Part shown: in pieces, positions 1-64,000 of the stretch
How the letters are laid out: each line of letters opens with the position of its first letter
How positions within the stretch are numbered: position 1 is the stretch's first letter
NCBI GenBank assembly: GCA_007129495.1
Contig: SKVJ01000009.1
Span: forward strand, 1-64,000
Origin: Dehalococcoidia bacterium
GTDB lineage: Bacteria; Chloroflexota; Dehalococcoidia; GIF9; AB-539-J10
Length of the DNA: 64,000 bases
Direction of reading: 5' to 3'
Program-made: the position numbers and the translations under genes
The notes under the pieces: generated by a model
Seen by the model: the letters and a program-made list of their open reading frames with translations, nothing else
Databases searched by the model: none
What the model was told of the DNA's origin: nothing

Positions 1-130
1 CGAGAGAGACCGCCAGCAGTACGGCAGCAATCGCAATACATGCGAGGCGCACACCCCGCCGCCCAGCAATACAGGCGAGGCATACACCTCGCCGCTCAGC
101 GAGCCAGTCAAGCGCCTTTCTGATCCTCAC
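1..130 (-). CDS. Truncated N-terminus of a membrane or secreted protein
   Basis: The gene starts at a GTG (128-130) and runs off the left edge, so only about 43 residues are visible. A strong AAAGGAG ribosome binding site lies 5-6 bases before the GTG, and the start follows the stop of the zinc-ribbon gene by two bases, so it is probably the next gene of the same operon. The visible part is a basic N-terminus followed by a hydrophobic run rich in Ile, Ala, Val and Leu, as in a signal peptide or first membrane helix. The family cannot be told from this fragment. Its place after the SipW-type peptidase suggests an envelope role, which is inference. Confidence 0.55.
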   Translation of the reverse strand, partial: MRIRKALDWLAERRGVCLACIAGRRGVRLACIAIAAVLLAVSL

Positions 131-132
131 GT

Positions 133-363
133 TCACTCCTTTTCGCTGTCCTGATTCTGTTGCAGGGACGCAGTCAGGACGTCCAGTGCAGTGTCACATC
201 GCTCACAGGTCTGGTGTTCGGGCTGCAGCAGTGCCCAACCGTAGTAGACCGCCCTGCACTCCGGACACGTTCCTTTTGGAGTACTCACACCACCTCCCTC
301 CCGGACCGTCCCGCGGGGTGTCGCCGGTGTCTCCGGTCGTCCCGTGAACCGGTGAACCTGCAT
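133..363 (-). CDS. Small zinc-ribbon protein
   Basis: This is a 76-residue protein. Cys33-Cys36 and Cys53-Cys56 form two CxxC knuckles, the pattern of a zinc ribbon that binds one structural Zn. No other domain is visible and the ends look disordered (Pro/Thr-rich N-terminus, acidic C-terminus). Its ATG overlaps the last base of the stop codon of the upstream signal peptidase gene (TGATG), so the two are probably translationally coupled. It may be an accessory or regulatory factor of the secretion cluster, but the sequence does not show what it binds. Confidence 0.6.
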   Translation of the reverse strand: MQVHRFTGRPETPATPRGTVREGGGVSTPKGTCPECRAVYYGWALLQPEHQTCERCDTALDVLTASLQQNQDSEKE

Positions 364-1547
364 CAGGACTCCTCCACCGGCGGCACGGATCGGTTGATGA
401 ACATCTCCTTGAACGCAACGGAGATCCAGCCCACGTCGCGGACCGTATACACATGCACGCCCACGACGTTATCGGCCAGCACCGGCTCCCTGTCCGGGTT
501 CTCGTTCGCGTCACCCTTGGTGACGAAGTACGTCCTGCCTCCTGTCTCCTCGATGTCCACCACTCGATGCAGCACCGCCGGCTGCTCTACGGACCGGAAC
601 TGGATGACGTCGCCCGGCTGTATCCGTGCGGGAGACTTCCTGGCAATGATCGCCACGTCGCCCACATCAAGCGCCGGCCTCATGCTCCCGCTGCCCACCA
701 GCACCGGCTGCAGAGGGAACAGTCCCACCGCGAACCAGATGATGAGCACCGCCACGATGCCGGTGGCCAGCCAGCCGCCGAGGGAACCCTCCTGTTGTCG
801 CACCTTCGGCGGGGCTGCCACAGATTCACCGGTGTAGAAGCTGTTTACGAGTATCATGCCGATTATGGGCACGGCCGTCCCCGCGAGCGTGGTGAACACC
901 CACGAGAGATTGGGCAGAACAGGGCACAGCCACCAGAACGCCTCCACCACGCCACGGTAGGCGATGGCTGCGCGCCACCCGGCCAGGTACGCGAGGTAGG
1001 ATGCCAACAGGTTCGCCGCCAGCAGCGGGAACACCGTGTTGCCGAGGTAGCGCACCGACTCGATGTTGGCTCCCAGGCCAAGCAGTCTGCCTGCCGACAG
1101 GTTGATGAGCGTGAACAGCAGTGTCGCCCCCACGATAGCAGCCACCGCGTGGCGTCTGCTGAAATGATTGATGAGCCACGCCCGGCTAAGTTCGATGCCA
1201 GCGAGCATCGAGCCTGCGAACACGATATTGGTGAGGATGCCCGTCGGTGTGAACGAGTACGGGCTCGTGCCGAAGCCCGAGAACAAGCCGGTGATGAGCA
1301 GCACTGCCACGTGGAACACGCCCACCAGCAGCGCCAGGTAGCACAGCGTGGAACGTTGATTCCTGCGCGCCAGGGGCTGCTGCCTCGGAAGCCGCAGCAC
1401 GAAGAACGCCAGCGCCGCCCACATCGCCGGCCGAATCACGTAGGATTTCAGCCCACCGTCTATGGGCAGCCGCGGCAACAGGTAGCTGGTCGCCACGTAG
1501 ATGGCCACCAGCCCCAGGACAATCACCATCCAGCCGTTCCTGCTCAT
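363..1547 (-). CDS. SipW/ER-type signal peptidase I with polytopic N-terminal domain
   Basis: The protein has 394 residues with the start at ATG 1545-1547, chosen because AAGGA stands seven bases before it. A longer frame upstream has no such signal. Residues 1 to about 280 hold several hydrophobic segments. The C-terminal ~110 residues form an S26B signal peptidase domain: Ser288 in the GSGSM motif, His327 in LHRVV, and a KGDANENPD acidic box. His in place of the usual bacterial Lys marks the ER/archaeal/SipW branch, which cleaves TasA/CalY-type preproteins. Four likely substrates lie directly upstream in the same direction. The polytopic N-terminal half is much longer than in Bacillus SipW (about 190 residues in total). 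Its role is unknown. Confidence 0.85.
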   Translation of the reverse strand: MSRNGWMVIVLGLVAIYVATSYLLPRLPIDGGLKSYVIRPAMWAALAFFVLRLPRQQPLARRNQRSTLCYLALLVGVFHVAVLLITGLFSGFGTSPYSFTPTGILTNIVFAGSMLAGIELSRAWLINHFSRRHAVAAIVGATLLFTLINLSAGRLLGLGANIESVRYLGNTVFPLLAANLLASYLAYLAGWRAAIAYRGVVEAFWWLCPVLPNLSWVFTTLAGTAVPIIGMILVNSFYTGESVAAPPKVRQQEGSLGGWLATGIVAVLIIWFAVGLFPLQPVLVGSGSMRPALDVGDVAIIARKSPARIQPGDVIQFRSVEQPAVLHRVVDIEETGGRTYFVTKGDANENPDREPVLADNVVGVHVYTVRDVGWISVAFKEMFINRSVPPVEES

Positions 1548-1611
1548 TCGGATTCCTTTTTCAGTTACGCCGGTATTCCGGCGCGCGATATGCCACACGA
1601 GGCGCAGGCAC

Positions 1612-2199
1612 TCACGCCTTGTTCAACGCCTCGGAGATGTTCTTCATTGCCTCGTACTGCTTCGAGGTTATGGCCGCGGGATCGTCCGCCCTGTCCTCCA
1701 TCCCGGCGATGATCTCTGCCGCGGTGGCAGACGATGGCGATTGCAGCTCGAGGAAGTTCTCAGCATCATGCAACGTAACGTCATGGTAGGAAGACAGGTT
1801 CAGCCTGCCGGATGCCACGTTCAAGAGGGTGGCAAGATACTGTCTCAGGAACCGCGACTCCGATGTGCTGCCACGCCCGCTTCCAGCCCTGAAGACATCC
1901 GCCATGCCATCTGTCGTCGTTGGCCCCAGCCACATCGAGCCGGTATCTGCATCGACGAGGAATTCCAGGACCTGCGCCTCGGTATATGTCTTGTGGCTGT
2001 TCCAACTGCCCCAGAAACCGGGGCTGCCGCCTTCGTCCGGGTCTTCCCAGTTACCGGTGCTGATGGAGCCGCTGATGATCACTTCATCGATCCATGCACC
2101 ATAAACGACGCCGATAGAACCAACGGCGATGAGAACAGACAGACAGAGCACTGCAAGTCTGCTGGATGTCACTCTTCCCCGCTTCTTCGAGAGACTCAT
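1612..2199 (-). CDS. SipW-dependent-type signal peptide protein
   Basis: The start is ATG 2197-2199 with an AGAGGGA ribosome binding site, giving 195 residues. A basic N-terminus precedes a hydrophobic core that ends in GSIGVVYGAW followed by IDEVIISGSISTGNW, the hallmark of SipW-dependent signal peptides (cleavage expected near VYG-AW). The mature part is acidic and Ser/Thr/Gly-rich at first, then apparently helical. It does not align with the mature parts of the three neighbouring paralogues, so it may be a minor or adaptor subunit, as TapA is to TasA in Bacillus (inference). It ends 65 bases before the start of the signal peptidase gene. Confidence 0.75.
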   Translation of the reverse strand: MSLSKKRGRVTSSRLAVLCLSVLIAVGSIGVVYGAWIDEVIISGSISTGNWEDPDEGGSPGFWGSWNSHKTYTEAQVLEFLVDADTGSMWLGPTTTDGMADVFRAGSGRGSTSESRFLRQYLATLLNVASGRLNLSSYHDVTLHDAENFLELQSPSSATAAEIIAGMEDRADDPAAITSKQYEAMKNISEALNKA

Positions 2200-2311
2200 C
2201 GCTTCCCTCTGTCGTCCTTCATTTCTTGTCAGTCCGAGCCTCGCTTTGGGATACGGGGGCAGGTGCCCCGGAATATTCCTCCGTAACACCTGCCACCCTG
2301 ACAAGCTGCCG

Positions 2312-2965
2312 TCATGGCAACGGGTACTCGTCCCACTGGACAGCGACGAGCGTGATACTGAAACTCAGAGTATCGTTCTGCGGGGCTGGCTGCAGCACGT
2401 GCATCCACAGGCTAAACTCGAGGAACGAGGGTCCCGGTTCTATCTGGGCCCCAAAGTTGTCCCCGTACCGGATCTCGAAGTCATACACTCCATCTCCGCT
2501 GAGGTCCAGCGGAACATAGCTCACCGATGTCAACTTGGTTTCATTAATGAGCACGTGATCGATCTTCAATGGGACCGTGCCACAGTTCATCACGTAGAAG
2601 CTGAGTGAGTTGAAGTAGCACGGGTACGCGTTGTGAAGCGTGACGTTCAGCGTCTTGCCGTCAGCGCTAAGCTCGCACTCTCCCCACCCTACATTCTTGT
2701 CCACCAACCAGAAGCCTCGCCCCTGTTCATCAGGAGCAAAGCCGGGGTTGGCGCCGTAGTCCGGTGTCAGAGTTGGGTAGTCTCCACCTGGGTTGACCGG
2801 AGGGTGCGGATCAATGAAGACACAATCGGTGAACCGCCAACAGAGCGAGCCTGTAGTGACCGAGCCCTCAACGGTAACCTCGTCCGTCCACGCCGCGTAC
2901 GCCACACCCAGCGAACCGAGTGCCAGTACCAGTGAAAGGGTAAGTAAGCCTAGTCTCTTCTTCAT
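2312..2965 (-). CDS. SipW-dependent-type signal peptide protein (TasA/CalY-like paralogue)
   Basis: The protein has 217 residues. The start ATG 2963-2965 is preceded by an AGGTGAG site. The signal peptide has the core SLVLALGSLGVAYAAWTDEV followed by a VEGSVTTGS strand. The mature part shares with the next two upstream genes a block near AYPCYFNSLSFYV...CGTVPLKI and a C-terminal AVQWDEY, so these are paralogues and probably beta-sandwich proteins like TasA (family knowledge). It carries several Cys residues that could form disulfides outside the cell. The expected location is extracellular or on the cell surface after cleavage by the neighbouring peptidase. Confidence 0.8.
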   Translation of the reverse strand: MKKRLGLLTLSLVLALGSLGVAYAAWTDEVTVEGSVTTGSLCWRFTDCVFIDPHPPVNPGGDYPTLTPDYGANPGFAPDEQGRGFWLVDKNVGWGECELSADGKTLNVTLHNAYPCYFNSLSFYVMNCGTVPLKIDHVLINETKLTSVSYVPLDLSGDGVYDFEIRYGDNFGAQIEPGPSFLEFSLWMHVLQPAPQNDTLSFSITLVAVQWDEYPLP

Positions 2966-2985
2966 CGCTGCTCACCTCTTTCTTG

Positions 2986-3027
2986 GGCCGTGTGGCACCG
3001 AGCTGGAAAGCTCGGTGCCACACGGCC
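2986..3027 (-). other. Perfect 19-bp hairpin between two SipW-substrate genes
   Basis: The arms 2986-3004 and 3009-3027 are perfectly complementary, with a four-base loop (GGAA on the plus strand, TTCC in the transcript). The hairpin sits 11 bases after the stop of the 3039-3722 gene and 20 bases before the start of the next gene. No T-tract follows it in the direction of transcription, so it is more likely a processing, stabilising or attenuation element than a standard terminator. Confidence 0.6.
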
Positions 3028-3038
3028 TGAAGCGTCTA

Positions 3039-3722
3039 TTACCCGTTATAGGGGTAGAAACCCGCTCCTTCCTGGTACTCGTTCCACTGTATGGCCTGGA
3101 TCATCGCCTCAAACGACCCTTCGAGGTTCATCAGGTCGTTGTCCTGCGGCAGATGGATTGTCATCGCCACAAGGATCCGGTCGCACTCATGCACCTGGAC
3201 ACCTACGTCTACCGGGTCACCAAGGAAGTCATGAATGTCGTCTTCGCCATGCACGTACCCTGGAAGAACATGCCATGCCATGAACTGGACGTCGAGGTTA
3301 TCGATAAGGGCCTGGTCACCAGTGACGTCCGTCACCTCCGCGTACAGTTTCGCTGGGACGCTTCCGTTGTAGTGCAGCAGGAAGTCAGCCATCAGCGTCT
3401 CGCATGGGAAGGCGTTTTCGAACGAGACGACGATGTCAGCCTCGTCTCCTTCCCCTGCACGAGCCGACGCACTTGCGACCGGCCAATAGTTAGCGTCGTC
3501 CGCGTAAGGGTCGTCGCCCATCCAACCGTGCCAGGACACCATCTCGTCGGTCTCGAGGTCTTTGTAGATGGCTGAACCGGAGTAGTCGACGACATTCAGT
3601 TCGACAGAACCGGTGTTAACCGTGCCCTCGATGGTGATCTCGTCCGTCCACGCGGCATAGGCCACGCCAAGGCTGCCGAGTGCAAGAACGAGCGCCATGG
3701 TAAGCAATCCTATCCTTCTCAT
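3039..3722 (-). CDS. SipW-dependent-type signal peptide protein (TasA/CalY-like paralogue)
   Basis: The protein has 227 residues with ATG at 3720-3722 behind GAGGAGG. The signal peptide runs MRRIGLLTMALVLALGSLGV, then AYAAWTDEITIEG. The mature chain contains ENAFPCETLMADFLLHYNGS, a PQDNDLMNLEGSF segment and a C-terminal IQAIQWNEY, all mirrored in the 4155-5192 gene. It is acidic (many Asp/Glu), as expected for a secreted surface or fibre protein. A structured repeat (3797-4036) lies just upstream in its probable 5' leader. Function by analogy is extracellular matrix or fibre formation. No catalytic motif is visible. Confidence 0.8.
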   Translation of the reverse strand: MRRIGLLTMALVLALGSLGVAYAAWTDEITIEGTVNTGSVELNVVDYSGSAIYKDLETDEMVSWHGWMGDDPYADDANYWPVASASARAGEGDEADIVVSFENAFPCETLMADFLLHYNGSVPAKLYAEVTDVTGDQALIDNLDVQFMAWHVLPGYVHGEDDIHDFLGDPVDVGVQVHECDRILVAMTIHLPQDNDLMNLEGSFEAMIQAIQWNEYQEGAGFYPYNG

Positions 3723-3796
3723 CTTGTATTTCCTCCTCAGTCTGTCAGTCCGCGCTGTGCGGCTTCATTGCCTCACAAGTGCGGCATCAACCACAA

Positions 3797-4036
3797 CCAC
3801 CCCATCTTCGACTTGAGGTGTGCCTTACCCGGCTTCGCACCAACCCATTGCGCCGCGACATCTCCCGGACTACAATGCAGTCCGGGCGGCCGGACCGCGT
3901 TCCTGCCACAGCGGGTTGGGCTCCAACCTGTAGTCCGCTGCGGCAACTCCTGTATCCACAGGACGGGCGTTGCTCGCCGGTCGCCCGCGACCGACCTCTC
4001 AGGCCTCATCGAGCCTTTTCGCGGGCAGCTCGGCAG
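3797..4036 (-). repeat. Structured intergenic repeat, copy 1
   Basis: This 240-base segment is repeated at 5267-5505 in the same orientation. It contains a string of hairpins kept in both copies: 3864-3871/3879-3886 (loop acaatgc), 3914-3919/3923-3928, 3948-3953/3958-3963 and 3979-3984/3987-3992. In the first hairpin one A-T pair is T-A in the other copy, which keeps the pairing. The element ends 74 bases before the start codon of the SipW-substrate gene at 3722, so it could be a 5' leader RNA or a DNA-level repeat. No known riboswitch class was recognised. Confidence 0.8.
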
Positions 4037-4154
4037 TAATTCGTCACCACACACTTCTGGTGTCTGTTCCGCGCCGCCCGGAATCGGATTCCGGTTCCGT
4101 CCGGCGCTTCACTTGTTAAGGTTCACTAGTGCGGGCTTACCCGCAGTTGCGGTA

Positions 4155-5192
4155 CTACGCCTCCATAACATTGACGTGTACGCCGTAGTAGTTGTTCTCG
4201 GGGATTTCGTCGCTGGGACTGGCCCAAGGGCTTGACATCGCCGTGTACTTATACGCGAACAACCCGGAAGCCGGAGTTCCGCTGGGCGCCTCTTGATAGT
4301 CCTGGATGTAGACGTTCTCACCGTTGTAGGTCGAGAACAGCCAGCCATCAAGCAGGGTGACCGTGATGGTCACGAAGCCGTCTGACGGCGCAGAGAAGTG
4401 CACCCAGCCGACATGTGTGTCCGTGCCGGCGATGAGGCTTACGGTCAGCGGCTCCCCACCATAGGTTACGTACATGGCAATGTCGGCGTTGTAGCTCTCG
4501 CCCTCGGCCCAGGCGGACTCGTGACCATTTCCGGGCTCGACGCCATTCTCGTCATCGTCGCACTCGCTCCACTGGATGGCGTTGATACTACCCGAGAACG
4601 ATCCCGTCAGGCCCTGGAGGTCGTTATCCTGCGGTATCTCCACACAGATCTCGACAATGACGTAGTCGCAATAGTGCATCTGCAACGGCTCGTCGACGTC
4701 AAGCGCGTCACCCCTCTCACCGTCCGCGTCAGACCGGTAGAAGTTCACCACTGCATAACCACTCTCCCACAGATCCATCAGCCACGGCTCTTCCGTATCG
4801 ACGTCCACGCTCACATACGCCGGGACACTGCCGATGTAGTGCACCAGGATGTCAGCACAGAATTCAACGCCCGGGAACAGGTGATCGAACTCGAAAATAA
4901 CGTCAGCTTCGTCATCATCGTCACCGGTTCTGGCTGCGGCCCAGCCAATCGGCTCAGGCAAGACTGGAACACCCACAGGGTCTCCCAGTGGCAGCCATCC
5001 CGTGAGCACCTCTATTCCGTGCTCGTCCACCTTCCAGGCCTCAGTACCGGAGTATGCGACGACTTCCAGTTCGACACTACCGGTGGTAACCGACCCTTCG
5101 ATGGTTATCTCATCCGTCCACGCGGCATAGGCTATGCCAAGGCTACCGAGCGCAAGAACGAGCGCCATGGTAAGCAATCCTATCTTTCTCAT
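4155..5192 (-). CDS. Large SipW-dependent-type signal peptide protein with extra C-terminal domain
   Basis: The protein has 345 residues. The start is ATG 5190-5192 behind GGAGGAAG. An upstream in-frame ATG would add 26 charged residues ahead of the signal peptide and is rejected. Residues 1 to about 25 are almost identical to the signal of the 3039-3722 paralogue (MRKIGLLTMALVLALGSLGI). Residues ~30-215 match the paralogue, ending in INAIQWSE. A low-complexity acidic linker (DDDENG) then leads to a second ~120-residue domain rich in Gly, Thr and aromatic residues, possibly a pre-peptidase-type beta-sandwich (inference). It is probably the largest extracellular subunit of the set. Confidence 0.8.
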   Translation of the reverse strand: MRKIGLLTMALVLALGSLGIAYAAWTDEITIEGSVTTGSVELEVVAYSGTEAWKVDEHGIEVLTGWLPLGDPVGVPVLPEPIGWAAARTGDDDDEADVIFEFDHLFPGVEFCADILVHYIGSVPAYVSVDVDTEEPWLMDLWESGYAVVNFYRSDADGERGDALDVDEPLQMHYCDYVIVEICVEIPQDNDLQGLTGSFSGSINAIQWSECDDDENGVEPGNGHESAWAEGESYNADIAMYVTYGGEPLTVSLIAGTDTHVGWVHFSAPSDGFVTITVTLLDGWLFSTYNGENVYIQDYQEAPSGTPASGLFAYKYTAMSSPWASPSDEIPENNYYGVHVNVMEA

Positions 5193-5266
5193 CTCTATCT
5201 TCCTCCACCCCTTTGTTGCGTTGCCCCGGGGAGACTCGCTGTCCTTCCCTCGGGCTTTCACAACCT

Positions 5267-5505
5267 CCACCCCATCTTTGACTTGAGGCGTGCCTTACCC
5301 GGCTCGCAGCACCCCTTTGCGTCCCGACTTCTCCCGGTCTACAATGCAGACCGGGCGGCCGGACCGCGCTGTTGCCACAGCGGGTTGGGCTCCAACCTTT
5401 ACTCCGTTGCGGCAGCTCCTGTGTCCACAGGACGAGCGTTGCTCGCCGGTCGCCCGCGACCGACCCTTCGGAGCCTCTCGGCTCCCTTCGCGGGCATCTC
5501 GGCAG
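5267..5505 (-). repeat. Structured intergenic repeat, copy 2
   Basis: This is the second copy of the 3797-4036 repeat, again 74 bases upstream of a SipW-substrate start codon (5192). Its conserved hairpins are 5333-5340/5348-5355 (loop acaatgc, with the swapped T-A pair), 5383-5388/5392-5397, 5417-5422/5427-5432 and 5448-5453/5456-5461. Its outer end touches the stop codon of the receiver-domain gene (5513). Loop sequences and stems are kept while the linkers drift. Confidence 0.8.
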
Positions 5506-5512
5506 GGAATTC

Positions 5513-5908
5513 TCAATAGATCTCTTCATATCCGTTCCACGCCAGCCGGAGCAGGTTCCTCGCCCTGGCCAGCAGTTCTCTTGTATCCACAGGCGGCGAC
5601 ATATAGACATCTACGCCCATCTCGAAGTACGGTATGGCGTCTCCGCCATCGCAGCTCGCACCCAGCATGATCACCGGCACCGGACACCTGTCCCAGAGAT
5701 AGCCCATCAGCTCCCTGCACCCGTTACGGGCCGATCTCTCGGCCATGACGATAAGGTTGGGACAATGCAACATCACTTCATGCAGTGCCTGCTGCGTGTC
5801 GCTGCCAAGGGCGGTCACCCGATAACCGGACACTTCAAATACCCGCCGGAGGTGCTGCCGCACCTCGGCGTCCGGTTCGATCAGTAGCACCCTGTCAGCA
5901 GACAACAC
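5513..5908 (-). CDS. Degenerate receiver (REC-like) single-domain protein
   Basis: The protein has 131 residues, starting at GTG 5906-5908 (a later in-frame GTG is possible). The pattern is a CheY fold: RVLLIEPDAEVRQHL at strand/helix 1, NLIVMAE at strand 3, PVIMLGA at strand 4 and GVDVYMSPPV at strand 5. Where strand 3 normally ends in the phospho-accepting Asp there is Met-Ala-Glu, and the conserved Lys of strand 5 is replaced by Pro. It is therefore probably a pseudo-receiver that cannot be phosphorylated normally and may signal by binding a partner. It lies upstream of the SipW cluster on the same strand, with repeat copy 2 between. Confidence 0.65.
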   Translation of the reverse strand: MLSADRVLLIEPDAEVRQHLRRVFEVSGYRVTALGSDTQQALHEVMLHCPNLIVMAERSARNGCRELMGYLWDRCPVPVIMLGASCDGGDAIPYFEMGVDVYMSPPVDTRELLARARNLLRLAWNGYEEIY

Positions 5909-5920
5909 AGGACCACAGTA

Positions 5921-6492
5921 CTACGGACCGTCGTCACTTTGAATACCCGGGCGTTCCCGTTCCGTTCCAGAAGTGTTCCATTTGCGTCCCATAACCGTCC
6001 CGCAGGAAGCGTCCAAACATGAAAGGGCCGGGCACAGCGACAACGTGTGGAAAATGAAGGGGTGCTCGCGAACGCCCCCGAGGAGGCAGGTATGAGATGG
6101 CGACAGGCAGGTGGCCCGCGGCGCGTCAGTCAACGTACGAGGGGTTCGGAGACGGCGCAACCGCATCCAAGTGCGGAATGGCGTGCGGAATGGCGTGCGG
6201 TATGTGGTGGGCGCTTGTAGATTCAATTCCTGGGGCCGGTTCGCACACCGCCCGCCTGGGTGGTGGGAGTGGTCGCGTAGGGACGCCACATGTGGCGTCC
6301 GTTGTCCGGATAACTCCATCACCGAGCAACACAACCGCGGTTCCACCGCAGAACAACGGACGGAACATGTCCCGTCCCTACAACGGAATTGAATTCGCAC
6401 GCGCCCACCATATACCCAGGGCCGGTCTGACACCACAACCGTGGGCGTGCATTCGGAAGGATGGCGGGCCGTCCGGAAACGGCCCGCCACGA
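5921..6492. other. Intergenic region with tandem repeat and MITE-like element
   Basis: No convincing gene is present. Reading frames here on both strands lack family features. The region holds a short tandem repeat (12-mer gtgcggaatggc, about 2.5 units, 6171-6200) and the inverted-repeat element 6199-6416 described separately. Confidence 0.6.
6199..6416. repeat. MITE-like element with ~31-bp terminal inverted repeats
   Basis: The ends 6199-6229 and 6386-6416 are inverted copies of each other (26 of 31 positions match by eye). Inside are the palindrome ggacgccacatgtggcgtcc (6281-6300) and a gggacatgttccgtcc-like motif in inverse form (6361-6377). It has no coding capacity. Parts of it recur at 8696-8838. 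Size and structure fit a small non-autonomous mobile element. No transposase source is visible in the window. Confidence 0.6.
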
Positions 6493-7437
6493 TTACGCTC
6501 CTCGCGCTTTCTTCTGCGCGTACCTACGGTAGCCCCACAGACCGAGGGCCGCTGCAACTGCGATCAGGATCACCGCGGCTGCCACATTCCAGGTGCTCTG
6601 ACCTGCCACTATCACCCTGACAGGCACCGAAGGCGGTGCGGACGAGAGCTCAGGAGCACCTTCCACGCTCAGGGTAGTCAGATAATCGCCGGCTACGGTA
6701 CCGGCAGGAGGCACAATTGATACCAGCACTTCAACATCGTCCCCCGGGGGGAGATCTTCGATCACTTCAGGCTCGAAGCCTATGGTCCATTCTTCGTCAC
6801 CCACGTCCGGAGGCGTGGTAGCCGATAGCGTTACATTCTCCATTCGTGCCGTACCTATGTTCAACACGTTCAATCCAAACGTTGTCTCACCGCCGGCCGT
6901 GACCCGCGCGGTCTCGATATCTCCCGCGGTCTCTGCATCAAGCTCATACCTGGGGGTGATAGACGCGGTTACAGTCGCGCTGTCCTCGAGGTCGCCGGAA
7001 GATGCATGCACCTCGATCTCATAATCTCCGGGCTCGGGATAGAGCCAGAACGGAGCCATTGCAACAACGACGATAGGGCGCTGCACTTCGTACGGCTGAA
7101 GGAATATTGCGGAAATCTGCTGCTCCAGATCATGTGTGGATTCTGCGACGTACGTCAGCCAATCGGTCGGGCCCGTCACTGTCAGGTCAAACGACCTCCC
7201 CATGGGGTCACCGGAGCGATAGACGAACTCAACCTCAAACTGAAACGGCGCATCACCCGGGCCTTCCATAGCGGGGAACTTGGGTACGATCTGAAATATC
7301 TCCTCGATGTCCGGAAGTCCGCGGGGAACCTCCTCATCCTCATCCGCCGAAACCACCACCGGCGCCATAGCAGCACCAGCGAGGGCGGCAACACACAGCA
7401 ATGGTGCTACCAGTCTAAGAAGCTTCGAGTTACGCAT
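6493..7437 (-). CDS. Secreted, C-terminally anchored NEW3-type surface protein
   Basis: The protein has 314 residues with ATG 7435-7437 behind an excellent GGAGGTGAT site. An N-terminal signal peptide (about residues 1-31, ending AMAPVVVSA) is followed by an acidic region. Two beta-sandwich-like repeats follow, the second (about 165-275) resembling the NPCBM-associated NEW3 domain (FGLNVLNIGTARMENV, then PPGDDVEVLVSIVPPAGTVAGDY). A single membrane helix and a basic tail (RRYAQKKARGA) end the chain. The expected topology is extracytoplasmic with a C-terminal anchor. NEW3 domains occur in surface or carbohydrate-active proteins. No catalytic residues are visible. Confidence 0.7.
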   Translation of the reverse strand: MRNSKLLRLVAPLLCVAALAGAAMAPVVVSADEDEEVPRGLPDIEEIFQIVPKFPAMEGPGDAPFQFEVEFVYRSGDPMGRSFDLTVTGPTDWLTYVAESTHDLEQQISAIFLQPYEVQRPIVVVAMAPFWLYPEPGDYEIEVHASSGDLEDSATVTASITPRYELDAETAGDIETARVTAGGETTFGLNVLNIGTARMENVTLSATTPPDVGDEEWTIGFEPEVIEDLPPGDDVEVLVSIVPPAGTVAGDYLTTLSVEGAPELSSAPPSVPVRVIVAGQSTWNVAAAVILIAVAAALGLWGYRRYAQKKARGA

Positions 7438-7700
7438 TCGGTATCACCTCCGGGCAATAATCAATCCTGTGCGAAATGCCGGCGGGTCATCCACACACCG
7501 GCCATAGTTTATAACCTTATACCCAATCCTTCGCGCTCCCCCGCCGGAGCGACGCCCCCGGAAGGGTAGAGAATACGGCCGTCATACGCAACGCACCGTC
7601 GGCAAACATACATCACGGCTGTGCTCCCACACACGGCAGCGCCGATACAGCCGTCCCGGCTCATTCTCCACCCCCCGGTACATAAGAGGCCGTTGCCGGC

Positions 7701-8354
7701 TTACAGATGGATCTCGATCTCCCCTTCTGCACGAAGATCATCGATCAGGTCCGGGGCTATCTCCATGAACTGCTGCCGCTTCAATTCGTCTTCCAGGAAG
7801 GGCCGAACCTCGTCCAGGGGCGGCACGTCGGAAACCATCTCCCGGTAGCTGTCGTACGCCGACTTTATGTCCTCATCGGTGACAACCAGTCCCCTCGCTT
7901 CACGCTCGTGATCCTGCAGTTCCTGCAGCACGACCTCGTCGGCGATCAGGTCCTTCAACTCATCGCGGTCCATTCCCTGGGCGGCGAGAATCTCATCAAG
8001 CGCATCCTCGCCCTGAACCAGGTTCACGAGGCGTGCATATTCAGCCTCCATCTTCTCCGGGCTTGGGCTTATACCCTGGTCCGCTGCATATTCCAGCATG
8101 AGGACCTCGTTGATAAGACCATCGAGCACCTGCATCCGCAGGTCCTCGAGCAGCTCTCTATCCTGACCGAGATCAACGCCCTGGCTCGCATATTCCGCTC
8201 GCACCTGGTCCATTCGAATGTCCAGTTCATCGGCGCTGATGTGCTCGCCGTTGACGATGGCCACGGTTTCGACGCCCTGTGTATCTCCTCCGCACGCCAC
8301 CAACGATGTCAGTCCGAGCGCGAGCACTGCAATCATTACGACTCGTTTCATCAT
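7701..8354 (-). CDS. SurA-N-like lipoprotein (chaperone/foldase family)
   Basis: The protein has 217 residues. Two ATGs (8352-8354 and 8349-8351) follow GAGGAG. A lipoprotein signal peptide ends in the lipobox LTSLVAC, so Cys near residue 21 should be lipidated. The following VAIVNGEHISADELDIRM is the typical start of a SurA/PpiD/PrsA N-terminal domain, and the rest is helical with the usual ISADE/GISPSPEKMEAEY pattern. No parvulin PPIase domain is present, so it is probably a chaperone-like holdase on the outer face of the membrane helping secreted proteins fold. That fits the nearby SipW substrates. Confidence 0.75.
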   Translation of the reverse strand: MMKRVVMIAVLALGLTSLVACGGDTQGVETVAIVNGEHISADELDIRMDQVRAEYASQGVDLGQDRELLEDLRMQVLDGLINEVLMLEYAADQGISPSPEKMEAEYARLVNLVQGEDALDEILAAQGMDRDELKDLIADEVVLQELQDHEREARGLVVTDEDIKSAYDSYREMVSDVPPLDEVRPFLEDELKRQQFMEIAPDLIDDLRAEGEIEIHL

Positions 8355-8876
8355 TGCATCTCCTCAGTGCCACTTCGCCGGTGCCATGATGTCACGACGC
8401 AGGTGCAACGCAACGCACCCACCAACGCAGAACAGGCCATGCGCAGGCACTTTATACGGCACAATGCGGACAGTCTCGCATAATAATGTTAAGTGAAGAT
8501 GAACGTGGACCTTTTGGAATCAGGTTTTCCCGCTACCGGGAGGAAAATCCCGGACACCAGACAGGGGTCGGCCGGCCTGTGCGGCATGGGACCGGGCATC
8601 AGGTCAGAAAACGGCCACAGACGGCCCGCGGCGCATCGGCCAATGCGGGCACCGTTCTGCAATGGCCCGCCCGCTTTCAGGTGCGGGTTGGCGTGCCCTA
8701 TCTGGTGGAAACCTGTGAATTCAATTGCGTCGTAGCGACGGGACATGTTCCGTCCGCCATCCGCTATATCACACGCCCACGTTTGTGGTGATCACGGTTA
8801 TGTCGTTGTCGGACAGCGGACGCCACATGTGGTGTCCCTGCACGATCACACTGCCCACTGCCCGTGATTCCCCGTA
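8355..8876. other. Intergenic region with repeat-derived sequence
   Basis: No gene is supported. The segment 8615-8838 contains sequence related to the element at 6110-6416, partly in the same orientation (around 8618-8726) and partly inverted (8715-8838). Confidence 0.5.
8696..8838. repeat. Second, rearranged copy of the MITE-like element
   Basis: It carries the attcaatt-containing end (8696-8726), a gggacatgttccgtcc motif (8740-8755) and the imperfect palindrome ggacgccacatgtggtgtcc (8819-8838). Read on the minus strand, the core follows the order of the 6281-6400 core. The left flank matches the other copy in direct orientation, so the copies are rearranged relative to each other. The NEW3 and SurA-like genes lie between the two. 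Confidence 0.5.
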
Positions 8877-9605
8877 TCACACGTGAAAGGCCATCGCCTG
8901 TGTATCAGATCGCGCTGCGCCGTTTCCGGCAGCCAGTGCATAGCCGTTACCCCTGGTATTGACGATGAGTGGACGCGAATCAGGTGAATGACGTTCCAGC
9001 TTGCGGCGCAGTCTGAAGATGGCCTTACGAAGCAACTCCGATTCCCCTTTGTACTCCGGTCCCCACGCTGCGCGCAGCAACTCATCGTGACTCACCGGAT
9101 GATCCGAACTTCCGGCGAGAATCGAGAGAATTTTGAACTCCTTCGACGAGACCTCCACCCGGTTGCCGGATACGGTAACCTCCTGCCTGTCTGAATTAAT
9201 CCGCACCCTGCCGCAGACGATACTGCAGTGAGATTCAGACACAGTGCGCCGCAGGATGGCATTGAGTCGCGCCAGTATCTCCATGGGCTGCCACGAGAGC
9301 GGCATACATTCATCGGCACCGAGCTCAAAGGCTTTGATGCGATCCAGCGGATCAAGTTCACGATACAGCAGCACGAACGCCGCCCTCGTGGTAGAGCGCA
9401 GCGTCCCTATGAATTCAAGGGACTCGCGCTCGTTGCAATCGAAGCAGATGAATACCACGTGTGGGTTCTCAGCACGCAATGCCTCACGCGCCCCGGGAAG
9501 CTCCCTGTGATTGATGACCTCGAGGTCAGCCCACCGGACTTTCAGTATGAGCGACAGCGTAGTCACGTCATCAGAAGAGCACCCGGCCATCACCATGCGC
9601 AACAT
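8877..9605 (-). CDS. OmpR-type response regulator with atypical receiver
   Basis: The protein has 242 residues. An N-terminal CheY-like fold (about 1-115) precedes a winged-helix DNA-binding domain (about 130-225) of the OmpR/PhoB Trans_reg_C type, with VSSKEFKILSILA, VSHDELLRAAWG, LRKAIFRLRRKLE and the terminal hairpin RPLIVNTRGNGYAL. In the receiver the strand-3 region reads PHVVFICFDCNE, so an Asp is present but shifted from the canonical position. The strand-5 Lys is missing (GADECMPLSWQP). It is probably a transcription factor with non-standard or no phosphorylation. No histidine kinase gene is nearby. Confidence 0.75.
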   Translation of the reverse strand: MLRMVMAGCSSDDVTTLSLILKVRWADLEVINHRELPGAREALRAENPHVVFICFDCNERESLEFIGTLRSTTRAAFVLLYRELDPLDRIKAFELGADECMPLSWQPMEILARLNAILRRTVSESHCSIVCGRVRINSDRQEVTVSGNRVEVSSKEFKILSILAGSSDHPVSHDELLRAAWGPEYKGESELLRKAIFRLRRKLERHSPDSRPLIVNTRGNGYALAAGNGAARSDTQAMAFHV

Positions 9606-9828
9606 CCATTCACCCCCCGCCCGCTACTGCACCCCGCATCGATGATGCCGAGGCGGCTACCGACCATCCGCCGCGAAAATACCCAGTACCATAGTACATC
9701 ACCAGGCTCCGCTGTCAAGATGGACTCTCTTAAACCTCTGCAACTGAAGTTACATGAACCGTCTGTTTCGCATCTAATCGACCGGGATTTTTGGTCCAGC
9801 CGACTCAGGTCCTGCGACCAACTTGCTA

Positions 9829-9857
9829 TAGACAGAGAGGATATGTGACATTATAGT
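9829..9857 (+). promoter_or_regulatory. Probable sigma-70-type promoter of the HTH gene
   Basis: The -35 tagaca (9829-9834) and -10 tatagt (9852-9857) are separated by 17 bases. The start codon of the small HTH gene lies about 30 bases beyond the expected transcription start. Confidence 0.5.
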
Positions 9858-9893
9858 AAGTCTTAGCCGGAACCTTATTAATGAGGCAGGATA

Positions 9894-10097
9894 GTGCAGG
9901 AACCTTCGATTGAAGAGGCGCTTCTCACAACCAGCCAGGTTGCACAACTCCTGCACGTACATCCCAATACCGTCAGGAAATGGGTGGACAGGGGTCTGCT
10001 GGCCGCCTACCGACTCGGTCCCCGTGGTGACAGGCGCTTCTCAAGAGAGAATCTGCAACGGTTTCTCAACTCCGAGTGGCCGGCTGACCATAGCTGA
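9894..10097 (+). CDS. Excisionase/MerR-like helix-turn-helix protein
   Basis: The protein has 67 residues and starts at GTG 9894 with GAGG upstream. LTTSQVAQLLHVHPNTVRKW is a textbook HTH_17 (excisionase family) helix-turn-helix, followed by the wing RGLLAAYRLGPRGDRRFSRE. It is a small DNA-binding protein. No integrase or phage gene is adjacent, so it is more likely a stand-alone regulator than an active excisionase. It faces the rplL end of the ribosomal operon. Confidence 0.75.
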   Translation: MQEPSIEEALLTTSQVAQLLHVHPNTVRKWVDRGLLAAYRLGPRGDRRFSRENLQRFLNSEWPADHS

Positions 10098-10162
10098 ATC
10101 CGCATCCCGCCCGTGAGTGCCACCCGCCGGGAGGGCCGCAATAGCACAGGGTGCCACCCGCA

Positions 10163-10286
10163 CTACGTTTCCTCGTGCGCTATGCTGTCTTGCTTCCACG
10201 GTCGCACCAGCGGTCTCGAGCTTCGCCTTGACTGCGGCAGCCTCTGCCTTGAACACGGACTCCTTGACGTGCTGAGGGGCACTCGA
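10163..10286 (-). pseudogene. Decayed tandem duplicate of the rplL 3' end
   Basis: This segment repeats the last ~90 bases of rplL and the bases after its stop, with a period of about 141 bases (10163-10286 against 10304-10425). Its minus-strand translation matches the L7/L12 tail closely (APQHVKESVFKAEAAAVKAK). There is no start signal or N-terminal part. A perfect 10-bp hairpin (10274-10283/10288-10297) lies at the junction and may now serve as the 3' end of the operon. Confidence 0.8.
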
Positions 10287-10325
10287 CAGTGCCCCTCGCA
10301 ATCCTACGTTTCCTCGCGCCTTGTG

Positions 10326-10805
10326 CTATTTAACTTCCACGGTCGCACCAGCAGCCTCGAGCCTGGCCTTGACTGCGGCAGCCTCATCCTTGGATACGGA
10401 CTCCTTAACATTCTGAGGGGCACTCTCGACGAGGTCCTTTGCCTGCTTGAGGCCGAGATCCGACAGCTCGCGGACGGCTTTGATGACCTCGATCTTCTTC
10501 TCTCCGATGGCCTGAAGAACTACGGTGAACTCGGTCTTCTCCTCTTCCTCTTCAGCCGCTTCGGCGGGCGCGCCTGCGACGGCGGGAGCGCTCGCCACGG
10601 CGACTGGCGCTGCACTGACACCGAACTCTTCCTCGAGCGCCTTCACCAGGTCGGAGAGTTCAATAACCGTCATCTCCTTGACTGCGGCCAGAATCTCATC
10701 GATTCCGAGACTCTTGCTCTCTTTCTTCGTGCTCTTCTTTGCGGGTTTCTTCTCTTCGGCCTGCGTTTCCTCTACGGCCGCGGCCTGCGTCTCTTCTGCG
10801 GACAT
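10326..10805 (-). CDS. rplL: Ribosomal protein bL12 (L7/L12) with N-terminal extension
   Basis: The protein has 159 residues against about 120-130 in most bacteria. The start is ATG 10803-10805, seven bases after AAGGAGG. Residues 1-32 are a Glu/Lys/Ala-rich extension. From [20 protein letters not shown] on, the chain is a normal L12: N-terminal dimerisation domain, Ala-rich hinge ([20 protein letters not shown]) and C-terminal factor-binding domain ([22 protein letters not shown]). It forms the ribosomal stalk with L10, encoded directly upstream, and recruits EF-Tu and EF-G to the ribosome. Confidence 0.95.
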
Positions 10806-10821
10806 ATCCATACCTCCTTGA

Positions 10822-11340
10822 CTATTGGGCAAGTGAATCTATTCGGGCTTGAAGGACATTGCGGAAACCCTGCAACGGCCATGACAGGGCACGATGCAGC
10901 CGGCTGATAGGCGCCTCCAATTGAGAAGCAAGCTGTGCGACGAGCACTTCGCGTGGCGGCAGATCGGCGAGCGCAGACATTTCGGCGCCAGTCAGTACGC
11001 GGTCACCAAGCAGGCCTCCCTGAACGCGAATTCGAGAGTCCCTGCCCCTGGTGAGCTGGCGGAACGTCTTCGCGGCTTCTACCGGGTCGCTCGCAAATCC
11101 AAGAGCCATCGGTCCCTCGAGGATCTCCATCACACCCGTGCGTCCTGTCTCTTCCGCCGCTATACGAAGGAGCGTGTTCTTGACGACATGGTATTCGATG
11201 CCTGCGGACGCAAGAGACCACCGCATCTGGGCAAGGGATTGCGCGGTAGAGCCCTGATAGGTGGTGGTAACCACGAATTCACTGTCCGACAGGTTCTTCT
11301 TCAGTGCAGCTATGACATCCACCTTCTTGTCTTTCTTCAT
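10822..11340 (-). CDS. rplJ: Ribosomal protein uL10
   Basis: The protein has 172 residues, starting at ATG 11338-11340 ([20 protein letters not shown]) with GGAG upstream. It shows the L10 features [32 protein letters not shown] and [16 protein letters not shown], then a C-terminal helix that binds L12 dimers. It anchors the stalk to 23S rRNA. Its leader contains an intrinsic terminator, consistent with autoregulation by L10 or L10-L12. Confidence 0.96.
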
Positions 11341-11470
11341 AGTGTTACTCCAAAAAAAAATGTCCTGCGCCAAGACGACAGGACATCGGGAATTCCCGCG
11401 CCTCTGCAGGCAATCCTTTAAACCCCGCAGGGTACCTGCTGTCTTTGGCGACCGTATGTATTCTAACAGA
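11341..11470 (-). promoter_or_regulatory. rplJ leader with intrinsic terminator (attenuator)
   Basis: Just before rplJ the transcript can form an 8-bp stem (11379-11386 pairing with 11360-11367) followed by about eight Us (complement of 11352-11359), a typical intrinsic terminator. It lies between rplA and rplJ. Further upstream the leader has other pairing segments, as expected for an L10 leader. The known logic is that the stalk protein binding its leader tunes rplJL transcription relative to rplKA. Confidence 0.75.
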
Positions 11471-11474
11471 TTGG

Positions 11475-12188
11475 TTATAGTGCGGCCAGAGCCGTAACCG
11501 CCTTCAGGTCCAGCTTGAAACCAGGTCCCATGGTAGTAGTCAGGGTAACGCTCCTGATGTACTGGCCCTTCGCGCCGCTGGGTTTGGCCTTAAGAATAGC
11601 GTCCATGACAGCTCCGAAATTCTCCAGCAGCTGCTCCGTTTCGAAACTGATCTTGCCGATCGCAAGATGAATGATCGCAGTACGGTCAAGCCGGTACTCG
11701 ACGCGGCCTTTCCGCGCCTCAGAGATAGCGCGCGGCAGATTCTCGGGTGGAACAACAGTGCCGGTCTTGGGATTGGGCATCAGTCCGCGCCGCCCCAGGA
11801 TCTTACCCAGCTTCGCAACCTTGGGCATCATGTCAGGAGTGGCCATCGCGGTATCGAACTCGAGCCAGCCATCCTCGATCTCCTTTACGAGATCCTCCGC
11901 ACCGACATAGTCCGCGCCCGCATCCATAGCCGTCTTCGCCGCAGGACCTTGCGCGAACACCAGGACACGGATCTTCTTACCGAGTCCGTGCGGCAACAGT
12001 GCAACACCACGCAACTGCTGATCAGCACTGCGCGGGTTCAAACCCATCTTCATATGTATTTCGACTGTCTCGTCGAACGCGGCGTACGATGCCTTCTTCG
12101 CAAGCTCGACAGCCTCTGCGGGAGAGTAGAGCTTATCCCTCTCCACGAGCGCTACCGCCGCGTTGTACTTCTTACCGTGAGCTGTCAT
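11475..12188 (-). CDS. rplA: Ribosomal protein uL1
   Basis: The protein has 237 residues, the usual bacterial length. Recognisable segments are [50 protein letters not shown], the [13 protein letters not shown] stretch after GRRGLMPN, and the end KSVTL-like [14 protein letters not shown]. It binds 23S rRNA at the mobile L1 stalk and in many bacteria represses its own mRNA. It follows rplK by 36 bases. Confidence 0.96.
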
Positions 12189-12223
12189 AGAATCCTATCT
12201 CCATTTACGCGCCCGACGCGCAG

Positions 12224-12652
12224 CTAGTTCTCGATATCAACGCCCATGCTTCGAGCCGTCCCCGCAACGATGGCTGCAGCGGCATCCAGGTTCTGCGCGT
12301 TGAGGTCTTTCATCTTCGTACGCGCCACCTCGTACAACTGCTCCTTGCTTAACGTGCCAACCTTCGTTCTGCGAGGCGTACTGCTGCCCTTCGCTACACC
12401 GAGAGTCCGGCGAACGAGATCCGATACGGGCGGCTGCTTCGTTATGAAAGTGAAACTGCGGTCATGATACACAGTAATCTCAGCAGGAATAATGAAACCT
12501 TCCTGCGAAGCAGTACGTTCGTTGTACTCCTTACAGAACGCCATGATATTCACGCCATGCTGACCGAGAGCAGGCCCGATAGGAGGGGCGGGCGTAGCTT
12601 TTCCTGCCGAAATCTGAAGTCTGATAACCGCGGTAATTCTCTTCTTTGCCAT
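12224..12652 (-). CDS. rplK: Ribosomal protein uL11
   Basis: The protein has 142 residues with typical features: the N-terminal [23 protein letters not shown]-like region (here [20 protein letters not shown]) and C-terminal rRNA-binding domain ([36 protein letters not shown]). It binds the GTPase-associated centre of 23S rRNA. The start follows the nusG stop by only two bases, so translation is coupled. Confidence 0.97.
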
Positions 12653-12654
12653 GC

Positions 12655-13203
12655 CTATAATTTCTCCACGGAGAGAAAATCCAATTCCACAGGGGTCTCC
12701 CGTCCAAAGAGCGACAACGCAACAATGACCTTCCCCTTCTCGGAATTCACTTCCTCAACCTTACCTATGAAATCTACAAAAGGACCACTGGTCACGCGGA
12801 CACTATCCCCTTTCTTGTACGCAACCTTGACCTCGGTTGGTGAGTCCTTCATCCTGTCCAGGATGGTCTCAGCCTCGGACTCAACGAGGGGAGTTGGCTT
12901 GATGCCTGTGCTTACGAAACCTGCAACACCGGGGGTATTCCGGACGATATCCCAGCTATGTTCATCAAGTTCCATCTTAACCATGATGTACCCGGGGAAC
13001 GCCTTACGGGTCACCGTGCGCCGCTTGCCGCTGCGTATTTCCATCTCGTTGGTGGTGGGCACGACGACATCGAAGATCTTGTCTCCGGCGTCCATGTACT
13101 TGACACGCTGTTCAAGATTGCGCTTGGCGCGGTCTTCACGACCGGACGAAACGTAAAGCAAGTACCAGTGACCCTGTGTCATCCTTGTATCAACCATTAT
13201 CAT
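12655..13203 (-). CDS. nusG: Transcription termination/antitermination factor NusG
   Basis: The protein has about 182 residues if the ATG overlapping the secE stop (TAATG) is used. Internal ATGs at 13195-13197 and 13182 or so are alternatives. The NGN domain begins [20 protein letters not shown] and contains the hallmark [20 protein letters not shown]. The KOW domain contains [20 protein letters not shown]. It binds RNA polymerase and, through KOW, Rho or ribosomal protein S10. The gene order secE-nusG-rplK is the classic arrangement. Confidence 0.95.
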
Positions 13204-13595
13204 TAGAACAACAGCAATCGCATCAGCCCGCTGAATGCAAAATCCAGAGCCCCTAACAGCGCGCCGACCACGAGGCATACGATGGCCACCATCAGACTCA
13301 GGCGCAGAGCTTCGCGCCGTGTCGGCCAATGGGCCTTGCGCAATTCCTGGAACGCATTTGCGAAGAAGCGAAACCTGGAAGGTTTCCTGCTCAACACAGG
13401 AGCGGCCTTCGCAGGCTTCGGAGGCTTGGCCTTCTGTTCGACCTTTGCAGGCACCATACGCGCCGGAGCAGCGGCTTTCGGCGCCTCCGCTTCAGGTTCC
13501 GGAGCCTCAGCCCGTGTCTCTCCGACGGGTCGTGGTTTCCGAGCCTTCTGAGACTGTTGCTTACCGTGCTTGCGCTTCTTGTCCTTGGATCCCAT
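13203..13595 (-). CDS. secE: Preprotein translocase subunit SecE
   Basis: The protein has 130 residues starting at ATG 13593-13595, one base after the rpmG stop. The first ~70 residues are a long, probably disordered Lys/Pro/Ala-rich tail. The conserved SecE core follows (FANAFQELRKAHWPTRREAL) and then one membrane helix (LSLMVAIVCLVVGALLGALD) and a short end. SecE clamps the SecY pore. The N-terminal extension is longer than in short Gram-positive SecE but similar to other Chloroflexota (from memory). Confidence 0.9.
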   Translation of the reverse strand: MGSKDKKRKHGKQQSQKARKPRPVGETRAEAPEPEAEAPKAAAPARMVPAKVEQKAKPPKPAKAAPVLSRKPSRFRFFANAFQELRKAHWPTRREALRLSLMVAIVCLVVGALLGALDFAFSGLMRLLLF

Positions 13596-13596
13596 G

Positions 13597-13764
13597 CTAT
13601 TTTGTCTCTCGATGTGGCGTCTGGGCGCGGCATCGAGGACAGAACTTCTTGAGCTCGAGCCGTTGCGAGTCGTTCTTCTTGTTCTTCTCACTCGTGTAGG
13701 TTCGTTCCTGGCACTGCGTGCAGGCAAAATGTATCACGAGCCGTTGTTCGCCCTTCTTAGCCAT
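13597..13764 (-). CDS. rpmG: Ribosomal protein bL33
   Basis: The protein has 55 residues, start ATG 13762-13764 and stop 13597-13599. It has L33 features: a basic N-terminus, CTQC near residues 15-18, CPRC near residues 42-45 and an [12 protein letters not shown] core. The two CxxC pairs make this a zinc-binding (C+) L33. It is packed between tuf (two-base gap) and secE (one-base gap), where L33 often lies in bacteria. Confidence 0.93.
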
Positions 13765-13766
13765 AG

Positions 13767-14972
13767 CTACTTGATGACCTTTGTGATGACGCCGGCTCCG
13801 ACTGTCCTGCCGCCTTCACGGACCGCAAAGCGCAGACCTTCCTCCATAACCACCGGCACCATCGTCCTGATTGTCATACTGGCGAGGCTGTCGCCAGGCA
13901 TGGCCATCTCAACGCCCTCGGGCAGAATGATCTCGCCCGTCACGTCCGTGGTATGAATGAAAAACTGAGGCTTGTATCCGGTGAAGAACGGGGTGTGTCG
14001 ACCGCCCTCTTCACGTTTCAGGATGTAGATCTCTGCATTGGCCTCGGTGTGAGGCGTCACACTTCCGGGCTTCGCCATCACCTGGCCACGCTCGATCTCG
14101 TCGCGATCGATGCCGCGCAGAAGCACTCCAACGGCATCGCCGGCCTCTGTGCTGGTGAGCGTCTTGTGGAACATCTCCATGCTGATGGCAACGGTCTTTC
14201 TGGTGGGCCGGATGCCGACCAACTCAACCTCTTCGCCCGCTTTCAGTACTCCGCGCTCTACGCGGCCGGTGGCAACGGTTCCACGTCCCTTAATGCTGAA
14301 CACATCCTCAACAGGCATAAGGAACGGCTTGTCCTTCTCGCGAACAGGCGTTGGGATGTAACTGTCCATGGCGTCGAGCAGCTTCCATATTCTGCCGCAC
14401 CATTCGCACTCGCGGTTGCCGCAACCGCATTCGAGCGCCTTAAATGCACTCACCTGGATCACCGGCAACTCGTCCCCGGGGAATCCATTGGCAGTCAGGA
14501 TATCGCGAACCTCAACTTCCACCAGTTCGAGAAGCTCAGGGTCTTCCATCATGTCGACCTTGTTCAGAGCCACAAGCATCGCTGGCACCTCAACCTGATG
14601 TGCAAGCAGGATATGCTCACGGGTCTGGGGCATAGGGCCGTCGTCGGCAGCGACTACAAGAACCGCGCCGTCCATCTGGGCAGCACCGGTGATCATGTTC
14701 TTGATGTAGTCCGCATGTCCAGGACAGTCAACATGGCAATAATGGCGGGTCGCTGTCTCATATTCGAGATGGGCGATCGCTATCGTCACTCCGCGGGCCT
14801 TTTCCTCAGGGGCGTTGTCGATTGAGTCGAACGGACGATACGTGTTGTATCCGCCGAGCTTCGACAATACCAGTGACATGGCCGCTGTCAACGTGGTCTT
14901 GCCATGATCGACATGGCCGATCGTACCGATATTTACGTGTTCCTTGGACCGTTCAAAGGTCTTCTTTGCCAT
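13767..14972 (-). CDS. tuf: Elongation factor Tu with four-Cys insertion
   Basis: The protein has 401 residues starting at ATG 14970-14972 ([20 protein letters not shown]). A longer frame upstream reads into tRNA flank and is rejected. G-motifs are [17 protein letters not shown] and NKVD. Domains 2 and 3 are complete and end KVITKVIK-like. Between the G-domain and the DSYIP segment lies an insertion with Cys182, 184, 189 and 192 ([12 protein letters not shown]) that could bind a metal. EF-Tu delivers aminoacyl-tRNA to the ribosome. It is the first protein gene of the operon after three tRNAs. Confidence 0.97.
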
Positions 14973-15005
14973 CTTGCCAATAACCTCCTTAACTACCTGC
15001 GAAAA

Positions 15006-15078
15006 AGCCCACAACCAGATTCGAACTGGTGACCCCGTTCTTACCAAGAACGTGCTCTGCCGACTGAGCTATGTGGGC
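15006..15078 (-). tRNA. tRNA-Thr (GGT)
   Basis: A full cloverleaf folds on the minus strand. The acceptor GCCCACA pairs with TGTGGGC, with discriminator T. The anticodon loop TTGGTAA gives GGT. The T-loop is TTCGAAT. No CCA is encoded. It is the last tRNA before tuf. Confidence 0.95.
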
Positions 15079-15093
15079 TGGGTACAGCCTATC

Positions 15094-15180
15094 TGGTGGA
15101 GGGAGCAGGATTCGAACCTGCGAAGCCCATAGGGCGGCAATTTTACAGACTGCTCCGATTAACCACTCCGGCATCCCTCC
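15094..15180 (-). tRNA. tRNA-Tyr (GTA)
   Basis: This is a class II tRNA with a long variable arm. The acceptor GGAGGGA pairs with TCCCTCC, with discriminator A. The anticodon loop CTGTAAA gives GTA. CCA appears to be encoded (15094-15096). Confidence 0.94.
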
Positions 15181-15224
15181 AGCGTGAAGTAGTCTATCAC
15201 ATGCGTACGCGGCAGCGCCAGAGC

Positions 15225-15297
15225 AGCCCGAGAGGGGATTCGAACCCACCAACCTACCGATTACAAATCGGTTGCGCTGCCATTGCGCCACTCGGGC
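15225..15297 (-). tRNA. tRNA-Thr (TGT)
   Basis: The acceptor GCCCGAG pairs with CTCGGGC. The anticodon stem ACCGA/TCGGT has loop TTTGTAA, giving TGT. The T-stem has one mismatch. It is the first gene after the operon promoter. The order Thr(TGT)-Tyr-Thr(GGT)-tuf parallels E. coli thrU-tyrU-glyT-thrT-tufB without the glycine tRNA. Confidence 0.92.
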
Positions 15298-15313
15298 AAC
15301 GACGTGACAGACA

Positions 15314-15343
15314 AGTATATGGCGTGCCTCTGACAACTGTCAA
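15314..15343 (-). promoter_or_regulatory. Strong promoter of the tRNA-tuf-ribosomal operon
   Basis: On the minus strand there is a consensus -35 TTGACA (15338-15343), an 18-base spacer and -10 TATACT (15314-15319). The first tRNA starts about 10 bases after the expected transcription start. Confidence 0.75.
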
Positions 15344-15463
15344 AGGTAAGCTGCGCCCGCCGTAACGTTACGGTAGTCCTTATGTGGCTGCCGAGCGAAT
15401 TGATTTGAAACGGTATGTATACTAACATCTTCAGGTTATTCGATGGTTGCAAGGAGGTGCCGC

Positions 15464-16618
15464 ATGGCAATAACGATTTTCCAGACTCCTATCAAACTGG
15501 TATTCGGCGATGGAGCCGTTGATAAGGCGGGCGCTGAGGCAGCCCTGCTCGGCAAACGTGCGCTGGTCGTCATCGGTGGTTCGAGCGCCAGGAAGACTGG
15601 ATTGCTCGACAAGGTTCTCACCGATCTCAAGAACAATGGTGTTGAAACTCATGTCTTCGAGGGTGTAACGCCCAACCCGCGAACATCTACGGTCGATGAG
15701 GCTGCCGCTGAAGCAGCGAAGCACAATGTGGACCTCATCGTCGGACTTGGCGGCGGGAGCGTCATGGACGCCTCCAAGGCGATCAAGCTTGCGTATTCCG
15801 GGGGACAACCCGTGTTCGACTACTACACTGGAGCTGCCGACCCCAAGCAGGTTAAGTCCAAGGCGGAGCTGCTGCTCATATGCACGATGGCTGCCACCGG
15901 ATCCGAGTTCAATAACTGGGCCGTTGTCACCGATTGGGACACCCACGAGAAGCGTGCTATCGGCGTACCGTCTTTCTATCCCGCAACGTCGATCGTCGAT
16001 CCTGCGCTCACGCTGAGTATGCCGGTCAATCAGGTCGCCAAAGGTGGCGTTGACATCTTCCTTCACGTCATGGAGAACTACATCACGCACGTGGGCGGAG
16101 CACCGATGTCCGATGCGCTGCGTGAAGCTATCATGAAAGTGGCTGTCGATTGGCTGCCGCCGTCGGTGAAAGATCCCAACGACCTCGAGGCGCGCTCGCA
16201 TCTGAGTTGGGCAAGTACTCTCGCCTGTTCACAGATCATCGCGCTGGGAGGAGGACTTGGCTACCGGCCCATCCACCTGATAGAGCATCCGGTCAGTGGC
16301 TACTTCGACATCGCCCACGGAGATGGTCTCGCCGCGCTCACCCCTGCCTGGCTGCGGCAGAGCATGGCGGTGAGGAGCGACCGCATCCAGAAGCTGGTGA
16401 GAAACGTCTTCGGCGCTTCCGGCGATCCCGCTGATGCCGTCGAGGCGTGGCTCGAGTCGGTGGGCATGAAGACGTCGCTCAGCAAGCTGGGTGTCACCGA
16501 GGATAAGTTCGACGCCATGGCACAGACCGCGATCGACACGTCCCGTGGCTTTCTGCCCAAAGATGCGGTGCACAACAGCGTGGAGACGATCGCGGAACTG
16601 TATCGCGCCTCGTTCTAG
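15464..16618 (+). CDS. Iron-containing alcohol dehydrogenase
   Basis: The protein has 384 residues starting at ATG 15464, five bases after AAGGAGGTG. It is a group III (iron-dependent) alcohol dehydrogenase. The nucleotide-binding half has IVGLGGGSVMDASKAI (the GGGS motif). The metal-binding half has HLIEHPVSGYFDIAHGDGLA, supplying His ligands. It resembles NAD(P)H butanol dehydrogenases (BDH type), which interconvert aldehydes and alcohols in the cytoplasm. The substrate cannot be read from sequence. It is monocistronic, with an intrinsic-type terminator directly after it. Confidence 0.88.
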   Translation: MAITIFQTPIKLVFGDGAVDKAGAEAALLGKRALVVIGGSSARKTGLLDKVLTDLKNNGVETHVFEGVTPNPRTSTVDEAAAEAAKHNVDLIVGLGGGSVMDASKAIKLAYSGGQPVFDYYTGAADPKQVKSKAELLLICTMAATGSEFNNWAVVTDWDTHEKRAIGVPSFYPATSIVDPALTLSMPVNQVAKGGVDIFLHVMENYITHVGGAPMSDALREAIMKVAVDWLPPSVKDPNDLEARSHLSWASTLACSQIIALGGGLGYRPIHLIEHPVSGYFDIAHGDGLAALTPAWLRQSMAVRSDRIQKLVRNVFGASGDPADAVEAWLESVGMKTSLSKLGVTEDKFDAMAQTAIDTSRGFLPKDAVHNSVETIAELYRASF

Positions 16619-16639
16619 TACGCTACTGTATCCAATCGA

Positions 16640-16668
16640 AAGGGGAGGAGCCCGGGGCTCCTCCCCTT
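16640..16668 (+). terminator. Hairpin terminator after the alcohol dehydrogenase
   Basis: A perfect 13-bp stem (16640-16652/16656-16668) with a three-base loop is followed by a short pyrimidine run. It lies between two convergent genes and could stop transcription from both sides. Confidence 0.7.
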
Positions 16669-16712
16669 CTCTACTATGTCAGACGGGCTGAATCAGGACC
16701 TGCCGTGAATTG

Positions 16713-17540
16713 TTATGTCGCGTGTATCGCCAACCATTGCCGCAGCAGATCGTAGAACTCCTCACAGGCGTGGCGCTCGTACCAGGGGTAGTGTCCACAG
16801 TGTGGCAGTTCGCAGTACTCGAGCTGCGGCATCACGGATCGCAGACACCGCCAGATCGACTCCCCGGGATGGGAGTCGTCGACTCCGTGCAGCATGACCG
16901 AGGGAGCAGTGATGTGACCGAATGCCGCCGGGTATACACCTGTGCGCTGCAGATGCATCATATCCTTCCACGTCTCCTCGTGGCCACGAGCGTCATAGAA
17001 CTCGGTCTCATCGGGATGCGGCAACAGGTCGTACGAGTACACTGGTTCAAGCAACCTTCCGGTCACACACATCCGTACATCGGCATCCGCGATCGTTCTG
17101 GACACCTCACGTAACCTCGAGCGCAGCCGCGGGTCGAGGCGACACTCCACAGCGCTCAGGTACTCCCTCCGTGAGGACTCATCGAACGTACCGCAGGCAA
17201 CGAGAACGAGAGCACCCGCGCGGTCAGGGTGCGCAGCCGCATACACGAGAGCAAGCATTGCTCCCCACGAATGGCCGACCAGCGCCGGCCTTGCGGCCTC
17301 GCAGTGAAGCGAAATTACATCATGTAGATCGGTAACATGCCGCCTTACGCTGAGGGGCTCACCTTCACTCATTCGCTGCAGGGGTTCGAGAACACGGAAC
17401 GAATCCGACAACTCCCGGCACACCGGCGCAATATAACCTGCAGCGCCCGGTCCGCCGTGCAGGACGACTACCGTGGGTCCCCGGGTACCATATGTCCGTA
17501 CCTGTATGAGCGCTTCAGCGTCGTTTGAGTCCCTCATCAT
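16713..17540 (-). CDS. Alpha/beta hydrolase (prolyl aminopeptidase-like)
   Basis: The protein has 275 residues with two adjacent ATGs at the start. It has the alpha/beta hydrolase pattern: oxyanion motif LHGGPG, nucleophile elbow GHSWG (Ser), acid in LHGVDDSHPG and His in PHCGHYPW. HGGPG with GHSWG is typical of the proline iminopeptidase/epoxide hydrolase group. Cytoplasmic, no signal peptide. The real substrate is unknown. Confidence 0.82.
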   Translation of the reverse strand: MMRDSNDAEALIQVRTYGTRGPTVVVLHGGPGAAGYIAPVCRELSDSFRVLEPLQRMSEGEPLSVRRHVTDLHDVISLHCEAARPALVGHSWGAMLALVYAAAHPDRAGALVLVACGTFDESSRREYLSAVECRLDPRLRSRLREVSRTIADADVRMCVTGRLLEPVYSYDLLPHPDETEFYDARGHEETWKDMMHLQRTGVYPAAFGHITAPSVMLHGVDDSHPGESIWRCLRSVMPQLEYCELPHCGHYPWYERHACEEFYDLLRQWLAIHAT

Positions 17541-17911
17541 CCTGTACGATCTCCCCGAGCTACTCGCCCGTAATCAGCTTCGTCTCCGGACCTCTTGAAT
17601 GAGGCGTCGCAACAGTTCAGTGGCTGGAGCATGAATCCATCGATCCGCGGCCGCGAAATGAACCGGGCGACAAACATGACACCGGCAGTTGTACTCGTGG
17701 CCGTACGCAAATACTATCACTTCACTCCGTAACTCCCCGGACATCATTCACGGTCCGGCCCGCGCTTGATGCGGAAGGGCCATCTCAGATATAGTGCACG
17801 TCACAGACTATGCACAGGCCTCGAAGGCCATCCCGGTCTGCACGGGGATGGCCGTTTTTTCTGCAGGTCCGCCACCCGCCGGAAACGACGCTATCCTCAA
17901 GAGAATGACCC
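17541..17911. other. Intergenic region containing a short terminated transcript
   Basis: No protein gene is visible. The right part holds a promoter and terminator pair described as a candidate small RNA (17766-17860). Confidence 0.5.
17802..17860 (+). ncRNA. Candidate ~60-nt RNA or leader with intrinsic terminator
   Basis: A promoter-like pair (-35 ttgatg 17766-17771, 18-base spacer, -10 tatagt 17790-17795) is followed by a perfect terminator: stem 17826-17834/17845-17853 and six Ts (17855-17860). The RNA between them also has a small ggcc/ggcc hairpin. It could be a stand-alone small RNA or an attenuator leader for the symporter gene 50 bases downstream. Confidence 0.45.
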
Positions 17912-19537
17912 ATGCTGGTACGTATTGCCGTAATAGCAGTCTATTTCCTCGCTCTTGTGCTGATCGGCTTCATCACGAGGCGGCGGCGGCACAAAGGGCC
18001 TGGAGAATACTTCCTTGCGGGTCGTTCCCTCGGCGGCCTGGTGCTTATAACAACCATGGCTGCCACCAATTTCAGCGCGTTCACAATCTTCGGGGCGTCG
18101 GGCGCCGGCTACCGCGACGGATTGTCGTTCTTTCCTATCATGGCATTCGGAACCGGCTTCATGGCGCTTACTTTCTGGCTGGTTGGACGCAGGGCGTGGA
18201 GAATGGGTGTGGATTATCAGCTAGTGACGCCGAGCGAACTGGTGCAGCACCTGTATGGCAGTAGAAGTGTCGCTGCACTTATGGCTCTGGTCCTCGTCGT
18301 ATTCACTGTACCCTATATAGCACTTCAGCCGATGGCTGCCGGAGGAGTGCTCGGTCAGCTCTTTGGACTTCCTCACTGGATTGGGGCAACCATGGTCACT
18401 GCCGTCATAGTCATCTACACGCTTCGGGGCGGTCTGAGGGCGGTAGCCTGGACAGACGTGTTCCAGGGAATACTGATGGTAAGCGTAATGCTGCTCGCCC
18501 TCGCGATGGTTGTTTCGTTTCACGGAGGATGGAGCACGGCACTCGCTACGGCGCTGGAGCAGGAACCGGGACTGTTCAGCCGCCCGGGGCTTCAGGGTAC
18601 GTATACACCTGCCATCTGGTTTTCGTTCCTTGCGTTGTGGTTCTTCTGCGACCCTATGTTCCCACAATTGTTCCAGCGCTTCTACGCGGCCCGAGGTGAA
18701 AAGACCCTAGGCCGCACGATGCTTCTCTATCCCTTGATCTGTACCGTCGCCTTTGCCCCGCCCGTGCTGATTGGAGTCCTTGGTCACATCTCAGCGCCGG
18801 GGCTCACGCCCAAAGAGGCCGACGGCATCCTCGCGCTTCTCATGATGAATATAGGCGGGAATCTGGTCGGTACGCTGGTACTAACAGCGGGCCTGGCAGC
18901 TCTTATGTCTACTTTGGATTCCCAACTCCTCACATTATCCTCGATATTCGGGCGCGACCTCTGGCCGGTTGTAACGAGGAGGCGCGAAACGCGTATTTCG
19001 ACCGCCAGGCTGTTCGTAGTCATTCTGGCGGGCCTGGGGCTTCTTGTGGCACTGACGACTGATGCCACGATACTTGACCTCGGAGTCACAGCCTTCACAG
19101 GATTGGCCGTGCTGTTTCCAACGGTGCTGTTCGGACTCTATCTGCGGAGGCCCCGCGCGTCCGCCGCGCTGGCGTCTATCATCTCAGGTCAGGCGGTTGT
19201 GGTGGCGTTCCACCTGGGCGCGCTGCCAACCCTGGGCTTCCTTTCGGCGGTACCGGCTATGGCGTGCTCTGTCGTTGTCTACCTCGCCGTCCACCTGTAC
19301 ACCGGCCCGTTGGGCCACCCGTCTGTTACTCGCAGCCAGGTGCTCATGATACTCGGCTTCGGTGCTATCTTCGTCCTGGCCCACGACTTCTGGCGTTGGG
19401 AAGAAGCAGGACCTATTGTCCTGGGGATTCCAGCGTGGTGCTGGTATTTCGTCGGCCTTTCAGCCGCACAGATGCTGTTGACAGGTTACCTGCTCCGCAA
19501 AGCGAAACCCCTCCCGCCGTCGGGTACCACCACCTGA
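17912..19537 (+). CDS. Sodium:solute symporter (SSS family)
   Basis: The protein has 541 residues with about 13-14 membrane segments. SSS features are an N-terminal helix then PGEYFLAGRSLGG, the broken helix AATNFSAFTIFGASGAGYRDG (Na+-site region), and TLRGGLRAVAWTDVFQGILM, the family signature. These transporters use the sodium gradient to take up solutes such as proline, sugars or monocarboxylates. The substrate is not predictable here. It may be controlled by the terminator just upstream. It ends 210 bases before the DUF4914 gene. Confidence 0.9.
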   Translation: MLVRIAVIAVYFLALVLIGFITRRRRHKGPGEYFLAGRSLGGLVLITTMAATNFSAFTIFGASGAGYRDGLSFFPIMAFGTGFMALTFWLVGRRAWRMGVDYQLVTPSELVQHLYGSRSVAALMALVLVVFTVPYIALQPMAAGGVLGQLFGLPHWIGATMVTAVIVIYTLRGGLRAVAWTDVFQGILMVSVMLLALAMVVSFHGGWSTALATALEQEPGLFSRPGLQGTYTPAIWFSFLALWFFCDPMFPQLFQRFYAARGEKTLGRTMLLYPLICTVAFAPPVLIGVLGHISAPGLTPKEADGILALLMMNIGGNLVGTLVLTAGLAALMSTLDSQLLTLSSIFGRDLWPVVTRRRETRISTARLFVVILAGLGLLVALTTDATILDLGVTAFTGLAVLFPTVLFGLYLRRPRASAALASIISGQAVVVAFHLGALPTLGFLSAVPAMACSVVVYLAVHLYTGPLGHPSVTRSQVLMILGFGAIFVLAHDFWRWEEAGPIVLGIPAWCWYFVGLSAAQMLLTGYLLRKAKPLPPSGTTT

Positions 19538-19747
19538 CCAGCAGTATGTCGCCTCGTTACAGCCTGAAACCGCGAGCATTTCTGGCATACTCACCGCTCG
19601 GTGAGCTACTATATAGTGTTAGCTGCATTTGTAGAGGTCTGCCGACAAAGCGAACAGCAGTCGCGAATGTGTAGCGCTGTCACATCACGGCGGCCCACTT
19701 GTGGGCGGGCATCGGCCGACCCGTAAATACTCAGGAGAGATGCACCA

Positions 19748-21658
19748 GTGATACCCGATGAACTTGCTGCAGTAAGTCTGCCCGACGATCTCGTGGCCAT
19801 CCTCGACCGCGCCCCGGCGCTTCGCGTTGCCGGATGTGTGGACGAGCTATTCGATCTGGCGACGGGAGACCGGCACTGCGATCTGTATAACGTTGCGTAC
19901 ACTCTGCCGGACGGACGGCAGGTCGTCGAGACCGAGGTTGCCCGCATCCGCAACGGAATATCAGTCAACTACATCGACCCGTATATGAGGCGCCGAGACC
20001 CCGACTGCATGGTGATAGGAGACGACCGTCCTTCCGACAAACCGAGATTCCGCGAGCGGTTCGGGTATGACTTCAGCCTGCTCCGCGATGAGACATTGGA
20101 GTGGTTCTCACGACAGGAGCTTGCGGCATTCTTCTTCAAGACAGGATTCCGCGACCTCGGAGCGCATGCTATGGCGCTTGTTCCGGCGAACGCCTCATTC
20201 TTTGCCTTGGGACTCGCCATGCTTCAGGGCATTCTCACGTACGGAGACCTGGCCGCCGGGTTTAAGCCCACCGTCTTCGTGCTGGTTGCGCCGCCATTCC
20301 GCCACACACATTTCGACGGCAAACAGGTTGTGGTGCACAATCGCCCGCAGGGGCGGCACGAGATCTTCTCCTACAACCTCTACCCGGGACCCAGCGCCAA
20401 GAAGGGCATCTATGGCACGCTCATCCGCAAAGGGGAAAAAGAGGGATGGGTGGCCGCGCATGGATCCGCAGCCCAGGTTGTAACGCCCTACGACAATGTG
20501 ATCACCATCATGCACGAAGGGGCGAGCGGCGGTGGCAAGAGCGAAATGCTCGAACAGCCGCCACGCCTTCCGGATGGTCGTCTGCTGCAAGGCACGAACA
20601 TCGTTACAGGAGAGCAGCGCCTTATCGAAATACCGCGCACTTGCGAGATCCATCCTGTGTGTGACGATATGGCATTATGTCATCCTTCAATCCAGAAGAG
20701 CGATGGCCGGTTGCGGATCGTCGATGCGGAACAGGCCTGGTTTGTGCGGGTCAATCACATTCAGGCGTACGGCACCGACCGTGACCTGGAGCGCTTGACG
20801 GTCAATCCGCCCGCACCGCTGCTCTTCTTCAACCTCGATACCGTTCCTGGGAGTACCGCGCTTATATGGGAACACATTCAGGACGCGCCGGGTGTCCCCT
20901 GTCCCAACCCGCGTGTGGTAATTCCGCGGCACATCTATCCTAACGTCATTCACAGGCCCGTCGCCGTGGATATCCGCAGCATGGGCCTGCGCACACCTCC
21001 ATGCACGCGGGAAAGGCCCAGCTACGGCATAGTCGGGCTATTCCACGTACTGCCTCCAGCTCTGGCATGGTTATGGCGTCTCGCAGTGCCCCGCGGCGAA
21101 TCTAACCCCAGTGTGGTTGACACTGATGATATAGGCAGTGAAGGTGTGGGCAGCTACTGGCCGTTTGCCACCGGGTCAATGGTTGACCAGGCGAATCTTC
21201 TTTTCGAGCAATTCGCAAACAACACGCGCATACGATACATCCTTGTGCCAAATCAGTACATAGGGGCCTGGAAGACCGGATTCATGCCGCAGTGGCTGGC
21301 CCGCGATTACCTTGCCCGACGTGGGAACGCCCGCTTCCGTCCGGGACAGCTTGTGAAGGCCCGGTGCTCGCTGCTCGGCTTCGCGCTCGATTCAATGCGA
21401 ATCGAGGGGGTGCCCATAGCGAAGTATTTCCTTCAGGTGGATACTCAGGCGGAAGTCGGAGAAGAAGGCTATGATGCAGGGGCCTGTATTTTGAGACGCT
21501 TCTTCACTACCCATCTCCAGCAGTTCCTGACGCCTTCCCTTTCCCCGAAAGCCAGGCAGATCATCGAGTGCTGTCTTGATAACGGCTCCGTGCAGGACTA
21601 TTCACAGATCCTTCCCGGAATGGACGAGATGGTGCAACCAACCGACGTCAGTGACTGA
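19748..21658 (+). CDS. PEPCK-like P-loop protein (DUF4914 type)
   Basis: The protein has 636 residues. The visible motif HEGASGGGKSEMLE (about residues 255-268) is a P-loop of the phosphoenolpyruvate-carboxykinase kind. The rest has no common domain I can name except by overall likeness to the DUF4914 family of large soluble proteins. ATP binding and a kinase or carboxykinase-like reaction are inferred. No substrate site is recognised. The start has a weak AGGAGA site. It lies after the symporter on the same strand, separated by 210 bases with a possible own promoter (tatatagt near 19609). Confidence 0.65.
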   Translation: MIPDELAAVSLPDDLVAILDRAPALRVAGCVDELFDLATGDRHCDLYNVAYTLPDGRQVVETEVARIRNGISVNYIDPYMRRRDPDCMVIGDDRPSDKPRFRERFGYDFSLLRDETLEWFSRQELAAFFFKTGFRDLGAHAMALVPANASFFALGLAMLQGILTYGDLAAGFKPTVFVLVAPPFRHTHFDGKQVVVHNRPQGRHEIFSYNLYPGPSAKKGIYGTLIRKGEKEGWVAAHGSAAQVVTPYDNVITIMHEGASGGGKSEMLEQPPRLPDGRLLQGTNIVTGEQRLIEIPRTCEIHPVCDDMALCHPSIQKSDGRLRIVDAEQAWFVRVNHIQAYGTDRDLERLTVNPPAPLLFFNLDTVPGSTALIWEHIQDAPGVPCPNPRVVIPRHIYPNVIHRPVAVDIRSMGLRTPPCTRERPSYGIVGLFHVLPPALAWLWRLAVPRGESNPSVVDTDDIGSEGVGSYWPFATGSMVDQANLLFEQFANNTRIRYILVPNQYIGAWKTGFMPQWLARDYLARRGNARFRPGQLVKARCSLLGFALDSMRIEGVPIAKYFLQVDTQAEVGEEGYDAGACILRRFFTTHLQQFLTPSLSPKARQIIECCLDNGSVQDYSQILPGMDEMVQPTDVSD

Positions 21659-22033
21659 CAGCCTGCTGGTCCAGCCGCGACAGGTGGCACGCGTCCCGCC
21701 GGGCGGTTCTCCTGGTACAGTTTCCGCGGACCTGCTGACTGCACATGTCGCCATTCGAATCGGGAAGCGTCTAACTGCCGGGGACAACGGACCGGACCTC
21801 GGCCGGCGCATCTACTGACCGTTCGCGTTGACCATTCCGCAACTGTTGTCCATTGCCCCGGGCCAGCTGTCTGTCACCGAGGGTGACCGGCTAAACGGGC
21901 CCTTCAGCTCACGATGTCGCCTGATGAGCGCCCAGTCGGTTGCTACTGATGACGGCAGTGAGGCAGAAAGCACTCGACAGAAATCGAAAAGGAAATGGGA
22001 TTAGTGCTGAGGCGTGACTCGGGTGGAAGAACC
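21659..22033. other. Intergenic region, nothing recognised
   Basis: This stretch runs from the DUF4914 gene to the tRNA cluster. No gene, repeat or clear terminator was seen. Short reading frames here lack start signals. Confidence 0.5.
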
Positions 22034-22108
22034 TGGCTCCGCAGGTAGGATTCGAACCTACAACCAGACGGTTAACAGCCGCCTGCTCTACCGTTGAGCT
22101 ACTGCGGA
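22034..22108 (-). tRNA. tRNA-Asn (GTT)
   Basis: The acceptor TCCGCAG pairs with CTGCGGA, discriminator G, and CCA is encoded (22034-22036). The anticodon loop CTGTTAA gives GTT. D and T arms are normal. Confidence 0.95.
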
Positions 22109-22182
22109 ACGAAAACGCGATGCATAGTTTACCATGTTTGATCGATGGCCTGTCCCACGTGTTTCCAGCTATTGCGAAAGAA

Positions 22183-22256
22183 TGGCTGCCGGACCAGGAT
22201 TCGAACCTGGGCTAGAGGATCCAAAGTCCCCTGTGCTACCGCTACACAATCCGGCA
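22183..22256 (-). tRNA. tRNA-Gln (TTG)
   Basis: The acceptor TGCCGGA pairs with TCCGGCA, discriminator G, and CCA is encoded (22183-22185). The anticodon loop CTTTGGA gives TTG. Confidence 0.94.
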
Positions 22257-22267
22257 CCGGAAGTTCA

Positions 22268-22352
22268 TGCCGAAGGTCGGACTCGAACCGACACGGAGGT
22301 TGCCCTCCAACAGTTTTTGAGACTGCCGCGTCTACCATTCCGCCACTCCGGC
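22268..22352 (-). tRNA. tRNA-Leu (CAA)
   Basis: Class II tRNA with a long variable arm (TTGGAGGGCAACCTCC). The acceptor GCCGGAG pairs with CTTCGGC, discriminator A. The anticodon loop CTCAAAA gives CAA. No CCA is encoded. Confidence 0.94.
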
Positions 22353-22459
22353 ACGCGCCAAATACCGCCACGCTTCCACGAGCCATCAGGTCGTGATGAA
22401 CATAGGGCAAGGGCGACGCTGAATTCTAGCATCCCGCAGGTGTGGAACCAAGCCGGACG

Positions 22460-22759
22460 CTACCTGCCGACTTGTCTTGGCAATTCCACGAACTCTCGGA
22501 GCGGGATTGTCGTCCAGGTCTCGGTCTTGACGTTCCCGTGGAAAGAGGACAGGGACAGCGGCAGCTTCGCAGCAGAATTCTGGTCAGCCGCCTCATACAC
22601 AACCATCATGTCATACGGGCCCAGCAAACCATAAGCCCCGATAATCTTGATGCCCATAGACGCGATATTCTCTGCCGCCTGCTCCCATGCCTGGCCGAAG
22701 TCGATGATACTGTTGGGTCCCTTAGAAGTAAACTTGAGAAGCGTCACGTATGTCGTCAT
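22460..22759 (-). CDS. GYD-domain protein
   Basis: The protein has 99 residues starting at ATG 22757-22759. The sequence TTYVTLLKFTSKG at the N-terminus and GAYGLLGPYDMMVVYEAAD in the middle are typical of the GYD family of small ferredoxin-like-fold (dimeric alpha/beta barrel) proteins. Function is unknown for the family. No neighbour on the same strand suggests a partner. Confidence 0.8.
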   Translation of the reverse strand: MTTYVTLLKFTSKGPNSIIDFGQAWEQAAENIASMGIKIIGAYGLLGPYDMMVVYEAADQNSAAKLPLSLSSFHGNVKTETWTTIPLREFVELPRQVGR

Positions 22760-23150
22760 ATCAACCCCCGGTTCAACCGCACGCGATGGAAGCCCACCCA
22801 TAGCGCACCCATCGGTTCAGAAAACACAGATTCCTGAGGAATGAATCAATCACAGCCGACTGCCGTTGTCAACCTCATTGGCACGATTCTCTCGCGGTGA
22901 GCTGTGGAAGTATCCCGTGACGATACCCTTTCTGAAGGTGAAGCCGGAGGTCGAGGGAATCATTATGCGTTGATCCGGACTGTAGCGCGGAAGACATGCG
23001 GTACGGAGAGAGAACGGAGCACCAGCATTAGGTCCATCACAGCAAAACCCATTGATTCAGGGGAGAAGAGCCCACGCACAGCCCTCAGGACATGTGCCGG
23101 ACTACGGGCGAGGTATGACGCAGCTCCTTTGAACCAAACCAAATGGGGTG
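22760..23150. other. Intergenic region, nothing recognised
   Basis: About 390 bases lie between the GYD gene start and the end of the phosphodiesterase gene. No gene or repeat family member was identified. Confidence 0.5.
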
Positions 23151-25262
23151 TCACGTTACGTGCGGAAGCCGGGGTGCGGTGCCCGCCCGAGTGTCTCCCT
23201 CCAACGACGATCCGGGTGACACATACTCCGCTATCCAGCGCTTGAAGACCCGGTACACTTGCTCCGCGCCTACCAGGGGATCATCGCCCGGGTCCAGCTC
23301 CGACGGATACAGTATGAACGGTCTCGATTGATCTCCCCCGATTCCGCCGTGACTGCCCAGATGCTCTTCGAACGGGGCCACCTCATCCGTGTCTCTCCAA
23401 TAAGTGCTCACCAGAAGGATGTCCGGGGCGTTGGGAAAGCTGTCTTCCCTCGACACCAGTGACGCGGTGTGGGGCCCGTAGTCGGTGAGAGGATTCTCGC
23501 CCTCGACCAATCCCCCATCGAGGTACACCCGGCCGTTCTTGCCCAGAACCACGGGACCTCTCTCCTTCGACCTCACCATCACGAATCCTACGCCAGGATG
23601 CTCCACAAGACCGGGCACAAGGTCCGGAAACATGGCCGCCATCTCCTCGAGGGCCAACCTGTAATCCGCGAATGTGAAGAATATGAGTCCCAGGTTGCCG
23701 GAAGCCAGAACCACCACATCCTCGTCCGCTTCACTCCCCACTCTGATCTGTTTGCTGTTGTCGAGGGCTCCCCTTAACTGTCTGCCGACGCCTGAACTCA
23801 CGCCGCCCGAGTGTCCAAGAGCAGCATCGATGTAGTAGGCGCTTTCGTGTCTTGTTTCATAGCTGGCCACGCCCAGTTGTCTGTCCTCGTGGTTGAGCAG
23901 ACGGCTCACCAGATCTTCAAGCCTCTCGCCGTAACGGGAAAGAAACGTCCTTCCCTGGCTCTGCCCGTGATCGGACAGAATAACGAAGCGGTACCTTCTT
24001 GGAGCATACCAGCCGATCCATTCCAGCTTCCCAAACTCTCTGTCCAGCTTCCTGAGTATCTCAAGTGCATCACTGCTGTTGACCCCCGAGTGATGCGACA
24101 CCTCGTCATATCCTGCCAGCGAGACGTATGCGCACGGTGCCCCCGAGTACATATCACCTCGCAGCGTGGCGAGGGCGAAGTCCTTGACGAGGACGGCCAG
24201 CAGCGCTCTGAAGAGGACGTAGATGCCTCCCCTGTTGACGCGCGGTTGCTCGTTTCTGAGCCACTGGAGCCATGCCGACTTCTTCTCCAGGACGATGTCC
24301 CATGCCACCAGCCACAGGCTCCTCACCAGGCCGAAGGGATTGAGGTAGTAGGCACTCAGTTCGGCTGAAGTCTCACCGAAGACCCGGCTGGCCGTCAGCA
24401 AAACGTGGCTGGCATCGCCCGACAGGAGACAACCACGGCAGGCGCCTCCGTTGTGCAACAATCCGTCTCCATTCGTGACCTTCTTCTCGAGTTCCGTGAG
24501 ATCATTTATCGAACTGGAGACAACCAGCCTCTTCCCGACCCTGTCGTACCATCGGAAGGCAGGGATATCGAAATTGTTGCCGTGCAGTATACCCGCCTGC
24601 GCCGCACTGGTCTGCGAGGACAGATCGGACACCCAGCCGATGAGCCTGTGACTGCCGCTGTCAATCCAGCGCTTCAGGTTAGCCATCTTGCCCCGAGCCA
24701 TGGCCTCCCTGAGGACTTTCTCGCCAAGACCATCTATCTCTATGAAGATGAGCCCCGGCCTTCCTATGTCCTCCGTCCTGACTGCCCTTCTCTTAATCGT
24801 CCTGAGTATTCCGTGATAGATAACGGGCTCATCCTCGATGGAGAATATGCTGGCGATAATCATTGAGACGACCGTCAGCAGCAGGGCAATGAGGAAGGCA
24901 GCGGCAAATCCGTTGATCACGAAATGCGGATACAGGGCGGATGCTCCCATCGTGAGCAGGGTCATGAGGAGCAGTGAGAACGCGGGGAACGCAAGACACA
25001 TGAAGCCGGCGGAGACCTTGTAAAATAGGCGGAGAAACGCCCAGACGAAGACGGGCCACAACACGACCTGCAGGATAGCCAGAATGACCACCACCCAGAG
25101 TGCACTGAGCCTATCGTCCAGGCCGCCGAGGCCCGGAAAGAGCTCAAGGACAAGCACGAGGCTGAGCGCGGACACGAAGAAGCTCAGAGACACACGCAGC
25201 AGCAGCCATCGCCTCCCGACCCGCGGCACGCGAGCTGGAGGCCAGGAACCTTCGCTGTTCAT
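23151..25262 (-). CDS. Membrane-anchored alkaline-phosphatase-superfamily phosphodiesterase
   Basis: The protein has 703 residues. The first ~150 residues hold four membrane segments resembling the small phage-holin-like superfamily IV module. The remainder is a type I phosphodiesterase/alkaline phosphatase-superfamily domain. It has FIEIDGLGEKVL (metal-binding Asp), a nucleophile region SDLSSQTSAAQAGILHG, GYDEVSHHSG, ILSDHGQSQG and LGSHGGIGGDQS (metal-binding Asp/His). The catalytic part may face outside or inside. That cannot be decided from sequence. Related proteins act on phosphodiester or phosphoglycerol substrates. A GGAG site precedes the ATG. Confidence 0.8.
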   Translation of the reverse strand: MNSEGSWPPARVPRVGRRWLLLRVSLSFFVSALSLVLVLELFPGLGGLDDRLSALWVVVILAILQVVLWPVFVWAFLRLFYKVSAGFMCLAFPAFSLLLMTLLTMGASALYPHFVINGFAAAFLIALLLTVVSMIIASIFSIEDEPVIYHGILRTIKRRAVRTEDIGRPGLIFIEIDGLGEKVLREAMARGKMANLKRWIDSGSHRLIGWVSDLSSQTSAAQAGILHGNNFDIPAFRWYDRVGKRLVVSSSINDLTELEKKVTNGDGLLHNGGACRGCLLSGDASHVLLTASRVFGETSAELSAYYLNPFGLVRSLWLVAWDIVLEKKSAWLQWLRNEQPRVNRGGIYVLFRALLAVLVKDFALATLRGDMYSGAPCAYVSLAGYDEVSHHSGVNSSDALEILRKLDREFGKLEWIGWYAPRRYRFVILSDHGQSQGRTFLSRYGERLEDLVSRLLNHEDRQLGVASYETRHESAYYIDAALGHSGGVSSGVGRQLRGALDNSKQIRVGSEADEDVVVLASGNLGLIFFTFADYRLALEEMAAMFPDLVPGLVEHPGVGFVMVRSKERGPVVLGKNGRVYLDGGLVEGENPLTDYGPHTASLVSREDSFPNAPDILLVSTYWRDTDEVAPFEEHLGSHGGIGGDQSRPFILYPSELDPGDDPLVGAEQVYRVFKRWIAEYVSPGSSLEGDTRAGTAPRLPHVT

Positions 25263-25956
25263 CTCACGATCTCCACGCTTAAATCATGATGCCATATACG
25301 TACTATCAAGTCCTGGTACAGGAGATGGGGCTGTCGGGCCATCGGTCGAAAGCCTGGCCCGGACGGAAGCCACGGCCATGCCCCGTAAGCTGTGCCGAGC
25401 CATGCCCCACCCACGTCGAACAATGCGGCAGTCGACCGATGGAGATGACGGCCGGCAGCGAAACCACGAAGGCTCAGGGGCACATCACCTCTGCTTCGAC
25501 GCCGGTGGCCTCCACCGAATCCTGTGACAATGTGTGGAAACGCACCATTGCGCCGATGCCGGCATTGGCCATGAGCCGCGTGCCTCCTTCCTCTACGAAA
25601 CAAGAAACAGGTAGTGCGGAAGAGGGACCCCGAAGCCCTGAACGTGCCCGTGAACGTAATCTCGAAATCACCGTTCACAGGTTGCTCCGGTATCGGGATA
25701 CTATAGCTTCCAGCTATGGGTGAACTGACTCGTTGATAATGATGCATGGCCGCAGAGCATGCGACTTAACGCCGGCCACAGATAGTAGCACGGATGACTG
25801 TGCGAATGTGACGTCGCGCCGGGAAAAGCCCGCGTCGCCAACGTCCCAGCACCATCGGGACCTCACAGCGTGCACCGCAGGACATGTCGATCAACCGTAC
25901 TCATCGGCACTACACTCTTAAGTGTGATTGAGGGTGGAATTACGTTCAAGAAGGAG
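25263..25956. other. Long intergenic region, possibly with a decayed gene
   Basis: About 700 bases without a convincing intact gene. The minus strand between ~25740 and ~25290 has broken reading frames. One of them contains VSCFVEEGGTRLMANAGIGA, which loosely resembles the start of a metallo-beta-lactamase fold, preceded in another frame by ITFTGTFRASGSLF. This is weak evidence for a remnant. Confidence 0.3.
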
Positions 25957-26029
<73 letters not shown>

Positions 26030-26108
26030 GTGTCCGAAGAATTTAACATACGCGCAGTCACGCGTCAACGTTCGCCGGTGAGGGGTGTGAACCTGATCTT
26101 GATGCATA

Positions 26109-26702
26109 TCAGGAACTGCCAGGCTTGGTCAATGCCATGCCTCTGGCACACAGTGGACAATCTTCAGGACGATATGCCAGTGAAGGGGCTCGCAGGCAAC
26201 TGAACAGAGCCGTTCCGAAAGATGGAGCTACTTCGCTGCGATCGATCATTACACCAACGCCCACCACATCGCCGCCCATACTTCGCACTGCATTGAGCGT
26301 TTCCATGACAGACTTGCCTGTGGTGAGCACATCATCGACCACCAGTACCTTCTCACCCGACTGGATAGCGAAGTCGCGCCTCAACACTCTTCGGTCACCA
26401 TCCTTCTCAGCGAATATCCCGCGGATGCCGAGTTGGCGTGCGGTCTCGAAGGCAAGGATGACACCACCAGTGGTAGGACCAACTACAACAGCCGGCCCGT
26501 CGCTCCGAAAGCGATCGGCAATCATCGTGCAAAGAGTGCCGGTGTGTTCGGGATACTGGAGAATACGGAACTTCTCCCAGTACGTCGGCGAGTGAAGGCC
26601 GGAAGTCAGAAGAAAATGGCCTTCCCGCAGAACCCCCACATGCCGAAACAAAGCCTCAATTTGTGACGTCTGTTTAAGTTCCTGCGGCGACGCACTTTCC
26701 AT
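26109..26702 (-). CDS. pyrE: Orotate phosphoribosyltransferase
   Basis: The protein has 197 residues. The PRPP-binding motif VLVVDDVLTTGKSVME is clear. HFLLTSGLHSPTYWEKFRIL, VVGPTTGGVILAFETARQL and the catalytic-loop region KDGDRRVLRR fit PyrE. The C-terminal CPLCARGMALTKPGS is usual in the longer bacterial OPRTases. It makes OMP from orotate and PRPP in pyrimidine synthesis, in the cytoplasm. It follows lepB with a 15-base gap, so they are likely cotranscribed. No other pyr genes are nearby. Confidence 0.93.
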   Translation of the reverse strand: MESASPQELKQTSQIEALFRHVGVLREGHFLLTSGLHSPTYWEKFRILQYPEHTGTLCTMIADRFRSDGPAVVVGPTTGGVILAFETARQLGIRGIFAEKDGDRRVLRRDFAIQSGEKVLVVDDVLTTGKSVMETLNAVRSMGGDVVGVGVMIDRSEVAPSFGTALFSCLRAPSLAYRPEDCPLCARGMALTKPGSS

Positions 26703-26717
26703 CGACCTGACTACCTC

Positions 26718-27236
26718 TTACAGGTTGAAGTGATCGATCACCGACCACCGAGCAGGGGGCCAGTAGGTGAGTTGAGCCTTGCCGATAAGGTTGTCTCTGG
26801 GGACCGTCCACCCATTGTGAGAATCATTTGCGCTGTTCCTGTTATCACCAAGGACAAAATACTCGTTATCGGGGATCAAGGTAGGAGGCACGGTGTATCG
26901 TGGCTTCTCGTGAAGATAGTCCTCTTCCAGCGCCATTCCATCGATAAAGACAGTGCCATCACGCACTTCGATGGTCTCACCCGGCAGCCCAACAAGGCGC
27001 TTGATGAACGGGTATTCCGAGTTCAGAGTATCGGGAGGCTCGAACACGATTGCGTCACCGCGTTGCGGCTCGCCCAGGTTATACGCCACCTTACCCACGA
27101 TTATCCAGTCGCCGTCCAGAATGTTAGGCTTCATGCAGGAATACTGAACCTCGTACCCCTGTACTGTCGCTCTCATCGGCAGGAAGATAGCGAGAGCGAT
27201 TAGTGCGGTAATGACTATTTCGCGCAGGATTCTCAC
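26718..27236 (-). CDS. lepB: Signal peptidase I (LepB-type) with Cys at the nucleophile position
   Basis: The protein has 172 residues and a GTG start (27234-27236). One N-terminal membrane helix is followed by an S26A domain: box B region VQYSCMKPNILDGDWIIV, the Lys motif YPFIKRLVGLPGE (Lys79), and GDNRNSANDSHNGW with YWPPARW. In LepB the residue directly before the conserved Met is the catalytic Ser. Here it is Cys34, read clearly from the codon TGC. The enzyme may work with a Cys nucleophile, or use Ser33, or be inactive. It would process general Sec/Tat substrates, as opposed to the SipW-type enzyme at 363-1547. Confidence 0.88.
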   Translation of the reverse strand: MRILREIVITALIALAIFLPMRATVQGYEVQYSCMKPNILDGDWIIVGKVAYNLGEPQRGDAIVFEPPDTLNSEYPFIKRLVGLPGETIEVRDGTVFIDGMALEEDYLHEKPRYTVPPTLIPDNEYFVLGDNRNSANDSHNGWTVPRDNLIGKAQLTYWPPARWSVIDHFNL

Positions 27237-27373
27237 AATAGTCCGAATTTTAGCATAAACCTTACAAACCGCCGACCCGTTTCATTGATAGTAGTCGCCG
27301 CCATGCCCTTCCCCCCGGTTGCAGCTACCGGCGGATATCGTGACAGTCGACGGCTATTCACCTCCTGCTCAGG

Positions 27374-27396
27374 CGCCCCACCAAACAGGTGGGGCG
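27374..27396 (+). terminator. GC-rich hairpin, possible terminator
   Basis: A 9-bp perfect stem (27374-27382/27388-27396) with loop AAACA is followed by TTTGGG on the plus strand. No plus-strand gene precedes it, so its role is unclear. Confidence 0.4.
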
Positions 27397-27417
27397 TTTG
27401 GGTGTCACGGGCTCCGG

Positions 27418-27446
27418 TTGAATCCAATCGTGGCTAATGATAGTAT
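27418..27446 (+). promoter_or_regulatory. Promoter of tRNA-Lys
   Basis: The -35 ttgaat (27418-27423) and -10 tagtat (27441-27446) are separated by 17 bases. The tRNA begins 13 bases after the -10. Confidence 0.6.
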
Positions 27447-27458
27447 ATGGGTTTCGGC

Positions 27459-27531
27459 GGGCCGCTAGCTCAACCGGTAGAGCAGCTGACTCTTAATCAG
27501 CCGGTTCTGGGTTCGAGTCCCAGGCGGCTCA
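27459..27531 (+). tRNA. tRNA-Lys (CTT)
   Basis: The acceptor GGGCCGC pairs with GCGGCTC, discriminator A. The anticodon arm CTGA/TCAG has loop with CTT. The T-arm is CTGGG TTCGAGT CCCAG. No CCA is encoded. Confidence 0.95.
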
Positions 27532-27995
27532 GTCAAACTTCTGCCTGCTGGATGACCGGTTTTAATAACCTACTGGCGCCAACTACTCTCCGCGCGATGC
27601 TAGGCACCAACAGCTTTGCCGACAACCGCGCTAACCTTACCAGCCTGTCATGCGGCACGAGCAACTTGTTTTGCGCCTTGGGAATACCTCATTATCCCGC
27701 GATTCTCGTCATCTCCGTGCTGGCAGTCTCTTCCATTGCAGCGCCAGCGCGACATTCGCGGGTTTCATGAAGCGTCTGGACGCGTGGTGTGATGCCCGTC
27801 ACGCTCGTTATGGAGTTCGGGAATCGCTACAGAAATGGATGCAGCTTCCGTGGTTGCCGTGAAGGTGCCAATACACCCGCAGAGAGGACGGCAACCTCTG
27901 CGGGCAGGGTAACGCCTCTCTTCTACATCCTAACAAGCTCGTACCCTCACACACCAGCCTGGCGCAGGCGGTTGTCACAGACATTCCCGGAAGAA
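27532..27995. other. Intergenic region with a hairpin
   Basis: No gene is supported. A 9-bp stem (27876-27884/27896-27904) lies about 90 bases after the end of the minus-strand protease gene and may mark its transcript end. No T-tract is present. Confidence 0.45.
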
Positions 27996-29123
27996 TTACG
28001 ATCCCTTCTGTCTCAAGCCAAGCTCCTGGCTCAACTGCAGGTAATTCAAAATGTCGGCTCGGTTCACAAGTCCGGCACACTTCGTATCATCCATCACAAG
28101 GACCTGGTTCACATCATGTCTGGTAATAAGGCTCATGGCCGCATTGAGATCATCTCGTGGGCTCACACTGTAAAGCGGCTCGCGTGTCATGATGTCCCGC
28201 ACGGGAGTACGCTCCCACTGATCCCGCGGCAGTTCCTTCACGTCAGTTACGGTTACGATTCCCAGAACATAGTTGTCCTTGCACACCGGTACCGCTCGAC
28301 GGTGTTCCCCGCGAAAGACCCGCGTCACCAGTTCAGCGATGTTAGCATCCGGACTGATGCCCTCCGGTCCTGCGCCGATAACCTCGCTGACCCTAACGCC
28401 TTTGAGCTGTTCGCGCATGGTCAATTCGCGCCGGCTCGCCTCAGCCGAGGTACTCAGGAACCAGCCGATGAAGGCCAGCCAGATGCCTCCCAGGTTACCA
28501 ACAAACAGCTGCACCAAGCCGAAGGCGATGAGTCCCCAGCCCATCGCCTGCCCAACCGTTGCGGCTATATTCGTTGCCCTTATGAGATTTCCCGTTCTTC
28601 CCCAGAGTATAGAGCGCAGAACCCTCCCACCATCCAGCGGATAACCCGGCAGGAGGTTGAAGATCGCGAGAACAAAATTGATGAGCGCCAGATACGTGAG
28701 TACACCAGCCAGCGGGCTTTGCGGATCCTCAACCAATTGTAGGAGCCCCCAGAAGATGCCTGCCAGAACCAGACTGGACAAGGGTCCCACAATGGCCATG
28801 CTGAACTCTACCTTGGCCTCCTCCGGCTCCTCTTCGATGTTGCTGACACCACCAAGAATGAACAAGGTGATACTGTGTACAGGGATACCTCGAGCCTTTG
28901 CCACAAACGAGTGTGCGAGCTCGTGCAGCAGCACAGAGACGAATAACAGGAGCGTTACCAGAACGCCGACCATCCAATAGGTTGTCGTATCCCACTCCGG
29001 ATACAACTGCGGAAAGACTCCCACCGACAGAGTCACACTGAGAAAGGCGAATATGATCAGCCAACTGTAGTGAATGCCGATATCAATACCGGCAATCCGG
29101 ACCAGCTTCAATGAACTCTTCAT
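27996..29123 (-). CDS. Site-2 protease family membrane metalloprotease with CBS domains
   Basis: The protein has 375 residues starting at ATG 29121-29123 behind GAGGAGG. Longer upstream starts lack this. It is an M50 intramembrane protease. Motifs are HELAHSFVAKARG (HExxH) in a membrane helix and NLLPGYPLDGGRVL (the second zinc ligand motif), with about six membrane segments. The C-terminal ~130 residues hold two CBS motifs (VSEVIGAGPEG..., VRDIMTREPLYSVSPRDDL) that may sense adenine nucleotides. Proteases of this SpoIVFB/S2P type release membrane-bound regulators or process membrane proteins. No anti-sigma factor gene is adjacent. Confidence 0.9.
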   Translation of the reverse strand: MKSSLKLVRIAGIDIGIHYSWLIIFAFLSVTLSVGVFPQLYPEWDTTTYWMVGVLVTLLLFVSVLLHELAHSFVAKARGIPVHSITLFILGGVSNIEEEPEEAKVEFSMAIVGPLSSLVLAGIFWGLLQLVEDPQSPLAGVLTYLALINFVLAIFNLLPGYPLDGGRVLRSILWGRTGNLIRATNIAATVGQAMGWGLIAFGLVQLFVGNLGGIWLAFIGWFLSTSAEASRRELTMREQLKGVRVSEVIGAGPEGISPDANIAELVTRVFRGEHRRAVPVCKDNYVLGIVTVTDVKELPRDQWERTPVRDIMTREPLYSVSPRDDLNAAMSLITRHDVNQVLVMDDTKCAGLVNRADILNYLQLSQELGLRQKGS

Positions 29124-29685
29124 GTTATGTCGCCTCCTCTGCTCAGCGTTACTGAGCACTGTCGCCCTTTCCTTCGCTCCTTGCACCCCGACCACCCCAA
29201 ACTGCGCTCGAGATGCGACATCTCAAGGTCAGCGCTCTGATCAACTACCGGGACGCTCACGACACTCGAGCAAAGTACCGGTGGTCGGGCCAGGACAGTC
29301 ACAGCCAACATCCAACTCACCACCGATACTAGCAGAATCGAGGGCGTCGCTTCCATCCGGTTCTATCGGGCACTGCAGGGCGCATATAACAGGCATCGAA
29401 CTGCTGCCGATGCGGGCTCACCGTCGTTATCACCGCCATGCGCTCAACATCCTCAGGCACGGAGGGGGACGGCTAACGCTCACTCATGGAGAAACGATCA
29501 AGGGTAGGATTCCGGCCGGGCGAGCGTCTACCTTACTGTCCCTGCACATATCACGCGTCTCAGCACAAGATCACTGCTCCACTTGTCCTATCACGTTGTT
29601 GGACATACCTGTAGAGAACAACCAGCGCTCGCGGCCTGCGCAGATTCCAGCCCAGATAACGGTACGGATGAACAAATGTGTGCGA
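29124..29685. other. Intergenic region, divergent upstream sequences
   Basis: About 560 bases lie between two divergent genes. No protein gene was recognised. Long plus-strand frames here lack start signals and family features. Confidence 0.5.
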
Positions 29686-29714
29686 TTGCGCCCGCCACTA
29701 CCTTCACCTATAAT
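29686..29714 (+). promoter_or_regulatory. Promoter of the STT3-like gene
   Basis: The -35 ttgcgc (29686-29691), 17-base spacer and perfect -10 tataat (29709-29714) lie 24 bases before the ATG. The leader would be under 20 bases, and no Shine-Dalgarno site is visible, so translation may start almost leaderless. Confidence 0.65.
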
Positions 29715-29738
29715 CTTCAAAGCCCTAACGAGCTTGCT

Positions 29739-32099
29739 ATGACTCAACACAGGTCACGCTTCGTGCCGGGAGATCGCCTCATCACCCTGGCAATCCTTAC
29801 CATCTCCATGCTGGCAGCCTTTGCCATCCGAACCGTCTGGCCTTACGAAAACGTGTTTGTCGACGGTGTGGTGTGGTTTCGTGGCATGGATGCCTGGTAC
29901 CATATGCGCCTAGTTGATAGTCTTGTACACAACTTCCCATTTGTAACAGCATTCGACCCGTTCACCTTCTTCCCCCGAGGAGTCCTTTCAGTCTTCCATC
30001 CGCTTACCAATTGGCTTATAGCTGTCCCGGCACTGATTGCCGGCGGTGGCAACCCATCACCTGAACTCGTGGATATCAGCGGCGCGTATTTCCCTCCAAT
30101 ACTTGGCGCGCTCACGGTGATCCCGGTCTATTTCATCGGTCGCCATCTGTTAGGGCCGATCGCAGGTGCAGTGAGCGCACTCCTTATCGCTGTCCTACCG
30201 GGGGAATTCCTGTCCAGGTCTCTCCTTGGCTTTGCCGATCACCACGTCACCGAGACGTTCTTCTCCACGGCCGCATTGCTGTTCCTCATGATCGCCACCC
30301 GCCAGGCGTCCGTTGACGGCGTATCTCTGCACAGGCCTGCAGATGTGCTCAATCCGGCCTACCGTAGAACGCTCCTCTATACCGGCCTGGCTGGCGTGGC
30401 TCTCGGTCTCTACATCCTGGCCTGGCGAGGTAGTGTTCTAGTCATGGGGATCCTGTTTCTATACGTGGTCGTTCGCACCCTCATTGACTACTATACCGGC
30501 GCACGAGGAGACGATCTTATGCTCGTGTGCTCCGGAGCAACTGCAATTGCCGTCATGATAGCCAGTTCCACGGTCCAGACCCACTACATGTCGACCTTGT
30601 ATCTACTGGCGATGCTTGGTGTCGTCGCAGCCCCATTTGGGTTGCGCTTGTTTCGGAATCTGGGCCTGCGATTCCACTGGTCTTTTCGGACCTTCGTGCT
30701 TGCCGTGATTGGCACCTTCGCTGTTCTCATGGTTGTTGTGGCCATTGGGGTTCCCGGCCTATGGGGCAACATCCGTGGCGCCATCGCATTTATGATACCG
30801 ACCGGTGCACATCTCACCATAATGGAGATGCATCCCCTCCTTTTTCCCGCTGGAGAGTTCTCTTTTACAGTCGCATGGAACAATTTCACCACCGCGCTCG
30901 GAGGCTCCATCGTGGGAATGTTTCTGCTGATTCGCTTCGCGCGAACACGACCAGAGAACAGCGTTGTTCTCTTCGCTGTCTGGAGTTTGGTTATGCTCTT
31001 CGCTGTCCTGCTTCAGCGCAGGTTCGGCTACTACTACGCGGTCAATGCAGCGGTCCTGTGTGGTTTTCTTACCGCGTGGGTGTTCCACTCACCCTGGATG
31101 CAACGAAAGTATCAGGCACTGCGGCAACATGCGCCGGTACCGACCACACTCAAGACACAATCCAAGAAGGCCCGACGTGCCATCGCATCACACAAGTCAG
31201 AGCGCCGTGCCGCCGTTCTCAGCATAGTGACAATCAGCGTCCTCGTCGCAGGTGTGCTATTCGTCCCCAATGTGGATATGGCACGCAACTTTGCAAAGGA
31301 GCCCTCTCTCATGACGAGAGGCTGGTGGGAGACGCTGACCTGGATGCGCGAAAATACGCCCGAACCCCTGGGACCCTATGGCTACTATGCCCTGTACGAT
31401 CCTCCAACGGAGCAGGGTGGTTTCGAGTATCCGACTGAAGCATACGGTGTAATGGCCTGGTGGGACTACGGACACTGGCTAACAAGAGTAAGCCAGCGCA
31501 TCCCTGTGTCGAATCCCTTTCAGCAGGGAGCGCGACAGGCCGGACTCTTTTTGACCACGCAGTCCGAGACTGAAGGAGCCCTCCTGATGGATGAGTACGG
31601 CTGCAGGTACGTACTGATTGACAGCAGGACTTCCATCCGAACCTTCCACGGTGTAGTCATGTGGGCACAGCGGGATCTCGATGACTATCGGGAAGTGTAC
31701 TTACAGCGTACCCCCGCAGGAACCCTTGGACGGGTGCTTCTCTACTATCCGGAATACTATCGCTCAATGATGGTCCGGCTGTACAACTTTGGTGGCGAGG
31801 AATTCGAGCCGCAGGAGTACACCGCAATTCGATACGAGGAACGCCGGGAGGATGGTGCCACACTTAAGGAGATCATCGATATGCGGGAATTCGCAACGTA
31901 CGATGAGGTCCAGGCATTCATAGACTCCGCTGAAGATAACCGGTGGAGGCTTGTAGGCACTAATCCTCTGGTATCAGCGGTCCCTCTGTCCGGCCTGCAG
32001 CAATTCAGCCTGGTATTTGAATCCGAATCGCAGACATTTATCCAGGCCCAGTTGCTCCCCGAAGTTCGCGTCTTTGAGTACACCGGAGCTGGGCAGTAG
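29739..32099 (+). CDS. STT3/AglB-like oligosaccharyltransferase
   Basis: The protein has 786 residues. The start ATG 29739 is chosen because the promoter lies just before it, which excludes the longer frame. The N-terminal ~480 residues are polytopic with about 12-13 membrane segments. Asp51 in RGMDAWYHMRLV matches the first acidic catalytic motif, and ADHHVTET near residue 165 the second. The soluble C-terminal domain contains WWDYGHW at residues 574-580, the WWDYG acceptor-sequon motif of STT3, AglB and PglB. Such enzymes transfer a lipid-linked glycan to Asn on secreted proteins. A flippase gene follows after 64 bases, and a DPM1-like GT2 lies nearby. The domain plan resembles archaeal AglB. 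Confidence 0.85.
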   Translation: MTQHRSRFVPGDRLITLAILTISMLAAFAIRTVWPYENVFVDGVVWFRGMDAWYHMRLVDSLVHNFPFVTAFDPFTFFPRGVLSVFHPLTNWLIAVPALIAGGGNPSPELVDISGAYFPPILGALTVIPVYFIGRHLLGPIAGAVSALLIAVLPGEFLSRSLLGFADHHVTETFFSTAALLFLMIATRQASVDGVSLHRPADVLNPAYRRTLLYTGLAGVALGLYILAWRGSVLVMGILFLYVVVRTLIDYYTGARGDDLMLVCSGATAIAVMIASSTVQTHYMSTLYLLAMLGVVAAPFGLRLFRNLGLRFHWSFRTFVLAVIGTFAVLMVVVAIGVPGLWGNIRGAIAFMIPTGAHLTIMEMHPLLFPAGEFSFTVAWNNFTTALGGSIVGMFLLIRFARTRPENSVVLFAVWSLVMLFAVLLQRRFGYYYAVNAAVLCGFLTAWVFHSPWMQRKYQALRQHAPVPTTLKTQSKKARRAIASHKSERRAAVLSIVTISVLVAGVLFVPNVDMARNFAKEPSLMTRGWWETLTWMRENTPEPLGPYGYYALYDPPTEQGGFEYPTEAYGVMAWWDYGHWLTRVSQRIPVSNPFQQGARQAGLFLTTQSETEGALLMDEYGCRYVLIDSRTSIRTFHGVVMWAQRDLDDYREVYLQRTPAGTLGRVLLYYPEYYRSMMVRLYNFGGEEFEPQEYTAIRYEERREDGATLKEIIDMREFATYDEVQAFIDSAEDNRWRLVGTNPLVSAVPLSGLQQFSLVFESESQTFIQAQLLPEVRVFEYTGAGQ

Positions 32100-32163
32100 C
32101 TGATTCCGCTTCTGCCAGCCAGTCATTGAATACTCCCATGCCGGCCCAGCGAGTTCCATCTGG

Positions 32164-33456
32164 ATGACTCCGATGCATAAACAATCGCGTTCGGTAGGTG
32201 TACGTTCATTCATGCGGCGTACCGTGGCATCATCCCTGTACACGAACGCGGTGTATATGATGATGTCACAGGGAGTCTTAGCACTCCTCGGATTCTTCTT
32301 CTGGGTAATAGTTGCCAGATACTACACCGCGGCAGAACTCGGTTACAGTTCCGCAATCATCTCCGCAATAGGGCTTGTCGCGCTGATAGGACGACTAGGG
32401 CTGGACTCGTTCGTGGTGCGATTTCTGTCCGGTTCCACCAATCCAGCGCGCATCATCAATACAGCGCTCACCTACTCGGGGATGGCAACCGCTTTCGTGG
32501 CACTGGTGACCGCGGTGGGACTGCGTCTCTGGACACCCAGCCTGGGTTTCGTCGCCACACAACCCATCTTCCTGGCTGCATTCGTGGCATTTGCTATCGC
32601 AAGCTCGCTTTCCACTATTGCAGGAGCAGGGTTCATCGCGGGTCGCCAGTCGAAGTATCTAATGCTTAAGGACACTGTGTTCGGAGCCAGCAAACTCTTC
32701 CTGCCATTTCTCTTTCTCCAGCGGTTCCATGCTTTTGGCATTGTGGCCAGTTGGGGGCTTGCCACAGCACTCGGCCTTGTTGCCGGATTGTTTCTATTTA
32801 TGCCTCGTGTGCTGGCTGGTTACACGCCTCGACCCTCGGTCGGCGACCGTCTGGTCCGGCGGGCCTGGGGTTTCTCAGGAATGAGTTACCTCGCGAATCT
32901 TCTAGCTGCTGCTCCTGCGTTTCTTGTTCCCATAATCGTTATCGGTGCCCTTGGCCCAGAAGAAAACGCCTACTTCTACGTCGCCTGGGCTATCGCGACG
33001 ATCGTCTTCTTCATCCCTCAATCCTTGGCGCAATCGCTATTGGCCGAAGGGGCCCATCACAGGCGCCGGCTCAGGCATGACATTCGTAGAGCAATAGTAT
33101 TCAGTTTCGCGCTTCTTCTACCCGTCACAATCCTGGTGTGGTTACTCGGGGAGCAATTGCTTCTCGCATTTGGCGCGAACTATTCTGAACGATCCTTTCA
33201 GGTCCTTCGCGTCCTCATGCTGGCCAGTCTTCCGCTATCCGTGACCCGGCCTTTCTTCAGCGTGCTCAGGATTCGCGGACACCTGCGCGAGCTTCTCGCC
33301 TGGCGAATAGCACTGACATTGGTCTTGCTCGGGATGAGCTACATGCTTCTGCCTGCATTCGGGTTAGAGGTGATCGGCTGGATCTGGTTGACGGTACACA
33401 GCATATTTGCGCTGGCAACGATTGTATTACGTGGCCGGCTGTGGCTTTGGGCCTAG
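32164..33456 (+). CDS. Wzx/MATE-like oligosaccharide flippase
   Basis: The protein has 430 residues and 12 or so membrane segments, in the polysaccharide biosynthesis (MVF/MOP) superfamily. It starts with a short polar N-terminus, then LYTNAVYMMMSQGVLALLGF, and has the family-like GRLGLDSFVVRFLSG and NAYFYVAWAIATIVFFIPQS segments. It would turn a lipid-linked oligosaccharide across the membrane, supplying the oligosaccharyltransferase encoded just upstream. The start may be ATG 32164 or 32173. No clear ribosome binding site is present, so expression probably depends on the upstream gene. Confidence 0.82.
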   Translation: MTPMHKQSRSVGVRSFMRRTVASSLYTNAVYMMMSQGVLALLGFFFWVIVARYYTAAELGYSSAIISAIGLVALIGRLGLDSFVVRFLSGSTNPARIINTALTYSGMATAFVALVTAVGLRLWTPSLGFVATQPIFLAAFVAFAIASSLSTIAGAGFIAGRQSKYLMLKDTVFGASKLFLPFLFLQRFHAFGIVASWGLATALGLVAGLFLFMPRVLAGYTPRPSVGDRLVRRAWGFSGMSYLANLLAAAPAFLVPIIVIGALGPEENAYFYVAWAIATIVFFIPQSLAQSLLAEGAHHRRRLRHDIRRAIVFSFALLLPVTILVWLLGEQLLLAFGANYSERSFQVLRVLMLASLPLSVTRPFFSVLRIRGHLRELLAWRIALTLVLLGMSYMLLPAFGLEVIGWIWLTVHSIFALATIVLRGRLWLWA

Positions 33457-34149
33457 TCCCGCCGGCACCTTACAGCTAACGGTCCCATCCCACGCCACAT
33501 TCCCTTGCCCCATCGAGAAACACCGAGCGACTTATTTAACCTTTCTCCACTGTTAAAAGCCTCACTACGGAACGACATGTTTGCGCAATAGCCATTGTAA
33601 ACCGGGATCAGCGACATCCCCCGTCCAATCGGTATATGAGAGCATCGAGTACAATCCGGGCGGGCTCCATTCCGTCGCTGAACTATCGAGAACCCGCCGT
33701 GATAGCCTCGCCACGCCACGGCAATTGTCTCCAGTTGTGACCGATAGAAGCTTTGCATAGTACCCGACAAATCGTCAGCCGGTAGTGCATCGTCGTCTGG
33801 GCACGCAACAATGTTAGAGGACGACTCACAAACTCCGGCGAAGCTAGCACACGACACAGCCGGTTAAGGGTCCAGAAGAATGAGTTGCACCGTTCCTCTC
33901 TGAAGACTGCTAGACATTGCACTCAGTAAGGACCAGAGTTGCAGCGGTTGCTAAACGACAATCAGGAATGCATCGATGGGCGGCTTTTGACGACCCACGC
34001 TGTATATGAGCCCGCACAAATCATCCCAAGGATCAGTGGCGTAGCGCAGAATCACGTGACTGACGCTGGAACACCCATCGAGTTGATGTCGGGCACGAGC
34101 ATCAAAGTCGATGGAATCGTTCGAGGTGTATCGGCCTGTTTGCATCCGC
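33457..34149. other. Long intergenic region, nothing recognised
   Basis: About 690 bases between convergent genes. Several short frames exist on the minus strand, none with family features or start signals. No repeat was matched to elsewhere in the window. Confidence 0.5.
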
Positions 34150-34857
34150 TTAGAACCTCTTTCGCAAAAGAGTTCGGGCAATCCGAAATCCGTCTCGCAG
34201 CGAACGCAGCTTGGTGGTGGTGACACGGCGAAGGTGGTGTATCGGTATCTCGCCCAGGCGTAAGTTGTGCCGGACGACCCCGGAGAACAACTCGTCCTCG
34301 AGGTTGAAGCCACGGGAAGACAGTTTCAATGAGGGAAGCACGGAGCCTCGGAATGCCCAGTAGCCCGTACATAGATCGCGGGTCTTCCTGCCATACAACA
34401 CACACGTGACCCATGCCAGGAGGCGATTGCCTGCGACGTTGAACCGGCTTATGGAGCCGGGTGCCCGTATACCCTTCAGTCGTGAGCCGAGCACAACATC
34501 GCAGCCATCCTGAAGCACTCCCAGCATCTCCGGTATATGTGTGGCCGGATATGTGGCATCCCCATCCAGCATAACCACGTAATCGGCACGGGCTTGATCG
34601 AACCCCATTCGCATCGCCATCCCTTTACCGCGCCGTGGCTCGACAATGACCTCTGCTCCTTTGCCGCGTGCGGCATCGGACGTTCCATCGGTACTTCCGT
34701 TATCAATCACAACAGTGCGTACCTGAAAGCCCATGGAGCGAAGATCTGCGACAGGTATCTCCTCAATCATAATGCCAATCGTAGTGGCTTCATTCAGCGC
34801 TGGAATAACAATGTCAACTGCAGTGAGTTTCAATCTTGGACTCGTTCTCACGCCCAC
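34150..34857 (-). CDS. GT2 glycosyltransferase (dolichyl-phosphate mannose synthase-like)
   Basis: The protein has 235 residues with a GTG start (34855-34857, another GTG two codons on). The GT-A fold motifs are clear: DIVIPALNEATTIGIMIEEI, VVIDNGSTDGTSD, GKGMAMRMGFDQARADYVVM and the metal-binding LDGDATYP. It lacks C-terminal membrane segments. It resembles DPM1/undecaprenyl-phosphate sugar transferases, which load a sugar on a polyprenyl phosphate at the cytoplasmic face. With the STT3-like protein and flippase it suggests a protein glycosylation route. Confidence 0.85.
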   Translation of the reverse strand: MGVRTSPRLKLTAVDIVIPALNEATTIGIMIEEIPVADLRSMGFQVRTVVIDNGSTDGTSDAARGKGAEVIVEPRRGKGMAMRMGFDQARADYVVMLDGDATYPATHIPEMLGVLQDGCDVVLGSRLKGIRAPGSISRFNVAGNRLLAWVTCVLYGRKTRDLCTGYWAFRGSVLPSLKLSSRGFNLEDELFSGVVRHNLRLGEIPIHHLRRVTTTKLRSLRDGFRIARTLLRKRF

Positions 34858-34949
34858 AGAGGCGCTTCATACCTGCAGTGGGGCTCCATCATAACACCAC
34901 GCTTGTCCGTTCCTGCTATCATGTCACCAATTCCCACAAACGGTAATTG

Positions 34950-35639
34950 ATGTTCGATTCAGATCGTAATAGGAACAACGTGACCACTATTCGGGACAGA
35001 GTTGAGAACATACTGCGAGACATCCCCGACCACGTTACAGTAGTTGCCGCCGCGAAAGGAACCACACCGGATCAGGTGCTTGAAGCTGTCCAGGCAGGCA
35101 TCACCATCGTCGGGGAAAACTACTTCGCTGAGGCTCGCAGAATTCGCCCGCTTATAACCCCTCCTGCCCGATGGCACTTCCTCGGACGGCTGCGTCCTCA
35201 TGATATTCGACTTGCCAACCTTAGCTCTGTCGATGCAATACAGACCATAGATTCCCTTGAACTCGCTCGTCGCCTTGACGACAAATGCTCCAAGCTGAAT
35301 CGAGTAATGCCCGTCTATATTGAGGTGAACAGCGCACGCGAGCCCCAGAAGGCAGGAGTCCTTCCGGAAGCAGCGGAGAGCCTGATCTGTGATATGGCTA
35401 CGCTTACTAATGTTGAAATCGTTGGATTAATGACCATGGGGCCTTTGAGTAACTCGGCAGAAGACTATCGGCGGTTCTTCTCTGAAACAAGACAGCTATA
35501 CGAGCATATTTCGGCACTCGGTATTCCCGGGGTTCACATGGAGCAACTGTCCATGGGGATGAGCGACTCGTATGAGATCGCCATCGAGGAAGGGGCGACC
35601 ATGATCAGACTCGGAACAATCCTGTTCGGTGCGAACTGA
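34950..35639 (+). CDS. PLP homeostasis protein (YggS/PLPBP family)
   Basis: The protein has 229 residues from ATG 34950 (a TTG codon precedes it). The fold is the alanine-racemase-like TIM barrel. VVAAAKGTTPDQVLEAVQAG carries the PLP-binding Lys, HFLGRLRPHDIR replaces the usual HFIGxLQxNK, and MEQLSMGMSDSYEIAIEEGA with RLGTILFG is the phosphate-binding end. It buffers pyridoxal phosphate and is not a racemase. The family usually has Asn-Lys after HFIGxLQ, so this member is somewhat divergent. Confidence 0.88.
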   Translation: MFDSDRNRNNVTTIRDRVENILRDIPDHVTVVAAAKGTTPDQVLEAVQAGITIVGENYFAEARRIRPLITPPARWHFLGRLRPHDIRLANLSSVDAIQTIDSLELARRLDDKCSKLNRVMPVYIEVNSAREPQKAGVLPEAAESLICDMATLTNVEIVGLMTMGPLSNSAEDYRRFFSETRQLYEHISALGIPGVHMEQLSMGMSDSYEIAIEEGATMIRLGTILFGAN

Positions 35640-35820
35640 CGAGCGCCATTCAACAAGTACAGTCGACAATTGAGCGGACGCTATCGATGTCCATACGCGA
35701 CAGGTTTCTTCACTTCGAGAGACTGTCTTCACCTAATGTCAGATCCTGACACATGGAGACAATGCCGGCACACAACCCGAATCACGGTCATTGAAGCCGC
35801 CAGTGTTACACTACGCGTGC

Positions 35821-36411
35821 ATGTCGCTGAAAAGTGTCATTGTCAGAGCCACAGAAGCTTACCAATCACGACGGTCGGTGCGCGTGGCTCTTGTCGCCGT
35901 CATTGTCCTCTTTACGGGGTTATCAATCTGGTTCAGTTACACGCAACTGGACGTTCAGGGTGTCAGAACGCACGGGTATCTGGGTATCCTCTTTATCAAC
36001 CTCGTTACCTGCGCGACGATTCTCGTGCCCGTCCCGGGAGCGGTGGCAGTGAATATCGCCGCGGGTACCTGGATGAATCCCCCTGCGGTTATACTCCTGG
36101 CCGCCATCGGATCGACAATTGGAGAAATGACCAGCTACCTCGCCGGCTCGCTTGGACATCAATTCCTTGCTTCCGCACATTCACGCCGATACGCACAGGC
36201 CGAGACTTGGATGAAGCGATTCGGCGCACTGGCTGTGTTCCTGTTCGCTCTCCTGCCCATGCTGCTATACGATCTAATTGGACTTATCGCTGGATCGACG
36301 CGTTATCCGTTATGGAAGTTTGTGACTGCTACTTTCGTGGGGAGGATCCTGCGGCACACGGTTCAGGTGTATATCGGCTACTCACTGGCCGGATTCTTTC
36401 CATTATCCTGA
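35821..36411 (+). CDS. VTT/DedA-family membrane protein
   Basis: The protein has about 196 residues from ATG 35821. TTG 35791 is an alternative start. It has an N-terminal helix, GILFINLVTCATILVPVPGA, then GEMTSYLAGSLG and a C-terminal MKRFGALAVFLFALLPMLLY with GSTRYPLWKFVTATFVGR, the SNARE-associated/VTT domain. VTT proteins act as lipid scramblases or transporters, for instance for undecaprenyl phosphate, which would fit the nearby glycan genes (inference). A decayed paralogue lies at 37435-37950. Confidence 0.82.
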   Translation: MSLKSVIVRATEAYQSRRSVRVALVAVIVLFTGLSIWFSYTQLDVQGVRTHGYLGILFINLVTCATILVPVPGAVAVNIAAGTWMNPPAVILLAAIGSTIGEMTSYLAGSLGHQFLASAHSRRYAQAETWMKRFGALAVFLFALLPMLLYDLIGLIAGSTRYPLWKFVTATFVGRILRHTVQVYIGYSLAGFFPLS

Positions 36412-36639
36412 TCTGTTCACTGCACTCGCCACGTCTCTGGCAGCTGCATCCGCCGTACATCTGCGGCCGGAAATCGCTCGGAACGAGAATTGCTGGAGCA
36501 ACCTTATCGACAAATGGCTGAGGCTGCGGAGAGCCAGTGCACAATGCAGGTAAAATATGTACCCGCGCACCCCAAAACCAGACATGGAACCTTTCCACTC
36601 ATTCGGTTGCCACTGCGACCATCTTGCTGGAGCAATAAA

Positions 36640-37223
36640 TCAGACCCCGGGGAACAACCACTGCCATAACGTAGGAGCCGGAATCTTAAGTGGTGTGTAA
36701 CGACTGAGAGCTTCTCCAAGACCGAGCATCTGAACATGGAGCCAGTATTCAAGCACTGGCTTCGGCACAACTAGGACAGATAGAATCCGCAATAGCCCCT
36801 GCCTGACCGCGGCACCAGCGCAGGCGTAAAACGCCGAGCCAGTAAGATCACTGGAAAGAATGCCACGGCTAGGTTCGGAAAGAAGAAGAGTACATAGCGA
36901 AGACCTGTGATGCTGAATACTGTGACCCCCACCAACCTGTACATCCACATCCAGAACATTGCTTTCGCATTGAGATCGTCGTGCCAGTTCAGAGAGGCCC
37001 GAACTGCGAACGCAAGGAAATACAGGTCAAGAAATTTATCGAGAAGGTGATAGTCAGTCACACCTTCCGTATATCCGAATACCTGCTGGTTCACAAGGTA
37101 TACAACCGGTGCGTGCAATCCGTCGACTACGAGGCAGGCGCCGAAACCTCCAAGTGGATACCGCAGGATAGAAAAGGGTACCGTCGTTCTCACCAGCAGC
37201 ACGATGATAGTCCCGGGATCCAT
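36640..37223 (-). pseudogene. Frameshifted polytopic membrane protein
   Basis: The minus strand encodes a membrane protein in two frames. Frame A runs from ATG 37221-37223 (MDPGTIIVLLVRTTVPFSIL) to about 36830 and is then closed at 36771. The sense appears to continue in a second frame (QGLLRILSVLVVPKPVLEYW) down to the stop at 36640. The junction is about 36790-36820. The whole would be ~190 residues with about five hydrophobic segments and charged loops (DKFLDLYFLAFAVRASLNWH). Family not recognised. A sequencing error is as possible as a real mutation. Confidence 0.5.
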
Positions 37224-37434
37224 CGTGGCATCGTACCATCGTAATCTCGCACCTTCAAATGAGACTATTGCTCAGGTCGCACAGCGAAAGCACTCTCACT
37301 AACGCAAACGAACTCTGAGCGATCTGACTACCTGCACGCATTGCAGGGCGACCAGTGACTTGCATCACCCAGTAGTATATTCTGCATCCATATTCCAGGC
37401 CGACGTGCCTCGTACCGAGAGAAGAAATGAGGGG

Positions 37435-37950
37435 GTGACGCACCGGTCTGTACAAGTTACTCTTCTCGCATTGACTCTTGTCCTCTCTTTTGGCCTGCTC
37501 TGGTACGGTCACACCCGAATGACCCCTGAGCAATATTTGTCCATGGTTATCTTGGAGTATTGATACCAAACCTCCTCACAGCAGCGACAATCCTTTTTCC
37601 ACTGCCGGTGAAGCCGTGAACGTTGCAACCGGGTCCATTCTCTATCCATTCACAGTGGCAGCATTGGCGAGCATCGGCGCAACCGTTGGAGAAATGATCA
37701 GCTACCTGGCAGGATATTTCGGGCGCGGTGTGTTGTCATGACGCCATGCTACTCGCTATGCCTCTGCCAAAAAGGTTGGATGAATCGATATGGGCTGTTT
37801 GCAGTGTTTGCATTTGCTCTTGTTCCCATGTTCGTATACGGCCTCATCGGTTGGGTATCCGGCTCCACTCGGTATCCTGTCGCCAGATTCATGGCGGCGA
37901 CATTTGCAGGCCGATTGGGGCGCTATCCCATCTATTTATATGCTGGTTAG
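37435..37950 (+). pseudogene. Decayed VTT/DedA paralogue
   Basis: Fragments in different frames align with the intact VTT gene at 35821-36411. First comes a helix from GTG 37435 (VTLLALTLVLSFGLLWYG). Then ASIGATVGEMISYLAGYFG (about 37655-37725) matches AAIGSTIGEMTSYLAGSLG. Last, LVPMFVYGLIGWVSGSTRYP (to 37950) matches the C-terminus. At least two frame changes and a stop interrupt it. It looks like a tandem duplicate that has lost function. Confidence 0.75.
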
Positions 37951-38095
37951 TCGCTGAGCTTCATTTTATTCCTTCCCATAGCAGCGCGAGGCTCTACAAC
38001 TGCCGCAGCAGGTCTGGTTGTCATTCACTAACGGACCAACACGAGACGTCAGATGCCACTCATGGCGGGCAAAGTCTGGCACACTGAGGTGCCGA

Positions 38096-38125
38096 TTCAA
38101 TAGCTGCCGTTGCCGATGATACAAT
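38096..38125 (+). promoter_or_regulatory. Promoter of the dnaJ-like/GTPase pair (leaderless)
   Basis: The -35 ttcaat (38096-38101), 18-base spacer and -10 tacaat (38120-38125) end seven bases before the ATG. The expected start of transcription is at or next to the A of the ATG, and no ribosome binding site is visible, so the mRNA is probably leaderless. Confidence 0.6.
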
Positions 38126-38132
38126 ACTGCCC

Positions 38133-38804
38133 ATGGCAAAAGACTATTACAAAGCACTCGGCCTTCAACCTTCTGCTTCGCCCTCGGACATCAAGAAAGC
38201 TTATCGTCGTCTTGCCATGAAATACCATCCTGATCGAAATCCTGGGAAGGAGAAGGAGGCCACGGAGAAGTTCAAGGAGATCAGCGAAGCTTACGGCGTA
38301 CTTGGAGACCCCGAGAAACGACAACAGTACGATCAGTACGGTACTGTCGGCGACATCGGTGACATATTCGGCAGCAATACCACAAGTACCGGATTTGAGG
38401 ATGTCATGAGGGGCTTTCAGGGTCGCGGCCTTAGTTTTGACTTCCTTGATCCTATTCTGGGCGACGCCCTGCGAGGCCAAGGATACAGAGTCTCATTCAG
38501 TGGGCTCGGCAAGTCAGGTGGCCCGCGCCGTCGAAGTTCGGGTACGCGACGTTTCACTCTAGAGGACTTGTTTGGCGGACCACAGCAGCAGGAGCAGCCG
38601 CCAATGACGGTCACTTACGAGCTCGCAATCTCGCCTGAGGAAGCTGCGAAGGGAGCGACGAAGCGGCTGACACGTAAAGGACGTAAACTTGAGGTCAAAG
38701 TCCCCCCTGGCGTTCATACCGGAAGCATAGTCAGACTGGCAAACGCGTGTACCATCACCGATGGCTGTCAGGGTGATATTCTGATTCGAATCAAGGTCAA
38801 ATAG
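38133..38804 (+). CDS. DnaJ-like co-chaperone without zinc finger
   Basis: The protein has 223 residues. The J domain (residues 1-70) has YHPDRNPG with the HPD motif and [21 protein letters not shown] Gly/Phe-rich segment follows ([17 protein letters not shown]). Then comes one substrate-binding beta domain ([39 protein letters not shown]). The Cys-rich zinc centre and the second beta domain are absent, as in shortened CbpA-type proteins. It would stimulate DnaK ATPase. The gene is followed after three bases by a TGS GTPase gene, an unusual coupling. Confidence 0.88.
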
Positions 38805-38807
38805 GCA

Positions 38808-39791
38808 GTGCCAGCGAATCTACCACCGCAATACAAAGCGGCCGAGCAGCGATATCGCGCGGCGAAAGACGTCGAAGACAAAATAGCCGCACTCCAAGAG
38901 ATGCTCGCCGTCATGCCCCGCCATAAGGGCACAGACAAACTGCATGCCGGTTTGCGCGGCAAGATCGCCAAACTGACACAGGAATCCGAGCGGAAATCAG
39001 CCACGGCGCGGCGAGCTGGTTTCTTCATTCGCCGTGAGGGTGCCGGACAGATCGTTCTCACAGGATCGCCCAACACCGGCAAATCGCAGTTGGTCGCAGC
39101 CCTCACTAGCGCGACACCCGAGGTAGCAATGTATCCCTATACTACTCAATCAGCTATGCCAGGTATGATGAGGTATGAGGATATTCAGATTCAACTCGTA
39201 GATACCCCACCACTGGGACAACGCGGCGTAAGAGCGCTTGTCTCGAGTACGCTCCGTGCGGCAGACATTGTCGCCATCGTCGTCGATCTCGGAGCTGAAC
39301 CAGTATTGGAACTCGAATGGTCTCTGTCGGAATTGTCTGAATGTCGCATAATTCCCAGATCTATGCCGACCGAACAGGAGACAGTTGGTGGCATCTACCC
39401 CAAGCACATACTCGTCATAGCGAACAAGAGTGACTTGCCTGGCGCACAACGTAACCTGTCATTCCTTCGCGAACGCTACGCGCAGTTTTTCGCTATCATC
39501 CCTGTGTCAGCGACTGAAGGAGATGGGTTGCAGGATCTGCCGGGGCGGATTTACGAAGCTCTTGAAATAATTCGCGTCTATACTAAAGCGCCGGGACAGA
39601 AGGCTGACCAGAATGAACCTGTTATCCTTCCGAAAGAGTCGACAGTAGGCGAGGCTGCTGAGGAGATTCACAAGGACTTCAAGAAGGGAATGAAATATGC
39701 TGTCGTCTGGGGCTCTGGCAAGTATCAGGCGCAAACAGTGAGTAAGACGCATGTGCTGCAGGATGGAGACATAGTCGAGTTTCACGTATAA
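38808..39791 (+). CDS. DRG/OBG-like GTPase with TGS domain
   Basis: The protein has 327 residues and starts at GTG 38808, three bases after the dnaJ-like stop. Residues ~1-70 are a charged helical region (LAVMPRHKGTDKLHAGLRGK), as in archaeal and eukaryotic DRG proteins. The G-domain has GSPNTGKS (G1), LVDTPPLGQ (G3) and IANKSDL (G4). Residues ~265-327 are a TGS domain ending VLQDGDIVEFHV. Such GTPases act in ribosome or translation control. The helical KGTDKLHA segment is a DRG hallmark, rarer in bacteria than Obg/YchF. Confidence 0.87.
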   Translation: MPANLPPQYKAAEQRYRAAKDVEDKIAALQEMLAVMPRHKGTDKLHAGLRGKIAKLTQESERKSATARRAGFFIRREGAGQIVLTGSPNTGKSQLVAALTSATPEVAMYPYTTQSAMPGMMRYEDIQIQLVDTPPLGQRGVRALVSSTLRAADIVAIVVDLGAEPVLELEWSLSELSECRIIPRSMPTEQETVGGIYPKHILVIANKSDLPGAQRNLSFLRERYAQFFAIIPVSATEGDGLQDLPGRIYEALEIIRVYTKAPGQKADQNEPVILPKESTVGEAAEEIHKDFKKGMKYAVVWGSGKYQAQTVSKTHVLQDGDIVEFHV

Positions 39792-39906
39792 ATTGCCTGC
39801 CAATGATTGTCCTGCCTGTGAGAATCCCATATCACGTGCCGCCAACACGGGCTTCGACCCGTAGTCGAGCAATGCTCCGACTGACACCATTACCGGGCCC
39901 ATACTG

Positions 39907-39935
39907 TTGAAAAGGGAACAGGCTTTCTCTATACT
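39907..39935 (+). promoter_or_regulatory. Promoter of the zinc-ribbon gene
   Basis: The -35 ttgaaa (39907-39912), 17-base spacer and -10 tatact (39930-39935) are near consensus. The leader to the GTG start would be about 110 bases. Confidence 0.65.
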
Positions 39936-40007
39936 TGCGTTCGGTGGTTGCGAGAGTAGGTTATCAAGTCTTCCGACATGTCTGTAGTAGCGACTCCTGG
40001 GTGCACT

Positions 40008-40052
40008 GGATGACCGAAACCTGAACCAAATCTCAAAGAAAGGAGGTCATCC
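40008..40052 (+). promoter_or_regulatory. Leader pairing that can mask the start site
   Basis: The octamer ggatgacc (40008-40015) is perfectly complementary to ggtcatcc (40045-40052), which overlaps the ribosome binding site AAGGAGG and abuts the GTG at 40054. If formed, the hairpin would hide the start site and so could control translation. Confidence 0.45.
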
Positions 40053-40053
40053 G

Positions 40054-40350
40054 GTGAGTTTCGCAGACAAAACCCTTCAGTGTGCGGATTGTGGCGCGGA
40101 ATTCGTATTCACCGCCGAGGAGCAAGAGTTCTTTGACTCCAAGGGGTACACAAATGAGCCGAAGCGCTGCCTCACATGCCGTCGAACACGCAGGTCCCAG
40201 AAACCTGACGGTGGGGACGGATTTCAAGGCAGGCAACTCTACGGTGCCGTGTGTGCCGAATGCGGCAAGGATTGCGAAGTTCCATTCGAGCCGCGTGACG
40301 GCCGACCCGTCTACTGCAGCGACTGCTTCGGACGACTGCGCAGCAGGTAG
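40054..40350 (+). CDS. Double zinc-ribbon protein
   Basis: The protein has 98 residues and starts at GTG behind AAAGGAGGTCATCCG. The N-terminal half (LQCADCGAEFVFTAEEQEFF, then KRCLTCRRTRR) is the widespread probable-zinc-ribbon domain with two CxxC pairs. The C-terminal half has a second ribbon (CAECGKDCEVPFEP, CSDCF). Four CxxC-type pairs suggest two zinc ions. The family is common in Chloroflexota and Firmicutes with unknown function, possibly RNA binding. Confidence 0.8.
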   Translation: MSFADKTLQCADCGAEFVFTAEEQEFFDSKGYTNEPKRCLTCRRTRRSQKPDGGDGFQGRQLYGAVCAECGKDCEVPFEPRDGRPVYCSDCFGRLRSR

Positions 40351-40435
40351 CCGCCTTACAAGTTAGCTGGCACGGAAGACATCTACGGGGCCCCTACGAA
40401 GGGGTCCCGGTACTTTCTCAGTGGGCCAAGGGCGT

Positions 40436-41335
40436 TTACGCTGACACAATGCTCTTGACCATGGCCCGGGTAATGATAAACATCAGTTCCTCAGAAATGA
40501 AAGGGAGGCCTACCATGGGAAGAGCTTCGTCCGTTACCTCACCTGCGACGCAGTCAATATCCTGAGTGGCCGCATAGCGCTCCAGTACGTGAGATCGGAA
40601 TGACAGAGCCCTCTCGAGTCCAAGTCTCAGAAATTCGGTCGCCTGCTCGTTGAGCAGCACTCCATGATGATCGAGGCCAAGTACAGCGACCTCGAAGGTA
40701 TTGAGACGGCGAAGTGACGCGACGTATGAACTATAGTCATACTGGGCCGAAGGGAAAGAAAGCCGGCGCCAGTCTTTCACAGGATGTGGCATGGTATCGG
40801 TCGGGAAGAGCGCTTTGCAGCATGGAAGATAGGTAGCCAGACAGCATTTGCTGTGACCCGGGACCTCGTAAAACTCAGCAATCACACCATTGCCAAGATC
40901 CAATCTTTCCCCATCCAAGACCGCTCTATCAATGAACAAATCTTGGGTCCGATCACATATGGTGGCGCACTGATGCTCCATTCCAACCTGATCTGCGGCA
41001 GAGTCATTCATCCTCGCGTTGTAGTCCACAACCTTTGGTTTGGAGAGTATCTCCGCAGCGGAGGAACTGCCCAGGACCTGCAGTTGGGGAAATCGCGCTC
41101 GGAAGTACGGCAGCGCACCGCAATGATCGAAGTGAGAATGGGTGAGCACCAGGTATTTAACAGAGAGCGAATCGAGTCCGAGTTGATTCAGCTGTTCATC
41201 AAGGGAGGGAGTTGCATGGCTCATCCCACCTCCGATAATCATCGCATCATCTCCCTGCACCAGGTAGAAACAGAGCTCGTGCGTACCAAGGAAACGAATG
41301 GCATCGTTAATCTTTGTCGGTTCTTGCAGCCACAA
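40436..41335 (-). CDS. MBL-fold metallo-hydrolase
   Basis: The protein has 299 residues. The start is taken as TTG 41333-41335, six bases after AAGGAGG. The GTG at 41353 would place the ribosome binding site inside the gene. LTHSHFDHCGALPYF is the HxHxDH metal motif, VPGHSKCCLATYLP gives the next His, TDTMPHP an Asp, and LGLDHHGVLL the last His. It is a soluble metallo-hydrolase with a helical C-terminal tail. The reaction is unknown. It lies divergent to the HD-domain gene. Confidence 0.83.
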   Translation of the reverse strand: MWLQEPTKINDAIRFLGTHELCFYLVQGDDAMIIGGGMSHATPSLDEQLNQLGLDSLSVKYLVLTHSHFDHCGALPYFRARFPQLQVLGSSSAAEILSKPKVVDYNARMNDSAADQVGMEHQCATICDRTQDLFIDRAVLDGERLDLGNGVIAEFYEVPGHSKCCLATYLPCCKALFPTDTMPHPVKDWRRLSFPSAQYDYSSYVASLRRLNTFEVAVLGLDHHGVLLNEQATEFLRLGLERALSFRSHVLERYAATQDIDCVAGEVTDEALPMVGLPFISEELMFIITRAMVKSIVSA

Positions 41336-41503
41336 ACCGGACCTCCTTCTCACACAACGTCAAAGCGAACGCATATGATTCTAACATGAGTGCACGTGCG
41401 GAGTTCCAGGACGCCTTCGTGAAGAAGAATGAACCATGTCCGATGACACCATGCTGGGAGAAATCGCCTGTGTATAATGTGGACAGCTTTCAGGGGAAGA
41501 ATC

Positions 41504-42688
41504 ATGATTACTAGTGCTCTCCTTTTCCGGCTATTCGATGCAGCGTACATGCAGCGCTGGAACGATCAGATCCGGCCCGTGGAGCTCACAGAGCTTGACA
41601 AGCAAGCACACAAGATGGTCGTGGCATTTGTGCTCGGCAAGCACGAAGAGAGCTCTGAAGCCTTCAGCTGGACGTCTCTGATCGAATCGGGATTATTCGA
41701 ATACCTGCAGCGTTTGGTATTGACCGACCTCAAGCCGCAGGTCTTCTACAAGATAAAAGAAGATCCGGTGAGGTACCAGCAACTCAACGATTGGGTCTAT
41801 CGGGAACTCAAGGAGCTCATCGCGCCTCTAGGAGTTGAATTCTGCGAACGATTTCGGGCACATCTCTCATCCCGCGATGAGCCCTGTCACCAGAGGGTGG
41901 TCAAGGCTGCGCACTTCTTCGCAACGAAATGGGAGTTTGAAATCATACGTCGAGCGAACCCGCTCGGACATGAGATGGAACGCATCAGTGCTCGCCTGGA
42001 ATCCCAACAGGAGCAGTACTACGATATGGTGGGCCTCCGGAACCTTGAACTCTACCCGAAGCTGCGCAGTTTTGTAGACCTCTGCGGTCTGCTCAGGTTT
42101 CAGTCACGATGGAGCCATGTGCACAGGATTCCCAGGACGTCAGTTCTCGGCCACATGCTTATGGTAGCCATGATCTCCTATCTGTTTTCTCTTGAAATTG
42201 GGGCGTGCCGCCGACGATGTGTCAACAACTACTTAACCGGCCTGTTCCACGATCTTCCTGAGGCCCTTACCAGAGACATCATCTCTCCTGTGAAACACTC
42301 CGTGAAAGGACTGAACTCTCTGATCAAGACCTATGAGCGGGAGGAAATGCAGGAGAAAGTGTATCCTCTCGTACCAGCCGCGTGGCATTCAGATCTGAAG
42401 CTGTTTACTGAAGATGAGTTTCGCAGCGTTGTCCATGTCAACGGCTCGCCCGTATTCTGCAGCAGCGACGAGATTAATGACCGATTCAACGAGGATGTGT
42501 ACAATCCACGGGATGGTGAACTCATAAAAGGAATAGACGACCTCACCGCCTTCATGGAAGCTCAACTCGCCAAGAACAATGGGATAAACTCTCCAGAGCT
42601 TTCACGGGCGCGTCAATCGATTAAGCGAAAGTACGGGACTGTAACCATAGCAGGAATCGAATTTGGAAAACTCTATGCCCAACTCTGA
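41504..42688 (+). CDS. HD-domain protein
   Basis: The protein has 394 residues from ATG 41504, behind AGGGGAAG. A perfect -10 tataat lies at 41473-41478 without a good -35. The HD metal motif is GLFHDLPEALTRDI (His-Asp) with preceding HMLMVAMISYLFS, as in the HD hydrolases related to 5'-nucleotidase YfbR and predicted hydrolases. Later KLFTEDEFRSVVHV and DELIKGIDDLTAFMEAQL fit the same group. It probably hydrolyses a nucleotide or phosphate ester. The N-terminal ~180 residues are helical without a name. Confidence 0.8.
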   Translation: MITSALLFRLFDAAYMQRWNDQIRPVELTELDKQAHKMVVAFVLGKHEESSEAFSWTSLIESGLFEYLQRLVLTDLKPQVFYKIKEDPVRYQQLNDWVYRELKELIAPLGVEFCERFRAHLSSRDEPCHQRVVKAAHFFATKWEFEIIRRANPLGHEMERISARLESQQEQYYDMVGLRNLELYPKLRSFVDLCGLLRFQSRWSHVHRIPRTSVLGHMLMVAMISYLFSLEIGACRRRCVNNYLTGLFHDLPEALTRDIISPVKHSVKGLNSLIKTYEREEMQEKVYPLVPAAWHSDLKLFTEDEFRSVVHVNGSPVFCSSDEINDRFNEDVYNPRDGELIKGIDDLTAFMEAQLAKNNGINSPELSRARQSIKRKYGTVTIAGIEFGKLYAQL

Positions 42689-42726
42689 TTCCTGCTCACA
42701 GCGATTGCAGCTATCCGGCTACCGGG

Positions 42727-42981
42727 ATGGATCCACGGGACACTAAGATGAAGGCAGTCTACCATCCGACGAGCAACCATCGGGAGGAAGTGGAGATTCT
42801 CGACATCTTTATCGACGCTGACTCACAACCCAGGATGATGTTTCTGCGGGCCGACGGGCACATCGGTACTGCGCCGATTGGCCGCTTCACAGAACTGAGA
42901 AATGGCACACCACCACTGAAACGCCCGGGCCGAATGACTAAGAACACCGACGAGACATCTGATCCAACTGGACAAACCTGA
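42727..42981 (+). CDS. Small hypothetical protein
   Basis: The protein has 84 residues (77 if ATG 42748 is used). VEILDIFIDADSQPRMMFLR looks like two beta strands. The C-terminus is polar. There is no clear ribosome binding site. It lies 38 bases after the HD gene on the same strand. No family recognised. Confidence 0.4.
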   Translation: MDPRDTKMKAVYHPTSNHREEVEILDIFIDADSQPRMMFLRADGHIGTAPIGRFTELRNGTPPLKRPGRMTKNTDETSDPTGQT

Positions 42982-43017
42982 CTATTAATCAATTCTGCCT
43001 GCTTGTTCCCGGTCAGG

Positions 43018-43023
43018 TATAAT
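43018..43023 (+). promoter_or_regulatory. -10 element of the MetE-like gene
   Basis: A perfect tataat lies 64 bases before the start codon. The -35 region 17 bases upstream (ctgcct) is weak. Confidence 0.4.
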
Positions 43024-43086
43024 CATTGCGCCAGAGTCCAACAGCTGAAGCGGTGCATCAATCCACGGTATTGGAGGTTCTTGTCC

Positions 43087-43947
43087 ATGTTGACGACCGT
43101 TATCGGAAGCCACCCGGTGAAGTACAGTGAACTTGGACCTGACGCAATCCGGCTCGCAATCGAAGACCAGTTGGCGGCGGGCATCGATCTGGTTACCGAC
43201 GGACAAACCCGCTATGACATGATTGAATACTTCGCTCGCGCTATCGATTCCTATACCTACGAAGGGAAGAGTGTCATTACAGGCAAGGTAGGTGGTGGCA
43301 GGCCCGACGAGTTAGTAGAGGATCTTCGTCTCGCCAGAAGTCTGGCACCCCGCGTCAAGGGCCTTATCACCGGGCCAGTAACACTCGTATTCTCTTCCCG
43401 GGTCAAAGCACACTACAGAGGCTATCGGGATGAGAGTGTCTATCTTGATACAGCAGACGCCCTCTTGGACATCGCACGTGCACTTGAGGCAGAGGGCGCG
43501 GCATGGATTCAGATTGATGAGCCTTACCTCTCAGTTGGAGCTCCGATGGATATCGCCAGAACTGCAATCGAAAGGATAGCAATGGGGTTGAACATTCCGG
43601 TGGCACTGCATGTATGCGGGGTAGTTGGCAAGATACTTCCTCAGTTAGTGACGTGGCAGGGCCTTACTCTGTTGTCGCACGGGTTTATGGGCGATAAGAA
43701 CGATGACGTGCTTCAGTCGGAGGCACTGCAGTTCAGCAACAAGATGCTAGGGCTTGGCTGTATTGATACTAAGTCTACTGAGGTTGAGACACAAGATTCC
43801 GTCGTCAGCCTGATAAGAACAGCGCTTGATCTGCTTCCGGCGGAACGCGTCGTCATTCATCCCGACTGTGGATTGCGGATTTTGCCGAGAGATGTAGTTA
43901 AGAAGAAACTGAATGCGATGGTGTCCGCGGCGCGGCAGTTCAACTAA
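43087..43947 (+). CDS. Core-type cobalamin-independent methionine synthase (MetE-like)
   Basis: The protein has 286 residues from ATG 43087 with TTGGAGG upstream. It contains only the C-terminal catalytic barrel of MetE. Signs are TTVIGSHPVKYSEL at the start, DGQTRYDMIEYFA, IQIDEPYLSVG, HVCG (His175, Cys177) and HPDCGLR (Cys261), the zinc site. Full MetE is about 750 residues with an N-terminal folate-binding barrel. Short core-MetE proteins are known from archaea and from Dehalococcoides, where methylcobalamin or a corrinoid protein rather than methyl-folate gives the methyl group (established for that family; assignment here is inference). Confidence 0.82.
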   Translation: MLTTVIGSHPVKYSELGPDAIRLAIEDQLAAGIDLVTDGQTRYDMIEYFARAIDSYTYEGKSVITGKVGGGRPDELVEDLRLARSLAPRVKGLITGPVTLVFSSRVKAHYRGYRDESVYLDTADALLDIARALEAEGAAWIQIDEPYLSVGAPMDIARTAIERIAMGLNIPVALHVCGVVGKILPQLVTWQGLTLLSHGFMGDKNDDVLQSEALQFSNKMLGLGCIDTKSTEVETQDSVVSLIRTALDLLPAERVVIHPDCGLRILPRDVVKKKLNAMVSAARQFN

Positions 43948-44065
43948 TCGGGATTATCTGCACGCCTTCAGCTTGAGCCGGAGCGAATCCACAAAACAAT
44001 CCGTGCCGAAGAATGCCAACATCACTATTAAGGCGCTTCGGCACTGACTCACCTCTCTCCGTAGT

Positions 44066-44467
44066 TTAATCTGACGTACCGGTGATACACCTGAGTTTCT
44101 CTACGTAATCCGGCCTTGCCGGACTGAACATGTCCACGATCTGACAGTCTACGTCTATCATCTGTGCTCCATGTTCGTGACCGGCAGGGAACCGGATGAT
44201 ATCTCCTGGTTTCATTCGATAGAGCGACCCATCCAGAATGGCATCCAATTCCCCTGTAAGTACTAGCATAATCTGCTCTATCCCTTGATGCGTGTGCACG
44301 GGAAAGTAAGATCCCGCCCGGAGATTGGCAATGCTGAGAGTCATGTTGTCTCCAGCCACTATGTGGCTCATTGCTCCCGGTGCAAGTTGCACTTGGGGTA
44401 TTGTCGCAAACGTGATGACCGTCGCTTCCTGCTGATCTGCTGTAGCACGCACAAATTGCTGACTCAC
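44066..44467 (-). CDS. Cupin-domain protein
   Basis: The protein has 133 residues, GTG start behind GGAGGAG. The cupin motifs are PVHTHQGIEQIMLVLTGELD (first His pair and Glu) and PGDIIRFPAGHEHGAQ (second His). It is a single small beta-barrel that likely binds a metal. Such proteins range from enzymes to sensors. The substrate is unknown. Confidence 0.82.
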   Translation of the reverse strand: MSQQFVRATADQQEATVITFATIPQVQLAPGAMSHIVAGDNMTLSIANLRAGSYFPVHTHQGIEQIMLVLTGELDAILDGSLYRMKPGDIIRFPAGHEHGAQMIDVDCQIVDMFSPARPDYVEKLRCITGTSD

Positions 44468-44704
44468 ACTTCTCCTCCGAAATACCTTATGTCACTCCCG
44501 ACACTAATCAAAGACTGAAGCTAGAATGATATCACGCCCTGACACTTGGTTCTCCGAAAGTCGTGCCGCTCCTTCGCACGATGACGGCACCGACAAGAGG
44601 AGACCGTAGCCAGTCGCTATTCTGCTAGAATTGCAGGGTACACGGCCACGCGTAAGATCGTGAATCCGTACACCCTTGCCTCAGACCAGCCCCACCGTTC
44701 ATTC

Positions 44705-44789
44705 GGGGAAGTGTCGGAATTGGCAGACGAGCATGACTTAGGATCATGTGCCGCAAGGCGTGGGGGTTCGAGTCCCCCCTTCCCCACCA
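44705..44789 (+). tRNA. tRNA-Leu (TAG)
   Basis: Class II tRNA. The acceptor GGGGAAG pairs with CTTCCCC, discriminator A, CCA encoded (44787-44789). The anticodon arm CATGA/TCATG has loop CTTAGGA, giving TAG. Confidence 0.95.
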
Positions 44790-45396
44790 GACGGGAGCAT
44801 ATCTCTCGCTCGCTTCAGGTTCTCCGAGTACAGGCACCTGCCTGGAGGAGAGCAACGCTGATGAGGCGCTCATACGCCACTTGGCAGGACATGGATCTTA
44901 CTGCCAAGTACGCTGCTAATTGGTGCGAACGACCTGCAGCAAGTCAAACAGTCGGCTGACCGCCAAAACTGTTACAATAGACACTCTCAAGGAACGTACC
45001 TCATCATGAAGTCGCTACGGCGAGCTGTTCGCTTTTCGCGAATGATAGAATCGGGTACCCAGGGGATGCGACCCAACCAGTACTCAGATGGCAACAGGAA
45101 TTGACACGCGCTCCTCCACAGGTCAGCTTCATACCAGCGCAGCTGGAGGCGTGCACCGGAGTCACTGTCGGAATCAATTCCGTGCTCCAGACCCGAGTTT
45201 CGGAAACTGGCTCCGCTACTATCAGTGTGAAGGATATTCCCAATCCATGCAGACACCCGGTATTCAGTCTACCGTGCAACGCAAATGTTCCGCCGCTACA
45301 ATCGTCAGATCATCACTAACCGCGTTTCAGGTTGTAGAGACGAAGTCTTCACAGCATGGTAACAGTTGACACAAGAACAAAGGAGTGTACTTCCTC
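44790..45396. other. Intergenic region, nothing recognised
   Basis: About 600 bases between the tRNA and fabF. Short frames only. A ttgaca (45366-45371) lies close to the fabF start but has no matching -10. Confidence 0.5.
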
Positions 45397-46638
45397 ATGA
45401 GGAATGGACGACGCGTCGTCATCACAGGCACCGGCGCCCTCACGCCACTCGGAATCGGGGCACAGGAATCGTGGTCAAGGCTCTGCGAAGGAGAGTCAGG
45501 TATCGGTCCGATCACTCGCTTCGATGCATCCGGACTCTCCACCCGCATTGCCGGAGAGGTCAAGCACTTCGATGCGTCCAAGTACATGGACCGAAAGGTC
45601 GCCCGTCGTTCCGATCTCTTCGCCCAATACGCGATTGCTGCCACACGTATGGCTCTTGACGACGCCCGCCTTGAAATGACCGAGGAAGTCTCACATCGTA
45701 CCGGCGTCATACTGGGAAGTGCTGTAGGCGGTATTGGCACCCTTTGCTACAACATGAGAACCGAAAATGAGGGAAACAGCGAGGGGGTCTCGAAAATGCT
45801 CGCTTCTATGTATATCCCCAGCGCTGGCGCAAACGATATCAGCGTGGTTTTCGGAATCAAAGGACCGAGTCGTGGACTGAGCACCGCCTGTGCCACGGGG
45901 GGGCACTGTATTGGCGATGCGGTCCGGTTCATCCAGTACGGCGACGCTGACATTATGGTCGCCGGCGCCTCCGAGGCTCAGATCGTGCCAGTTTTCATAG
46001 ACAGCATAGGACGGCTCAGAGCGTCCTCCACCCGAAACGACGAGCCTGAACGCGCTTGTCGTCCTTTTGAAAGAGACAGGGACGGGTTTGCCAGTGGAGA
46101 GGGAGCCGGAGTCCTGGTGCTCGAGGAGAGCGAACATGCCCTCGCCCGCGGCGCGCACATCTATGCTGAGATAACCGGCTTCGCCTCAAACATCGATGCC
46201 TACCACGCCACCAAGCCGGAGCCCGGGAGCCAGGCACGGTGTATCAGCCTTGCATTGCGCGACGCGCAAATCGCACCGAAAGATGTGGAGTACGTGAATG
46301 CGCACGGCACCGCGACGATTCTCGGAGATCTGTCAGAAACCAGGGCTCTCAAGATTGCGTTCGGCCACTATGCCACACAGCTCATGATAAGTTCCAATAA
46401 ATCCATGATCGGCCATATGTGGAGCGCCTCAGGAGCTGTGGAAGCGATCTTCACTGCACTCACTCTGCAAACCGGTGTTATCCCGCCTACTATCAATTAC
46501 GAAACGCCGGACCCTGAATGTGATCTGGACTACGTGCCGAATGTGAAACGCACAATGCCCGTCAACATCGCAATATCAGAATCATTCGGATTCGGCGGCA
46601 TGAACGCTGTGCTGGTTCTCCAACGCTGGACTGATTGA
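45397..46638 (+). CDS. fabF: 3-oxoacyl-ACP synthase II
   Basis: The protein has 413 residues from ATG 45397. The GTG at 45385 overlaps the AAAGGAG site and is rejected. It has the KAS II catalytic triad: Cys165 in LSTACATGGHC, His303 in VNAHGTATILGD and His340 in SNKSMIGHMWSASGAVE. It condenses malonyl-ACP with acyl-ACP in fatty acid elongation. The loop after NAHGT reads ATILGD instead of the usual S-T-x-x-N-D. No other fab genes are nearby. Confidence 0.93.
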   Translation: MRNGRRVVITGTGALTPLGIGAQESWSRLCEGESGIGPITRFDASGLSTRIAGEVKHFDASKYMDRKVARRSDLFAQYAIAATRMALDDARLEMTEEVSHRTGVILGSAVGGIGTLCYNMRTENEGNSEGVSKMLASMYIPSAGANDISVVFGIKGPSRGLSTACATGGHCIGDAVRFIQYGDADIMVAGASEAQIVPVFIDSIGRLRASSTRNDEPERACRPFERDRDGFASGEGAGVLVLEESEHALARGAHIYAEITGFASNIDAYHATKPEPGSQARCISLALRDAQIAPKDVEYVNAHGTATILGDLSETRALKIAFGHYATQLMISSNKSMIGHMWSASGAVEAIFTALTLQTGVIPPTINYETPDPECDLDYVPNVKRTMPVNIAISESFGFGGMNAVLVLQRWTD

Positions 46639-46658
46639 ACAGGTTGCTGCCCGCGCTG

Positions 46659-47249
46659 TTATCCGCCGCTCTCCTGGCTGGAAGAGGATTTGCTTCGGCG
46701 CCGCCTTGACCTGCTGCGACGAGTCCATAATGACGAGAAGAACGCTTTGTCCAGTTGATGCCGCGCATCGGCAACGTTAAGCAGATCACGAGAGGTAGCG
46801 CCCTCGAAGTACGCCACCTCTACATGCTTCCCCATATTCTTAACGGCCTGCAACGCATAGGCAAAATCGGCGTCGCCGCTCACCAGTATTGCAGTATCAT
46901 AGAAGTTATTCCACGCGAAGTACAATAGGTCAGTACCAAGCATGATGTCGACGCCCTTCTCCATCTGGGTTCCCTGTGATGTCTTAATGCTCCCAAGCCG
47001 TACCTCAAGATAGGGAGTCTTCCGAAGTGTATCCAGAAACTCCTGTTGCTCCCGAAATGCGTCAGGTCGCTGGGAAGCATCCTGCAATGCATTGTAATAG
47101 TACGTTCGGAACAGGTATCGATCACCGCAGAGTTTGGCTACAAACTGGGTGAAGTCAAGGTCGTGGCGTTTGAGTGTACCTTCCAGCGCATGATACAGGT
47201 TACTGCCATCAATGAAGATAGCCACGCGTTCGGGATCCAATGTGCGCAC
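46659..47249 (-). CDS. NYN-domain (LabA/DUF88) protein
   Basis: The protein has 196 residues and a GTG (47247-47249) or TTG (47240) start near GAGGAGG. It is a PIN-like nuclease fold of the NYN type: AIFIDGSNLYHAL (first Asp), EKGVDIMLGTDLL and LVSGDADFAYALQ supply the acidic cluster. The C-terminal tail is very rich in Arg, Lys and Ser, suited to nucleic acid binding. Likely an RNase or RNA-processing protein. It ends 14 bases before no other gene on its strand, and its partner is unknown. Confidence 0.85.
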   Translation of the reverse strand: MRTLDPERVAIFIDGSNLYHALEGTLKRHDLDFTQFVAKLCGDRYLFRTYYYNALQDASQRPDAFREQQEFLDTLRKTPYLEVRLGSIKTSQGTQMEKGVDIMLGTDLLYFAWNNFYDTAILVSGDADFAYALQAVKNMGKHVEVAYFEGATSRDLLNVADARHQLDKAFFSSLWTRRSRSRRRRSKSSSSQESGG

Positions 47250-47262
47250 CCCTCCTCAATTC

Positions 47263-48126
47263 CTAATGAGACGTCTTTGTATATTGTTGCCGGGATGCGA
47301 TCCCGTGCGTGATGCGATCAATCACAATTGCAAGCAGCACGATCGATAGACCGGCCTCGAATCCTCGTCCCACCTCGATCCTGTTGATGGCAAGCAGGAC
47401 CTCCATTCCAATTCCACGCGCACCGATCATCGATGCGATAACCACCATCGCCAAGGCCATCATCGTCGTCTGGTTAATGCCCACCATTATGGATGGAAAG
47501 GCCAAAGGTAGTTGGACTTCGAACAGTATCTGCTTCGATGTGGCGCCAAAGGCTTGGGCAGCCTCTATGACACTCTGGGACACCCCCCTTATCCCGACGT
47601 TCGTCAGCCGGATGACCGGAGGTACCGCATAGATAATGGTTGCGAAGACTGCGGGGACTCTTCCCAATCCAAAGAACATTAGTGCCGGAATCAGATAGAC
47701 AAAACTGGGCATGGTCTGCATGCCATCGAGAATCGGGCGCAGTATGCCCGCAAACGTATCACTGCGTGCCATGAAGATGCCGGTGGGAATTCCGATGATC
47801 AAAGACAATATAACGGCAGCAAAAATGAGTGCAAGCGTCATCATTGCAAGATCCCAATACCCGAACGTCCCGATGATTGCCATGAACACCATCATCACAG
47901 GGGCAGCCCACCACGTCCGAATGGCATACCAGGCAAGGACTCCGACCAGGAGCAGTACGACGAACCAAGGGAGCCATAGCAGCAGACTATCCACTGCCAT
48001 CAGGATTGTAAGTAGCACATCGCCAATGAAGTCCAGCAGCGGCCCGAAGTACCTGAGGATCCATGACACAGCGCTGTCGATCCAATCAGCGACTGGGAGT
48101 CGCAAGAATGTCGGGAAGTCCATCAT
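47263..48126 (-). CDS. proW: Glycine betaine/proline ABC transporter permease
   Basis: The protein has 287 residues and about six to seven membrane segments. DGMQTMPSFVYLIPALMFFG and GVSQSVIEAAQAFGATSKQI (the EAA loop that contacts the ATPase) and GMEVLLAINRIEVGRGFEAG are typical of ProW/OpuAB. Its ATGA start overlaps the stop of the ATPase gene by four bases. It forms the channel of an osmoprotectant uptake system with the genes upstream. Confidence 0.92.
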   Translation of the reverse strand: MMDFPTFLRLPVADWIDSAVSWILRYFGPLLDFIGDVLLTILMAVDSLLLWLPWFVVLLLVGVLAWYAIRTWWAAPVMMVFMAIIGTFGYWDLAMMTLALIFAAVILSLIIGIPTGIFMARSDTFAGILRPILDGMQTMPSFVYLIPALMFFGLGRVPAVFATIIYAVPPVIRLTNVGIRGVSQSVIEAAQAFGATSKQILFEVQLPLAFPSIMVGINQTTMMALAMVVIASMIGARGIGMEVLLAINRIEVGRGFEAGLSIVLLAIVIDRITHGIASRQQYTKTSH

Positions 48127-49460
48127 GGCGATTCTCCTTCTCCCTGGTAAGTGTCAGCAGACGCGCTTTGATCCGTGACGGGCGACTCTTCCTCCGCAGG
48201 AGCACCTTGTGTCTCAACTTGCTCGATCTGCTCCTCTTCACGAATCATGCTGGAGATTATTGTACTTACATAGATCTCTCCGAGAAAACGATCCTCTTCA
48301 TCAACAACTGCGACAGGATAGCGCGTAGCAGCAACAAGGGGGATAAGATCTTCCACTACTGTATCCGCAGAACAGGATATGAATTCGGGGTCAAGTGCAT
48401 CCTTAAGATTCCTTCCTTGCTTTCTAATGAGCCGGACAAGCCCTTCGACAGTAATCATGCCAAGCAGGCGGGCCTGGCGTGTGACGACGAAAGCACTGTC
48501 GACATTCGCATCACGCAAGATCTGAAGAGATGCCTTCGGCCCCTGCCAGGAATAGATAAGTACGGGTGGTTGTTCCATAACCGTTCGAGCGGTGAGAACC
48601 TTCGTAGGAGATGCATCCTGGACGAATTGCCGCACGTATGCATTGCTCGGACTGGTGATAACCTCTTCCGGGCTTCCGACCTGTATTATCTCTCCATCGC
48701 GCATGATGGCGATACGCCCACCAACTTTGAGTGCCTCATGCAGGTCATGGGTCACGAACAGAAGGGTCTTCTGGAGTTCCGCCTGCAACTCAAGGAGTTC
48801 GTCCTGCATCTGGCGGCGGATGAGAGGATCCAATCCACTGAATGGTTCATCCAGAAGCAGTATCTCGGGATCTCCGGTGAGTGCACGCGCAATCCCAACG
48901 CGTTGCTGCATGCCGCCACTCAGCGCGGCAGGCAGGTGATGCTCCCAGCCCTTTAGACCAACCTTGTCGATGTAGTAACGCGCCCGTTCATACCGCTCAT
49001 CGATTGCGACACCACGCACCTTCAAACCGTAGGCCACGTTGTCGAGCACCGACCGATGGGGCAGTAATCCAAAGTGCTGAAATACCATTCCCATGGTGTT
49101 TCTGCGCAGCTCGCCCAGCTTCACATCATCATAGCTCACGATATCTTCGCCATTGATGATGACCTGGCCAGCGCTGGGCTCAGCCAATCGGATGATGCAG
49201 CGAATCAGCGTCGACTTGCCACTTCCGGACAAACCCATAAGTACAAAGAACTCGCCTCGATGGACATCGAAAGAGACGTCCCGAAGCCCCACCACTAAAC
49301 CCGTCTGCTCAAGAATGTCGTCCTTTCCAGCATTCCTCAGTTCCGGATTCTCTAGAACCCGTTCAGGGCGATGACCAAATATCTTCCAGACATTTCTGAC
49401 CTCGACGCAGACCTCCCGGTCTGCGTCGAGGTTGATACCATGATTGTTTTCTTCAGCCAT
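48123..49460 (-). CDS. proV: Glycine betaine/proline ABC transporter ATPase with CBS domains
   Basis: The protein has 445 residues. Motifs are Walker A GLSGSGKST, Q-loop FQHFGLLPH, signature LSGGMQQRVGIARAL, Walker B ILLLDEPFSGLDP and the H-loop FVTHDL. The C-terminal ~150 residues carry two CBS repeats (ILRDANVDSAFVVTR..., VVAATRYPVAVVDEEDRFLG), which in OpuA sense ionic strength and gate the transporter. An acidic tail ends the protein. Located between the binding-protein and permease genes. Confidence 0.94.
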   Translation of the reverse strand: MAEENNHGINLDADREVCVEVRNVWKIFGHRPERVLENPELRNAGKDDILEQTGLVVGLRDVSFDVHRGEFFVLMGLSGSGKSTLIRCIIRLAEPSAGQVIINGEDIVSYDDVKLGELRRNTMGMVFQHFGLLPHRSVLDNVAYGLKVRGVAIDERYERARYYIDKVGLKGWEHHLPAALSGGMQQRVGIARALTGDPEILLLDEPFSGLDPLIRRQMQDELLELQAELQKTLLFVTHDLHEALKVGGRIAIMRDGEIIQVGSPEEVITSPSNAYVRQFVQDASPTKVLTARTVMEQPPVLIYSWQGPKASLQILRDANVDSAFVVTRQARLLGMITVEGLVRLIRKQGRNLKDALDPEFISCSADTVVEDLIPLVAATRYPVAVVDEEDRFLGEIYVSTIISSMIREEEQIEQVETQGAPAEEESPVTDQSASADTYQGEGESP

Positions 49461-49487
49461 TACGAAATGTCCTTTCCGTCCGCATCC

Positions 49488-50501
49488 CTAGAGCGCGGCC
49501 TTCACGGCAGCGGCGACATCACTCGGAACCCACGCACTCCACCAATCCTCATACTCCCGAAGGTAGTACATAGCAGCTTCTTCAGGGCTGGCGCCATGCT
49601 CTTCCATGTAAGCAAGAACGTCATTGTGCTGCACTGTCTGTGTGTTGTAGTTTGTCAGGAACTCTACGAGTTCTGGATTCCGCTCACCGAACTCGGCATT
49701 TACGGCAACGTTCACGTTATTCGAGGGATACTCGCAACCGCGAGTAGTATTCCATATATGGTCATCGTACGGGGGTTCCTCAAGCGCGTACATGTCATAC
49801 TTGCCCAATACCCAGGTAGGCGCCCAGTAGTAACCGAACCACGGCTCGCCTCGTTCATACGCAGCCGCCATCGAGCCAGCCAGGGCAGCGTCAGAGCCGG
49901 TGATGAAATCCGTGTAGTACTCGTCAAGACCGTAATACACCAATTTCTCACTATTGAATTCAGTGCACATCCATCCCGGTATCGAGTTAACGAATCGGCC
50001 TTTGGAGGGATCCTCAGGATCCATAAACAACTCCCAATAGTCGGGCATATCAGCAACACTTCTAAGTTCCGGTGCGACTGGCTCTATACCACGGGCAGGG
50101 TCGCCCTCAATCATATAGCGAGGCACCAACCAACCCTGCCAGTTGTCGCCGAAGTTATTGCCGAGGTCGAGGACAGTGCCTGCGGCAACCGCCTCGTCGA
50201 AAGGCTCCTGCTGATTCTCAACCCAAATCTCCATATTCACATGGACATCGCCCCGGCTGAGACCCTGAAGGATGGTGATGGTATCGCCCGGAATATACTC
50301 GATATCGTCGTAACCGTATCCGTGCATCACGATAAATGCGGCGATACGATTGTTGACCTGTGCGCTGTCCCATGAAAGGTCACCAAATACTACTGTCTCT
50401 GTCTCTCCTGCAGGTGAACATCCCATTGCAGGCAGGGCAAGCAGTGCAATGCCGGTGGCGAGCAGTACGAGGCCTCGCCAGAACTTGATCATCGTTTTCA
50501 C
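49488..50501 (-). CDS. proX: Glycine betaine-binding lipoprotein
   Basis: The protein has 337 residues if GTG 50499-50501 is the start, ten bases after AAGGAGG. The ATG three codons later is 19 bases from it. The signal peptide ends LLALPAMGC, so Cys is probably lipidated. The mature part is an OpuAC-type type II binding protein: VVFGDLSWDSAQVNNRIAAF, GDVHVNMEIWVEN and YYWAPTWVLGKYDMYALEEP with the aromatic residues that cage quaternary amines. It feeds ProVW downstream. Confidence 0.9.
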   Translation of the reverse strand: MKTMIKFWRGLVLLATGIALLALPAMGCSPAGETETVVFGDLSWDSAQVNNRIAAFIVMHGYGYDDIEYIPGDTITILQGLSRGDVHVNMEIWVENQQEPFDEAVAAGTVLDLGNNFGDNWQGWLVPRYMIEGDPARGIEPVAPELRSVADMPDYWELFMDPEDPSKGRFVNSIPGWMCTEFNSEKLVYYGLDEYYTDFITGSDAALAGSMAAAYERGEPWFGYYWAPTWVLGKYDMYALEEPPYDDHIWNTTRGCEYPSNNVNVAVNAEFGERNPELVEFLTNYNTQTVQHNDVLAYMEEHGASPEEAAMYYLREYEDWWSAWVPSDVAAAVKAAL

Positions 50502-50983
50502 TATTTGACTACCTCCTTCATTGATTCGCGTGTTCCAGATCGACAAGCATCGGCCCCTTAACACGGCTTCAGGTTTGTAGGTTGTGGCCTTTGACGAATA
50601 ATCCAGGCCTCGAACTGTGCAGCGGAAAGCAACGAGAGAATCGATCGGAAACACGAATGGCTAACTACGAAGAGACGAGCCTCAGGCTAAGCACTCTCCC
50701 ATAATCCTTGTTCCTCCTTCCGTTTCCTTGTTCATCCAACAATGCAGTTGAATGAAGGTATTCAGAACTGCGCCGGAGCCACCTTCGTTTCTCCATACTA
50801 TTCCAATGAATCGCGCATGTCAACGCCCTGTCACAAGGAGCACGCCTCGCTACGCGGCCATCTGTATCTGTCCCTGTGCTCACTGGATAACCGGAGCGCT
50901 GACAGCCATACACAAGTTTGCTACGATGAATTACGAGCTACCGCTGGATGGTATTTCTCTGTCGCCATTTGCGTGTCATCTGA
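50502..50983. other. Intergenic region, divergent upstream sequences
   Basis: About 480 bases. Holds the likely promoter of the osmoprotectant operon, though no clear pair of boxes was found. No gene is supported. Confidence 0.45.
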
Positions 50984-51448
50984 CTGTTCACGAATCTCAC
51001 AGCATATCTGAAAGCCAACAGCGCGGAGTTCGCGTTTGCAAAGAAGCGCAGCACTCATCACGCTTGGGACGCTGCTCATGCAAGTGGGATCCCTCTCCAC
51101 GAGATCGCCAAGACCATCGTCTTCTCCGATTCATGTTCAGGGATTATCGTTGCTGTCGTTCGGGGAGACCACATGGTCAGCAGACACAAACTCGAGACTT
51201 GCGCCGGCCGCCGACGACTCACGATTGCGTCGGAAGCAGAGGCAGAAGGCGCGACGGGCTTCCCGACCGGAGGTATACCTCCGCTCGGGCACCGGAAACG
51301 ACTGCTGGTGTATGTAGACGTTCACCTGACCCACATGAATCATGTCTGGTGTGGGGGAGGTTCAAGAACAAGATTAGTGCGACTGAACACAAAGGACCTG
51401 TTGAGGCTCTCGCACGCAAATGTGTGTGACATAGCAGTGACGTCATAG
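50984..51448 (+). pseudogene. YbaK/EbsC-family aminoacyl-tRNA deacylase lacking a standard start codon
   Basis: A frame open from 50984 to the stop at 51446-51448 encodes a full-length (~154-residue) YbaK/ProX-type domain. Segments include SAEFAFAKKRSTHHAWDAAH, IPLHEIAKTIVFSDS, IIVAVVRGDHMVSRHKLE, ATGFPTGGIPPLGH and the end LLRLSHANVCDIAVTS. Members hydrolyse mischarged tRNA such as Cys- or Ala-tRNA(Pro). The frame begins after TGA (50981-50983). It contains no ATG, GTG or TTG before ATG 51173, which is deep inside the domain. Either a CTG (50984 or 51008) is used or the gene has lost its start. Confidence 0.65.
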
Positions 51449-51467
51449 GTCAGCAGCGCCTTCGCCT

Positions 51468-52058
51468 TCAGAAGTCAGCGAATACCTGAGGCGCCTTCTC
51501 CTTCATGATGTCTCTCAGTTGCAGCGCCACCTCTCGGATCTCTGGCAGGGCACGTGGTGTCGTTCGCAATGCGATGATGTGTCGCAATTCTCGAAAGTTC
51601 CACGTGCAAATGATGTCCGTGTAGCAGGAATTGGGCAGTACATATCGTGCCACTTCGGGCTTCATACCGTGCTTCAGCAGTTCCCGGTAGGCTTGCCAAG
51701 CACTCTCCATCGCACGGCGATACACCTGCGACGCAACATGCGACACTTCAAGCTCTGGCGGGGAGACGTAGGATTGCTCGGACTCGCGCACGTACCTCTG
51801 GCTTCTCTGGCTATAACTGGCCAAGCGGTGTCGCACAAGTTCATGCGTCATCGCTCGGCTGCCACGAATACTGAAACTTGCGCATGCATGCTCGATCATA
51901 GACTCATGACCGATCGCAAGCCACGACTGGATCCGGTCGGGAACTGTCCCAGTCTTCTCCTGTGTGTTCCAGCATAGTCTGCCAGCCGACTCGATGAGGC
52001 GCTCGGCATCGGGCGTGATAGCTAGCAGTTTCACTTCAACACCGTAACGATCCGACAT
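51468..52058 (-). CDS. thyX: Flavin-dependent thymidylate synthase
   Basis: The protein has 196 residues from ATG 52056-52058 behind GGGAGG. The ThyX motif RHRLASYSQRSQRY (RHRxxSxxxxSxR) is present, with GHESMIEHACASFSIRGSRA, ARYVLPNSCYTDI and the FAD/dUMP region WNFRELRHIIALR. It makes dTMP from dUMP using methylene-tetrahydrofolate and FADH2. No thyA is seen in the window. Confidence 0.95.
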   Translation of the reverse strand: MSDRYGVEVKLLAITPDAERLIESAGRLCWNTQEKTGTVPDRIQSWLAIGHESMIEHACASFSIRGSRAMTHELVRHRLASYSQRSQRYVRESEQSYVSPPELEVSHVASQVYRRAMESAWQAYRELLKHGMKPEVARYVLPNSCYTDIICTWNFRELRHIIALRTTPRALPEIREVALQLRDIMKEKAPQVFADF

Positions 52059-52121
52059 CAGGCACCTCCCATCGGCGTAACACTGCAACGGAACTCCAGA
52101 ATACGGAATCTATTATACAGG

Positions 52122-52149
52122 CCGAAGGGCGGTAGGTACCGCCCTTCGG
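52122..52149. terminator. Hairpin between abfD-like and thyX
   Basis: A perfect 11-bp stem (52122-52132/52139-52149) with a six-base loop lies after the end of the 4-hydroxybutyryl-CoA dehydratase gene, on the side of transcription. No long T-tract is present. Confidence 0.5.
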
Positions 52150-52199
52150 TGTCTACAACACATGTCTACAGAAGGCAGACACGGTGTGCTTGTCAGATG

Positions 52200-53669
52200 T
52201 TATTCCGTTAGTTTCTCCCTCTCATCGATTCCCGCCAGTCTGCGCGCCATCTTCTTCTTGCTGTCCATCTGAGACTGCCGCTCTATCATGACCTTCTGAG
52301 CCTGTGGCGAGCCGGCACCATGCATAGACTCTGTGCGGTAGCTGGGAGCAGTCAGGCCGAACGTCATGCTGTTGATAAGCGAGAGCATCCGGAGACGTTC
52401 TTCAGCAGAGACATCCTTTGCACCCTTGAAGTACTTCTGCACGTACTTGCCGATCTCGGGACTGCGAAGGTCGCACTCGGATGGAATCGTCACCAGCGCT
52501 CCCCCTGCAAGATCCTCGGCAAGTCTGCACAGCTCGTAAGGGTACCTGGTTACGTTCATCTTGCAGACATTCGCCAGTAGAATGTCCGGCAGGAAATTAC
52601 CCGCTTTGGTTTTCGTGCCCTGCGTGGACGCAGCGAGCCCGCATGCGTGGAGTGTCTCGATGAGATGGTTCATCTCAGCGATCTTGTCCCGCACATGTGA
52701 CGCCTTGGCAACATTGCTGTAGTCCGTCATAGCGGCGGTTGCCCCGACGAGCACGTCACCGATACCTGGTTTACACCCTCCGTAACTCTGACGGTGATAG
52801 CTTGCGAAACGCTCGACTACCATTCCAGAGAAATCCACCTCGCCACACATGAACACTCGGTCCCACGGCACAAACACGTCATCCAGCACGGTAAGCGCCT
52901 CCTGGCCACCGAATTGGAAGTTGCCAACATCGATGTCGCCTTCCTCAAGCTTTCGCTTGTCACATGACTGGCGGCCATAAATGAAGTGGATGCCCGCTGC
53001 ATCGGATTGCACAGCGCAACATACAGAGTAGTCCTCGTCGCCTGATCGCATAGTAAGTGTCGGCATGATCAGGATCTCATGGGAGTTTACGCTGCCCGTC
53101 TGGTGCGCCTTCGCACCTCGAATGACTATACCGTCGTCCCGACGCTCTACGATATGAACAAACGCATCAGGGTCAGGCTGTTCGCTTGGTCTCAGTGCGC
53201 GATCCCCCTTCACATCCGTCATTGCGCCCTGAACACAGAGGTCGTTCTGCTGAACATACATTAGCCAGTCCTTGAACCGATTATGGTACCCAGTGCCATG
53301 TTCTTCATCGATTTCGAATGTCGTGTTATACATGGCGTTGATCGCATCCATGCCGACACATCGCTGAAAACAGCAACCTGTACGCTGCCCCATCAGTCGC
53401 TGCAGCTTCACTTTCTTGACGAGGTCTTCGACGCTCATGAACAACGAAGTGAAGCGGTTAATCTTCTCACCGGTAAGCGTTGATGTTGTCGTAGCAAGCT
53501 CTTCGTACTCAGGATCATGTGCCAGCTTGTACGTCAACGCTATGGCGTTGATCGAAGGCCTGATGATTGGATGGTCTACGAAGTTCTCAATCTTTTCGCC
53601 AAACAGCCAGACGTCGGATTTCAAGCCACGAAGACTATCGATATATTGCTGGGCGGTCTTAAGTGCCAT
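52200..53669 (-). CDS. abfD: 4-hydroxybutyryl-CoA dehydratase/vinylacetyl-CoA isomerase
   Basis: The protein has 489 residues from ATG 53667-53669 behind AAGGAGG. It belongs to the HpaB/AbfD flavoprotein family. The [4Fe-4S] ligands fit AbfD: the cluster GCCFQRCVG (Cys99/100 and Cys104) and His292 with Cys299 in YHRQSYGGCKPG. AKAHQTGSVNSHEILIMPT is the flavin/substrate region. The enzyme converts 4-hydroxybutyryl-CoA to crotonyl-CoA, in aminobutyrate fermentation or, in reverse use, in autotrophic cycles. The presence of all four iron ligands favours AbfD over HpaB oxygenases. No other genes of those pathways are here. Confidence 0.9.
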   Translation of the reverse strand: MALKTAQQYIDSLRGLKSDVWLFGEKIENFVDHPIIRPSINAIALTYKLAHDPEYEELATTTSTLTGEKINRFTSLFMSVEDLVKKVKLQRLMGQRTGCCFQRCVGMDAINAMYNTTFEIDEEHGTGYHNRFKDWLMYVQQNDLCVQGAMTDVKGDRALRPSEQPDPDAFVHIVERRDDGIVIRGAKAHQTGSVNSHEILIMPTLTMRSGDEDYSVCCAVQSDAAGIHFIYGRQSCDKRKLEEGDIDVGNFQFGGQEALTVLDDVFVPWDRVFMCGEVDFSGMVVERFASYHRQSYGGCKPGIGDVLVGATAAMTDYSNVAKASHVRDKIAEMNHLIETLHACGLAASTQGTKTKAGNFLPDILLANVCKMNVTRYPYELCRLAEDLAGGALVTIPSECDLRSPEIGKYVQKYFKGAKDVSAEERLRMLSLINSMTFGLTAPSYRTESMHGAGSPQAQKVMIERQSQMDSKKKMARRLAGIDEREKLTE

Positions 53670-53710
53670 TGAATGATTCCCTCCTTACGCACGCATCCGT
53701 GCTGACGACT

Positions 53711-53739
53711 ATTATATTGTCCAAGCGAACAAAGGACAA
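53711..53739 (-). promoter_or_regulatory. Promoter of abfD
   Basis: On the minus strand: -35 ttgtcc (53734-53739), 17-base spacer, perfect -10 tataat (53711-53716). The ATG is about 35 bases past the expected start. Confidence 0.65.
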
Positions 53740-53839
53740 AGATGCAGGATTTCTGAAGACTCCAATTTTCTGGTGGCGATGTAGTGAACCCCCAGCAATC
53801 GACGCAAACTGCCAGGGTCGTTCTCGTAGCCGGTCATTC

Positions 53840-54208
53840 TGGAATCGTCGATAACCGCAAATAGCCCTATGGGAGAAGTAAAGGCTCTGGTAATGTGAAG
53901 TGTGAAATCCGATGTACAGTCTCACAATCATCGACACTATCGCCATAACAAAGCCAACGGGCACCAGCAGACCGAGAAAGATTTGAGCGATATTCTGCTC
54001 TCTCGACCGGATAGGGAGAGAATGGACCTTGTTCTCGCCAAAGGCAGATGTATAGATAAGCCACACACCCGAAGAGGGTGACCAGCACTGTGAGAGTTCC
54101 AAATGCAAGAATGAGTGTAATATCTCCGGCCCCGATGAAGAGCGTGATTACCGTCATAACGACCACAATCGCAGTAGTCGGCATTGGTGCAACGTAGGCG
54201 TTACCCAA
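53840..54208 (-). pseudogene. Remnant of a small membrane protein
   Basis: The minus strand reads a hydrophobic protein in two frames. The first starts at TTG 54206-54208 (GNAYVAPMPTTAIVVVMTVI then GDITLILAFGTLTVLVTLFG). After ~54010 the second continues (REQNIAQIFLGLLVPVGFVM, IVSMIVRLYIGF). Together they give about four membrane helices. No family recognised. The frame change may be a real mutation or a sequencing error. Confidence 0.4.
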
Positions 54209-54396
54209 CTGCTTAAGCGAGTCGAGCCACGCCTCACAGCGCTCGGTGTACTTCTTGCATCGCAGCCACTATAACGCGACCTTCGAAAAATGAGGTGGAT
54301 TGCACAATCAGTGCAACCGGCAGGACAGATGCGACCTCAGTCAGATACAATAGGCGGCCAGTGGCCGGCTACCTGAGGAGTAAGGAGAATGAGCTT

Positions 54397-54615
54397 ATGA
54401 CTGCATCTCATACAGAGGGCCTTTTCGGAATGGAGGTGGGGAAAGGGCGCTGGATGCTCATGATTCTGCTCTTCGCCACCCTGATCACGACCTCTCGAAG
54501 CTGGCTAGGGGTCAAGATGACCCCAGACGTCTGGTGGCAACTGCAGGTGCTAAGGAGTCAGGCTTTCGGGGACCAGCACCACCCAAACGTTGACAGGGAA
54601 CTGGTGGTGGTCTAA
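54397..54615 (+). CDS. Small hypothetical membrane protein
   Basis: The protein has 72 residues. ATG 54397 has AAGGAG nine bases upstream. GKGRWMLMILLFATLITT is one hydrophobic segment, like the first helix of an MFS carrier, and the C-terminus is polar. It may be the N-terminal stump of a transporter, as it lies upstream of an intact MFS gene. The region 53740-54396 otherwise shows only the remnant above. Confidence 0.35.
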   Translation: MTASHTEGLFGMEVGKGRWMLMILLFATLITTSRSWLGVKMTPDVWWQLQVLRSQAFGDQHHPNVDRELVVV

Positions 54616-54791
54616 GATACGAAGCCACAGTTGGTACTTGCGCTGGTGCTTTTACGCACCCGTAGGGACATTACCCGAATTCTTCGTACTATATCGGTGA
54701 TTCTCTGTCGGTCTCACCATATTACTTCGAGGAGTCTCTCCTCTACCATTCAGCCTGAAAACCTAATTCTGGACAAGAAGGATAACAAACC

Positions 54792-56063
54792 ATGAATGAC
54801 ACCGCTGACAATTTGACAGGCCCAAGAGAAGTGATTGGTCAACAGGTTGAGCGGCGACGGTGGGTGGTGGTGCTTGGAGGGTTCTTCCTTTCATTGATGG
54901 GGGGCATGAGCTATGCCTGGGGTTCGTTTACGGTTCCCTTGATTAACGACTGGGGGTTCATCGCGGCTCAGGCTACCCTCCCGTTTACTGTGCTAATCAT
55001 GGTGTTCGCTGTAGTAATGATCCCGGCAGGGCGGCTTCAGGATAGAATTGGGCCTCGTAAGGTGGCAACAGCGGGAGCGCTACTATTTCTGGTTGGCTAC
55101 AGCCTGGCGGCGCTGTTGCGATACATACCCAGCCCCACGTGGTTAGTACTGAGTTATGGGGTGGTGGTCGGAGCGGCCTGCGGCCTGACCTACGCATGCG
55201 TAGCTCCGACAGCACGCAAGTGGTATCCTGATCGGCCCGGGCTCGCAGTTTCGTGCGGAGTGATGGGGTTTGGACTAGCGGCTGTAGTCTTCGCTCCTCT
55301 CAAGGCAACGATGATCGAGGCATGGGGAGTGGACGGCACTCTTTTCGTATTGGGGCTTATCGTGGCCGCGGGAGCTTTCATAGGAGCAAGGCTGGTGCGC
55401 AACCCTCCTGTATATTGGAGTCCTCCTCCACGAACCAGTGTTTCCTCCAAACCCCAGTCCAAATCGGCAGCATCCGAGGATGTTCCCCCCGGAAAGGTTG
55501 TCCGTACTTGGGAGTTCTACCTCATGTGGTTAGCACTCGCCGCCGTGATAGGTGGTGGATTGACAGCAATCGGCCTCATTACTGCCTTTGGGCAGCTGGG
55601 GCTCCAGTTACGTCCAGCCGTGGCAGCAGTGCCCATCGCGGTGTATTCCTTGGTCAATGGGCTGGGGCGACCGTTTGTTGGATGGTTCGCTGACCGAATT
55701 GGCACGATCCGTGTGATGGTGCCTATATACGCCGTTCAGGCTGTTGTGTTCCTCGCGATACCTTGGGTGGCCACAAATCTACCACTGTTGATTATGTGTT
55801 CACTCCTCTTGGGTATGGGCTACGCTGTCACTTTTGCCCTTTTTCCGGTGCTTGTGGCAACAAGATTTGGAGTCAAACACCTTGGGATCAATTACGGTCT
55901 GGTGTTCTGCGCATTTGGGATAGGTGCTATAACGGGCTTGCTGGGTTCGTGGTTACTGGACTCTACTGGATCTTTTACCCCAGCGTTCCTCTTGGCCGGA
56001 ATCACCACCGTGATTGGGCTCATCCTCCTGATTGTGCTTAACAAGAAGTTTGGTCTTACCTGA
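54792..56063 (+). CDS. MFS transporter, oxalate/formate antiporter (OFA)-like
   Basis: The protein has 423 residues with 12 membrane segments and AGAAGGA before the ATG. The start RRRWVVVLGGFFLSLMGGMS with YAWGSFTVPLINDWG is typical of OFA/monocarboxylate MFS proteins. RLQDRIGPRKVATAG is the loop 2-3 MFS signature, and GWFADRIGTIRVMV its repeat after helix 8. A carboxylate substrate is likely from the subfamily. Position near the 4-hydroxybutyryl-CoA dehydratase gene suggests, but does not prove, uptake of an organic acid. Confidence 0.85.
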   Translation: MNDTADNLTGPREVIGQQVERRRWVVVLGGFFLSLMGGMSYAWGSFTVPLINDWGFIAAQATLPFTVLIMVFAVVMIPAGRLQDRIGPRKVATAGALLFLVGYSLAALLRYIPSPTWLVLSYGVVVGAACGLTYACVAPTARKWYPDRPGLAVSCGVMGFGLAAVVFAPLKATMIEAWGVDGTLFVLGLIVAAGAFIGARLVRNPPVYWSPPPRTSVSSKPQSKSAASEDVPPGKVVRTWEFYLMWLALAAVIGGGLTAIGLITAFGQLGLQLRPAVAAVPIAVYSLVNGLGRPFVGWFADRIGTIRVMVPIYAVQAVVFLAIPWVATNLPLLIMCSLLLGMGYAVTFALFPVLVATRFGVKHLGINYGLVFCAFGIGAITGLLGSWLLDSTGSFTPAFLLAGITTVIGLILLIVLNKKFGLT

Positions 56064-56662
56064 ATTGTTGTTACATCCCAAGTTTGACAGTAGCCAAAGG
56101 TAAGGCATAGCTGAAGAAAATGACGTATCACAACAACATACAGTAAGGATTTGGAGGCACTGCTTCCCGGCATCAACGACAGTCCCGAATAAGGAGAGGG
56201 CAGGCTCCTGCTCGAGATGCTGGTCCGAGCCTACGACCCCTGCGTTTCCTGCTCCACCCACTAGCGTGGTGCTTCTCTCACCAGTTGTGGTCTGGCGTCA
56301 GCCGCACCTGAGCGCCGGTGGGCGGGCCGCAGGGCCGGTTCACCGTGGCAGAAGGCAGGCAGTGACAGTGGCGGGCGCTGCAGCCTTGAGCAACCGACCG
56401 CAGATACTGGTAGCTGCGGTCACGCGGAACTCAACCCCGACGCTCGCAAGCACCATCGATCCCGGTATTCGATGGCCGCCGCAGGCATGCATCAAGCCGA
56501 GCAGGACAACTGGCCGGCGTGCAGAAGGCGGCTCAATGACATGCGAACGGCCTAAAGCCACACTCCGTTGACCGGGTTGTCACAACAGACAACCGGACAG
56601 CCCGGGCGGGTTCACCGCAGCGCGACCGCACATCAAAGGCGCTGCCTGCGGCCTGCCATGCG
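56064..56662. other. Intergenic region, nothing recognised
   Basis: About 600 bases between convergent MFS and mobA genes. No gene with a start signal or family likeness was seen. Confidence 0.5.
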
Positions 56663-57337
56663 CTACGGGTGCAGCACGGTGAGTCGAGATCCGGGATTCG
56701 CTCCGGGGTCCCGGCATGGCCATTCCTTCCGGGCTACCAGTTCCCTCGCCCTGTCCAGATCGAACTGGCTGTTGACATTAAAGAGGCTCAGGCGCTCCTG
56801 GTCGAGCCGATCGAACTCGTCCTCTCCAACGTACCTCACCCGGACCCTGCCGAAGAGCTCGCGGATCTGCAGCCTGTTCTGCCTGAGCAGGCCGCGGATC
56901 GGGTCCAAACACTCCCTCGAATACACGGCGCAAAGAGGCTCCACGTTGTTGCCGATGGACGGAACGACAACATCGTAGCCTTGAGCTACCCGGTGCATGT
57001 GTTGCAGCAGGTCGCCGCTCACGAAGGGCATGTCACAGCCGACAACGACCGCGAACGGATCTGCCGACGCCATGAGACCCGAGTAGATGCCCGCCAGCGG
57101 CCCCTTCCCGGGATGGGAGTCAGCCACCGTTTCGATTCTCACGGGTGACGAACAGGGAATCGGCTTGCCGTTGGCAGTCGCTACGATAATCTCTGCGCTG
57201 AATGAGGCAAGACAGTCGATCACCCACTGGATGAGGCTCTTACCCTGGATTAGCTGCAGCGCCTTGTCCCAGCCCAGCCGCGAGCTCCTGCCGCCGGCAA
57301 GGACGATGGAAGTTATCGCCGAGCCTCCCGAAACCAC
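56663..57337 (-). CDS. mobA: Molybdenum cofactor guanylyltransferase
   Basis: The protein has 224 residues, GTG start 57335-57337. A GGGAGG box lies 10 bases into the gene, so the true start may be slightly later. The nucleotide-binding motif ITSIVLAGGRSSRLGWDKAL, GKGPLAGIYSGLMAS, VVGCDMPFVS and the LFNVNSQFDLDRA end are typical of MobA. It joins GMP to molybdopterin to give MGD for DMSO-reductase-type enzymes. A broken enzyme gene of that type lies next door. Confidence 0.92.
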   Translation of the reverse strand: MVSGGSAITSIVLAGGRSSRLGWDKALQLIQGKSLIQWVIDCLASFSAEIIVATANGKPIPCSSPVRIETVADSHPGKGPLAGIYSGLMASADPFAVVVGCDMPFVSGDLLQHMHRVAQGYDVVVPSIGNNVEPLCAVYSRECLDPIRGLLRQNRLQIRELFGRVRVRYVGEDEFDRLDQERLSLFNVNSQFDLDRARELVARKEWPCRDPGANPGSRLTVLHP

Positions 57338-57661
57338 ACACTATGCTGACACATCGGACAAGGCAACATCAACCGATCGTTGCCGCCGTCCACCTGCTGA
57401 GGGCACCCCGGCTCTCTGCGCGCCTGCCGCCGCCCCCTTCGCACCCGAATCCCTGCGCATCCGGCAATCTGGCGCGTTTCGAGCGGCGCTGTGTCGGATG
57501 CCGCACCCCGCAAGCAACGTGCTGCGGGAGAACTGCAAAACTATTTGAGCAACCCGAGAGGAAGCCGGGGAAGGGATGCCAGGAGCCACCGCATCAGCAG
57601 CCTTTGTTGATGATCGCAGGTCGATACGTACGATAGAGTTTCACAGCGAGAGGTGCAAGGA
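57338..57661. other. Divergent intergenic region
   Basis: About 320 bases between mobA and the oxidoreductase remnant. No gene. Promoters for both sides would be expected but were not clearly seen. Confidence 0.4.
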
Positions 57662-59598
57662 ATGAACCGGCCGGGTTCCCGGAGCAGGATGGTGAATACG
57701 AGCTGCTGCTACGACTGTGGCAGCCGCTGCATCCTGCGGGTGGTCGTTAACGAAGGCATCATCACGGAAGTGAGCACCGACGATGGGCCATTGCCAGGCC
57801 TGAGAGCATGCCCCGGGGACTTGCGTGCAAAGAAGTGGTGTATTCCGAGGACCGCCTGAGACAGCCCCTGAAGAGGGTTGGCAAGCGCGGCAGCGGTGAC
57901 TTCGAGCCGGTTTCGTCGGAGGAGGCGCTGAACACGGTGGCCAAGGAGATTTGGAGGGTGAGAGACCTCTACGGACCGACCGCCGTCTTCCTCATGGACC
58001 ACTACGGTTCCCTCAGCCCTCTGCACGGCGTTCAGAAGGCCGGCCGTCGCTTCTTCTCTCTCTTCGGCGGCTGCACGACATGGCGGGGCAACTTCTCTCG
58101 CGAGGCTGCTACCTGCTCGTCACTGGCAACTTTGGGAGCGATTCCGACCGGCTGCAGCCCCGACAACTTCCCCCATTCCCGGCTCATCATCCTCTGGGGC
58201 TGGAATCCGGCAGTCACCCGCTTCGGACCGGACACCGCGTACCACCTGCCCCGGGCAAAGCAGGCGGGGGCGAAGATCATCTGCGTCGACCCGAGGCACA
58301 CCGCCTCGGCTGAGGCGCTGGCCGGGCAATGGATCCCGATCAGGCCGGGAACGGATGCCGCCCTGCTCATTGCCATGGCGTACGTGATAATTCGGGAGGA
58401 CCTGTGGGACCGGTCGTTCATCAAGACGTGCACTGTGGCATTCGAGCGATAAAGCGAGTACGTTCTGGGCGCGGAGGACGGGGAGCCCAAGACGCCCGCG
58501 TGGGCGGAAGACATCACCGGCGTGCCGACCGAGACCGTAGCGCAACTAGCCCGGGACTATGCCACGATGAGGCCCGCGGCGCTGTGCGCCAGTGTGTATG
58601 ATGCCCTGCTCGAGGGTACGTCCGGAAGATACCCCAGCGACACGAAGCTGCTCTACATCGTGGGCTGCAGCATGCTCAACCAGTTTCTCAATATCAACAA
58701 GGGGGTAGCGGCCCTCCAGGCGCCCGAGTTCACGGTCATCCACAAGCTCTTTCTCACTCCTACCGCCGCTATGCCGACATCGTCCTCCCCGTCACCACAG
58801 CCCTGGAGCGTACTGGTATTGGCCAGCCTTGGGGGCCCCTGCTTCATCCACATGGACAGGGCGATTGAGCCTCTGCCTGACACGAAGTCGGACCTGGACA
58901 TCTTCACGGAACTGGCGTCGCGACCCGGCTTGACCGGCTACAACAACAAGTCCGACGAGGAATGGCTGCGGGAGTTCGTCACCGCCACCCCCGACCTCCC
59001 AGACTACGAGACTTTCAAACGTGAGGGAGTGCACCACATTCCGATTGACCGGCCATGGGTGGCTTTCCGAAAGCAGGTCGAAGACCCGGCTCGCCATCCC
59101 TTTCCCGCACCCTCGGGCAAGATCCAGATATACAGCCGGACGCTGGCGGGGAGGAACGACCCTCTACTGCCCCCATCCCCAGGTACCCTGAGGCGTGGGA
59201 AGGTCCGGGCGACCCCGCGCGGGACAGGCATCCCCTCCAACTGGTCAGTCCGCACTCGAGGGCGAGGGTCAACTCCTCGCTGTTCAATATCCCTCGCCTG
59301 AAGGCGCTAGACGATGACGCCGTCTGGCTCAACCCGAAAGATGCACACCCCAGGGGCATAGTCAGCGGCGACAACGTCAGATTGCGCAACGACCGCGGGG
59401 TGCTCGCGGCTACAGCCCGGCTGGATAACAGAATCATGCCCGGCGTCGCCAGCCTCGATGCCGGCGCCTGGTTCGCCTCCGGATCCCAGCGACGTCGATT
59501 GCGGAGGCTACGCCAACACGCTCGCCAGGGACAAGGCATCACCGGGAGGCTCCTACGCCCACAATAGCTGCCCGGTCAAGATCGAGAAGGCCGAGTAG
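57662..59598 (+). pseudogene. Broken molybdopterin oxidoreductase (DMSO reductase family)
   Basis: From ATG 57662 (AGGTGCAAGGA upstream) to stop 59596-59598 the sequence reads a DMSO-reductase-family enzyme in shifting frames. Order: CCYDCGSRC (Fe-S binding N-terminus), shift near 57815, EPVSSEEALNTVAKEIWRV, NFPHSRLIILWGWNPAVT, an in-frame TAA at 58450, TETVAQLARDYATMRPAAL, a double shift around 58770-58860, [11 protein letters not shown], a shift near 59160-59200, and [21 protein letters not shown] further shift leads to a C-terminus ending VKIEKAE. At least five shifts plus the stop make it non-functional unless the sequence is faulty. Confidence 0.85.
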
Positions 59599-59787
59599 CA
59601 GTAGGATCGTGAGGCGACCGTATGGTCACTTGCATGCGTGACGAACAGGCAAAGGACGGAATTCACACCGTTGTTACCGGATGGTGTACACTGAGCGACT
59701 GACAATCTTGCCTCTCGTATGAGAAGCCTGCGCCAGATCGGCCACGTTACAGCGCCAACCTGCGCCGAGAACTTACAGGAGTGTTGT

Positions 59788-61080
59788 ATGGTTAGCCACA
59801 TGATCTCGGTTGACGAAGCAAGGGAGAGGATTCTCCAGAACACCGTTGTGCTGGATTCCGAGGATAGACCAATTCTCGAGTGCCTCGGTCAGGTGCTGGA
59901 TACCGATATCCGGGCGGATGAGAGTATTCCTCCAATGGACAACTCCGCCATGGATGGCTTCGCGGTACGCGCCCGGGACACACAGGGGGCCGCTTCGTCG
60001 TCGCCGGTTGTTCTGTCCGTCATAGGCCAAGTGGCAGCAGGATACGTGTCCTCTCGCAGCGTAGAACCGGGGACAGCTATTCGCATCATGACCGGAGCAC
60101 CACTTCCGTCGGGTGCCGACACCGTAGTGCCGTTCGAAGACACCGATGAAGACGCGAGGGCGGCACGGGGGGAAGCGCTGTCCGACATCGGCATCCTGGT
60201 CGAGGCCAGCGAGGGCGCGAATATTCGAAGGCGCGGAGAGGACATCACGGCCGGGCAGGTGGTGTTGCGCCAGGGAACTGTACTACGCCCGCCTGAGATA
60301 GGGCTTCTGGCTTCCATCGGCAAGGCCAAAGTGTCAGTGATAAGACGTCCCGTTGTCGCAATCCTGGCAACAGGCGACGAACTTCTGGAGATCAACGAAC
60401 CACTGGCCCCTGGCAAGATCCGGGACACTAACTCCTATACCACCGCTGCTCAGGTGCTGCGGTATGGGGGCATTCCTATGATGCTGGGCATAGGTCGTGA
60501 TACCGCCCGGTCTCTGAACGAACTATTGGATCGTGCCCTCGATGCGGATCTGCTTGTCACCTCGGGCGGTGTCTCAGTAGGAGATTACGACGTCGTCAAG
60601 AACGTTCTGGCGGAGAGAGGTGACATGGATCTGTGGACGGTACGCATGAAGCCGGGAAAGCCGTCTGCCTTCGGCATGATCCGCCGCGGCGGCGACCGGC
60701 CGGGACTTCCCCTCCTCGGCTTGCCGGGGAACCCGGTCAGCTCCATGATCACCTTCGAGCAGTTCGTCCGCCCAGCGATTCTTAAGATGCTGGGCCACAC
60801 GAACCTGGATAAGCCGACGGTCAGGGCCGTCATGGAGGACAGGGTGATGAACAGGGATCATCGGCGAATCTACTGTCGTGTAATCGTACACCGATCAGGG
60901 GATACGTACAGGGCCAGACTCACAGGGCCACAGGGCTCAGGTGTTCTGACGTCGATGTCGAGTGCGAACGGCCTCGCCGTCGTCCCCGAGACTGTCGCGC
61001 GTTTAGACCCCGGCGATACAGTCGATGTGCAGATGCTCGACTGGAATGAGAGCCACAACCTTCCGCAGGAGGTGCCGTGA
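59788..61080 (+). CDS. moeA: Molybdopterin molybdenumtransferase
   Basis: The protein has 430 residues from ATG 59788 behind AGGAG. Family motifs are ESIPPMDNSAMDGFAVRARD, GTAIRIMTGAPLPSGADTVV, LLVTSGGVSVGDYDVVKNVL and LLGLPGNPVSSMITFEQFVR, in domains I-III, and a C-terminal domain IV. It inserts molybdate into adenylylated molybdopterin. It begins a tight plus-strand operon with mobB (GTGA overlap) and mog. Confidence 0.95.
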   Translation: MVSHMISVDEARERILQNTVVLDSEDRPILECLGQVLDTDIRADESIPPMDNSAMDGFAVRARDTQGAASSSPVVLSVIGQVAAGYVSSRSVEPGTAIRIMTGAPLPSGADTVVPFEDTDEDARAARGEALSDIGILVEASEGANIRRRGEDITAGQVVLRQGTVLRPPEIGLLASIGKAKVSVIRRPVVAILATGDELLEINEPLAPGKIRDTNSYTTAAQVLRYGGIPMMLGIGRDTARSLNELLDRALDADLLVTSGGVSVGDYDVVKNVLAERGDMDLWTVRMKPGKPSAFGMIRRGGDRPGLPLLGLPGNPVSSMITFEQFVRPAILKMLGHTNLDKPTVRAVMEDRVMNRDHRRIYCRVIVHRSGDTYRARLTGPQGSGVLTSMSSANGLAVVPETVARLDPGDTVDVQMLDWNESHNLPQEVP

Positions 61081-61766
61081 TACCGGCAGTCGCGTTCGTT
61101 GGACCATCGCAGGTAGGGAAGACAACTATGGTTGAGGGCGTCATAGCGGAATTGAAGCGGCGCGGACTCAGAGTTGCCGCCATCAAGCACTCGGGCCACG
61201 ACGTCATCGTCGACGCGCCGCTGAAGGACAGCTGGCGGTTCGCACAGGCCGGGAGCGACGTCGTGGTCACGGCCTCGGATGAAGCTGTGCTGTGCGTTCA
61301 AACTGGCGGGATGCAAATGAACGTTGAGGTTGGGCTCAAGCTTGCCGACGGCCTTGCGGACATCGCCCTGGTGGAGGGGTTCAAGCAGAGTGCCCTTCCC
61401 AAGATAGAGATCCACAGGCGGGGGGTCAGTCCGGATCTCACTGCCCCGCCGGACAAGCTGCTTGCGGTGGTGACCGACGAACACCTGGCTGTGGATGTGC
61501 CGCAATTCGCATTCACCGATATCGCCGGGATCGCGGACCTGATTGTGAGGCGACTGGTCCGGCCCGTATCGAATGACGTCCGCCTCGTTGTCAACGGGAA
61601 GGACCTGCAGCTGAAGCCGTTCATGAAGCTCATCATAGCGCGCACGGTCCTCGGCATGGTATCGTCCCTGAAGGGGAGCGGCGCAATTCGCTCACTGGAG
61701 CTCTCCGTTCAGAATCCCAGCGGCAAATGGGGGTCGAATTATGAAGGTTGGAATCCTGACGATTAG
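61077..61766 (+). CDS. mobB: MobB-type molybdopterin-guanine dinucleotide adaptor protein
   Basis: The protein has 229 residues and a GTG start overlapping the moeA stop. The P-loop GPSQVGKTTMVEGVIAELKR, AAIKHSGHDVIVDAP and the ALVEGFKQSALPKIEIHR segment are MobB hallmarks. Usual MobB proteins have about 160-175 residues. Here a ~60-residue C-terminal extension follows (VNGKDLQLKPFMKLIIARTV). It binds GTP and assists MobA. Its 3' end overlaps mog by 26 bases. Confidence 0.88.
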   Translation: MIPAVAFVGPSQVGKTTMVEGVIAELKRRGLRVAAIKHSGHDVIVDAPLKDSWRFAQAGSDVVVTASDEAVLCVQTGGMQMNVEVGLKLADGLADIALVEGFKQSALPKIEIHRRGVSPDLTAPPDKLLAVVTDEHLAVDVPQFAFTDIAGIADLIVRRLVRPVSNDVRLVVNGKDLQLKPFMKLIIARTVLGMVSSLKGSGAIRSLELSVQNPSGKWGSNYEGWNPDD

Positions 61767-62262
61767 CGACCGGAGCTCCAGGGGAGAGCGACTGGATGTA
61801 AGCGGCGAGGTCATCGCCGAAGTGCTGGCGGGTCTGGGTGACGTGGAGACCACCTATGCGCTTGTGCCGGACGAACAGCCTCTCATTGCTGACAAGTTGG
61901 CCGAATGGGCGGACGACGGAACACTGGATATGATTCTGACCACGGGAGGCACCGGTCTCGGTCCTCGTGACGTCACGCCCGAGGCAACTCTCGCGATGAT
62001 CGACCGCGTGGTGCCGGGGATGGCCGAGGCGATTCGCGCGGAGAGCCTGAAGAAGACCCCGCATGCGATGCTGAGCCGGGCCGTATGTGGCGTCCGACGC
62101 AATTGCCTCATTGTTAACCTCCCCGGCAGTCCCAGAGCGGTGCGGGAATGCCTCGAGACGATACTCCCGGCTTTGCCGCACGCAATTGATATCCTGCGAG
62201 GGTCCGTCGGCGACTGCGCTGCTATTCCGGACCAGCACAGTCATGAGCCCCGCAGTCGCTAA
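61741..62262 (+). CDS. mog: Molybdopterin adenylyltransferase (Mog/MoaB family)
   Basis: The protein has 173 residues. KVGILTISDRSSRGERLDVS, LDMILTTGGTGLGPRDVTPE and NCLIVNLPGSPRAVRECLET are the MogA/MoaB motifs (TGGTG-type phosphate binding). It adenylylates molybdopterin before MoeA acts. It is the last gene of the moeA-mobB-mog operon, its start lying inside mobB. Confidence 0.93.
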   Translation: MKVGILTISDRSSRGERLDVSGEVIAEVLAGLGDVETTYALVPDEQPLIADKLAEWADDGTLDMILTTGGTGLGPRDVTPEATLAMIDRVVPGMAEAIRAESLKKTPHAMLSRAVCGVRRNCLIVNLPGSPRAVRECLETILPALPHAIDILRGSVGDCAAIPDQHSHEPRSR

Positions 62263-62304
62263 GCCTTGGGTGAACGCCTAACGAGGTATCGGCCTTCGCA
62301 CACG

Positions 62305-62760
62305 CTACTGCTGCAGGACTGCGACTGCATCTCCGGACTTAACCGTCCCGCCGTGGAGCACGGCGCCGAAGACGCCCTCGAGAGGCAGCCGGAAGAAGCC
62401 CGGCTTGTGGAACTGCTTGCCTATCTGAGTCAGCTCAATTACCGCCTCCGCGCCGATGCGCAACCGGTGCCAAGGGACAGGGACACGAGGTCGAGCCCCT
62501 CGATTAACAGGTTCTCAGCGGCGTGGCCAGGGTCTACACGCACTCCCGGGTGGCCACCATCGCGGAATTGACGTGGCGAAGCGCCGGGAACAGCTTGTCG
62601 ATGGACTCGACGGCGAGTAGACTGACCTGTCGTTCGGTTCCTGCGTGATCGTCTCCAACGAATCCCACGCCCTGCTCAAGCACCCCGTCAGCCATGGGGT
62701 TCTTCAGCCTTTTGTCCTGTCCCAGGCAGACGGCAACCGCGCGTCCGGTCAGGTAACCCC
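62305..62760 (-). pseudogene. Broken MOSC-domain protein
   Basis: The minus strand encodes a MOSC protein in two or more frames. The first frame (from ~62745) reads GRAVAVCLGQDKRLKNPMAD, HAGTERQVSLLAVESIDKL and stops at a TAG near 62554. Another then reads HAAENLLIEGLDLVSLSLGT, and a third ELTQIGKQFHKPGFFRLPLE, AVLHGGTVKSGDAVAV and stop 62305. MOSC proteins handle sulfur carried to or from Moco. Position directly after moaC fits such a role. Frameshifts make it inactive as written. Confidence 0.75.
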
Positions 62761-62764
62761 CCGG

Positions 62765-63217
62765 CTAGACATCGGCAGTGTACACCCCGCTCCGGCCGCC
62801 CGACTTCCTCACGAGGCGAAGCCCGTCAATAGTCATCCCCCTATCCACGTTCTTGCACATGTCGTAGAGGTTCAATGCGGCCACGGACACGGCGGTCAGG
62901 GCCTCCATCTCAAAACCGGTTCGGCCCATGCCGGTGACCGTGGCGCGTATGCTCACGCCATCCTCGGAGGCGCTGGTATCCACCACGATATCGATGCTGC
63001 CGGGTAGCAAAGGATGACATAGCGTTTCCCAGACGACCGGGATTATAGCGGCAAAGCAGACGCCAGCTGTCTGGGAAACGGCGACCCGGTCGCCCTTGGG
63101 GATACCTCCCGTGCGTATCAACTGCAGCGTCGAGTGCTGCATCCGCACCAAACACTCCCCAACAGCGCTCGGTAGCGTCTCATTCTTGGTGCTGACATCT
63201 ATCATGTGCATCGACAT
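62765..63217 (-). CDS. moaC: Cyclic pyranopterin monophosphate synthase (divergent)
   Basis: The protein has 150 residues from ATG 63215-63217. The GGAGG before it lies inside the end of moaA. MIDVSTKNETLPSAV, IPKGDRVAVSQTAGV (the active-site Lys equivalent to E. coli Lys51), GFEMEALTAVSVAALNLYDM, CKNVDRGM and VRKSGGRSG fit MoaC. The stretch between AGV and LCHP (CFAAIIPVVWET) departs from the usual AAKxTxxLIP and is one residue longer. This may be divergence or paired indels. The enzyme makes cPMP after MoaA. Confidence 0.82.
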   Translation of the reverse strand: MSMHMIDVSTKNETLPSAVGECLVRMQHSTLQLIRTGGIPKGDRVAVSQTAGVCFAAIIPVVWETLCHPLLPGSIDIVVDTSASEDGVSIRATVTGMGRTGFEMEALTAVSVAALNLYDMCKNVDRGMTIDGLRLVRKSGGRSGVYTADV

Positions 63218-63219
63218 GT

Positions 63220-64000
63220 TCATCCTCCGATCTGAGACATAGTAGTAGCCGGGGCGGGGCTGCATCCCTCTATAGGGTGTTGTCTGAGCTTGCAGCTGGC
63301 TACCCCGAGCAGCAGAGCCTGAATGGTCGCAATGTCCGCGCCGGTGCGCAGCGCGGCTTTGAGGTCAACGGAGCCAACATCCGACAGCAGACAGGGCCGC
63401 AGCATGCCAGTAGCCGTCAGCCGCAGTCGGTTGCAGGTCGAGCAAAAGGGCTCGCTCATCGGTGAGATGAATCCGATGCTTCCTTCGGCGCCGCTGAAGC
63501 GATAGCATCTGGCGGGTCCGTTCTGTGCTCTTCTTGATTCGGGAACCAAGGGGCCAAGGCTGTCGAGCTGCCTCAGCACCTCGGCGGAAGAAACGTATCC
63601 CCACTCGTTCCCCGTCAGTGGCATCTTCTTGATGAACCTGATATACCACCGGCGGCTGCGTGCCAGGGCCTGCCAGGTCCTCCACCTCGTCATCGTTGAC
63701 TCCTCTCATCACCACAGTGTTGATCTTGATCAGGACCAGTCCGGCATCCCGCACGGCCTCGATGCCACTGAGGACGTCGGCCAAGTCGCCGCAACGGCTG
63801 ATGCGACGAAACATCTCCGGCTGCAACGAATCAAGGCTGATGCTGACGCGCTTCAAGCCCGCAGCCTTCCGTTCGGTCGCATGCGGCTTCAGCGGCATGC
63901 CGTTCGTGCTCAGAGAGAGGTCGTCAACGCCGACAATCCGCGCCAGAGCCCCGACGAGATCGGCCAAACCCAAACGGACCAGCGGTTCGCCACCCGTCAG
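63220..64000 (-). pseudogene. moaA: moaA, partial and frameshifted
   Basis: The gene enters from the right edge reading LTGGEPLVRLGLADLVGALA, LSLSTNGMPL, KRVSISLDSLQPEMFRRIS and INTVVMRGVNDDEVEDLA, the radical-SAM GTP 3',8-cyclase body. Near 63670-63690, in the repeat-like cctggcaggccctggca, the frame shifts and continues WYIRFIKKMPLTGNEWGYVS, then FCSTCNRLRLTATGMLRPCL, the C-terminal Fe-S cluster motif, to stop 63220. One indel at a GC-rich direct repeat separates the halves, so an assembly error is possible. It overlaps the ribosome binding region of moaC. Confidence 0.85.

Follow-up and report, generated by a model that had tools for sequence, protein, structure and literature searches.

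Comparison across Dehalococcoidia genomes reveals a conserved RNA fold, formed by the gene strand and built on a constant core. The fold precedes genes that are unrelated to one another, and its direction is always that of the gene that follows. It likely represents a new family of riboswitch-like, cis-regulatory 5' leader RNAs for exported-protein messages, as it shows two features expected of such leaders: a fixed, co-oriented 5' position and a conserved structure with compensatory changes. This reading rests on comparison only, with neither transcript nor binding data. We consider it a previously unlisted leader RNA family, that is, a new family and not a new kind of element. Dehalococcoidia include organohalide-respiring bacteria used in the clean-up of chlorinated solvents as well as a large uncultured sediment lineage, and their surface regulation is poorly understood.

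Twin leaders in the source genome

Two copies of the leader are found in the window, i.e. the whole stretch of 64,000 nucleotides analysed from a Dehalococcoidia bacterium (contig SKVJ01000009.1, from position 1), and no further copy was found in the 2.1-Mb source genome (Table 1). They are 240 and 239 nt long with 87% identity (E 8e-78), are read from 4036 to 3797 and from 5505 to 5267 on the minus strand, and each ends exactly 74 bases before the ATG of its co-oriented gene (ATGs at 3722 and 5192). An earlier, sequence-only reading had described these ~240-bp copies at 3797-4036 and 5267-5505, their distance to the ATG and their shared orientation, all of which held. Its assignment of the downstream genes to the SipW substrates held too, with TIGR04088 scores of 16.2 and 17.2 bits, just below the cut-off of 19 bits; the operon's next gene scores 22 bits. 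Read 5' to 3', the locus comprises a receiver-only regulator, leader 2, a substrate, leader 1, two further substrates, an exported protein and a SipW-like signal peptidase. No terminator-like or sigma-70-like sites were found at window positions 3600-5700.

Table 1. Window coordinates of the two leader RNAs, their helices and the genes of the locus
Feature	Position	Strand	Remarks
Leader RNA copy 1, type A	3797..4036	-	P1, P2/P2b core, P3 with large genus-specific arm, P4
Copy 1 P2 5' strand (GCCCGCG)	4020..4026	-	pairs with 3983-3989
Copy 1 apical hairpin P2b	4001..4016	-	three pairs doubly compensated against copy 2
Copy 1 internal-loop strand GGUCGGU and P2 3' strand CGCGGGC	3983..3996	-	most conserved block of the family
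Copy 1 P3 and enclosed multi-hairpin arm	3829..3980	-	P3 is 3976-3980 with 3829-3833
Hairpins in copy 1 P3 arm	3949-3962, 3904-3945, 3864-3886	-	arm restricted to this genus
Copy 1 hairpin P4 (CACCUC...GGGGUG)	3798..3820	-	3' strand SD-like, 5' strand anti-SD-like
Leader RNA copy 2, type A	5267..5505	-	architecture as copy 1
Copy 2 P2 5' strand	5489..5495	-	pairs with 5452-5458
Copy 2 apical hairpin P2b	5470..5485	-	
Copy 2 hairpin P4	5268..5290	-	
Receiver-only response regulator	5513..5908	-	7 bases separate its end from copy 2; also the neighbour in G045, G024, G013
SipW-type exported protein behind copy 2	4155..5192	-	345 aa
SipW-type exported protein behind copy 1	3039..3722	-	227 aa
Further SipW substrate	2312..2965	-	lacks its own leader; TIGR04088 score exceeds cut-off
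Exported protein	1612..2199	-	operon gene between third substrate and signal peptidase
SipW-like signal peptidase	363..1544	-	last in operon

Could a recent duplication in this operon, spanning a gene and its upstream region, have left the leader as a functionless by-product? The twin units are indeed collinear, with leader and first 33 codons each ~85% identical and a constant spacing of 1470. However, the 74-nt spacers between leader and gene are poorly conserved whereas the leaders are not, which argues that the leader has been specifically kept, and 21 other genomes have homologues, with compensated pairs, upstream of unrelated genes. Duplication alone is thereby all but excluded. The twins are the product of a gene-plus-leader duplication in which the leader has since been maintained, and this leader is also part of a wider RNA family. 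The two alternatives of the earlier reading, a new leader RNA or a duplicated gene-plus-leader unit, therefore hold at once.

Both twins fold more stably than shuffled sequence (z -2.7 and -3.3). The earlier reading had singled out the hairpin at 3864-3886 and 5333-5355, where an A-T pair in one twin is T-A in the other around an identical loop, as a mark of selection on structure. The observation held. As evidence it is weak alone, since the third full-length homologue (G045) has T.T at this pair, and it is the wider family that carries the case. Three pairs of the apical hairpin (4001-4016 and 5470-5485), missed in that reading, are exchanged on both sides between the twins and provide the better twin evidence. 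When the twins and G045 are taken together, a nine-helix fold pairs 97.7% of cells with six doubly changed pairs, the A-T/T-A pair among them, against 2.2 in shuffled and at most two in slid alignments.

Two other features of the window were noted. The segment 6199-8858 carries inverted repeats (6357-6414 with 8699-8756 and 6260-6308 with 8810-8858; 82-84% complementary) which enclose two genes (7437-6493 and 8354-7701) between two response-regulator genes; the latter adjoin in relatives, and the segment resembles an insertion. At 10163-10425, the 3' part of a gene for a ribosomal protein L7/L12-like protein (10832-10326) is duplicated just downstream (122 nt, 84% identity), and the resulting ORF at 10041-10301 is probably spurious.

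A conserved fold in 22 genomes

By DNA search, one full-length homologue was found within the genus (G045, 80%) along with two short matches to the 3' end only. Used as a pattern, the 3' motif gave 10 matches in 9 of the 52 genomes of the family, compared to none for the reversed-pattern control, and most of these matches were flanked on the 5' side by a second conserved block. Three successive covariance models extended the motif set; model R2, built on six sequences, recovered unseen members at E 1.8e-20, 1.8e-18, 6e-15 and 2e-14. Together, motif and covariance-model searches yielded 32 members, plus a weak one (G024:C54), in 22 Dehalococcoidia genomes. Among the records carrying members are Dehalococcoidia bacterium CSMAG_2721, CG2_30_46_19 and CSSed11_253R1 and Chloroflexi bacterium RBG_13_51_36. 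Four members reside in complete genomes with 9-42 reductive-dehalogenase matches each, which we take to be Dehalogenimonas or its relatives; no member was found in the three Dehalococcoides-like genomes (g40) tested. When 393 genomes of the class were searched for the pattern GCCCNNGG...GGTCGRTCNNGGGC, convincing matches were confined to families f1 and f16.

Several weaker candidates were set aside. Matches to GCCCNNGG...GGTCGRTCNNGGGC outside f1 and f16 were about as many as for the reversed control and mostly came from larger genomes. Hits of model R3 outside the class (400 genomes of the phylum; E 3e-4 to 0.015) are near chance for that number of genomes and were not accepted, nor were hits of model R1 in other families (E 4e-4 to 1), where the two inspected, L030 and L058, resemble coding sequence. 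We also rejected loci L053, L057, L073, L074, L092, L093 and L098, in which the core is missing. The P4 motif had no match in viral contigs.

The universal core, about 50 nt long, reads GCCC-N-U-GG-R, the apical hairpin P2b, then N-GGUCG-RUC-N-N'-GGGC, and its apex varies in sequence yet stays paired. The most conserved positions include the unpaired UGG and GGUCGRUC of the internal loop and the P4 loop ARAU. Type A (14 members, including the window copies) typically adds P1 (UGCC/GGCA), P3 (ACCGGGC/GYCCGGU, enclosing anything from nothing to an arm of more than 100 nt) and P4 (CACCUYAARUYRAAGAUGRGGUG). Type B (14 members) has the core and P4 with loop ARAU, P4 being unrecognisable in G027, and type C (four members, from the dehalogenase-rich genomes) consists of the core alone. 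Readings of the core and the downstream GAUGAGA as kink-turn, T-loop or hammerhead were considered by eye and dropped.

In a 30-member alignment, 92% of cells are paired, compared to at most 57.5% with slid partners, and 13 cells are doubly changed against 4.8 in shuffles; the fifth P2 pair (A-U, G-C, C-G, U-A) and P4 both show double changes. Independently of any alignment, the P2b arms pair better with their cognates than in any of 20,000 permutations, and for the P3 arms only 16 of 20,000 permutations match the cognate pairing. Covariation is strong in the apex (P2b), P3 and P4; P1 and most of P2 are nearly invariant and therefore lend little support of this kind.

The earlier reading had left open RNA or cruciform structure. 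On the gene strand there are 58 G.U cells against 8 A.C cells (32 against 8 without a near-constant G-U pair), which favours RNA of that strand and disfavours a cruciform. The same imbalance speaks against a DNA-level dyad bound by a regulator, for example one of the neighbouring response regulators. Response-regulator genes do adjoin several type A loci (type B neighbours were not systematically covered), but the orientation is fixed relative to the gene and the multi-helix architecture spans up to 240 nt, which makes a DNA element very unlikely.

A mobile, MITE-like repeat that landed upstream of genes by chance might explain the patchy distribution, with 0-5 copies per genome. Against this, the source genome has just two sites, copies within one genome are not near-identical, no terminal repeats were seen, and the orientation is constant, always just 5' of a gene and nearly always of one functional kind. 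Chance landing of a mobile repeat is all but excluded. The earlier reading would have been refuted by a lack of homologues with covarying stems, or by copies at random sites. The covariance-model search it had proposed was run and gave neither outcome: 21 other genomes carry covarying homologues, standing just 5' of genes of one functional kind, with members in 22 genomes of Dehalococcoidia and results near chance in other classes of Chloroflexota.

Target genes and relation to known RNAs

A readable, co-oriented gene follows in 28 of the 30 aligned members, the other two having none in the sequence examined, and wherever such a gene exists the RNA is 5' of it in the same orientation. Exported proteins with an N-terminal signal sequence account for 25 of these 28 targets, comprising SipW substrates, beta-helix-like proteins, small TVTGS-type surface proteins, a Peripla_BP_6 substrate-binding protein and a lipase-like protein; the remaining three are glutamate dehydrogenase orthologues. 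Our export heuristic called 24 of the 28 targets compared to 11 of 65 window genes (a 17% baseline; nominal P 3e-15, the members not being independent). The 25th (G025a) falls outside this count, its signal-like stretch lying behind a long 5' extension of the ORF. One genome (G024) carries four copies and the weak one ahead of non-homologous genes.

The new RNA matches no family among the 4227 covariance models of Rfam 15, at gathering or permissive thresholds, in the Rfam scan that had also been proposed. No description was found in open-access full-text literature or three motif surveys (PMC2864571, PMC8632094, PMC6429828), subscription papers being outside the search; of these surveys, the one from 2010 names Chloroflexi only for the Chloroflexi-1 and pan motifs, and neither of the others refers to Chloroflexi, Dehalococcoidia or SipW. 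The family resembles the orphan riboswitch candidates and structured leader motifs of these surveys in its conserved unpaired residues, variable apical stems and regulon-like distribution ahead of genes, although their texts show no such motif. Like protein-bound autoregulatory leaders, such as those of ribosomal proteins, it has a hairpin in the 5' UTR whose conserved internal loop could serve as a protein site. However, its targets are functionally mixed exported proteins, so autoregulation of a single RNA-binding protein does not apply.

The c-di-GMP-II riboswitches (RF01786; RF03169 for c-di-GMP-II-GAG) are likewise 5' leaders of the same kind of exported-protein genes in the same genomes, but differ from the new RNA in core sequence and architecture. 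No scanned member matched RF01786 or RF03169 at gathering thresholds or at E up to 3-10, whereas genuine c-di-GMP-II copies in the vicinity reach 50-61 bits. Five type A loci (G041, G013, G045, G008 and G028, the last a weak match at E 7.5e-4) have a c-di-GMP-II riboswitch on the same strand, 1.3-3 kb upstream, and in the first three the order is c-di-GMP-II riboswitch, OmpR-like regulator, receiver gene, new RNA and exported-protein gene. Elsewhere in these genomes, c-di-GMP-II riboswitches mostly precede exported proteins too, including beta-helix-like ones. They are present in 17 of 22 genomes with the new RNA compared to 9 of 26 without it, a difference that genome size and kinship may confound.

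c-di-GMP-II riboswitches at L004:3027-3110(-), L009:2935-3018(-) and L017:419-502(+) stand directly before OmpR-like response-regulator genes, after which come a receiver-only regulator and the new RNA. The arrangement is a conserved Dehalococcoidia locus that combines c-di-GMP, regulator and fibre. In the window, the leader of the OmpR-like regulator (9620-9705, minus strand) has AGCGGAGCCTG in common with the c-di-GMP-II aptamers of relatives. A decayed c-di-GMP-II copy before this response regulator (9605) was considered and not adopted: the leader does not match the c-di-GMP-II model, and a decayed or variant copy is merely possible.

Proposed mechanism

Many members have -10-like sequences (GATTAT, TACTAT, GATAAT) directly before P2 or P1. 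Transcription may thus start at the fold or just before it, an inference from promoter-like sequences with no transcript data. Such a position would also suit a constitutive 5' stabiliser, in which a strong hairpin senses nothing and simply protects or boosts highly expressed messages from a place at or close to their 5' end. The targets, surface proteins and glutamate dehydrogenase, look highly expressed (there are no expression data), and the apex is free in sequence provided that pairing holds. However, a stabiliser needs a stem only, yet the unpaired core residues and the P4 loop are the most conserved positions. Furthermore, in two dehalogenase-rich members a promoter-like TTGTAA-17-TATTAT lies ~30-40 nt before P2, so the stem need not sit at the 5' end. 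We regard a pure stabiliser as unlikely, though still possible.

As for the regulatory leader, the hairpin varies freely except in its conserved unpaired residues, a pattern that points to specific recognition, and the fact that unrelated genes have the same core in front of them points to one partner acting in trans. The internal loop is thus predicted to bind a single shared partner, either a small molecule or an RNA-binding protein, for which there are no binding data. Binding would alter whether P4 forms, the core serving as the sensor. In P4, an SD-like strand (GRGGUGG) is paired to an anti-SD-like one (CACCUC), the latter resembling the 3' end of 16S rRNA, so ribosome loading on the leader could depend on whether P4 is open or closed. 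For most members of type A, this loading may be set at a short upstream ORF behind P4: the ATG of such an ORF lies 6-10 nt behind P4 in most of type A, two glutamate dehydrogenase leaders and G033, and 15 nt behind it in G040, and in G034 the start codon of the main gene is where the short ORF ends. Because of the SD-like pairing and the nearby ATG, translational control through P4 is the reading we favour, as an inference. There are counterpoints: most type B members lack a short ORF, the main genes' own Shine-Dalgarno sites lie outside P4, and P4 is missing in type C, which means that not every member can use a P4 switch. The upstream ORFs are short and their coding conservation is only partial.

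As to what is sensed, a metabolite, making this a riboswitch, is compatible with the conserved unpaired core, but without binding data we would not quite bet on it; a protein is possible, equally without binding data. Speculatively, the signal may be part of the surface or biofilm programme under the c-di-GMP-II riboswitches of the same genomes. In a bolder reading, which is no more than possible, the family would be a new riboswitch class sensing c-di-GMP or another signalling nucleotide, forming with c-di-GMP-II a two-layer RNA circuit for surface fibres and exoproteins. The idea of an RNA regulon dedicated to exported proteins and interwoven with c-di-GMP riboswitches lends itself to direct testing, since the core is easily synthesised and occurs in complete, dehalogenase-rich genomes. 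A ligand, if found, would add a riboswitch class; a protein would add a post-transcriptional regulator of the secretome.

Finally, two dehalogenase-rich genomes have a terminator-like hairpin and T run just upstream of the core (L105 and L104, about 1400-1490), ending a few bases (G252) or ~45 bases (G242) before it. In G252, the gene upstream encodes an HD-GYP-type response regulator.
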